Assembly (NCBI GenBank): GCA_947474435.1
Contig: CANJII010000034.1
Location: 1-34,177, forward strand
Origin: Chitinophagaceae bacterium
Lineage (GTDB): Bacteria > Bacteroidota > Bacteroidia > Chitinophagales > UBA10324
Direction: 5' to 3'
Length of the DNA stretch: 34,177 bases
The notes below the pieces were generated by a model. It had not been told where the DNA came from and searched no databases. It was given only the letters and a program-made list of their open reading frames with translations. Made by a program: the position numbers and the translations under genes. Below are positions 1 to 34,177 of this stretch, one piece after another; positions within the stretch are counted from its first letter, which is position 1; each line of letters begins with the position of its first letter.

Positions 1-2001
1 AGCATGGGAAATTTCGCCGGCGGTTGCAATGTGCAGTTTGCACTCGACCCTGAAACAGAAGATTTATTAGCCGTAGAGATTAATCCGCGTGTGTCTCGTT
101 CATCAGCGCTTGCATCAAAAGCTACAGGTTATCCGATTGCGAAAATTGCAGCGAAACTTGCGATTGGTTATCGTCTGGATGAATTACAAAATCAAATTAC
201 AAAAACTACTTCCGCATACTTTGAACCTGCGTTGGATTATGTGGTGGTCAAAATTCCGCGATGGAATTTCGATAAGTTTCCGGGTTGCGATGAAACACTC
301 GGACTGCAAATGAAATCGGTTGGTGAAGTGATGAGCATCGGAAGAACTTTTATTGAAGCATTGCAGAAAGCTTGTCAGAGTTTAGAGAATGATTCAATTG
401 GTTTGGGTGCTGATGGAAAATTATACAGTAAAAAATCAGAAGAAGTTTTAGATCGGATTCAGCATCCGAGTTGGGACAGATTATTCAGAATAAAAGATGC
501 GCTCACACTTGGTGTATCTGTAAAAACAATTCAGAAACTCACACTCATTGACCCGTGGTTTCTCGACCAGATAAATCAGTTGGTGAAAACAGAAACGGAA
601 TTGCGCAAGTACAATTTGCAAAATGTTCCGAAAGAAATTTTGTTGGAAGCAAAGCAGATGGGTTACTCTGATTCGCAACTTGCTTTTCTGTTTACGAATT
701 GCACCGATGATGATGTATATGCAAAAAGAAAAGAGTTCGACATCCGCCGTACTTACAAATTGGTTGACACCTGTGCCGCAGAATTTGAAGCGCGCACTCC
801 ATATTATTATTCATGTTTCGAGAGTGAAAATGAAAGTGTAGTCAGCACGAAGAAAAAAATAATTGTGTTGGGTTCAGGACCCAATCGCATCGGGCAGGGA
901 ATTGAATTCGATTATTGTTGTGTTCACGGATTGATTGCCATTCGCGAATGTGGCTACGAAGCCATCATGGTCAACTGCAATCCTGAAACTGTTTCGACCG
1001 ATTTCGACATTGCAGATAAATTATATTTCGAACCTGTGTACTGGGAGCACCTGATTGAAATTATTGAATTGGAAAAACCTGAAGGTGTGATTGTGCAACT
1101 CGGCGGACAAACTGCATTGAAATTGGCGAAGCGATTAAATGCACACGGAATAAAAATCATAGGAACAAGTTTCGAGAACATGGACATCGCTGAAGACCGC
1201 GGCGCATTTTCTGATTTGCTGAAAGAGTTAGGAATTCCTTATCCGGAATACGGAGTGGCAATGTCAGTTGATGAAGCAGTGGAAGTTGCGCATCGTGTGG
1301 GTTATCCCGTACTCGTGCGTCCGAGTTATGTGTTAGGTGGTCAGCGTATGCGCATTGTGATTAATGATGAGGAGTTGGAAACAGCAGTGCTGAAATTATT
1401 GAAGCACATGCCGGGAAATAAAATTTTGATTGACCACTTCCTCGACCGCGCAGAAGAAGCGGAGATAGATGCAATAAGTGATGGTGACGAAGTTCACATC
1501 ATGGGTGTGATGGAACACATTGAACCTGCAGGCATTCACAGCGGCGACAGCAGTGCAGTGCTTCCTTCATTCGATTTACCATTTGAAGTAGTGAACAGTA
1601 TGGTAGAGTATGCGGAGAAAATTTCGAAGGCAATAAAAATTATCGGACTCATCAATATTCAGTTCGCAATTAAAAAAGGAAAAGTATATGTGATTGAAGC
1701 GAACCCGCGTTCATCGCGTACAACTCCTTTCATCGCGAAGGCATACCAGATTCCATATCTTAACATTGCAACGAAAGTGATGTTGGGTGAAAAGAAAATC
1801 AAGGACTTCAAATACAACCGTAAACTCACCGGCTACGCAATCAAGGAACCAGTTTTCTCATTCGATAAATTTCCGAATGTGAACAAAGAACTCGGACCCG
1901 AAATGAAATCAACCGGCGAATCTATCCGCTTCATCAAAGATTTATACGACCCGATATTCCGACAACTTTATAAGGAGAAGAGTATGTACTTGAGTCGCTG
2001 A
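1..2001 (+). CDS. carB: Carbamoyl-phosphate synthase large subunit, 5' end outside the window
   Basis: Makes carbamoyl phosphate from bicarbonate, ATP and glutamine-derived ammonia for pyrimidine and arginine synthesis, in complex with CarA. The frame is open from base 1, so roughly the first third of the protein is missing. What is present is the end of the first ATP-grasp unit (EINPRVSRSSALASKATG), the oligomerisation region, and the second half, with the conserved GSGPNRIGQGIEFDYC and MVNCNPETVSTDFD stretches and a complete second ATP-grasp unit (VIEANPRSSRTTPF). The protein ends about where the E. coli enzyme would enter its C-terminal MGS-like allosteric domain (about 130 more residues), which is absent. 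The DNA after the stop codon shows no MGS coding in any frame, so this is not a simple frameshift. From memory, short CarB proteins of this kind are common in Bacteroidota. The identity is certain from the motifs. Confidence 0.97.
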   Translation, partial: SMGNFAGGCNVQFALDPETEDLLAVEINPRVSRSSALASKATGYPIAKIAAKLAIGYRLDELQNQITKTTSAYFEPALDYVVVKIPRWNFDKFPGCDETLGLQMKSVGEVMSIGRTFIEALQKACQSLENDSIGLGADGKLYSKKSEEVLDRIQHPSWDRLFRIKDALTLGVSVKTIQKLTLIDPWFLDQINQLVKTETELRKYNLQNVPKEILLEAKQMGYSDSQLAFLFTNCTDDDVYAKRKEFDIRRTYKLVDTCAAEFEARTPYYYSCFESENESVVSTKKKIIVLGSGPNRIGQGIEFDYCCVHGLIAIRECGYEAIMVNCNPETVSTDFDIADKLYFEPVYWEHLIEIIELEKPEGVIVQLGGQTALKLAKRLNAHGIKIIGTSFENMDIAEDRGAFSDLLKELGIPYPEYGVAMSVDEAVEVAHRVGYPVLVRPSYVLGGQRMRIVINDEELETAVLKLLKHMPGNKILIDHFLDRAEEAEIDAISDGDEVHIMGVMEHIEPAGIHSGDSSAVLPSFDLPFEVVNSMVEYAEKISKAIKIIGLINIQFAIKKGKVYVIEANPRSSRTTPFIAKAYQIPYLNIATKVMLGEKKIKDFKYNRKLTGYAIKEPVFSFDKFPNVNKELGPEMKSTGESIRFIKDLYDPIFRQLYKEKSMYLSR

Positions 2002-2093
2002 TTTGATGATGTGCTGATTTGATAATTTGATGATGAAATACATTTTGAGTTTAAAAATTTATTGTTAACGATATAGTATCTGAAGCATATAAT

Positions 2094-2176
2094 AAACGCA
2101 AGTTCAAGCAGTCAATTAAAAACAAAAAGTCTTTTGAATAAATCTTGTTTCTTAATGGTTCTTGATTGTAAATTGA
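2094..2176 (+). repeat. Imperfect 83-bp direct repeat, copy 1
   Basis: Begins AAACGCAAGTTCA and ends AAATTGA. It aligns without gaps to 2265-2347, with about 13 mismatches, most of them in the second half. The two copies are offset by 171 bp. The unit is AT-rich and has no reading frame. Its function is unknown; it could be a dispersed intergenic repeat or a local duplication. Confidence 0.75.
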
Positions 2177-2264
2177 GAATATCGAAAAATATTTTTTTAT
2201 CTGTTGCTCTCGTTTTACAGTCGGGTTGCTTTAAACAATTCTAATTTCATCCGCAGCAGATTAC

Positions 2265-2347
2265 AAACGCAAGTTCATGAAGTCAATTAAAAACAAAAAT
2301 ATTTTTGAATAAATCTTATTTCTAAATAGGGCTCAATTGCAAATTGA
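2265..2347 (+). repeat. Imperfect 83-bp direct repeat, copy 2
   Basis: Second copy of the unit at 2094-2176, sharing AAACGCAAGTTCA at the left and AAATTGA at the right. The core GTCAATTAAAAACAAAAA is identical in both copies. Confidence 0.75.
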
Positions 2348-2443
2348 CAACAGTAGAAGGGACCTTAATAGAATGGGTTTCTCTCTACGCCTTTGCGACT
2401 CTGCGGTAAAAACGCTTTTCTTGCAAATTCCAATTCCCTGTAT

Positions 2444-2472
2444 TTCATTTGCACTATTAACCATTTGGTTAA
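2444..2472 (+). promoter_or_regulatory. Putative tetR promoter (-7 box) and TetR operator
   Basis: A perfect inverted repeat, TTAACCA-TT-TGGTTAA, lies at 2457-2472 and ends three bases before the tetR ATG. This size and position are typical of an autoregulatory operator of a TetR-family repressor. Just upstream, TTCATTTG (2444-2451) matches 7 of 8 positions of the Bacteroidota -7 box TAnnTTTG, which would place the transcription start at the left edge of the palindrome. A repressor bound there would block its own gene and the exporter genes downstream. The palindrome is seen directly; the regulatory role is inferred. Confidence 0.65.
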
Positions 2473-2475
2473 ACA

Positions 2476-3129
2476 ATGCAGTTAAACAAGAAAGTTAATG
2501 GAACATCCCGGACTTCCAGTCGGGAAAAGGAGGAAGGCACAGAGCAAAAAATAATTGCTGCTGCACGCGGAATATTTCAGCGTAAGGGAATGGCTGGTGC
2601 ACGGATGGAAGAAATAGCAAAAGAGGCAGGCATCAATAAAGCATTGCTTCATTACTACTTCCGCTCGAAGGAAAAATTATTTGAAGTGATTATGAGTGAA
2701 GCAAAAATGCAAATGCTCAGTCGCCTTTATCCGATTCTTGGTGGTGATGATTCACTATTTATAAAGATTGAAAAATTTGTAGAGAGTTATATCAGCTTCG
2801 TTACTGACAATCCATTGCTCCCCGGATTTATTCTGCACGAAATCACTATGAATCCTGAAAAAATTTCAGAGCAATTAATAAAGAAAGGCGGACGACCAAA
2901 CCTTTCTAATTTTTTTCATCAGGTAGAAGCGGAAATAAAAAGGAAGAACATCATTGCCGTTCAACCCGAACAATTATTCATGAACATGCTTTCGATGTGC
3001 GTGTTTCCATTTGTCGGGCGACCGATGTTGCAAGCCGTTATGAATGTGAACGACAAAAAATTCAATCAGCTGCTGGCTGAACGCAAAAAAGAAATTCCAA
3101 AATTTATTATCAATGCAATCAAAAGATAA
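2476..3129 (+). CDS. TetR/AcrR-family transcriptional repressor
   Basis: A 217-residue one-component regulator. The N-terminal helix-turn-helix lies at about residues 43-66 (MEEIAKEAGINKALLHYYF, then RSKEKLF), a textbook TetR recognition region preceded by a charged tail of about 20 residues. The C-terminal half would be the ligand-binding and dimerisation domain, which is not conserved enough to name a ligand. It is the first gene of an exporter operon, the same order as in the E. coli ybiH(cecR)-ybhGFSR system, so it probably senses an exported compound. A palindrome touching the start region (2457-2472) is the likely operator. The stop codon is immediately followed by a palindromic repeat element at 3130. 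ATG start; there is no Shine-Dalgarno sequence, as is usual in this phylum. Confidence 0.93.
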   Translation: MQLNKKVNGTSRTSSREKEEGTEQKIIAAARGIFQRKGMAGARMEEIAKEAGINKALLHYYFRSKEKLFEVIMSEAKMQMLSRLYPILGGDDSLFIKIEKFVESYISFVTDNPLLPGFILHEITMNPEKISEQLIKKGGRPNLSNFFHQVEAEIKRKNIIAVQPEQLFMNMLSMCVFPFVGRPMLQAVMNVNDKKFNQLLAERKKEIPKFIINAIKR

Positions 3130-3237
3130 AGCCCCACACCTAACCTCTCCTCCAAGGGGAGAGGAACAGTCGCGAAAAAATTGGACGCGCTGTATTTTCC
3201 CTCCCTTTAGGGGAGGGGTACCGATGTTGGTGGGGCT
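3130..3237. repeat. REP-like palindromic element overlapping the start of the tolC-like gene
   Basis: A 108-bp element bounded by an 8-bp perfect terminal inverted repeat: AGCCCCAC (3130-3137) and GTGGGGCT (3230-3237). Inside are two GC-rich hairpins: CCTCTCC pairing with GGAGAGG (about 3144-3164), and CCCTCCC pairing with GGGAGGG (about 3199-3217). It starts at the base after the tetR stop codon and runs into the next gene, so the ATG at 3224 lies inside its right end. Its base composition is much more GC-rich than the surroundings. Paired palindromes of this kind resemble REP/BIME elements or small MITEs. Mobility is inferred, not shown. Confidence 0.75.
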
Positions 3238-4468
3238 ACTTTTCACCTTTCACTTTTCGTTTGCACAAACCATTTCGCTCGATGAGTGTTACACCGCAGC
3301 AGCAGCGCATTATCCCACAGCATCACAAACAACATTGTACCAGCAAATTGCTGATTTGCAATCGAAGAATCTGCAAACTGTTTTTCTTCCTCAGGTGCAG
3401 TTGAATGGGCAGGCAGTTTATCAGTCACCTGTTGTAACAGTTCCGATAAAAATTCCGGGAATAGATATTCCTGAACCAAATCATGACCAGTACAAAGTAA
3501 CTGTTGATGCAAGTCAGTTGATTTACGATGGCGGATTGGCAAAAAAGCAAAATGAAATTCTGCAACTAAACTCTCAGGTGCAGCAACAGCAAGTGCAGGT
3601 TGATTTATACAAAGTGCGCGACATGGTGTTGCAAGCATACTTCAATGTGTTGCTGTTAAATCAGCAGAAAGAGATTTTACTGTTACAGAAAAGCACATTC
3701 GATAAAAAACTGCAACAGGTAAATTCAGGAATCAAATTCGGGACAGTATTACAGTCGCATGCAGATATTATCAGCGCACAAAAAATCAGCATTGACCAAA
3801 GCGTTGCCGAGATTGATGCAAACCGCGATGCTGCTATTCAGATTTTGAATTTGCTCACCGGAAAACAATTTAACAGTAACACCACTTTCAGTTTACCATC
3901 TGCAATTACTAATGACGATTCAGCACATGCCGGACGACCTGAGCTGACACTTTTTTCTTTGCAACAAAAAAACTTATCGCTGCAATCTGATTTGAGTCAC
4001 GACAAACGATTACCAAAACTCAGTGCATTCGGTCAGGGTGGTTATGGTCGTCCGGGATATAATATTTTCGATAATACTTTTCAGCCATTCTTTACTGTTG
4101 GCTTAAAACTGAACTGGAATATTTTAGGTTGGAACACCGCCAATCATGAATCGGAAATTTATTCGCTCAACACACAAATTATTCAGAAGCAACAGGAAAC
4201 TTTTGTGCTGAATACCGACATGCAATCCATTCAACAGAATGCGGATATTACCAAGTACAATAAATTATTAGAATACGATGCGCAGTTGGTGACACTGCGA
4301 AAATCGATTGCAGCAACAATAGAAAATCAATTGGAAAACGGAACGGCAACTGCAACCGATTATGTGACCGAACAAAACAATGCAACACAGGCGGAGTTGA
4401 ATTTAAAAATTCATCAATTGCAATTACTGCAGGCAGAAATGAAATTAAAAAACACAAGAGGATACTGA
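3224..4468 (+). CDS. TolC-family outer membrane efflux protein
   Basis: Outer-membrane channel of a tripartite exporter. The mature protein begins with ISLDECYTAAAAHYP, the usual opening of Bacteroidota TolC proteins, and continues with long helical repeats rich in Q, L and N, including the duplicated pattern NGTATATDYVTEQNNATQA near the C terminus. From ATG 3224 the protein is 414 residues, a normal family length, with a short hydrophobic signal (MLVGLLFTFHFSFAQ) that lacks the usual basic residues. An alternative ATG at 3113 overlaps tetR and adds 37 residues encoded almost entirely by the repeat element; it would supply a basic but very long n-region. GGGAGGGG seven bases upstream favours 3224, though Shine-Dalgarno sequences carry little weight in this phylum. 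The hlyD-like gene starts one base after the stop codon. Confidence 0.92.
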   Translation: MLVGLLFTFHFSFAQTISLDECYTAAAAHYPTASQTTLYQQIADLQSKNLQTVFLPQVQLNGQAVYQSPVVTVPIKIPGIDIPEPNHDQYKVTVDASQLIYDGGLAKKQNEILQLNSQVQQQQVQVDLYKVRDMVLQAYFNVLLLNQQKEILLLQKSTFDKKLQQVNSGIKFGTVLQSHADIISAQKISIDQSVAEIDANRDAAIQILNLLTGKQFNSNTTFSLPSAITNDDSAHAGRPELTLFSLQQKNLSLQSDLSHDKRLPKLSAFGQGGYGRPGYNIFDNTFQPFFTVGLKLNWNILGWNTANHESEIYSLNTQIIQKQQETFVLNTDMQSIQQNADITKYNKLLEYDAQLVTLRKSIAATIENQLENGTATATDYVTEQNNATQAELNLKIHQLQLLQAEMKLKNTRGY

Positions 4469-4469
4469 T

Positions 4470-5426
4470 ATGAAAAGTTTTTTTACTCCAGCAATAGACC
4501 GACGCGGTTTTAGAAACCGCGTCGTACTCAGCGCTCAAAACCGCGTCGGTTTCGCCATCGTTGCAATGCTATTTGCTCTTGCTTCGTGTAATGACGGAAA
4601 CGGAAATTCCGATGCATACGGAAATTTTGAAACTAATGAAGTAATGGTTTCATCGCAGTCAAGCGGACAAATCATTCAATTGAATTTTCGTGAAGGATTA
4701 ACGCTTTCAGCGGGAGAAATTGTTGGTTGCGTTGATACGAATGCATTGCATTTAAAGAAGCAACAATTGTTTGCCATGATGCAGGGTTCGCAATCTCGCA
4801 ATCCGAATATCGGTGCGCAGATTGAAGTGCTGAAGCAACAGAAGTCTGTTCAGGAGAAAGAAAAAAATCGTATCGCAGGTTTAGTAAAAGAAGGAGCCGC
4901 CACACAAAAAAATTTAGATGATATCACCGGAGCTATTCAGGTGATTGATAAACAAATTGAAAGTTTGCAAACACAATTTGAACCTGTGAGCAGCGATTTG
5001 AAATCATTGAATGTGCAGGTTGACCAGGTGAACGACCAGATTAAGAAATCCTTGATTGCCTCTCCTATCAACGGAGTGGTGCTTGATAAATATTCTGAGA
5101 TGGGTGAAGTGACTGCGACTGGAAGGCCACTGTTTAAAATTGCTCCACTTGATACGATGATTCTTCGAGTGTTTGTGAGTGGCGACCAGTTGCCGAAAGT
5201 TAAGCTCGGACAAACTGTTGCAGTGTTCGTTGACAAAAACGAAAAAGAAAATACGCAACTCAGCGGAACTGTTTCGTGGATTTCACCGACGGCTGAGTTC
5301 ACACCAAAAATTATTCAGACAAAGGAAGAACGCGTGAATCTGGTGTATGCAGTGAAAGTATTAGTGAAAAATGATGGCTCACTTAAAATCGGAATGCCTG
5401 GGGAAATAAAATTTATAGAAAAATAA
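4470..5426 (+). CDS. HlyD/YbhG-family periplasmic adaptor, predicted lipoprotein
   Basis: Membrane fusion protein linking the inner-membrane ABC exporter to the TolC-like channel. A lipobox LASC (Cys at about residue 40) marks it as a lipoprotein. The biotinyl-lipoyl-like half motif (VMVSSQSSGQIIQLNFREGL), a long coiled-coil hairpin (residues about 105-190) and the second half (SLIASPINGVVLDKYSEMGE) are followed by a beta-barrel region (ILRVFVSGDQLPKVKLGQ). The 318 residues are typical of the YbhG group. The signal region is odd: between MKSFFTPAI and FAIVAMLFALASC lie about 18 residues (DRRGFRNRVV through NRVG) encoded by a palindromic repeat read in frame. It is the third gene of the tetR operon, and the SNF2 gene follows after 29 bp. 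Confidence 0.92.
   Translation: MKSFFTPAIDRRGFRNRVVLSAQNRVGFAIVAMLFALASCNDGNGNSDAYGNFETNEVMVSSQSSGQIIQLNFREGLTLSAGEIVGCVDTNALHLKKQQLFAMMQGSQSRNPNIGAQIEVLKQQKSVQEKEKNRIAGLVKEGAATQKNLDDITGAIQVIDKQIESLQTQFEPVSSDLKSLNVQVDQVNDQIKKSLIASPINGVVLDKYSEMGEVTATGRPLFKIAPLDTMILRVFVSGDQLPKVKLGQTVAVFVDKNEKENTQLSGTVSWISPTAEFTPKIIQTKEERVNLVYAVKVLVKNDGSLKIGMPGEIKFIEK
4499..4549. repeat. Palindromic repeat read in frame inside the hlyD-like signal region
   Basis: Three copies of one arm occur in 51 bp. CCGACGCGGTTT (4499-4510) is followed after the 3-nt loop TAG by its complement AAACCGCGTCG (4514-4524, an 11-bp perfect stem). Another complement, AAACCGCGTCGG (4538-4549), follows and matches the first arm over all 12 bases. 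It has no stop codon in the gene frame and encodes part of the n-region of the lipoprotein signal. It is GC-rich compared with the flanks. The sequence differs from the element at 3130-3237. Confidence 0.8.
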
Positions 5427-5455
5427 ATCAGTTTAATTATTTCATATTTTATTAA

Positions 5456-8400
5456 ATGACTAAGCAGGAATTAATAGCATTATGGATGAAGGAATGCGAC
5501 GACACTACAAAAAGTCGCGGCAGCAGGATTTATGATTCATTTGAACCTGCTATTCGAATTGTCAGTATTGATTATTCAGGAGTTAAATTAAAAGTCCCAA
5601 GCGAAAGCAGAAAAAAGCCGTACGATGTAAGTATTGATTTTGAAGCTGAAGATGCTTTGCCCTATAAATGTTCGTGCGAAAAATTTGAAAACTCCAATGA
5701 ATGTAAGCATGTATTTGCTGCGCTTTTATTTCTATCAAAAAACAGCAGTGCATTGGATTTAATTGTTGAATCAACAACAATTGATGAGGAAGAAGATTTT
5801 GAAGATGATGAATTGCACGCCGATGAATTAGATGATGAAGAAAATGATGAAGATGAAATTGATTATAATTCTGCTGATAATGTTTCTGTTCTCAACGAAA
5901 CAACAACAGAAAACTCTATCGACAAAACAATAACCGAACATCAGAATTTTACAAAAGCAATTCCCGGATACAAAGGATTTAAAGTTCAGTTGCATTCGTT
6001 CAACGATTATTTTTTTCTCTCTTGTCCGTACGATTTATTTACACTGAACAATGAAGTATTAAACACTACGCTTTCTAAAAAAATAATTAATCACCTCGAA
6101 TTTAATTTTCGTGTCAGAGAAAATTTGACACCTCATCAGATTGTTCATTACGATAATGATGAAACCATTTTTGTCCATTGCAATTGCCGCACCGAGCAAA
6201 CTACTCCCTGCATTCATTCGTACTGTGCGCTCTACTTCATTCAAAAAAATATTGATAAATTTTATTTTAAAAACTTAAATGAATTAGTTGAAATACAAAA
6301 TGAGTTACTAAAGCCATACGGCCTGACCTGCGCAGATCCCGAATCATTCGAATTCAAATTCGGGTACGATAAGTTTGGCGAATATTCCATTCTGAAAAAA
6401 CCTGATTATTACATTGATATAAAAAATGAAATTGAGTTTACCGAATTCAGTAAAAAGTTAATCGGAAGCAGAAGCAAAAAAATAAATGTGCGACCGAAAT
6501 TGCAGGTACAGGATTTTATTGATTATGAAATTGGTTTTTCATTCGTGTTTTCGAACAAGGCAATTTTATCATTCGAACTTTTGCCAATTGGCATTCAAAC
6601 AAAAAAAAATAAAAAGGAGTATAAAAAATTATCATTATCCAATCAAGCCAGTCTTGCTTACCTGCAACCGCTTGCCGATGATTTTTATTTTTTACTGGAG
6701 AAACTAACTACCGATAATTTAAAAAAGCATTTAATGCAAACCGGTCAGGGCCAGAGTGTATATAACTATTACAGTGGTATGACCTACCTGGATCCGAAGC
6801 AAAAGGAAATTTTAATTGAAAGATATTACGAGGTACTAAAACAACTGTGGAATTACCTAAGTGAGCAACAGAATACATTTATACAATCAGGAGAATACTT
6901 TTCAAAAAAAGAACTGACAACCATTTCATTAAGTAAATCTTTTGCAAAAATTTATTTTGAAACAGAAACCAATGAAAGGAATTTTATCATTCAGCTGAAA
7001 TTCAAAGCAGATGATGAAAGCACGCCGGTTGAATTCCGGCCACCTTTCTTTTTCAAAACTCCTGAACAATTATTTCTTCTCGAAAATTTTGAACAACTGA
7101 ACCTGATCAGGCAATTTCCAAAAGGGAAATTGATTTTTCCGTTGAAATATAAAATGGATGCGTACCGGAAAATTATTCTTCCGTTGAAAAAACTTTATTC
7201 TGTAACAGATAAAGATCAGGGTGAAATAAAACTGAAGCAAACCGAATTCATTCCAAGGGTGATGTTGAGTGAGTTGAGCGAAAAGTTTCTTTTAGTAAAA
7301 CCAATGTTTGGTTACGGAAAATCTATATTGAGTATTGACGAAGGCGATGACTTTGTTGATTTAGGTGATAAGAAGGAGATTTTATACGAGCGTAACAGGG
7401 AAAAGGAAAAATTATTTTTTGAAGAACTCCGTTTGCTTCATCCGCTTTTTGAAAAACAAAAACAAAATCCGTTTTATTTTTTACCGGCAGATGAGGTAAT
7501 GAAGAACAGCTGGTTTATACAAACAATTTCTTCTTTGAAGGAAAAAAATATTCAGGTGCTTGGATTAAAGCAATTGAAAAAATTTAACATCAATCCGAAT
7601 TTGCCAACCATGGAAATGAAGGCCGGCAATGATCTGGATTGGTTTGACCTGCAGATAGAAATAAAATTCGGCGACCTGATTGCCAATTTGCAGGATGTAC
7701 AAAAGGCAATTAAGAAAGGTGAAACCATGGTTGCACTCAGTGATGGTTCAATGGGAATTATACCCGAAGAATGGCTCACCAAATTCGGAATGGTAATGAA
7801 AATGGGTGATGCAAAATCCGGCAGCCTGAAAATTTCGAAAATGCATTTTACTGTAGTGGATGAATTGCATTCATTTATTAAAGACGATGATTTGCTTCGT
7901 GAATTGGCTGAGAAAAAAGAAAAACTCCACAACATTGAAAACATAAAACCCGAAACGAAAATTGAAAATATTAATGCCACGCTTCGTCCTTACCAGCTAT
8001 CGGGTTTTGAGTGGATGCAGGTGTTGAATGAGTTGGGTTGGGGCGGATGTTTAGCGGATGATATGGGATTGGGAAAAACTTTGCAGGTAATTACTTTTCT
8101 TAATCACCTGAAAAAATCAAACCCTGATTCAACGCATCTTGTCGTGTGTCCCACTTCACTTATTTATAATTGGGAAAATGAAATAATGAAATTTTGTCCA
8201 TCACTTCGTTATCATATTTATTATGGTGTAGAAAGGGAATTAAATGAAACACACTTTGCCGATTACGATGTAATTATCACCTCGTATGGAATTATGCGAA
8301 ACGATATAAAAGAGTTAACGCAATTTTTATTTCACTACATCATACTAGACGAATCGCAATACATAAAAAATCCTGACGCACAAATTTCAAAAGCGGTGCA

Positions 8401-9370
8401 GGTGTTACGAGCAAAAAATAAACTGATTATGAGTGGTACTCCGGTGCAGAACAACACTTATGATTTGTATGCGCAAATGAATTTTTTAAATCCGGGGTTG
8501 CTTGGCAATCGCGAATTTTTCAGAACTGAATTTGCAACTCCCATTGACAAAAACGGTGATAAGGATAAAGTAAACGATCTACGAAAACTTATTTTTCCTT
8601 TCATGTTAAGGCGCACAAAGGAACAAGTGGCAACTGATCTTCCAGATAAAACAGAAACCATTTTGTGGTGCGAAATGGCCAGTGAGCAACGGTTGGTGTA
8701 TGAGCAATACAAAAATTATTACCGAGATAAACTGCTGAGTAAAATTGATGAGGTGGGAATGAAGAATGCAGGCATTTATGTGTTGGAAGGTTTATTACGA
8801 ATGCGGCAGATATGCGACAGCCCTGAGTTGCTGAAGGATGAAGAAGTGGAAACAAAGCAGTCGGTAAAAATTGAAGAACTATTGCGCGAGTTAAAAGAAA
8901 ATACCGGCAGTCATAAGGTTTTAGTGTTCTCGCAGTTTACCGAAATGTTAAAACTGATTCGAGGGGAATTGGAAAAGGAAAAAATTTCATTTCTGTATCT
9001 AGATGGAAGTATTCCAGCTGCCACCAGAAAAAAATGGGTCGATCAGTTTCAAACCGATGATACAGTAAAAATATTTTTAATCAGTTTAAAAGCAGGCGGA
9101 GTCGGACTCAATCTCACTGCTGCTGATTATGTATATCTTGTTGATCCGTGGTGGAATCCTGCAGTGGAAGAGCAGGCCATTGACCGCACACATCGCATTG
9201 GTCAGGCGAATAAAATTTTTGCGTATCGAATGATTTGTAAAGATTCAGTGGAAGAAAAAATTATGAAACTGAAGGAGCGGAAAAAAGGAATCAGCACGGA
9301 ATTGATCAGTGAAGAAAAAGGGTTTGTAAAAAAACTCACACGAGATGATGTAGAATTTTTATTCAGTTAA
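5456..9370 (+). CDS. SNF2-family ATPase/helicase with two SWIM zinc-finger motifs
   Basis: A 1304-residue cytoplasmic Swi2/Snf2 ATPase predicted to translocate on or remodel protein-DNA complexes. Order of parts: SWIM motif 1 with C72, C74, C83, H85; a strongly acidic stretch (about residues 106-140); SWIM-like motif 2 with C242, C244, C252, H254; a long middle region matching the position of the bacterial SNF2-associated domain; then the ATPase. Motif I is DDMGLGKT (868-875). Motif II is DESQ (965-968) rather than the usual DEAH or DEGH. SGTPVQN follows, and the C-terminal helicase lobe has QFTEMLKL, YLDGSI, KAGGVGLNLTAADYV and DRTHRIGQ (1243-1250). All catalytic motifs look intact. It sits within the exporter operon, 29 bp after the adaptor and 4 bp before the first ABC ATPase, with no visible promoter of its own. 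Its substrate and its link to export are unknown. Confidence 0.94.
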   Translation: MTKQELIALWMKECDDTTKSRGSRIYDSFEPAIRIVSIDYSGVKLKVPSESRKKPYDVSIDFEAEDALPYKCSCEKFENSNECKHVFAALLFLSKNSSALDLIVESTTIDEEEDFEDDELHADELDDEENDEDEIDYNSADNVSVLNETTTENSIDKTITEHQNFTKAIPGYKGFKVQLHSFNDYFFLSCPYDLFTLNNEVLNTTLSKKIINHLEFNFRVRENLTPHQIVHYDNDETIFVHCNCRTEQTTPCIHSYCALYFIQKNIDKFYFKNLNELVEIQNELLKPYGLTCADPESFEFKFGYDKFGEYSILKKPDYYIDIKNEIEFTEFSKKLIGSRSKKINVRPKLQVQDFIDYEIGFSFVFSNKAILSFELLPIGIQTKKNKKEYKKLSLSNQASLAYLQPLADDFYFLLEKLTTDNLKKHLMQTGQGQSVYNYYSGMTYLDPKQKEILIERYYEVLKQLWNYLSEQQNTFIQSGEYFSKKELTTISLSKSFAKIYFETETNERNFIIQLKFKADDESTPVEFRPPFFFKTPEQLFLLENFEQLNLIRQFPKGKLIFPLKYKMDAYRKIILPLKKLYSVTDKDQGEIKLKQTEFIPRVMLSELSEKFLLVKPMFGYGKSILSIDEGDDFVDLGDKKEILYERNREKEKLFFEELRLLHPLFEKQKQNPFYFLPADEVMKNSWFIQTISSLKEKNIQVLGLKQLKKFNINPNLPTMEMKAGNDLDWFDLQIEIKFGDLIANLQDVQKAIKKGETMVALSDGSMGIIPEEWLTKFGMVMKMGDAKSGSLKISKMHFTVVDELHSFIKDDDLLRELAEKKEKLHNIENIKPETKIENINATLRPYQLSGFEWMQVLNELGWGGCLADDMGLGKTLQVITFLNHLKKSNPDSTHLVVCPTSLIYNWENEIMKFCPSLRYHIYYGVERELNETHFADYDVIITSYGIMRNDIKELTQFLFHYIILDESQYIKNPDAQISKAVQVLRAKNKLIMSGTPVQNNTYDLYAQMNFLNPGLLGNREFFRTEFATPIDKNGDKDKVNDLRKLIFPFMLRRTKEQVATDLPDKTETILWCEMASEQRLVYEQYKNYYRDKLLSKIDEVGMKNAGIYVLEGLLRMRQICDSPELLKDEEVETKQSVKIEELLRELKENTGSHKVLVFSQFTEMLKLIRGELEKEKISFLYLDGSIPAATRKKWVDQFQTDDTVKIFLISLKAGGVGLNLTAADYVYLVDPWWNPAVEEQAIDRTHRIGQANKIFAYRMICKDSVEEKIMKLKERKKGISTELISEEKGFVKKLTRDDVEFLFS

Positions 9371-9374
9371 AAAA

Positions 9375-10292
9375 ATGAACGAAAGAGTCATCGCCACCAA
9401 CATCACCAAATCATTCCGCAGCACAAAAGCTTTGGATGCTGTTTCATTCTCGGTGAATGAAGGCGAGTTATTTGGATTTATTGGTCCTGATGGCGCGGGT
9501 AAGAGCACGCTCTTTCGCATACTCACAACTGTGATGAATGCAGATAGCGGAGATGCGCTTGTGGATGGTTTTCATTTGAAAGACGAAATTGCTATTCGTT
9601 CGCGAGTGGGATACATGCCCGGAAAATTTTCTTTGTATCCTGATTTATCTGTTCAGGAAAATCTGGAGTTTTTTGCAAAAGTTTTTGGCACAACTGTTAA
9701 TGAAAATTATTCCATCATCAAAGAAATTTATGTGCAGCTCGAACCATTCAAAGATCGCCGTGCAGGAAAATTGAGTGGAGGAATGAAACAGAAACTCGCT
9801 TTGTGTTGCGCACTCATTCACAAACCAAGAGTTTTATTTTTAGATGAACCAACAACGGGAGTTGATCCGGTTTCACGACGGGAATTCTGGGAAATGCTCG
9901 GAAGATTAAAACAAAGCGGACTCACCATTCTGGTTTCCACTCCATACATGGACGAAGCAAGTCGTTGCGATCGTGTGGCATTAATTCAGAAAGGAAAAAT
10001 TCTCGATATAGATCCACCGGGTGTGATTACAAAAAAATTTCCGTTGCATGTGATTGCAGTGAAGTCAGATAACATGCAGAAACTGCGGAAGGATATTTTA
10101 AAAGTTGAATATGCTGAAAGTGTTTATGGCTTCGGAGAATATTTACACATCACGATGAAGAAAGAAAATTCATCAACAGAAAAAATTGAATCGCTTTTAA
10201 AACAACAAGGTCATCAGCACACAGAAGTGAAATTGATTGAAGCAGGAATTGAAGATTGTTTTATGCACCTTATGGAGCACAACAAAAACTGA
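9375..10292 (+). CDS. ABC exporter ATP-binding protein 1 (YbhF N-terminal-half-like)
   Basis: Energises the ABC-2 exporter encoded downstream. Walker A is GPDGAGKST (residues 37-45), an Asp-containing variant shared, as I recall, with the first half of YbhF/RbbA proteins. The signature is LSGGMKQK (from 133), Walker B is VLFLDEPT with D157-E158, and the D-loop is GVDPVSRR. After the nucleotide-binding domain is a tail of about 80 residues. At 305 residues it corresponds to the first half of the fused double-ATPase YbhF; the second half is the next gene. It begins 4 bp after the SNF2 stop codon, so it is probably co-transcribed with it. ATG start. Confidence 0.95.
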   Translation: MNERVIATNITKSFRSTKALDAVSFSVNEGELFGFIGPDGAGKSTLFRILTTVMNADSGDALVDGFHLKDEIAIRSRVGYMPGKFSLYPDLSVQENLEFFAKVFGTTVNENYSIIKEIYVQLEPFKDRRAGKLSGGMKQKLALCCALIHKPRVLFLDEPTTGVDPVSRREFWEMLGRLKQSGLTILVSTPYMDEASRCDRVALIQKGKILDIDPPGVITKKFPLHVIAVKSDNMQKLRKDILKVEYAESVYGFGEYLHITMKKENSSTEKIESLLKQQGHQHTEVKLIEAGIEDCFMHLMEHNKN

Positions 10293-10310
10293 AAATCTAA
10301 AATTGAATAA

Positions 10311-11063
10311 TTGAAACTCACAGGAGAAAATATTATTGAAGTTGAAAACTTAGTGAAGCGATTCGGTTCGTTCACGGCGGTTGATAATATTTCTTTTCAG
10401 GTGAAGAAGGGTGAAGTGTTTGGATTTCTCGGAGCGAATGGTGCGGGGAAAACCACAGCGATAAAAATGTTAATCGGTTTGTGGTCGCCGACTTCGGGCA
10501 AAGCAAATGTTGCCGGATTTGATTTATTTACTGAAGCAAATCAAATCAGAAAAAACATTGGCTACATGGCGCAACGGTTTTCGTTGTACGAAGATTTAAC
10601 GGTGATAGAAAACATTCAGTTCTACGGTGGCATTTATGGTTTGCGAAAAAATATTTTAAAGGAAAGAGCTGAGGAGTTGATTTCGGAATTGGGAATGGAA
10701 AGTTTCAGAAAGGAATTAATAAAAAATATTCCGCTCGGGTGGAAACAGAAACTGGCATTGTCGGTTGCTATGATTCACAAACCGAAAATTGTTTTTCTCG
10801 ATGAACCCACAAGCGGTGTTGACCCGATTACAAGAAGACAATTCTGGGATTTGATTTACAACGCTGCGGAAAAAGGCACCACTGTTTTTATTACCACGCA
10901 CTACATGGATGAATCGGAATACTGCGACCGTGTGAGCATAATGGTGGATGGAAGAATTGAAGCGCTTGATACTCCCGCGCAATTGAAAAAACAATTCAAT
11001 GCAGAAAGTATGGATGAAGTTTTTCTGCGATTAGCAAGACCAACAGAATCAATCAGCAAATGA
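10311..11063 (+). CDS. ABC exporter ATP-binding protein 2, TTG start (YbhF C-terminal-half-like)
   Basis: Second ATPase of the exporter, 250 residues. Walker A is GANGAGKTT (residues 41-49), Walker B is IVFLDEPTSGVDP, and the switch His is in ITTHYMDE. The signature is degenerate: IPLGWKQK replaces LSGGxxQ, as I recall from the second half of YbhF-type proteins, so one composite ATP site may be specialised. The start must be TTG at 10311: the codon before it is TAA and no ATG precedes Walker A. AGGAG at 10322-10326 lies downstream of this TTG and would fit only a rarer ATT start at 10335. The stop codon overlaps the start of the first permease as ATGA. Confidence 0.93.
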   Translation: MKLTGENIIEVENLVKRFGSFTAVDNISFQVKKGEVFGFLGANGAGKTTAIKMLIGLWSPTSGKANVAGFDLFTEANQIRKNIGYMAQRFSLYEDLTVIENIQFYGGIYGLRKNILKERAEELISELGMESFRKELIKNIPLGWKQKLALSVAMIHKPKIVFLDEPTSGVDPITRRQFWDLIYNAAEKGTTVFITTHYMDESEYCDRVSIMVDGRIEALDTPAQLKKQFNAESMDEVFLRLARPTESISK

Positions 11064-12172
11064 ACAGAAGACGGTTCTTTGGATTTTTACAAAAAGAATT
11101 TCGTCACATTTTTCGTGACAGAAGAACGATGCTCATTCTGTTCGGAATGCCGATTGTGCAGATTTTGCTTTTTGGTTTTGCAATTACCAACGAAATAAAA
11201 AATGTGAATGTGGCAGTGCTTGATATGGCGCACGATGATGTGTCGCGCGATATCACCAATCGGATTCTTTCTTCAGAATATTTTCATCTCTATCAGAATC
11301 TTCAATCAGAAAAAGAAATTGAAACTGCATTTAAAAGTGGAAAGGTGAAGGAGGTAATTGTGTTTGAAAATAATCTGGCGAAAAATATTTACTCAAAAAA
11401 TATTGGCAACATTCAAATCATCAGCGATGCTACAGATCCGAATACCGCCAATACAATTGTCGCCTACACCCGTGCAATACTTTTGAACTACCAGCAGGAA
11501 TTAAACAAAGGCACAAAACCACCTGCCATTATTCAGACTGAAGTGCGCATGTGGTTCAATGAAGAGTTGAAAGGAGTTTATCTTTTTGTTCCGGGTGTTA
11601 TGACCATCATCATGATGCTGGTGAGCGCAATGATGACAAGCATTTCTCTTGCTCGAGAAAAAGAAACCGGCACATTGGAAGCGCTCATGGTTTCTCCACT
11701 GAAATCATGGCAGGTGATTTTAGGAAAAGTGATTCCGTATCTCGTACTTTCATTCAGTATTACACTTGTTACACTTGGGCTTTCCATGTTTGTGTTTCAT
11801 GTCCCGATTCGCGGTAATATTTTTCTATTGCTCGGTGAAGTGTTGTTGTTTGTTATCACCGCACTCTCCTTCGGAATTTTAATTTCTTCCATCGCGCCAA
11901 ATCAAATGGCAGCCATGTTAATTTCTATGATGGGATTAATGTTGCCCACAATTATTCTCAGCGGATATATTTTTCCGATTGATAATATGCCCGTGCCGTT
12001 ACAGGTGATCAGTAATATAATTCCCGCGCGATGGTTCATCAGCATGTTGCGTGATATCATGTTGAAGGGTGCAGGATGGAGCGTGGTCTGGAAAGACACT
12101 TGTGTTCTTGCGTTTATGGCGGTTGTGTTTTTGTTTTTGGCTTCGCGCAGATTTAAAATGAAACTCAGATGA
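11060..12172 (+). CDS. ABC-2 type exporter permease 1 (YbhS/YbhR-like)
   Basis: Inner-membrane permease of 370 residues with the standard ABC-2 layout. There is one N-terminal membrane segment (about residues 22-42, LFGMPIVQILLFGF), a periplasmic domain of about 130 residues (NVAVLDMAHDDVSRDITNRI), then about five membrane segments from about 175 to the end. The cytoplasmic coupling helix carries the family sequence EKETGTLEALMVSPLKSWQ. Start and stop overlap the neighbours by 4 bp on both sides (ATGA), showing tight coupling to ATPase 2 and permease 2. The substrate is probably a small hydrophobic compound or drug (inference from the family). Confidence 0.95.
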   Translation: MNRRRFFGFLQKEFRHIFRDRRTMLILFGMPIVQILLFGFAITNEIKNVNVAVLDMAHDDVSRDITNRILSSEYFHLYQNLQSEKEIETAFKSGKVKEVIVFENNLAKNIYSKNIGNIQIISDATDPNTANTIVAYTRAILLNYQQELNKGTKPPAIIQTEVRMWFNEELKGVYLFVPGVMTIIMMLVSAMMTSISLAREKETGTLEALMVSPLKSWQVILGKVIPYLVLSFSITLVTLGLSMFVFHVPIRGNIFLLLGEVLLFVITALSFGILISSIAPNQMAAMLISMMGLMLPTIILSGYIFPIDNMPVPLQVISNIIPARWFISMLRDIMLKGAGWSVVWKDTCVLAFMAVVFLFLASRRFKMKLR

Positions 12173-13290
12173 GAACAATCATTGTAATTATCCGAAAGGA
12201 GTTTCTTCAAATATTCCGCAACCGCGCGATGTTGCCGCAAATAATTATGATGCCACTGATACAGTTGCTCATACTTTCCAATGCAGCAACTTTTGAAATC
12301 CGTCACCTGAATATGCATGTGATTGATCAGGATCAAAGTCAGGCATCACGACAACTGATTGGAAAATTTAAAGCAAGTAATTATTTCGAACTATCCGATT
12401 TTTCATTTGATGAGAAACATGCTGATGAAGACATCATGCAGGGAAAAGACCGTTGCATACTCATGATTCCAAAAGGATTCGAACATGACCTGATGAAGGA
12501 GCAGCACACAAAATTGTTGCTCAACATTAATGCGATTGATGGCGCTGCAGCAGGTGTAATCAATACTTATGCACTCAGCATTATTCAGAATTTCAACCAG
12601 CAGATTGATGCGCAGTGGATCAATCAGCAACAATTTGATCAGCAGAAAATATTAAATACTCCTTACTCATTCTGGTATAATCCGTACATGAATTATAAAA
12701 CTTTTATGGTTCCTGGATTGATTGTAATGTTGCTTACGATGGTCGGTATGTTCATGAGTGCACAAAACATAGTGCGCGAAAAAGAAATCGGAACCATTGA
12801 ACAAATAAATGTTACACCTATAAAAAAAGCACATTTCATCATTGGCAAGCAAGTTCCGTTTTTAATTATTGGTTTAGTGCAACTCACCATTGGATTACTG
12901 GTGGCCCGATGGGTTTTCAGTATTCATATTCTCGGTTCCATTCCAATCATTTATTTATTCGCAACTGTTTATCTCATCACATTGCTCGGTTTCGGATTAC
13001 TGATTTCTACAATGGTGGAGACACAACAGCAAGCCATGTTTCTCGCCTGGTTCTTTATGGTCATATTTATTTTAATGAGCGGATTATTTACTCCAATTGA
13101 AGCAATGCCACAGTGGGCGCAGAACATTACTAAGTTTAATCCAATCGCTTACTTCGTTTCAGTAATGCGAATGGTTGTGCTCAAAGGTTCATCAATAAAA
13201 GATATTCTTCCTCAACTAACAGCAATCAGCATTGGTGGATTGGTGATGTGTTCGCTGGCTACTTTGCGCTACAGAAAACGCGCTGGATAA
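12169..13290 (+). CDS. ABC-2 type exporter permease 2 (YbhR/YbhS-like)
   Basis: Partner permease of 373 residues, paralogous to the gene before it. It has an N-terminal membrane segment (IIMMPLIQLLILSNAATF), a periplasmic domain beginning LNMHVIDQDQSQASRQ, and C-terminal membrane segments after the coupling sequence REKEIGTIEQINVTPIKKA. Two such permeases with two ATPases match the YbhSR heterodimer plan. It overlaps permease 1 by 4 bp and is the last gene of the exporter operon; no hairpin terminator is visible after it. Confidence 0.95.
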   Translation: MRTIIVIIRKEFLQIFRNRAMLPQIIMMPLIQLLILSNAATFEIRHLNMHVIDQDQSQASRQLIGKFKASNYFELSDFSFDEKHADEDIMQGKDRCILMIPKGFEHDLMKEQHTKLLLNINAIDGAAAGVINTYALSIIQNFNQQIDAQWINQQQFDQQKILNTPYSFWYNPYMNYKTFMVPGLIVMLLTMVGMFMSAQNIVREKEIGTIEQINVTPIKKAHFIIGKQVPFLIIGLVQLTIGLLVARWVFSIHILGSIPIIYLFATVYLITLLGFGLLISTMVETQQQAMFLAWFFMVIFILMSGLFTPIEAMPQWAQNITKFNPIAYFVSVMRMVVLKGSSIKDILPQLTAISIGGLVMCSLATLRYRKRAG

Positions 13291-13354
13291 TTTGAGTTTT
13301 TATTTCGCATACCTTGCACTGTTTCTTCTTCGTTCAATCAAAAAAAATTCCATT

Positions 13355-13744
13355 ATGAAAAAATTAATTTTTCTTTCCATCAGCATATTGTTTTTTGCTT
13401 CCTGTACGAGAGAATCTGCATTGAAACAACTCATTCAGGAAACCGATGTGGTGAAAGTTTATATCACCTCAGGTGCCACAGTTCCGATGGTTCATTACGA
13501 AACCAACGACATTGATAAAATAAAAATGTGGAAGAATTACATTGATGAAAAATCAAACGCAACAGGCGATTGTGCGTATGAAGGCAAATTAATTTTTAAA
13601 GTGTATGAAGATTCAACTGAAATGCAATTCAGTTTGCATGATGGTTGCGAGCAGGTGAGTTACAAACTCAACGATACTTTATTCGTTAAAAAATTAACTG
13701 CTGATGGCATCGGTTTTCTCAATAGTTTGAAGCAGGTACAATAG
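13355..13744 (+). CDS. Small lipoprotein of unknown function
   Basis: A 129-residue protein with a clear lipoprotein signal (MKKLIFLSISILFFASC, lipid Cys at 17). The body is a small mixed-composition domain with two more cysteines (in NATGDCAYEG and LHDGCEQV) that could form a disulphide. I recognise no family. A longer frame opens at a TTG at 13292, but the basic, hydrophobic signal starts at the ATG at 13355, so I use that. It lies 64 bp after the exporter operon and has no evident link to it. Confidence 0.82.
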   Translation: MKKLIFLSISILFFASCTRESALKQLIQETDVVKVYITSGATVPMVHYETNDIDKIKMWKNYIDEKSNATGDCAYEGKLIFKVYEDSTEMQFSLHDGCEQVSYKLNDTLFVKKLTADGIGFLNSLKQVQ

Positions 13745-13862
13745 CCCTTTTTTAAATTGAATTCAGTAGAATTAATACTTCAAAATTCAAAAATCATCTG
13801 TTCGATATTCGATATTGTTATTGCAGAATTCATTCGGCTTTCTTACTTAAATCTATTTCCAT

Positions 13863-13870
13863 TAAGTTTG
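13863..13870 (+). promoter_or_regulatory. Putative -7 promoter box (TAAGTTTG) for the aminotransferase gene
   Basis: TAAGTTTG matches the Bacteroidota consensus TAnnTTTG exactly and is followed by C, as is common. It lies 29 bp upstream of the ATG at 13900. No convincing -33 TTTG is visible. The upstream 60 bp is a low-complexity spacer with an iterated CGATATT motif. Confidence 0.5.
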
Positions 13871-13899
13871 CCGCTCCTTAAAAAAGCCGTTTACACTTC

Positions 13900-15039
13900 A
13901 TGAGAAAAATAGAAATGGTTGACCTGAAATCGCAGTATCAAAAGATAAAACCTGCTATTGATAAGGGCATTCAGGAAGTGCTTGATAATGCAAATTTTAT
14001 TGCCGGTAAACAAGTGCAGGAATTTGCAGATGAACTTGGAGTTTATGCAGGTGTAAAAAAAGTTATTCCCTGTGCCAACGGAACCGATGCCTTGCAGATT
14101 GCTATGATGGCTTTGGACTTGCAACCCGGCGATGAAGTCATTACCCCTTCGTTTACTTATTTCGCAACAGTTGAAGTTATAGCATTATTAAAATGTGTTC
14201 CGGTTTTTGTGGATGTGAATCCTGAAACTTTTACCATTGAAGCTGCTGAAATTGAAAAAGCTATTTCGCCAAAAACAAAAGCAATTGTACCGGTGCATTT
14301 ATATGGTCAGGCGGCTAACATGGAACCAATTCTTGCACTTGGAAAAAAGCACAACATCGCTGTAATAGAAGATAACGCACAGGCAATAGGAGGTGAATAC
14401 ATTTTCAGCAATGGAAAAATATTTAAGAATGGTTCAATGTCGTTGATATCAACCACTTCATTTTTCCCTTCAAAAAATCTTGGGTGTTACGGTGATGGCG
14501 GAGCGATTTTCACTAATGATGAAGAGCTTGCTTTGAAATTAAAAATGATTGCCAATCACGGACAGCGAATAAAATATTATCACGATTTAATCGGGTGTAA
14601 CAGTCGGCTTGATACTTTGCAGGCAGCAATTTTAAAAGTGAAATTGCAACACCTCGATGAATATTGTGATGCGCGCAGAGCCGTTGCAGATTTTTACGAT
14701 AAAGCATTTGCCAATCATCCGAAAATTAAGACACCATTTTGTGCTGCTTACACCAAGCATGTGTATCACCAGTATACAATGATTCTTTCCGATGAAGTTA
14801 ACCGCGAAGCAATGATTAATGCACTGAAGGAAAAGGGAATTCCAACCATGCTGTACTACCCGCTTGCGTGTCACAAACAAAAAGCATTTGAAAAAGGCGC
14901 ACGCATAGTTGGCGATTTAAAAAATACAAATTGGCTTTCTCCTCGTGTGATTTCTCTTCCGATTCATACTGAAATGGATGATGAACAATTGAGTTTCATT
15001 TCACAATCAGTTTTAGAATTTCTTAATAAAAGCAATTAG
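13900..15039 (+). CDS. DegT/DnrJ/EryC1/StrS-family sugar aminotransferase (WbpE-like)
   Basis: A PLP-dependent nucleotide-sugar aminotransferase of 379 residues. It shows CANGTDALQIAMMALDLQPG (PLP phosphate contacts), PSFTYFATVE, VHLYGQAANM, IEDNAQAIGG, and the internal-aldimine Lys192 in TSFFPSKNLGCYGDGG. NSRLDTLQAAIL follows. The sequence strongly resembles P. aeruginosa WbpE, which aminates C3 of UDP-2-acetamido-2-deoxy-3-keto-glucuronate, so a UDP-3-keto-sugar acid is a reasonable but unproven substrate; the other wbp genes (wbpB, wbpD) are not here. The next gene makes UDP-glucuronate-type sugars. It differs clearly from the second DegT-family gene at 30021-31127. Confidence 0.93.
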   Translation: MRKIEMVDLKSQYQKIKPAIDKGIQEVLDNANFIAGKQVQEFADELGVYAGVKKVIPCANGTDALQIAMMALDLQPGDEVITPSFTYFATVEVIALLKCVPVFVDVNPETFTIEAAEIEKAISPKTKAIVPVHLYGQAANMEPILALGKKHNIAVIEDNAQAIGGEYIFSNGKIFKNGSMSLISTTSFFPSKNLGCYGDGGAIFTNDEELALKLKMIANHGQRIKYYHDLIGCNSRLDTLQAAILKVKLQHLDEYCDARRAVADFYDKAFANHPKIKTPFCAAYTKHVYHQYTMILSDEVNREAMINALKEKGIPTMLYYPLACHKQKAFEKGARIVGDLKNTNWLSPRVISLPIHTEMDDEQLSFISQSVLEFLNKSN

Positions 15040-15103
15040 CTGTCAGAATTTAGCTGTTAGCTGATTGCTAATACCTAAATGCTAACTGCTAAAAGCTAAA
15101 AGC
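15037..15103. repeat. Iterated TAGCTG/GCTAA spacer with an inverted repeat
   Basis: The 77-bp gap before ugd consists almost entirely of variants of TAGCTG and GCTAA. It contains a 12-bp inverted repeat, TTAGCTGTTAGC (15050-15061) against GCTAACTGCTAA (15081-15092), with one mismatch and a 19-nt loop. The stop codon of the aminotransferase gene is the first TAG of the string. No T-run follows, so it is not a classic terminator. Confidence 0.6.
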
Positions 15104-15116
15104 AAAAAAAACTAAC

Positions 15117-16427
15117 ATGAACATTGCAGTAATAGGAACAGGATATGTGGGCTTGGTAACAGGAACTTGTTTTGCCGAAACCGGAAACAATGTAACCTGC
15201 GTTGATATCAATGAAGAGAAAGTAAAAATGCTGCGTGCAGGAAAGCTGCCGATTTTTGAACCCGACCTTGATGTTTTATTTGCCCGCAATGTGGAGCATG
15301 GCCGTTTGAAATTTACAACCAATCTTGCTGATGCAATTAAGGATGCAAAAATTTTGTTCCTCGCATTACCTACTCCACCAGGAGAAGATGGCAGTGCTGA
15401 CTTATCTTACATTCTTGGAGTTGCTGATGAGTTGGGGAAAATAATTACTGATTACAAAGTGATTATTGATAAAAGTACTGTGCCGGTTGGTACTGCCGAA
15501 AAAGTTCGAGCAGCAATTGCTAAAAATGCAAAAGTGGAATTTGATGTGGTATCAAATCCTGAATTTTTGCGAGAAGGAATTGCGGTGGAAGATTTTATGA
15601 AACCCGATAGAGTTGTAGTTGGAACCAACAGCGAGAAAGCAAAAAAATTAATGGAGCAGTTGTATGATCCGTTTGTTCGGCAGGGTAATCCTGTGATTTT
15701 TATGGATGAGCGCAGCGCCGAGATGACCAAGTATGCAGCAAATGCATATCTCGCTACACGCATTTCGTTCATGAATGAAATTGCGAATCTCTGCGAAAAA
15801 GTGGGCGCTAATGTTGATTGGGTGCGAAAGGGAATTGGCAGTGATAACCGCATTGGGAAACGGTTTTTATTTCCAGGAATCGGTTATGGAGGAAGTTGTT
15901 TCCCTAAAGATGTGCATGCATTGTATAAAACTGCTGACGATAACCAGTATGATTTTCAGATATTAGAAGCAGTAATGAAAGTGAACGACATACAAAAACA
16001 TGTGCTCGTTGAAAAAATCAGAAAATATTTTGGTGGAAATCTGAAAGGAAAACGAATTGCAATTTGGGGAATAGCATTCAAACCGAACACCGATGATATT
16101 CGTGAAGCTCCATCGTTGTACATAATGGAAGATTTATTAAAAGAAGGTTGCAGCGTAATCGCCTATGATTCGGAAGCAACTGAAAATGCAAAAAAGATTT
16201 TCGGAACTACTGTTGAGTTTGCTGATGATATGTACGACATGCTGCAAGATGCTGATGCATTAGCCATACTCACCGAGTGGGCCGAATTCCGCACACCTGA
16301 TTTTGAAAAAATTGCATCGCTGATGAAGAGCAAAATAATTTTCGACGGACGCAATCTTTACGGTTTAGACCAATTACGCGAAGCCGGATTTTATTACAAT
16401 AGTATCGGACGAGATGCGGTCAACTGA
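15117..16427 (+). CDS. ugd: UDP-glucose 6-dehydrogenase
   Basis: Oxidises UDP-glucose to UDP-glucuronate with two NAD+; cytoplasmic; supplies acidic sugar for surface polysaccharide. The N-terminal Rossmann fold has GTGYVGLVTGTCFAE (residues 7-21), the binding-site sequence STVPVGT (about 120-126), and the central helix TKYAANAYLATRISF. The catalytic Cys261 and Lys264 lie in GIGYGGSCFPKDVHAL, and the C-terminal domain has IAIWGIAFKPNTDDIREAPS. The 436 residues are normal for the TuaD/UGD group, and these motifs fit UGD better than UDP-GlcNAc dehydrogenase (WbpA). ATG start. It lies 77 bp after the WbpE-like gene and probably acts in the same sugar pathway. Confidence 0.95.
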   Translation: MNIAVIGTGYVGLVTGTCFAETGNNVTCVDINEEKVKMLRAGKLPIFEPDLDVLFARNVEHGRLKFTTNLADAIKDAKILFLALPTPPGEDGSADLSYILGVADELGKIITDYKVIIDKSTVPVGTAEKVRAAIAKNAKVEFDVVSNPEFLREGIAVEDFMKPDRVVVGTNSEKAKKLMEQLYDPFVRQGNPVIFMDERSAEMTKYAANAYLATRISFMNEIANLCEKVGANVDWVRKGIGSDNRIGKRFLFPGIGYGGSCFPKDVHALYKTADDNQYDFQILEAVMKVNDIQKHVLVEKIRKYFGGNLKGKRIAIWGIAFKPNTDDIREAPSLYIMEDLLKEGCSVIAYDSEATENAKKIFGTTVEFADDMYDMLQDADALAILTEWAEFRTPDFEKIASLMKSKIIFDGRNLYGLDQLREAGFYYNSIGRDAVN

Positions 16428-16497
16428 TTTGATAATTAAATATCTCATGCGCCGACAGTTTTTCACTTTTCACTTATAATTTTTCACAAAAAAATAA

Positions 16498-17289
16498 ATG
16501 TCTCTCGAACATCATGGAAAGCCGGAAATTATGTTTCAACAACAGTTGGACAATGCTCGGCAATATGTCGTTCCGTTTATTCATCAGGTGAAACATGAAA
16601 TCAAAAATTTAAAAGTACTGGAAGTTGGAGCAGGCGAAGGTGGAGTGTTGTGTGCGTTTGCAGAACAAGGCGCAGATTGCACCGGATTGGAATTACAATA
16701 CTGGCGTGTTGATCGTGGAAAGGAATATGCAAAAGACTTTATCAGTCAATACAAATTGAATTTAAAAGTCGGAAATTTTTATGACGCGCAAATTCAAAAT
16801 GAATTTATTTCTCAGTTTGATATCATCATTTTAAAAGATGTGATTGAACATTTGCCGAATCAGGAATCAGTAATGCAAATGCTGAAACAGTTTTTGAAAA
16901 AAGACGGAATTATTTTTTTCGGATTTCCTCCGTGGTTCATGCCGTTTGGTGGTCATCAACAGGTGGCTATCGGAAAATTTGGAAAGCTCCCTTACTACCA
17001 CATTCTGCCGCGAAGCATTTATAAATTCGTATTAAAAAATATTCTAAAGCAACCTGAAACAACCATAACTGCATTGCTCGAAGTGCACGATACACAAATT
17101 TCCATCAACCGGTTTGAGCATTGTGTTAAAGGTGCCGGACTAAAAATTAAGAAGAAAGAATTTTTTCTAATCAATCCAATTTACCATTACAAATTCGGAT
17201 GGAAACCCCGAAAGCAAATTCCGGTTTTAAAATCAATACCTTTCTTCAGAGATTTTTTTACCACTTGCTGTTATTACATAGTTGGATGA
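16498..17289 (+). CDS. Class I SAM-dependent methyltransferase
   Basis: A 263-residue methyltransferase. SAM-binding motif I is LKVLEVGAGEGGVL (residues 38-50), an acidic residue for the ribose is in CTGLELQ, and the post-motif loop is DIIILKDVIEHLPN. The C-terminal half (GFPPWFMPFGGHQQ onwards) is basic and aromatic and ends in a hydrophobic stretch. The target cannot be read from the sequence. Placement after ugd suggests methylation of a polysaccharide or glycolipid, but the gap to ugd (70 bp) holds typical spacer sequence and the gene may be independent. ATG start. Confidence 0.88.
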   Translation: MSLEHHGKPEIMFQQQLDNARQYVVPFIHQVKHEIKNLKVLEVGAGEGGVLCAFAEQGADCTGLELQYWRVDRGKEYAKDFISQYKLNLKVGNFYDAQIQNEFISQFDIIILKDVIEHLPNQESVMQMLKQFLKKDGIIFFGFPPWFMPFGGHQQVAIGKFGKLPYYHILPRSIYKFVLKNILKQPETTITALLEVHDTQISINRFEHCVKGAGLKIKKKEFFLINPIYHYKFGWKPRKQIPVLKSIPFFRDFFTTCCYYIVG

Positions 17290-17367
17290 AGTGGGATGCA
17301 AATGCCATTCTTTCTCGTCCGATTTCTAATCCAACTTTTTAATATCCGATTTATGGATTCACCGAAC

Positions 17368-17375
17368 TATCTTGC
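17368..17375 (+). promoter_or_regulatory. Weak candidate promoter box upstream of uppS
   Basis: TATCTTGC resembles the Bacteroidota -7 box TAnnTTTGC with one T missing. It lies 18 bp before the TTG start of uppS, where a promoter for the uppS-bamA-skp block would be expected. The 104-bp gap contains no gene. Confidence 0.25.
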
Positions 17376-17393
17376 GCCGCATTTATTTCAGCC

Positions 17394-18140
17394 TTGAGCC
17401 TTAAAGAACAAATAGATATTTCCCGGATTCCTAAACACATTGCCGTCATAATGGATGGTAATGGTCGTTGGGCTCGCCAGCAAGGCGAGCAGCGTGTGTT
17501 TGGTCATCATCATGGTGTGCGTGCAGTGCGCGAAACCACTGAAGGCTGTGCTGAATTGGGCGTCGGATATTTAACATTGTATGCTTTCAGCACCGAAAAC
17601 TGGAATCGTCCGAAAGAAGAAGTAGATGCGCTGATGGAATTGTTAGTTCAAACAATCAGCAAGGAAATAAAAACGCTGATGGACAACAACATCAGTTTAA
17701 AAGCCATTGGTGATCTGGAATCTCTCCCCCGAAAATGTCACGATGAATTGAATCAGGCAATTACCACCACATCATCCAACACCGGAATGGAATTGATACT
17801 GGCGCTCAGTTACAGTTCTCGCTGGGAAATAACTAAGGCTGTAAAAGAAATTGCACAGTCAGTGAAGGAGGGTAAAATTTCTCCCGATGAAATTAATGAA
17901 CAGGTGATCAGCAATCATTTGTGTACAAAGGATTTTCCAGATCCCGAATTAATGATTCGCACCAGCGGCGAAATGCGCATCAGTAACTTTTTGCTATGGC
18001 AACTCGCTTATACTGAATTGTACATAACACCCGTTCTTTGGCCCGACTTCGGTCGCGAAGAATTGTATAAAGCCATTCTCGACTTTCAAAAACGCGAGCG
18101 CCGGTTCGGAATGACGAGTGAGCAGGTAACACTGAAATAA
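17394..18140 (+). CDS. uppS: Isoprenyl transferase / undecaprenyl diphosphate synthase, TTG start
   Basis: Elongates farnesyl diphosphate to undecaprenyl diphosphate, the lipid carrier for peptidoglycan and polysaccharide. It has the cis-prenyltransferase signature HIAVIMDGNGRWA with catalytic Asp21, then TLYAFSTENWNRPKEEV, and near the C terminus MIRTSGEMRISNFLLWQLAY and ELYITPVLWPDF. The family usually has RTGGE where this protein has RTSGE. The 248 residues are standard length. The only start that keeps the conserved N terminus is TTG; the first ATG in frame is Met20, inside the active-site motif. It is the first gene of the envelope block. Confidence 0.96.
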   Translation: MSLKEQIDISRIPKHIAVIMDGNGRWARQQGEQRVFGHHHGVRAVRETTEGCAELGVGYLTLYAFSTENWNRPKEEVDALMELLVQTISKEIKTLMDNNISLKAIGDLESLPRKCHDELNQAITTTSSNTGMELILALSYSSRWEITKAVKEIAQSVKEGKISPDEINEQVISNHLCTKDFPDPELMIRTSGEMRISNFLLWQLAYTELYITPVLWPDFGREELYKAILDFQKRERRFGMTSEQVTLK

Positions 18141-18200
18141 AAATTAAAGATTAAAAACTCAGCTTCGGAATTCGAATCTGATAAAATATAAAACCAACGA

Positions 18201-20699
18201 TTGAAAAATTTTCTCTTCATTATTATTCTCTCCTTTATCACGCTAAATTCATTTGCACAAACTGCAGATACCTTAAATGTTGATTACGGAAAATCTGTTG
18301 ACTACACATTGGCAGGTGTTACCGTGGAAGGAATTCAGTTTTTAGATAAAGACATTCTCATCACCATTGCCGATTTAAAAGTTGGATCGGTAATTACAGT
18401 TCCCGGAAATGAAATTGCCAAGGCCATTCAGAATCTGTGGAAGCAGGGATTGTTTGCCAATGTTCAGGTGGTGATAAAGAAAATTGAAGGCGATAAAATT
18501 TATCTTGCTTATGTGTTGCAAGAAAAACCACGACTTACCGCTTTCACTTTTAAAGGAATAAGAAAAGGAGAACAGGACGATTTGCGTGATAAACTTTCGT
18601 TAATAAAAGGAAAAACAGTTACCGAAAATTTAGTCATCAGTTCTAATAACATCATCAACGATTTTTATCTGGATAAAGGATTTCTGAATGTGAAGGTGGA
18701 TATTCAAACAGTGAAAGACACAGCCACACCAAACAGCGTGTTGATGTTTATTAATATTGATAAAGGAAACAGTGTAAAAATTGATCACATAGTTTTTGAA
18801 GGAAATACAAATGTGAAAGCAGGTCGCCTTCGACGCGCCATGAAAAACACAAAACAAAATCCATGGTACAGCATTTTCTCTACCAGTAAATTCATGAAAA
18901 AAGATTTTGCGGATGATAAAAACAATGTTGTTGCAGTTTATAATACCAAAGGATTTCGGGATGCAAAAGTTGAATCGGATACAGTTGTGAAAAATGAAAA
19001 AGGAAATCTCGACATCACCATAAAAATTAATGAAGGCAACAAATATTATTTCCGAAACATAACTTTCAGTGGCAACAGCAAGTATTCCAGCGGAAGATTA
19101 GATACCATTCTGAGTATTAAACCCGGAGAAATTTATAACGAAGAATTTCTGAACAAAAGATTATTCGCTGATCCGAACGGGAATGATATTTCATCATTGT
19201 ATATGGATGATGGATACTTGTTTTTCTCTGCAACTCCTGTTGAAGTAAATGTGGTGAACGATTCAGTTGATTTGGAAATAAGAATTTACGAAGGACCACA
19301 AGCCACCATCAATAACATAAATATCAGTGGCAATTCAAAAACTGCAGAGCGAGTTATTCGTCGGGTGATTAGAACTTTGCCCGGAAATAAATTCAGTCGT
19401 GCCGATGTAATTCGAACACAGAGGGAAATTGCAACGCTCGGAGTATTTAATCCTGAAGCAATAAAAATTACTCCCGAACCACATCCCGAAAATGGAACAG
19501 TTGATATTAATTATGAAGTGGAAGAAAAGCCAAGCGATCAGTTTGAATTGAGTGCAGGTTATGGTGGCGCTACCGGAATTGTGGGCGCTCTTGGAGTTTC
19601 GTTCAATAATTTTTCATTGCGAAACATGTTTGCAAAAGGTGGATGGGATCCTATTCCTTCCGGCGATTTGCAGCGGCTTTCAATGCGCGTGAATTCAAGT
19701 GGCAAAGCCTATCAGTCTTATAATCTTTCCTTCACTGAACCTTATCTTGGTGGTCACAAACCAAATTCGTTTTCAGTTGGTGGAGTTCACACTCGTTATA
19801 CGAATTACAAAAAGAAAGATGATCCATTGTATGGTTCATTGGTTACAAATGGAGGAACAGTTGGATATGGTGTTCAGTTAAAATGGCCCGATGATTATTT
19901 CACTTTAATTTCTTCACTGGATTATCAGAATTACCGCGTAAATAATTATGCAACTTCTTATTTCAGTGGAGTAACCAAGGGAAGTTTTAATAATTTAGGA
20001 TTACAGGAATCATTCTCGCGCAATTCAGTTGACAATCCGCAGTTTCCTATGCGTGGTTCCAGTTTTTCATTGACTGCCAAAATCACTCCGCCATATTCTT
20101 TATTCAACAAAGCAAAATTTTCTGATCCCAATCTTGATTATCAAACAAAGTTTAAGTGGGTTGAATATCACAAGTATCGTTTTAATGCTGAATGGTACAC
20201 CAGTCCGTTTGGAAAGTTTGTAATTAAAACATCAGCCAAGTTCGGATTCATGGGTTACTACAATAAAAACATTGGCTTGAGTTCGTTTGAAACTTATTCT
20301 TTCGGAGGCGATTTCACAGCTAACTACAATCCGATTCTCGGCCAGGAATCAATCACGCTTCGTGGTTATGATCAACGGCCACAGGATCAGACTTCAACCA
20401 TCTTTAATAAATTCACTATCGAACTTCGATATCCGTTCAGCACCAATCCATCAACATTTGTTTATGGCTTGGTATTTTTAGAAGGCGGAAATGCCTGGAC
20501 AAAATTTAAAGAATACGATCCGTTCCAGTTAAACAGAGCAGCAGGTGTTGGATTAAGAGTATTTCTTCCGGCATTCGGATTACTTGGTTTTGATTATGGC
20601 ATCGGCTTTGACAAGAATGCACCCAAACCAAAAAATGTTGGCGAATTTTTCAGCAACTACGGAAAGTTTAACATTATACTTGGATTTGAACCTGAATAA
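18201..20699 (+). CDS. bamA: Outer membrane protein assembly factor BamA, TTG start
   Basis: Central subunit of the machine that inserts beta-barrel proteins into the outer membrane. It has a signal peptide (MKNFLFIIILSFITLNSFAQ), five POTRA repeats over about residues 34-435 (visible as FKGIR, IVFEGNTNVKAGRLRRAM, ITFSGNSKYSSGRLD, INISGNSKTAERVIRR), and a C-terminal Omp85 barrel to residue 832. The loop-6 motif is LRGYD with Arg721, the equivalent of VRGF in E. coli. The start must be TTG: an in-frame TAA lies 12 bases upstream and no ATG precedes the signal peptide. It sits between uppS and the skp genes, as is usual in Bacteroidota. Confidence 0.96.
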   Translation: MKNFLFIIILSFITLNSFAQTADTLNVDYGKSVDYTLAGVTVEGIQFLDKDILITIADLKVGSVITVPGNEIAKAIQNLWKQGLFANVQVVIKKIEGDKIYLAYVLQEKPRLTAFTFKGIRKGEQDDLRDKLSLIKGKTVTENLVISSNNIINDFYLDKGFLNVKVDIQTVKDTATPNSVLMFINIDKGNSVKIDHIVFEGNTNVKAGRLRRAMKNTKQNPWYSIFSTSKFMKKDFADDKNNVVAVYNTKGFRDAKVESDTVVKNEKGNLDITIKINEGNKYYFRNITFSGNSKYSSGRLDTILSIKPGEIYNEEFLNKRLFADPNGNDISSLYMDDGYLFFSATPVEVNVVNDSVDLEIRIYEGPQATINNINISGNSKTAERVIRRVIRTLPGNKFSRADVIRTQREIATLGVFNPEAIKITPEPHPENGTVDINYEVEEKPSDQFELSAGYGGATGIVGALGVSFNNFSLRNMFAKGGWDPIPSGDLQRLSMRVNSSGKAYQSYNLSFTEPYLGGHKPNSFSVGGVHTRYTNYKKKDDPLYGSLVTNGGTVGYGVQLKWPDDYFTLISSLDYQNYRVNNYATSYFSGVTKGSFNNLGLQESFSRNSVDNPQFPMRGSSFSLTAKITPPYSLFNKAKFSDPNLDYQTKFKWVEYHKYRFNAEWYTSPFGKFVIKTSAKFGFMGYYNKNIGLSSFETYSFGGDFTANYNPILGQESITLRGYDQRPQDQTSTIFNKFTIELRYPFSTNPSTFVYGLVFLEGGNAWTKFKEYDPFQLNRAAGVGLRVFLPAFGLLGFDYGIGFDKNAPKPKNVGEFFSNYGKFNIILGFEPE

Positions 20700-20728
20700 A
20701 ATTTCTTTTACAAAAAAAATTTTAAACC

Positions 20729-21268
20729 ATGCGTAAAAAACTATTTATCGTTTTAACAATTTTGATGACAGCAGAAGTTGCCTCAGCCCAACGATTTGCC
20801 TATGTTGACTCCGATTATATTCTGAACAATGTTCCGGAATATACTGATGCTCAAAAAAAATTAGATGACATTTCAAAAGGATTTCAGAAAGAAATAGAAG
20901 ACAAGTACAAAGAGATTGACGGAATGTATAAGCAATACCAACAGGATCAGGTGTTGTTGACTGAAGAGATGCGCAAAGCCCGCCAGAAAGAAATTGAAGA
21001 CAAGGAAAAAGCAGTAAAAGATTTACAGAAAAAACATTTCGGTTCCGAAGGCGATTTATTTAAAAAGCGCCAGGAATTAATTAAACCAATACAGGATAAG
21101 GTGTATGATGCATTGCAAAAAGTATCCACTCAATTGGGGTACGATATGGTGTTTGATAAAAACGGCGGAACTACTGTATTGTATTCAAATCCGAAAATTG
21201 ATATCAGTGATAAAGTGCTCACACAAATGGGATACACACCTAAAACAACAACCACTACTCCTAAATAA
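20729..21268 (+). CDS. OmpH/Skp-family periplasmic chaperone, first paralog
   Basis: A 179-residue periplasmic holdase for outer-membrane protein precursors. The signal peptide is MRKKLFIVLTILMTAEVASA. It is followed by QRFAYVDSDYILNNVPEY, the typical Skp beginning, a long charged coiled coil (residues about 40-125), and the C-terminal strand region LGYDMVFDKNGGTTVLYSNP. It ends in a Thr-Lys-Pro tail (KTTTTTPK). It lies 29 bp after bamA, whose clients it would escort. ATG start. Confidence 0.93.
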   Translation: MRKKLFIVLTILMTAEVASAQRFAYVDSDYILNNVPEYTDAQKKLDDISKGFQKEIEDKYKEIDGMYKQYQQDQVLLTEEMRKARQKEIEDKEKAVKDLQKKHFGSEGDLFKKRQELIKPIQDKVYDALQKVSTQLGYDMVFDKNGGTTVLYSNPKIDISDKVLTQMGYTPKTTTTTPK

Positions 21269-21278
21269 ATAATCCGAT

Positions 21279-21286
21279 TATTTTTG
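21279..21286 (+). promoter_or_regulatory. Putative -7 promoter box (TATTTTTG) between the two skp genes
   Basis: TATTTTTG matches TAnnTTTG exactly, is followed by C, and lies 21 bp before the ATG of the second skp gene. It could give skp2-murI their own transcript inside the larger block. The AT-rich sequence makes a chance match possible. Confidence 0.4.
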
Positions 21287-21307
21287 CCCACCTTACTAAA
21301 AAACAAC

Positions 21308-21817
21308 ATGACTAAAAATTTTTCGCGAATTGCAATTGCCTTATTACTGATTTTGAGTTTCTCCACTACTCAGGCACAAAAGTTTGGACACATTAATTCT
21401 TCAGATTTATTGCAGGCAATGCCTGAAGTAAAAAAAGCCGATTCAGCTTTACAGGTTTATCAAAAAAGTCTGGAAGATTTGAACGAAAGCATGACCAAGG
21501 AATACAGTACTAAACTGAACGACTACCAGACCAACGGAGCAACCATGAATGATGCAGTTCGTCAGGTAAAAGAACAAGAGCTTGGTGATCTGGAACAGCG
21601 CATTCAAAAATTTCAGGCAGAAGCTCAGGATAAATTCGCCTCTAAAAAAGATGAACTCTATACTCCCATATTAAAGAAAGCTGAAGACGGAATTAAATCT
21701 GTTGCAAAAGATAACGGCTATGCTTATGTGTTTGATACCAGTGTTGGCGCTGTGATATATGCACAGGATTCAGACAACATTATGGATTTAGTGAAAAAGA
21801 AACTCGGACTTAAATAA
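21308..21817 (+). CDS. OmpH/Skp-family periplasmic chaperone, second paralog
   Basis: A 169-residue paralog of the preceding gene. The signal is MTKNFSRIAIALLLILSFST ending before QAQKFGHINSSDLLQAMPEV. The coiled coil runs from about residue 35 to 120 and the end is DNGYAYVFDTSVGAVIYAQD. The longer frame begins at TTG 21284, which overlaps the -7 box at 21279-21286 and adds eight residues before a normal basic signal, so I use ATG 21308. Tandem skp paralogs after bamA are common in this phylum; the two may differ in clients or form mixed trimers (inference). Confidence 0.92.
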   Translation: MTKNFSRIAIALLLILSFSTTQAQKFGHINSSDLLQAMPEVKKADSALQVYQKSLEDLNESMTKEYSTKLNDYQTNGATMNDAVRQVKEQELGDLEQRIQKFQAEAQDKFASKKDELYTPILKKAEDGIKSVAKDNGYAYVFDTSVGAVIYAQDSDNIMDLVKKKLGLK

Positions 21818-21825
21818 GTTTTCAA

Positions 21826-22635
21826 TTGTTGAATGCTCAACAACCGATTGGAATTTTTGATTCAGGTATTGGCGGCCTCACAGTCGCCAATGCTGTTTCT
21901 AAGGCTTTGCCCAATGAAGAACTGATTTATTTCGGCGATACTGCTCACCTGCCATATGGCGATAAATCAGTAGAAGCCATTCAGGGTTATTCAATAAAGA
22001 TTGCTGATTTCCTATTGCAAAAAAATTGCAAACTGATTTTGATTGCGTGCAACACTGCATCAGCAGCAGCTTATGAAACCTTGAAAAATTACATTGGCGA
22101 TAAAGCTTTATTGATGAATGTAATTGACCCCATGGTGCAAGCAATTGCCAACGATACTTCAATTAAAAAACTCGGCATCATCGGAACCAAGGGAACAATA
22201 TCTTCAGGTATTTATGAAAAGAAATTAAAAGCAATTCGGCCGACACTGGAGCCATCATCATTGGCCACTGCATTGCTCGCCTCAATGATAGAAGCCGGAT
22301 TTTATAACAACAGCGTGAGTCAGGCAATCATCAATTCGTATTTAGCGTATCCTGATTTTCAGGATGTGGATGGAATGGTTCTCGCTTGTACACATTATCC
22401 GTTAATCAGAAAAGAAATTGAATTCTTTTATCATAACCGGATAAAAGTTTTTGATTCAACTGATATTATTGCTTCAGCAGTTCAGAAAGTTTTGACTGAA
22501 AATAATTTATTGAATCATTCAAAAAATCAGAAACACCATTTTTATGTTTCAGATTTCACTCCTGCGTTTGAAACAACTGCGCGGATATTTTTTCATGAAG
22601 AAATTGTGCTGGAGCATTATCCATTGTGGGATTAA
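21826..22635 (+). CDS. murI: Glutamate racemase, TTG start
   Basis: Makes D-glutamate for peptidoglycan by a two-cysteine racemisation. It shows IGIFDSGIGGLTVANAV (residues 8-24), IYFGDTAHLPYGDKS, the first catalytic cysteine Cys75 in LIACNTASAAAYE and the second, Cys188, in VLACTHYPLI. The 269 residues are normal. No ATG is available between the in-frame stop at 21811 and the conserved core, so it starts at TTG 21826 or 21829. It lies 8 bp after the second skp gene and is probably co-transcribed with it. Confidence 0.95.
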   Translation: MLNAQQPIGIFDSGIGGLTVANAVSKALPNEELIYFGDTAHLPYGDKSVEAIQGYSIKIADFLLQKNCKLILIACNTASAAAYETLKNYIGDKALLMNVIDPMVQAIANDTSIKKLGIIGTKGTISSGIYEKKLKAIRPTLEPSSLATALLASMIEAGFYNNSVSQAIINSYLAYPDFQDVDGMVLACTHYPLIRKEIEFFYHNRIKVFDSTDIIASAVQKVLTENNLLNHSKNQKHHFYVSDFTPAFETTARIFFHEEIVLEHYPLWD

Positions 22636-22663
22636 ATACTTTTTGACAAAAGAACTTTTTATT

Positions 22664-22692
22664 TTGAGCGTTAAACTTTTTGTTTAACTCAA
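22664..22692. promoter_or_regulatory. Inverted repeat upstream of the ECF sigma gene
   Basis: TTGAG-CG-TTAAAC (22664-22676), a five-T loop, then GTTTAACTCAA (22682-22692): an 11-bp stem with a 2-nt bulge. It lies 29 bp after murI and 34 bp before the sigma factor start. No U-run follows the right arm, so it is not a standard terminator. It may be an operator, or a weak transcript end for murI. Confidence 0.4.
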
Positions 22693-22726
22693 GGTCAGAG
22701 AAATTCCATCATCAAATTACATTTGA

Positions 22727-23278
22727 ATGACACTTCAAATAACCGATGCAGAATTATTAATGCAGTTTCGCACAACTGACAGGCGCGAAGAGAGTTACAC
22801 CATTCTCATTCGCCGTTATCAGGAGCGGTTGTACTGGCACATACGCCGCATTGTGATTAACCACGACGATGCAAATGATATTCTGCAAAATGTTTTTATC
22901 AAAGTGTGGAAGAGCTTGGATGGGTTTCGTGAAGACTCACAATTGTTTACATGGCTTTATAGAATCGCCACGAACGAAAGCATCACATTTTTAAACAGCA
23001 AGAAGAAACGATTTTATCTCCCGATTGAAGATGTCACCAAGGAATTAAAAAATAAACTCACCACATCCGGAAATTTTTCTGAGAGCAAAACAGAATTGAA
23101 ATTGCAGGAAGCCATTTTGAATTTGCCCGAAAAACAACGGATAGTTTTCAATCTCCGTTACTACGACGAAATGCCTTACGAAGAAATGAGTCGCGTGCTC
23201 GGCACATCGGAAGGCGCACTGAAAGCATCATTCCATCACGCTGTGAAAAAAGTAGAGAAATTTTTACTCGCCGATTAA
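22727..23278 (+). CDS. ECF-type RNA polymerase sigma factor
   Basis: A 183-residue sigma-70 family protein with only regions 2 and 4. Region 2 shows ILIRRYQERLYWHIRRIV, DANDILQNVFIKVWKSL and FTWLYRIATNESITFL. Region 4 shows LPEKQRIVFNLRYYDEMPY and the helix-turn-helix MSRVLGTSEGALKASFHHA. Its target promoters cannot be told from the window. The next gene encodes a one-TM protein with a cytoplasmic N terminus, the usual place for an anti-sigma factor, and a periplasmic Spy-like protein follows, which suggests an envelope-stress circuit. ATG start. Confidence 0.94.
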   Translation: MTLQITDAELLMQFRTTDRREESYTILIRRYQERLYWHIRRIVINHDDANDILQNVFIKVWKSLDGFREDSQLFTWLYRIATNESITFLNSKKKRFYLPIEDVTKELKNKLTTSGNFSESKTELKLQEAILNLPEKQRIVFNLRYYDEMPYEEMSRVLGTSEGALKASFHHAVKKVEKFLLAD

Positions 23279-23347
23279 ACCTAATGGCAACTGTAACATC
23301 TTAAATCAACCCGAAACTAAAAACCAGAAACCCGGAACTTTCAATTG

Positions 23348-23968
23348 ATGGAAAACAGGAACGACATATTAAATGAATTAAAACAACTCTCTCTGTTTTT
23401 AGCTGAACGGAAAAAAGAGAATCTGTTTATTGTTCCCGAAAATTATTTCAGCAGTGTTGAACACAATGTGATGGAAAAAATTTATGCTGAATCAGTGAGC
23501 GCTGAATTAAAAAATTCAAGTTTGAAGGAAATTAAAAAGCAGGAAGTGTTTGATGTGCCGTACGGATATTTCGAACGATTGCCAAATGAAATTCTGCAAA
23601 AGACTTCGCGCAAAAAATCGCAATCCATTTTGGAAGGTGTGAATGAATACTTTCAATATTCTTTTCGGTTAACACATTTGCTGGCTGCAACTCCAATGCT
23701 CGCGGTTATGATTTTAGCAATTTTGGTTTTAACAAAACCTGCTGATGTGATTGAAAATGATTCTGCAATTGCACAAGTGAGCAACGAAGAAATCAGTAAC
23801 TATCTTTCTGAAAATATTTCTTCTTTGGATGAAAGTTCCATTGTAGCGCAAATGGATGATAATTCAATTTCAAAACTCACCTCGGGCATTGAACAGGAAG
23901 CGAATGAATATGATGAATTGCTGATTGATGCCACACAAGTAACAATTGACGACATACAAAATCTTTAA
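23348..23968 (+). CDS. Single-pass membrane protein, putative anti-sigma factor
   Basis: A 206-residue protein with one membrane segment (about residues 110-129, HLLAATPMLAVMILAILVL). The N-terminal cytoplasmic part holds two copies of a short motif, VPENYFSSVEHNVMEKI (about 29-45) and VPYGYFERLPNEILQK (about 70-85), a pattern seen in many Bacteroidota proteins beside ECF sigma genes. The periplasmic tail is acidic, Ser- and Asn-rich. No zinc-binding anti-sigma (ZAS) motif is visible. Role inferred from position 69 bp after the sigma gene. A TTG at 23345 directly precedes the ATG used here. Confidence 0.75.
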   Translation: MENRNDILNELKQLSLFLAERKKENLFIVPENYFSSVEHNVMEKIYAESVSAELKNSSLKEIKKQEVFDVPYGYFERLPNEILQKTSRKKSQSILEGVNEYFQYSFRLTHLLAATPMLAVMILAILVLTKPADVIENDSAIAQVSNEEISNYLSENISSLDESSIVAQMDDNSISKLTSGIEQEANEYDELLIDATQVTIDDIQNL

Positions 23969-23989
23969 ACGATAAATAATTTTTACAAA

Positions 23990-24484
23990 ATGAAAAAGAG
24001 AATTTTTTTACTAATGATTGCCGTAATGAGTTTCGTACTGGTAAAAGCACAACCCGGTCCCGGCGGTGGCGACAAGAAAGAAAAAATTGAAGCAATAAAA
24101 ATCGGATACCTCACCAAGCAACTGGAATTGACAACTGAAGAAGCAAAACTTTTCTGGCCCATCTATAACCAGTATGATGCTGAGATGGAAGTAATTCATA
24201 AAAACAGAAAAACTGAATTAATGAATGCGAAAATCAACTTCGAGGAAATGAGCGACGCTGATTTAGCTAAAATAATTGATAGCGAATTCTACTCACAACA
24301 GCAAGAACTCAACATCAAAAAGAAATACAATGAAGAGTTTAAAAAAGTTTTGTCAGTAAAAAAGGTCGCGAAGTTTTGGGTGGCCGAACAAAAATTCAAA
24401 CTTTACCTGCTCGAACAATTAAAACAACAAAAAGAAAATGGCATGCCTCCGCCAAAAGGTCCCGGTCCGGGCGGACCACATTAA
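23990..24484 (+). CDS. Secreted Spy/CpxP-like protein (putative sensor of the ECF circuit)
   Basis: A 164-residue exported protein with signal MKKRIFLLMIAVMSFVLVKA. The mature part is helical and strongly charged, with LTKQLELTTEEAKLFWPIYN and YNEEFKKVLSVKKVAKFWVA, similar in layout to the LTxxQ helices of Spy/CpxP periplasmic chaperones. Both ends are Pro/Gly-rich (PGPGGGD and PPPKGPGPGGPH). Proteins of this sort beside ECF sigma genes in Bacteroidota are often labelled sensors of ECF-type sigma factors. It lies 21 bp after the putative anti-sigma gene, probably in the same operon. The function is inferred. Confidence 0.78.
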   Translation: MKKRIFLLMIAVMSFVLVKAQPGPGGGDKKEKIEAIKIGYLTKQLELTTEEAKLFWPIYNQYDAEMEVIHKNRKTELMNAKINFEEMSDADLAKIIDSEFYSQQQELNIKKKYNEEFKKVLSVKKVAKFWVAEQKFKLYLLEQLKQQKENGMPPPKGPGPGGPH

Positions 24485-24507
24485 ATTGTTGGCATATGAA
24501 ATGCAAA

Positions 24508-24515
24508 TACATTTG
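24508..24515 (+). promoter_or_regulatory. Putative promoter (TACATTTG) for the lipoprotein gene
   Basis: TACATTTG matches TAnnTTTG exactly and is followed by C. TTG triplets at 24486 and 24489, 16-19 bp upstream, could serve as the -33 element. It would give a 5' leader of about 75 bases before the ATG at 24593. The 108-bp gap holds no gene. Confidence 0.5.
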
Positions 24516-24592
24516 CCCTGTTAAAAATCTGATACAACTTCATTCAATAAAATTTCATCTTTAAAAAGTCAATCGATAAAAAATAATTAATT

Positions 24593-25447
24593 ATGAAAAA
24601 AGGAATTCTGAAATTTTCGCTTCTCTCGCTTTTGTTCGCCGCTGTTTTTACTTTCAATTCATGTAAGAAGGAACAAAGCGACAGTGATACTGGTGTAGCA
24701 ACTGATAATTTCAAAGCCGAAAATGAATCAGACCGGATTTGGGATGCTGTAAATTCATCGGCTTACGAAAACAGTATTTTAAAAACAGAAGACGGAAATT
24801 TTGCATTGCTTCCGTCATGTACTGAAGTCTTTCTCGATACCATTCCTGATTCAATTACCGGAGAGAAATCAATCACAATTTTATTTGACACCACCAATAA
24901 TTTAGGATGCCTGTGCAGTGGCTGGGATAACAAGTATCGCAAAGGGGAAATAAAAGCAACATGGACCGGCCCATATCGCGCAGCAGGAACTGTTATTACT
25001 ATTACCACTCACAACTACTTTGTGAACAGCGATAAGTTTGATTATGTAAAAACGGTAACCAACAACGGAACAAACGGTGCAGGTCATTTGACTTATGCAA
25101 TAAATGTGAGCATTGCAAATATTTTGTTTACTGATGGAACAACTATGAGTTGGACATCACAGCGAACCCGCGAATGGGTAGAAGGACAAGGAACTCTAAC
25201 ACCTCTCGATGATGAATATTCAATTACCGGAACTGCTGAAGGAACCAGTAGAGCCGGAATCAATTTCACTGCAAGCATTACCAATCCTTTAATAATAGCT
25301 GTTGGTTGCCCGCACATTAAGCAAGGAACAATTGAAATCACGCCTGATGGAAAACCTATTCGAACACTTGATTTCGGCACCGGTAATTGTGATAGTCAGG
25401 CAACCGTTGAAATCAATGGCGTGGTTTACAATATTGTTTTACAGTAA
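24593..25447 (+). CDS. Lipoprotein of an uncharacterised Bacteroidota family
   Basis: A 284-residue lipoprotein: signal MKKGILKFSLLSLLFAAVFT, lipobox FNSC with Cys24, then a KKEQSDSDTG linker. The body appears beta-rich, with NNLGCLCSGWDN, a basic YRKGEIKATWTGPYRAAGT segment, KTVTNNGTNGAGH, WTSQRTREWVEG and a closing LDFGTGNCDSQATVEINGV. I recognise this arrangement (charged RKG segment, TVTN, C-terminal DYGNGxCD-like end) from many unnamed Bacteroidota lipoproteins but know no function. Four cysteines after the lipid Cys could form disulphides. It probably has its own promoter at 24508, and a strong terminator follows at 25472. Confidence 0.87.
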   Translation: MKKGILKFSLLSLLFAAVFTFNSCKKEQSDSDTGVATDNFKAENESDRIWDAVNSSAYENSILKTEDGNFALLPSCTEVFLDTIPDSITGEKSITILFDTTNNLGCLCSGWDNKYRKGEIKATWTGPYRAAGTVITITTHNYFVNSDKFDYVKTVTNNGTNGAGHLTYAINVSIANILFTDGTTMSWTSQRTREWVEGQGTLTPLDDEYSITGTAEGTSRAGINFTASITNPLIIAVGCPHIKQGTIEITPDGKPIRTLDFGTGNCDSQATVEINGVVYNIVLQ

Positions 25448-25471
25448 CACCTGAAAACAAGAATGCAACTG

Positions 25472-25506
25472 GAGCTTTCCGAATTTCGGAAGGCTCTTTT
25501 TGTTTT
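25472..25506 (+). terminator. Rho-independent terminator after the lipoprotein gene
   Basis: GAGCTTTCCGA (25472-25482) pairs with TCGGAAGGCTC (25486-25496) around a 3-nt loop, an 11-bp stem with one G-U pair. TTTTTGTTTT follows at once on the + strand. On the - strand no T-run follows, so it acts mainly on the + strand gene. Confidence 0.88.
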
Positions 25507-25554
25507 AATGAAGTTGAATTAATTATCAGGATTTAAAATTATTTCTTAAAAAAA

Positions 25555-26337
25555 TCAGAACAATAAAATTCCGATTCCAACTTTAACTGTACTCAAATAA
25601 AAAGTTTGCATCCTTAATTGAATTTCATTTTCAGCAAGTTTTACTTCCGGTAATAATGTGTAATAGTTATCAGAATAATTGCCATATAAATCTATTCCTT
25701 TTAATGCACCCGGAACAAAAGCAAATTCAAGTCCGAGATCAAGAATAATTCTTTCAAATAATATTGATTGATTGCCAAACCCACCCGAAATAACAGGTGT
25801 AGTGATGTTATGGTAGGTTACATATCTTGTAAAATATTCCGTTTCGATATTATTACGGTATTCGCCTTTAATTTTAGCTTTTGTTTCAGCAGTTATTAAA
25901 CCAATAGAAAGCTGACCATAATTGCCAATAGGCGCCAGACCAGTTCCGTTATTGAAAAAGAAAAATTTATTATTCAGCTGAATGGTATAACCGGAAATAT
26001 TCAAATAATTAGATGCTTCATAATTAGAAGTGTAAAAATTATTTGAACTCAGTTCAGTATATCGCTGACCGGTTTTAAAAAACTGATACGACAAGCCAAG
26101 CGAATAACTTTTTGTTAATACATAATCAATATGAATTTCATGAAATTTATTCAAGAAGAAATCAGGCTGATGTGTAATAAAATGTGAGTCGTACATTCTT
26201 GGTTTACTGCTCACTCCGCCTAAATAAAAATTAAAATCATATCCAACAGAAAGTTTCTTTCCCATGTAACCGGGAACCTGGGCATTTGTTTTTAATGAAC
26301 AGCAAATAACCATCAACAATAAAAATATTTCCCTCAT
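25555..26337 (-). CDS. Exported protein of unknown function, probable outer-membrane beta-barrel
   Basis: A 260-residue protein with signal MREIFLLLMVICCSLKTNA. The mature part alternates aromatic and polar residues in strand-like blocks (LSVGYDFNFYLGGV, IHIDYVLTKSYSLGLSYQFF, LDLGLEFAFVPG), as in small outer-membrane barrels. It ends in QTFYLSTVKVGIGILLF; an aromatic last residue is typical of barrel proteins. No family is recognised. Its ATG overlaps the stop codon of the upstream M48 protease gene (ATGA), so the two are translationally coupled and probably work together. Confidence 0.78.
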   Translation of the reverse strand: MREIFLLLMVICCSLKTNAQVPGYMGKKLSVGYDFNFYLGGVSSKPRMYDSHFITHQPDFFLNKFHEIHIDYVLTKSYSLGLSYQFFKTGQRYTELSSNNFYTSNYEASNYLNISGYTIQLNNKFFFFNNGTGLAPIGNYGQLSIGLITAETKAKIKGEYRNNIETEYFTRYVTYHNITTPVISGGFGNQSILFERIILDLGLEFAFVPGALKGIDLYGNYSDNYYTLLPEVKLAENEIQLRMQTFYLSTVKVGIGILLF

Positions 26338-28526
26338 TTCTTTCTAGCTTTTATTTGCTGAAGAATATAGTACAGGTTGCTTTTTACTACTGAAGTATGA
26401 TCGTTCAATTTTACCGATCTGACATTCAGGTATTCAAACTTGCCTGTACTACTGTTTACAATCAATGTATAAAAATCAGTTTCATAATTGGGTAAAGCTG
26501 CTTTATAAATCAGTACAGGAATAAGTGGAAACCAGATAACTCCTAAACACAACGAAGCAAATTCATAACCGTTTCCTTTTTTTCGAGCTGAAACTATTCC
26601 CATCCAACTCACATAATCAGTTCCGAAAACTTCGGTTATGTTTTTAAGTTGGGTGCCACTCGTGTTATATAACTGCATCTCTTTAGGCTGATCAATTGCT
26701 TCATCAAACCAATCATTCAGAGTTATCATATTGTTAAAAGTTTCAACATCATTTTCTTTCAGGTGATCATTATCAATAATGTTGAGTTTCAAATCCAGTT
26801 TCCCGGCACAAAACTTAATTTGTTTGTTCAACTCATCTTCTGATTCTTCGCTTGCTAAATATTTTTGAGGATGATCTTTTGTATAATCAAGTTTAACATA
26901 AAAAGGATTGGCAACAATCATGTGGTTGATAGCCAACCCTCCCTTTTGTTTTTTCTTTTTTGAAACTATAACTTCTTCCTCCAAATCCATTTGTTTGTTG
27001 AAAGCTGAAACAAAAACTGTTTCTTTTAATAACTCTTCAAAAGCGAACCGGTAATACTTATCGTCCTGTGGTTTTCCTGTTTCAGATTTTGATTGTTTAA
27101 TCATCGAATACTTATCAGTTGATGTATTAATTAAAGTATCCGTGTCAGTTTTTAATTCTTTTGCAACAGTAAAAGCAAAATCAGCAGGAGAAAATTTTAA
27201 TTTATCATCCATTAATTTCAACAGATCGGTTGCAATCTTATTTAAATCAGAATTGGCTGGAAATTTTATATGTGCATCCCAGGCAATTTTTGTTGCCAGA
27301 ATTCCTAAATCTTCGTCAGGAATTTTATTGAAGAAATAATAAATCTGTTGAATACTCCCCTGGGCATCTTTATCAGCATGATGAACATCGTAAAAACTAC
27401 CGTTCACTTTATAATGAGCTAAAAAATAAATAGCAGTAGCTCTTGATTGATATAGAAATTCACTTTCCGGAAAATCTTTAAGCAAAAGAAAAGTTGAATA
27501 AAACGCATCTTCATAATTGTGTTCGCGCAATTGCAGGCTCACCACTTCAAACCTGGCAACATTTCTTATTTGATTAAACACTTCTTCACCAACTATGTAT
27601 TTTTCTTTTCCATTCGAACTTTTGTTGCCCAGCACATTTGCCATTTCTGACCGTCGGGTGTAAATATTCGGGTGGGTGCTTTTTTCATCATCATCGTTTT
27701 CTTTTGCATCAATGGCATTCAGTTTATTACTGAAAAATTTATCGGGAATTTTATAATCGCCTTCATTAAAATAATCGCGAGGTAACGAATCAATTTCAAA
27801 TGGCAGGTAAGAATATAATAAAACATCAAACACACCATTTACTTCATTCACGGAATAGGGAGTAGTTAAAAAAAGTTCAAGGCCTTTCATGTCAGCTTCT
27901 GATTCAAGTTCACGGCTGAAATGATAATGACTGAGTTCAGCTTCAGAAAAATTGATGTTTTTAAATTCTCCTTTTCCTCTGACAATCTCATCATCTTTTT
28001 TGTACTTACTTAAGGCATGTTTTAAGGTGAAGTGTTGAATTTCATGGCAAAGAATAAAAGCCAATTGTGCTTCATTTGAAAGTTGTGCCAGTAATCCTGC
28101 CGACACAATTATTATTCCATCGGGTGTAGTGAATGCATTTACTTCATCAGTGCGTAAATAATATATCTGCATTGAATCTCGCAAGGATTGATTTTCTATT
28201 AAAACCTCATCTAATACATTATTAAGGTAACCGGAAATGGGATCGCCGAATAAAACCCTTCCGCTTTTTAACAGATGGGTGATATCAATACTGTTTTCTA
28301 AATAAAATTTACTCTTCAGTTTTTGATAATATTTATTATCGCTTCCATTGATCTGTTGTTTTTCCAATTCAAATTTTTCGGCAGAAGCCAATTGAAAGTC
28401 AATTGGTATTTCACCGGAAGCCTGTAATGTTTGGTAATGGTTAAAGTCAATTATTTGCTGGGCAGAGCAGTAAGAAATAAAAACTGAATTTAAAATTATA
28501 AAAACAACAATCAGTCTTTTTTTCAT
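26334..28526 (-). CDS. M48-family zinc metalloprotease, secreted or envelope-attached
   Basis: A 730-residue protein with an N-terminal signal (MKKRLIVVFIILNSVFISYC, then SAQQ). The zinc site is HEIQH (His161, Glu162, His165) in LAFILCHEIQHFTLKHAL, with the third ligand Glu208 in RELESEADMKGLE, the arrangement of M48 enzymes such as BepA and LoiP. A region of about 200 residues after the protease domain looks helical and may hold TPR-like repeats. Near the C terminus is a hydrophobic stretch (CLGVIWFPLIPVLIYKAAL) that could be a membrane segment. It is much longer than a bare M48 domain. As in BepA, a role in envelope protein quality control is plausible but inferred. It is divergent from the sigma-54 activator gene. 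Confidence 0.9.
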   Translation of the reverse strand: MKKRLIVVFIILNSVFISYCSAQQIIDFNHYQTLQASGEIPIDFQLASAEKFELEKQQINGSDNKYYQKLKSKFYLENSIDITHLLKSGRVLFGDPISGYLNNVLDEVLIENQSLRDSMQIYYLRTDEVNAFTTPDGIIIVSAGLLAQLSNEAQLAFILCHEIQHFTLKHALSKYKKDDEIVRGKGEFKNINFSEAELSHYHFSRELESEADMKGLELFLTTPYSVNEVNGVFDVLLYSYLPFEIDSLPRDYFNEGDYKIPDKFFSNKLNAIDAKENDDDEKSTHPNIYTRRSEMANVLGNKSSNGKEKYIVGEEVFNQIRNVARFEVVSLQLREHNYEDAFYSTFLLLKDFPESEFLYQSRATAIYFLAHYKVNGSFYDVHHADKDAQGSIQQIYYFFNKIPDEDLGILATKIAWDAHIKFPANSDLNKIATDLLKLMDDKLKFSPADFAFTVAKELKTDTDTLINTSTDKYSMIKQSKSETGKPQDDKYYRFAFEELLKETVFVSAFNKQMDLEEEVIVSKKKKQKGGLAINHMIVANPFYVKLDYTKDHPQKYLASEESEDELNKQIKFCAGKLDLKLNIIDNDHLKENDVETFNNMITLNDWFDEAIDQPKEMQLYNTSGTQLKNITEVFGTDYVSWMGIVSARKKGNGYEFASLCLGVIWFPLIPVLIYKAALPNYETDFYTLIVNSSTGKFEYLNVRSVKLNDHTSVVKSNLYYILQQIKARKK

Positions 28527-28688
28527 GATTTTTAAATGGCTTGCAATATATTAATTGTGTTAAGTATTTCATATGCATTAAATTAAGGGAAATAAATAAA
28601 ACAGCCGTTTTAAAATAGTTATAGACTAACGGTGTAACAAAACAACAATTTCAACGAAAAAGCGATAGAATAAAAAAACACCCATTCA

Positions 28689-29945
28689 ATGATTAATCTC
28701 TTTTCTTCAGGAAATAACAATCCTGCGCCTAAAACAGAAACTCCTGTACCATCATTAATTCCTGAAAGTAACATCACAAAAATATTTGTGGTAGAGGATA
28801 ATGATTTGTATTCGCAACTGATACAAAACGAATTAGCTGCAACCGACAATTATGAAATAACCATTTATCCAACAGCTGAAGAATTATTAAAAGACCTTTA
28901 TAAAAATCCAAACATTGTCACCATTGATTACAACCTTCCTGATAGAAACGGAATTGAGGTGATGAAAGAAATTCAGCACTACAATAAAGACATTGAGTGT
29001 GTGATTCTTTCAGGCCAGGATAAAGTTGAGGTAGTTGTTGAGTGCTATAAAGCAGGAGCAGCATCTTATATTATCAAGAACAACAATGCTTTTGTTGAAT
29101 TGGGAGAAGCTGTACATAAAGTAGCAGATAAAATCAAACAGAAAAATCAGGTATCAAAACTTCAGGAGCAGATAATTGATCGCCATCGTTACGATAAAAT
29201 TATTGGCGAAAGTGCAGCAATTCTACGGGTGCTTCGTTTGATTCAAAAAGTAGAGAAGACAAGTATGCTCGCATTAATTACCGGTGAAAGTGGAACCGGT
29301 AAAGAAGTTGTGGCAGGTGCCATACACTTTAACAGCAACCGCGCACGCAAACCTTATGTGCCGGTGAACATGGCCGCCATTCCGGCTGATTTAATGGAAA
29401 GCGAATTATTCGGTCACGAGAAAGGCGCATTTACAGGAGCTGACAGCAAACGAATCGGAAAATTTGAAGAAGCAAATGAAGGCACTATTTTTTTAGATGA
29501 AATTGGCGAGATGGATATGAACTTGCAAACAAAATTGCTCCGTGTATTACAGGAAAATAAAATCACACGATTGGGTTCGAATAAAGAAACACAACTGAAT
29601 GTTCGCATCATTGCAGCAACAAATAAAAACTTATCGCAACGGGTTAGAGAAGGAAAAATGCGTGAAGATTTATACTATCGTTTACAAGGATTTTTAATTC
29701 ACCTTCCGCCACTTCGCGAAAGAGGTGATGATATATTATTGCTTTCAAAATTTTTCCTCAAAGGATTTTGTGAGCGAAACGGAATGCCACAGAAAACATT
29801 TTCAGCTGATGCATTTAAAGCAATTCAAAAGCATCCATGGCCGGGCAATGTGCGCGAAATGAAAGCATTGGTGGAGCGAGCTGCAATTATCAGTGATACA
29901 AATGTGATTGATACTGAAGATATGATTTTCTCTCAGGAGATATAA
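28689..29945 (+). CDS. Sigma-54-dependent response regulator without a DNA-binding domain
   Basis: A 418-residue two-component regulator. The receiver domain (about 31-150) has the acidic pocket E36-D37, phosphoacceptor Asp80 in TIDYNLPDRNG, Ser108 and Lys130. The AAA+ domain (about 170-400) has Walker A GESGTGKE (199-206), an intact GAFTGA (246-251) for sigma-54 contact, Walker B FLDEIGE (D270, E271), EDLYYRL and WPGNVRE. The protein ends about 28 residues after WPGNVRE (TEDMIFSQEI), so the usual Fis-type helix-turn-helix is missing. The stop codon is clean and no HTH frame follows. An enhancer-independent mode like that proposed for HTH-less activators, or a partner DNA-binding protein, is inferred. 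No histidine kinase is nearby. Confidence 0.94.
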   Translation: MINLFSSGNNNPAPKTETPVPSLIPESNITKIFVVEDNDLYSQLIQNELAATDNYEITIYPTAEELLKDLYKNPNIVTIDYNLPDRNGIEVMKEIQHYNKDIECVILSGQDKVEVVVECYKAGAASYIIKNNNAFVELGEAVHKVADKIKQKNQVSKLQEQIIDRHRYDKIIGESAAILRVLRLIQKVEKTSMLALITGESGTGKEVVAGAIHFNSNRARKPYVPVNMAAIPADLMESELFGHEKGAFTGADSKRIGKFEEANEGTIFLDEIGEMDMNLQTKLLRVLQENKITRLGSNKETQLNVRIIAATNKNLSQRVREGKMREDLYYRLQGFLIHLPPLRERGDDILLLSKFFLKGFCERNGMPQKTFSADAFKAIQKHPWPGNVREMKALVERAAIISDTNVIDTEDMIFSQEI

Positions 29946-29983
29946 TTGCTGAGCGAAATATTAATAGTTAAAAATTAAAAGTG

Positions 29984-30020
29984 AAAACCGTTTCGATTTT
30001 ATCGGAGCGGTTTTTATATT
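29984..30020. terminator. Bidirectional terminator between convergent genes
   Basis: AAAACCG (29984-29990) pairs with CGGTTTT (30008-30014), and the inner arms TTTCGAT and ATCGGAG extend the stem to about 14 bp with two G-U pairs and a three-T loop. T-rich sequence follows on both strands (TTATATTTT on +; TTTTCACTTTTAATTTTT on -). It separates the + strand sigma-54 activator from the - strand aminotransferase. Confidence 0.85.
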
Positions 30021-31127
30021 TTAGAAAAATTCTCCAATACAATTCACAATACTGTCCAGTTGCTCCTTTTTCATTCCCGGATATATGGGCAAACTCAAAC
30101 AAGTCTCAGCAATATTTTCAGCGAGTGGAAAATCCCCTTTCTTGTAGCCGAGTTCGCGATAAGCTTCCTGTAAATGGGGTGGAACAGGATAGTGAATCAA
30201 TGAACCAATTGCATTCTTTTTTAAATGTTCGGCAAGTGCATCTCGCATTTCTGTTCTGATAACATAAAGGTGATAATTACTTGTTGCTCCTTCGGCCAAT
30301 TGTGGAATTGAAATATTTTTTATGGATGATAATCCTTCGTTGTACCCTTCAGCAATTGTGTTTCTTTCAGCATTCCATTGAGCGAGGTAATTAATTTTTA
30401 CCGAAAGAAAAGCTGCCTGTAATTCATCTAATCTTGAATTAACACCTTTTATTTCGTTGAAATATTTTTTCTGCGAACCATAGTTGCGTAATACTTTTAC
30501 TTTATCAGAAAGCGAATCATCGTTTGTTGTAACAGCGCCTGCATCGCCATAAGCACCTAAATTTTTTCCAGGGTAAAAACTTGTTGCATTAATGTGCCCG
30601 AAACTGCCGGTCAGTTTTCCATTGTAAGATGAGCCTTGCGCCTGAGCATTATCTTCCAGCACATACAAATTATTTTCTTCTGCAATTTTCAGGATGGCAT
30701 CCATTTCACAAGCTTGACCATACAAATGAACCGGCATTATAACTTTTGTTTTTTTTGTAATGGCCGATTTAATTTTTTCAGGTGAAATGTTGTAAGTGTT
30801 TTGGTTCGGCTCAACCGGAACAGGGGTTGCTCCAACATATGAAATGGCTAACCATGAGGCTATGTAAGTGTTCGAAGGAACAATTACTTCATCGCCTGCT
30901 TTTACATCCAGTGCTTTCAAACATAAAATCAAAGCATCTAATCCATTGGCTACACCCACACAATGTTTCACTTCGTTTGCATCGGCGTAAATTTTTTCGA
31001 ACTGCTTTACCCGGTCACCTAAAATGTACCACTGACTGTCAAATACATTTTCAAATTGCTTTAGCATGGATGCCCGTACCTGAGCATTCATGTAAGTGAA
31101 ATCAAGAAATTTTATTTCGTCGTTCAT
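30021..31127 (-). CDS. DegT-family sugar aminotransferase, FdtB/QdtB-like
   Basis: A PLP aminotransferase of 368 residues. It has [52 protein letters not shown], Lys188 in [16 protein letters not shown], and [12 protein letters not shown]. FdtB and QdtB aminate C3 of dTDP-3-keto-6-deoxyhexoses. The operon also has FdtA-type ketoisomerases and an FdtC-type acyltransferase, which supports this role over other DegT activities. Whether the product is the Fuc3N (galacto) or Qui3N (gluco) isomer cannot be told from sequence alone. It is the last gene of the - strand operon, 6 bp after the GT2 gene, and is followed by a terminator. Confidence 0.9.
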
Positions 31128-31133
31128 ACTTTT

Positions 31134-32060
31134 TTACCAAATTTTATCAACCACATAGTTTGGTCTTTTTCGTGAAGCATCTAATGCGCGCCAAACATAT
31201 TCACCAATAACTCCAAGGGCAATCATTTGAAATGCTGAAACAAATAAGATCACAACCATCATGGTGGTCCAACCGGTTAATTGAATATTTCCAAAAAATT
31301 TTTCGAATAGAATAAACCCTCCGTAAATGAATGCAATAGCACCAAGCAATAATCCGATGGTTGAAATCATGCGAATCGGGAAAAATGAAAATGCCACAAA
31401 CGAATCAATAAATAATTTCAATTTCTTTTTTAAAGTCCAGCGCGATTTTCCAATCTCTCTTTTTTTTCTGGTGTAGGGAATGCTGACAAAATCATAGTTG
31501 AGCCACGACAATAAATAAATGGTATTGGTATTTTTTTCATCCATCGCCACCACTTCGTCGCGCATTTGTTTATCAAACAAACAAAAATCAAAACCGCCTT
31601 TTGGAATATTCGGCAGCGCAAATTTTTTAATCAAGTAGTGATAAGTGTTCGAAAAAATATTGTGCATCCAATGGTCTTCGCGGTCGTTGCGATTGGCAAT
31701 CACGAATTTTATTCCTTTCGACCAGTAGTCAAACATTTTTGGAACCAACTCTGGCGGGTCTTGTAAATCAGCAGTGAGAATCACATTGCAATCGCCGGTT
31801 GCGAATTTCATTCCGGCAAGAATTGCATTGTATGAACCAACATTGCCTGCGAGTTTTATGATTTTGAATTTATCAGGATGTTGCTCTTTAAATTTTAAAA
31901 GTTCCTGCACCGTATTGTCTTTCGAACCATCATCCACCAGCACATATTCGAATTGCGTTCCTGCAGGAAAATTTTTTTCATTTTTCAGAAATGTTTTAAC
32001 AGTTACCGGAATATTTTTTTCGTTGAAGTAGCAGGGTGTGATAATGGAAATTTTAGCCAT
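31134..32060 (-). CDS. GT2-family glycosyltransferase with two C-terminal membrane segments
   Basis: A 308-residue inner-membrane glycosyltransferase of the DPM1/GtrB/ArnC type, which usually moves a sugar from a nucleotide donor to undecaprenyl phosphate. It shows ISIITPCYFNE, VLVDDGSKDNT (D43, D44), the metal-binding DLQD (98-101) and, after the catalytic domain, membrane segments at about 230-258 and 265-288, ending in VIGEYVWRALDASRKRPNYV. It could transfer the aminodeoxyhexose made by the operon, or another sugar (inference). It sits between the FdtC-like and FdtB-like genes. ATG start. Confidence 0.92.
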   Translation of the reverse strand: MAKISIITPCYFNEKNIPVTVKTFLKNEKNFPAGTQFEYVLVDDGSKDNTVQELLKFKEQHPDKFKIIKLAGNVGSYNAILAGMKFATGDCNVILTADLQDPPELVPKMFDYWSKGIKFVIANRNDREDHWMHNIFSNTYHYLIKKFALPNIPKGGFDFCLFDKQMRDEVVAMDEKNTNTIYLLSWLNYDFVSIPYTRKKREIGKSRWTLKKKLKLFIDSFVAFSFFPIRMISTIGLLLGAIAFIYGGFILFEKFFGNIQLTGWTTMMVVILFVSAFQMIALGVIGEYVWRALDASRKRPNYVVDKIW

Positions 32061-32078
32061 AGTGATTGCTTAAATGTA

Positions 32079-32633
32079 TTATTGCTTTTTTACAATTCGG
32101 TTGTTTTCAAAAAAATATTCATCGCCGGTTTTTGTATCCATCATATTCATGTCAAGAATTAATCCGTCGTTGGTGACAAATCCTTTATGCTTCGCCGGGT
32201 TTCCGTACCAGATGGTATTCGAAGGAATATTTTTTGTGACCACACTTCCTGCACCAATCATGGCGAATTCTCTAATGGTAATATTTCCCATGATGGTGGC
32301 ATTTGCACCAATCGAAGCACCTCTGCAAATGAAAGCGCCGACATGTTTGCCAGGATATTTTTGCGAGCGCGGATATGGATTGTTTACAAAAGTTGCGTTC
32401 GGGCCAATGAACACATCGTCTTCCACCCGAATTCCATCCCACAAATACACACCACTTTTTAGTGTCACATTGTTTCCGATTATCACATCACCTTCAATAA
32501 AAGTATGACTGTTGATGTTGCAGTTTTCGCCCACTTCTGCATTTTTAAGTATTACAGCAAATTGCCACACCCGTGTATCTTTTCCAATCTTATCTGATTG
32601 CACATCGGCTAATGGATGTTTGAACCAATTCAT
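32079..32633 (-). CDS. Left-handed beta-helix acyltransferase, FdtC/WbbJ-like
   Basis: A 184-residue hexapeptide-repeat transferase. The repeats are evident: VGENCNINSHTFIEGDVIIG, NNVTLKSGVYLWDGI, VEDDVFIGPNATFVN, GASIGANATIMGNITIREF and AMIGAGSVVTKNIPSNT, followed by a short C-terminal extension after GNPAKHKGF. FdtC and QdtC acetylate the 3-amino group of dTDP-Fuc3N or Qui3N, the expected last step after the FdtB-like enzyme. It overlaps the upstream ketoisomerase gene by 4 bp (ATGA), so the two are coupled. Acetyl-CoA as donor is assumed from the family. Confidence 0.88.
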   Translation of the reverse strand: MNWFKHPLADVQSDKIGKDTRVWQFAVILKNAEVGENCNINSHTFIEGDVIIGNNVTLKSGVYLWDGIRVEDDVFIGPNATFVNNPYPRSQKYPGKHVGAFICRGASIGANATIMGNITIREFAMIGAGSVVTKNIPSNTIWYGNPAKHKGFVTNDGLILDMNMMDTKTGDEYFFENNRIVKKQ

Positions 32634-33040
32634 GAGTTTATTAATTGCTGGTATTGATTATAATCGCGAATGTAATCGGTTGCCTGGTATGTATCTGATG
32701 CAAGCACAAGGCAAATGGCTCCCGATGAAAAATTTAATTCACATGCCCATATCATTGGTGGAATATGCAGGCCGTAATAGGGGCGGTTTAACTGCACCAC
32801 TCTTTTATTCTCTCCATCATCAAGCATTATTTCAAAACTTCCGCTCGCAGCTATTAAAAACTGATGACATTGTTTATGGGCATGAGCACCACGCGATTCG
32901 CCTGCCGGAATATCATAGAGATAAAATACTCTTTTTATATCGAAAGGAACATTTAACCCGGATTGAATGGGAGTAATGTTACCGGCTCTGTTGGCAATTC
33001 TTGGCAACTCAATAACCGCACAATCATTGATACTGATCAT
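32630..33040 (-). CDS. FdtA/QdtA-type sugar 3,4-ketoisomerase (WxcM-like), canonical copy
   Basis: A 136-residue cupin-fold enzyme that moves the keto group of dTDP-4-keto-6-deoxyglucose from C4 to C3. It carries VFYLYDIPAGESRGAHAHKQ, with the paired histidines His53 and His55 (HxH) characteristic of FdtA and QdtA, then LIAASGSFEIMLDDG and LNRPYYGLHIPPMIW. The length fits the family. It overlaps both neighbours by 4 bp: the paralog at 33037-33444 and the acyltransferase gene. It is the more likely active isomerase of the two paralogs. Confidence 0.9.
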   Translation of the reverse strand: MISINDCAVIELPRIANRAGNITPIQSGLNVPFDIKRVFYLYDIPAGESRGAHAHKQCHQFLIAASGSFEIMLDDGENKRVVQLNRPYYGLHIPPMIWACELNFSSGAICLVLASDTYQATDYIRDYNQYQQLINS

Positions 33041-33444
33041 TGCTTTTTGTTTTTAACATTTAAATACAAATCATAATCGCGTATGTAATCATTTGCATCA
33101 TATGCTTTATCTGACAGAACCAAGGCAAGTGAATTGGTTGAAAAATTTTCAAGTGAACGCCAGATCATTTTTGGAATATAAACGCCACGGTAAGAACGAT
33201 TCAATGGAATTATTTTTTTTGAAACGCCATCATCAAGCACCACATCAAAACTTCCAGATAACGCAACGATGAATTCCTGCATTTCATAAAACGCATGACC
33301 TCCTCTCATTTCGCCACCCGGCACATCATAAATCCAGTAGGTTCTTTCAATCTTAAATGGAATTTGATTGAATTCCTCAATGAACGATAAATTTCCACGG
33401 GGATCAATTATTTTAGGTAGTTCTATCAATTGCGATTCATTCAT
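33037..33444 (-). CDS. FdtA-like ketoisomerase paralog with altered active-site motif
   Basis: A 135-residue paralog of the next gene, with the same fold landmarks: YWIYDVPGGEMRGGHAFYEM, IVALSGSFDVVLDDG and LNRSYRGVYIPKMIW. The motif corresponding to HxH reads HAF (His50, Phe52), so the second histidine is lost. It may have different stereochemistry or substrate, be a non-catalytic partner, or have reduced activity. It is the first gene after the 178-bp gap, with a promoter-like box at 33465-33472, and overlaps the canonical copy by 4 bp. ATG start. Confidence 0.87.
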   Translation of the reverse strand: MNESQLIELPKIIDPRGNLSFIEEFNQIPFKIERTYWIYDVPGGEMRGGHAFYEMQEFIVALSGSFDVVLDDGVSKKIIPLNRSYRGVYIPKMIWRSLENFSTNSLALVLSDKAYDANDYIRDYDLYLNVKNKKQ

Positions 33445-33464
33445 TTCTGTCAGGCAGGTTTGTG

Positions 33465-33515
33465 CAAAGATGATTTTCAGAAATTAATTCTGCGATATTT
33501 TTAAAATTAATTTCT
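33465..33515 (-). promoter_or_regulatory. Putative promoter and inverted repeat upstream of the fdt-like operon
   Basis: On the - strand, CATCTTTG (33472-33465) matches 7 of 8 bases of the TAnnTTTG -7 box, is followed by CA, and lies 20 bp upstream of the ATG at 33444. Upstream of it is a perfect 11-bp inverted repeat, AGAAATTAATT (33479-33489) and AATTAATTTCT (33505-33515), with a 15-nt spacer, a possible regulator site. The repeat is AT-only apart from one G-C pair, so chance is possible. Confidence 0.45.
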
Positions 33516-33622
33516 ACTGATGAAAACGAACAAGGTGATAAGAGTTCATATATAAATATGGATTAAAATTAATAAGTAATTACATCAGGAATTGAAAAAT
33601 CTTTTGTAAAATTTTTAAAAAC

Positions 33623-34177
33623 CTAAAAATTTATTCTTTCCTTTTCAATAACCAATGGCCGTTTTAAAACCTGTGTGTGAATGGAGCCAATGTATTCTCC
33701 AATGACACCGATAAAAAATAATTGGACAGATGAAAAGAAAAATAAACCGATTACCAAGGGTGCAGTTCCAACACTGAACCAATCCCAGAAAACGCATTTG
33801 TAAACCAGGTAAATGATTGCTACAATAAAACTCAGGATTGACATTAAAAATCCAACCATGGTTGCAATTCGCAGTGGTATTTTAGAATGATTGGTAATGC
33901 CAAGCATTGCCATATCATAAAGTGTATAAAAATTATTTTTTGTTATTCCTCTTCTTCTTGCCGGTTGAGTATATGGAACTCTGAAAATCTCAAAACCAAT
34001 GTCGCAAATCAATCCACGGAAATAGGGGTAAGGGTCATCAATCTTTCTTAAAATTTCAATCACCACTTTATCATATAATCCGAAACCGGTATAATTTTTT
34101 ATCAGTTCGGTTTCTGATAGCTTATTAATAAGCCGGTAATACATTTTCCGTACTCTGAACATCAAAGGCGATTCTTC
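33623..34177 (-). CDS. GT2-family glycosyltransferase, C-terminal part; N terminus outside the window
   Basis: The frame is open to the right edge; sense codons precede the first Met, so the gene continues beyond the window and this is roughly the last 185 residues. It shows the end of the catalytic domain (NYTGFGLYDKVVIEIL, then VPYTQPARRRGITKNNFYTL, the QxxRRxG-type acceptor loop of GT2 enzymes) and two membrane segments (IATMVGFLMSILSFIVAIIY and VIGLFFFSSVQLFFIGVIGE). This is the DPM1/GtrB-like layout also seen in the GT2 gene at 31134-32060. It precedes the fdt-like genes on the same strand, with a 178-bp gap, and probably belongs to the same polysaccharide locus. Confidence 0.9.
   Translation of the reverse strand, partial: EESPLMFRVRKMYYRLINKLSETELIKNYTGFGLYDKVVIEILRKIDDPYPYFRGLICDIGFEIFRVPYTQPARRRGITKNNFYTLYDMAMLGITNHSKIPLRIATMVGFLMSILSFIVAIIYLVYKCVFWDWFSVGTAPLVIGLFFFSSVQLFFIGVIGEYIGSIHTQVLKRPLVIEKERINF

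Follow-up and report, generated by a model that had tools for sequence, protein, structure and literature searches.

A dispersed palindromic repeat at a tetR-tolC junction of Chitinophagaceae: predicted translation within genes and a probable part in a TolC signal peptide

The 108-bp palindromic element at the junction of a tetR-family gene and a tolC-type gene (positions 3130-3237, + strand) belongs to a dispersed palindromic repeat family. It is best explained as two dissimilar hairpin units of REP type joined head against head in inverse sense, drawn from a genus-level, non-autonomous palindromic repeat family whose copies, judging from their reading frames, are often translated. The sequence evidence suggests that tolC translation probably starts at an ATG at position 3113, upstream of the element, in which case the element would supply the n-region of the signal peptide and not the start codon. 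The window, that is, the whole stretch of 34,177 nucleotides that we analyzed, corresponds to contig C34 in a draft genome of 3.5 Mb (G000, the own genome below).

Structure of the element

The element, which resembles a REP dimer, begins at the base that follows the TAA stop codon of the tetR-family regulator gene (2476-3129, + strand; PF00440, E 3.6e-16) and is bounded by an 8-bp terminal inverted repeat, in which AGCCCCAC at 3130-3137 pairs with GTGGGGCT at 3230-3237. Half A (3130-3177) runs from the head AGCCCCAC through a hairpin within 3144-3164 (arms CCTCTCC/GGAGAGG) to a AACAGTCGCG tail; half B (3189-3237) runs from CTGTATT through a hairpin within 3199-3217 (arms CCCTCCC/GGGAGGG) to GATGTTGGTGGGGCT, and the two halves are unlike. 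They match our models R1 and R2 with 72 and 71 bits, respectively, each model including this copy itself. The preliminary description gave the length, terminal repeat, two hairpins and position after the tetR stop correctly, as it did the ATG at 3224 and the codons for MLVGL.

Folded end to end, 3130-3237 reaches -56.7 kcal/mol against a mean of -37.1 for shuffled sequences (z -5.54), and none of 200 shuffles was as good. The two hairpin patterns have chance expectations of 0.01 and 0.00 in the window and each was found twice, the second match of one being a one-mismatch site at 5059 and that of the other simply the first match read on the opposite strand. By itself, the 8-bp end sequence does not stand out, with 9 matches at no more than one mismatch against 8.2 expected. 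Chance hairpins as the source of the element are ruled out by the fold z-score together with the DNA copies and the half-A model matches described below.

A dispersed repeat family

The preliminary description had proposed a REP-like dispersed repeat, and a search of the genome for other copies found them. At the DNA level, and counting the element, a search of the own genome returns 10 sites with E ≤ 1, of which 7 have E ≤ 6.5e-4. A covariance model of half A, built from 19 copies and applied at E ≤ 0.01, gave at least 39 matches in the own genome, again including the element, when 150 of 371 first-look candidates were scored; single halves make up most of them and half-B sites matched on the opposite strand a few, and the figure is therefore no tally of full dimers. 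With up to 150 candidates scored per genome, the congeners G004, G002, G005 and G003 gave at least 32, 25, 23 and 4 matches, respectively, the congener G001 gave none, and G010, which belongs to the same family and another genus, gave at least 6. Across the 30 genomes searched, 4 further ones have one or two weak matches and 20, G001 included, have none. In a wider draw from the order, with stricter filters and 30 candidates scored per genome, 9 of 198 genomes match half A at E ≤ 1e-5, namely six already named carriers and three genomes with one match each. A pattern search returned 11 forward and 6 reverse matches against 1 and 0 for the control; in several cases a single site was matched on each strand or the matches were successive members of a tandem array. 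Such an array occupies positions 1-706 of locus L024 (contig C57 of the own genome), with 3.9 copies of a 181-bp unit whose half-A-like stem has a further hairpin inserted in the loop (CCCCTAACCCCTCTCC ... GGAGAGGGGAACAGTCTCG); the pattern search placed array-type sites also on contig C35, at 33674 and 33854.

Stem A is supported by covariation. Over the 19 copies, some rows of which are orthologous, compensatory changes occur at six of nine pairs and 97% of cells pair; cells with a double change number 23, against 6.3 in shuffles, and none of 500 shuffles reached that count. Weaker measures are unremarkable, 26 of 500 shuffles reaching six pairs and 436 the number of pair types. The half-B model comprises 7 sequences and has a compensatory change at one pair only. 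Besides 3130-3237, the A+B arrangement occurs at L055, L056, L006, L008, L064 and L065 (half B of L064 being weak, with a score of 15), and most other copies of the family are single halves. The low-scoring copies at L018, L019 and L154 and the first at L143 (scores 16-18) are less certain. Comparison of sequences indicates that the family has been mobile, because other copies are species-specific and their orthologous sites empty.

Copies inside genes

In the scanned loci, 36 of 66 element groups lie in frame within a codon-supported ORF, a few of them being orthologous pairs such as L001/L055 and L154/L172. For the own genome the figure is 23 of 37, with coding support on both sides for 10, while random positions in the same loci fall within a codon-supported ORF in 91% of cases and are supported on both sides in 64%. 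Among the 26 own-genome groups with an HMM score of 28 or more, 15 are in a supported ORF and 6 are supported on both sides. Copies are thus rarer in supported ORFs than random positions are, and we therefore conclude that genes are avoided, though far from forbidden; the family is REP-dimer-like DNA that is tolerated as coding sequence.

Pfam matches of the element-bearing genes include leucyl-tRNA synthetase (two copies), a synthetase of class II (D/K/N) that bears a GAD domain and that we take to be AspRS, dihydroorotate dehydrogenase, DnaE (in two of the scans), a sigma factor, 2-oxoglutarate dehydrogenase E1, a cysteinyl-type synthetase, RNase P protein, TsaE, methionine synthase, SufBD, an epimerase and others. 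Of the 25 element-bearing proteins that were scanned, tolC among them, 8 have the element inside a single Pfam match extending to either side of it: AspRS, the second LeuRS copy, DHO_dh, TsaE, methionine synthase, SufBD, Peripla_BP_2 and Epimerase.

For two genes, empty sites mark the copy as an insertion; the other in-frame copies are assigned from the codon model and Pfam. AspRS of the own genome carries a 45-nt copy in frame, and the site is empty in all seven aligned orthologs (G001, G002, G003, G004, G005, G007 and G010, the 7 of 15 other genomes with a match). In a TPM-domain protein the complete A+B element adds a net 96 nt, relative to G002 and G005, between MMKKL and the hydrophobic core; the site is empty in G001, G002, G003 and G005 and in the more distant G007, G008 and G009, and a search of G004 gave no close ortholog. 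Inspection by eye of these two empty sites revealed no clear target-site duplication.

Nine of the 23 in-frame copies of the own genome precede hydrophobic stretches; positions drawn at random from those ORFs do so in 7.6% of cases (binomial p 2.5e-5). We do not lean on this enrichment, as the thresholds were set by us, the N-terminal copies at L138, L139 and L149 lack a start ahead of them and probably escape translation, and the tolC leader went unflagged in the automatic hydrophobicity test. In two similar glycosyltransferase-like proteins from different genera, L075 in G010 and L173 in G004, distinct copies of the element occupy almost the same point of the protein, a difference that we liken to that between leaders at tolC.

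The tetR-tolC junction across species

At the junction, G000, G004 and G010 carry the element and do not have the stop-overlapping ATG (the sequence there is GATAAAG). G002, G003 and G005 are without the element, their tolC ATG overlaps the tetR TGA, and their leaders, which have a basic n-region, measure 34-37 residues up to the match; tetR of G005 is recognizable by its tail alone, and a tolC match sought in G001 was not found. Relative to G000, the element is 93.5% identical in G004 and 82.4% in G010, and the matched parts of tetR are 89.9% and 77.5% identical. For AspRS, G010, which lies outside the genus, shows 84% identity against 91-95% within it. Upstream of tetR the own genome has an imperfect 102-bp direct repeat (2078-2179 and 2249-2350, 81% identical).

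Because G010, a member of another genus, has the element at the same junction, the insertion would either predate the genus and have been replaced in some species, or have arrived with a transferred locus. The earlier suggestion that a mobile repeat rebuilt the 5′ end of tolC gains from the different junctions of G002, G003 and G005, while its second part, the supply of the start codon, is not well supported (see below). As to mobility, the copy in G010 (82%), of another genus, counts in part against it at this junction, and the species-specific copies elsewhere count for it.

The element-free leaders have a repeat of their own. A dispersed repeat of the CGCAGAGACGCAAAGGCGCAGAG type, unrelated to the element at 3130-3237, is clear in the tolC n-region of G002 and G005 and degenerate by eye in that of G003, and further copies lie at L058, L142, L204 and L210. 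In the window, directly after the element, heptamer-like TTTTCAC repeats (3238-3259, + strand) code for the hydrophobic FTFHFS of the leader; L179 has a longer heptamer array in this position, and one of TTCACCA units is present at L163:193.

The translation start of tolC

Read from ATG 3113, the tolC-type outer membrane efflux gene (3113-4468, + strand; PF02321, E 2.2e-26) overlaps tetR by 17 nt and translates the element, its ORF crossing the element from end to end in frame with tolC, as the preliminary description had foreseen for this start. Alone among the forward frames, this one stays open across the element in all three carriers (G000, G004 and G010) despite indels, and the two candidate ATGs are in frame in each, at distances of 111, 111 and 117 nt, respectively. 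We regard the open frame in three species as modest to weak evidence, because stop codons are scarce in the element. Nor is there a sign of selection on the leader sequence, because six of the seven base differences between the elements of G000 and G004 alter a residue.

The best argument for the start at 3113 comes from a parallel layout elsewhere. In the TPR/SH3 protein L019 (one of the lower-scoring copies) and its relatives in G004 and G002, the ATG precedes the stop of the upstream ORF (495-503 codons) by 11 nt, this stop adjoins the element or lies at its edge, and no ATG, GTG or TTG occurs between the element and the hydrophobic core. In the TPM protein, too, the conserved MMKK start precedes the element; an alternative ATG exists inside it.

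The leaders themselves differ in charge. The protein from 3113 begins MQSKDKAPHLTSPPRGEEQSRKNWTRCIFPPFRGGVPMLVGLLFTFHFSFAQ and has a basic n-region. From 3224 it begins MLVGLLFTFHFSFAQ, with no K or R before the hydrophobic stretch, which bears out the earlier remark that this signal has no basic residue, and 14 residues would likely precede the cleavage site. All 28 homologous loci that we inspected by eye (two element carriers left out) have an ATG 15-37 residues before the match and a leader with K or R. The 20 bases upstream are 85% A+T for 3113 and 35% for 3224, and the mean unpaired probability in G000 is 0.63 at 3113 against 0.29 at 3224; for the upstream and downstream ATGs it is 0.69 against 0.38 in G004 and 0.56 against 0.27 in G010. 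Counting against 3113, the first base of the start codon in G010 is unpaired with a probability of 0.02 at the upstream ATG and 0.97 at the downstream one; the start codons of the three element-free congeners are also predicted to be paired. The N-terminal copies at L138, L139 and L149 and the unflagged tolC leader (see above) weigh against it as well.

The preliminary description had the element itself supply the tolC start, at the ATG inside half B (3224-3226, + strand), with the G-rich hairpin arm as the ribosome-binding site and MLVGLLFTFHFSFA-Q as the leader, a reading that we consider unlikely. This ATG and the G-rich arm preceding it are present in G000, G004 and G010, and the downstream ATG of G010, whose start codon is the more open of the two, would give a leader of 17 residues, MLVGLVAFLFTFHFSLA. 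Against it stand the 14-residue leader of G000 without K or R where homologous leaders carry them, the position of the ATG behind a GC-rich hairpin with the SD-like arm paired in the predicted fold, and the layout of L019, which needs an upstream start. Bacteroidota depend little on SD sequences, which we also count against a start at 3224. The two other in-frame half-B copies with the motif, at L005 and L074, are in genes read through from upstream in another frame, and we dropped the idea that the element acts as a general portable start codon.

We give still less credence to a non-coding element, a transcribed intergenic hairpin that would set the ratio of tetR to tolC expression or mRNA stability. 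The fold of 3130-3237 is indeed very stable, and many REPs at the N-terminal end of ORFs have been judged possibly non-coding and acting post-transcriptionally, according to the passages of PMC3733652 that concern them. However, a scan of the region found no terminator-like site within the element (the lone + strand match nearby, at 3229-3247, straddles its right end, and the region has 3 in total against 2.1 expected), and the copies in frame deep inside enzymes and in the TPM signal peptide suggest that the family is often translated. A wholly untranslated element would, moreover, need a tolC start after 3237, and no ATG occurs between 3227 and the conserved part of tolC. That the element is a conserved local feature of the junction and not a mobile repeat can be set aside as highly improbable, its presence at the same junction in another genus notwithstanding, given dozens of dispersed copies, species-specific insertions with empty orthologous sites, and the element-free junctions of G002, G003 and G005.

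A second palindrome in the adjacent gene

The next gene of the operon encodes an HlyD-family adaptor (4470-5426, + strand; PF13437, E 2.3e-15), and a second palindromic repeat family (CCGACGCGGTTTT ... AAAACCGCGTCGG) lies in frame in its lipoprotein signal (4499-4549, + strand). The leader up to the Cys has 40 codons in the own genome and 20 in G003, G004 and G005; the extra part holds the CCGACGCGGTTTT/AAAACCGCGTCGG palindrome, which the leaders of those three do not contain. Matches to this second family were found in 5 of 16 genomes, these being five of the six genomes of the genus. Between the HlyD gene and ABC exporter genes at 9375-13290 lies an ORF of 1304 amino acids (5456-9370), presumably an SNF2/SWI2 helicase judging by its motifs; in G004 an ABC-type ORF directly follows HlyD by eye.

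Taking the leaders of exporter and adaptor together, we offer, as a serious though tentative proposal, that dispersed palindromic repeats are recurrent material for signal-peptide n-regions in this genus: unrelated families would have replaced each other at the exporter leader, the adaptor leader would draw on a second family, and cleaved leaders would tolerate foreign codons if frame and charge fit.

Discussion

We favor the following scheme, with a probable start at ATG 3113. The family would insert at gene junctions and inside genes, presumably as hairpin-forming DNA copied by a trans-acting enzyme, and the intragenic survivors would be those insertions that kept the frame. Where a copy came to lie at the tetR-tolC junction, tetR ends with TAA (TGA in the element-free congeners) and the stop-overlapping tolC ATG is absent; translation would begin inside the end of tetR, cross the element, which amounts to about 36 codons, several of them for K or R, and continue into the hydrophobic core. 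The repeat would thus become the n-region of the TolC signal peptide and be removed on export.

The own genome has three Y1_Tnp genes (L011-L013), two of which score as IS200-type and one as RAYT-like, below the cut-off (63.3 against 80 bits). Because no half-A or half-B match lies in the flanks fetched for these genes (1.5 kb on each side; 0.3 kb downstream for L013, where the contig ends), we dropped a RAYT as the direct mobilizer. The RAYT-like gene L013 has palindromic arms of its own upstream (CCCCGCCGTGTC/GACACGGTGGGG, L013:1284-1337), which are unlike the element at 3130-3237, and CACCGTGTCC downstream at the contig end (L013:1981-1995); arms and downstream sequence are possibly the cognate repeat of another family. 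Bacteroidota carry TnpA-Y1 of subclass 2.6, flanked by atypical structures according to the part of PMC6006769 drawn on here, and L013 may be of this kind, as its YMHHNP resembles the subclass motif in our own reading.

With REP/REPIN sequences and their TnpA-REP (RAYT) enzymes the element shares short hairpin units with a conserved head, dispersed and with compensatory changes in the stem, and the inverted pairing of two units into a longer palindrome, 3130-3237 folding end to end. It differs in that no RAYT-like gene is flanked by it in the sequence fetched and in that its copies are often intragenic. In the sections of PMC3733652 consulted, intragenic GTAG/CGTC REPs and their dimers code for protein parts, including those of tRNA synthetases and DnaE; REP ends supply stop codons of neighboring ORFs; and recB of two Xanthomonas species is hit by a REP at about the same site. 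DnaE, named there among the genes hit by this related REP type, is also a carrier here. Those families are defined by their tags, and the section on intragenic REPs, as far as drawn on here, does not mention signal peptides (PMC3733652). In our alignment of 19 copies, no GTAG/GT[AG]G or CGTC tag was seen by eye beside stem A; because this tag is absent and no copy lies beside a Y1 transposase in the sequence fetched, we do not file the element as a member of the GTAG/CGTC REPs.

Set against a MITE, for which a target-site duplication and terminal repeats matched by a transposase would be expected, the element has an 8-bp terminal inverted repeat, and by eye the two empty sites give no clear duplication. 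For the Yersinia RU-2 MITE in YPO1552, the portions of PMC2759123 and PMC2229807 cited here detail one locus, by prediction; our case has empty-site orthologs and several genes. Our literature search found no paper combining a palindromic repeat element, in-frame insertion, a signal peptide and Bacteroidetes, and we claim no wider absence.

Rickettsia palindromic elements (RPE) were reportedly described by Ogata and colleagues in 2000 and 2002. Intragenic palindromes are best known from Rickettsia, and RPE, of about 150 bp and with 44 insertions in R. conorii, lie in frame inside unrelated genes, as stated in the part of PMC10969869 used here. The likeness to our family, which is one of mechanism and behavior and not of descent, consists in palindromic repeats in frame inside unrelated genes whose orthologs are without them, here AspRS and TPM. 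The differences are the phylum, the two-hairpin units occurring alongside single halves, and the recurrence in signal peptides. An untagged REP-dimer-like family acts in Bacteroidota, as represented by metagenome assemblies, as such elements do in Rickettsia, with close relatives that keep the empty sites. Annotated gene starts close to such repeats should be treated with caution, and one secretion leader with unrelated repeats in different species offers a natural series for how repeats create N-termini. By most likely encoding the front of a secretion signal, the palindromic repeat adds a fresh case to an established route by which repeats reshape proteins.
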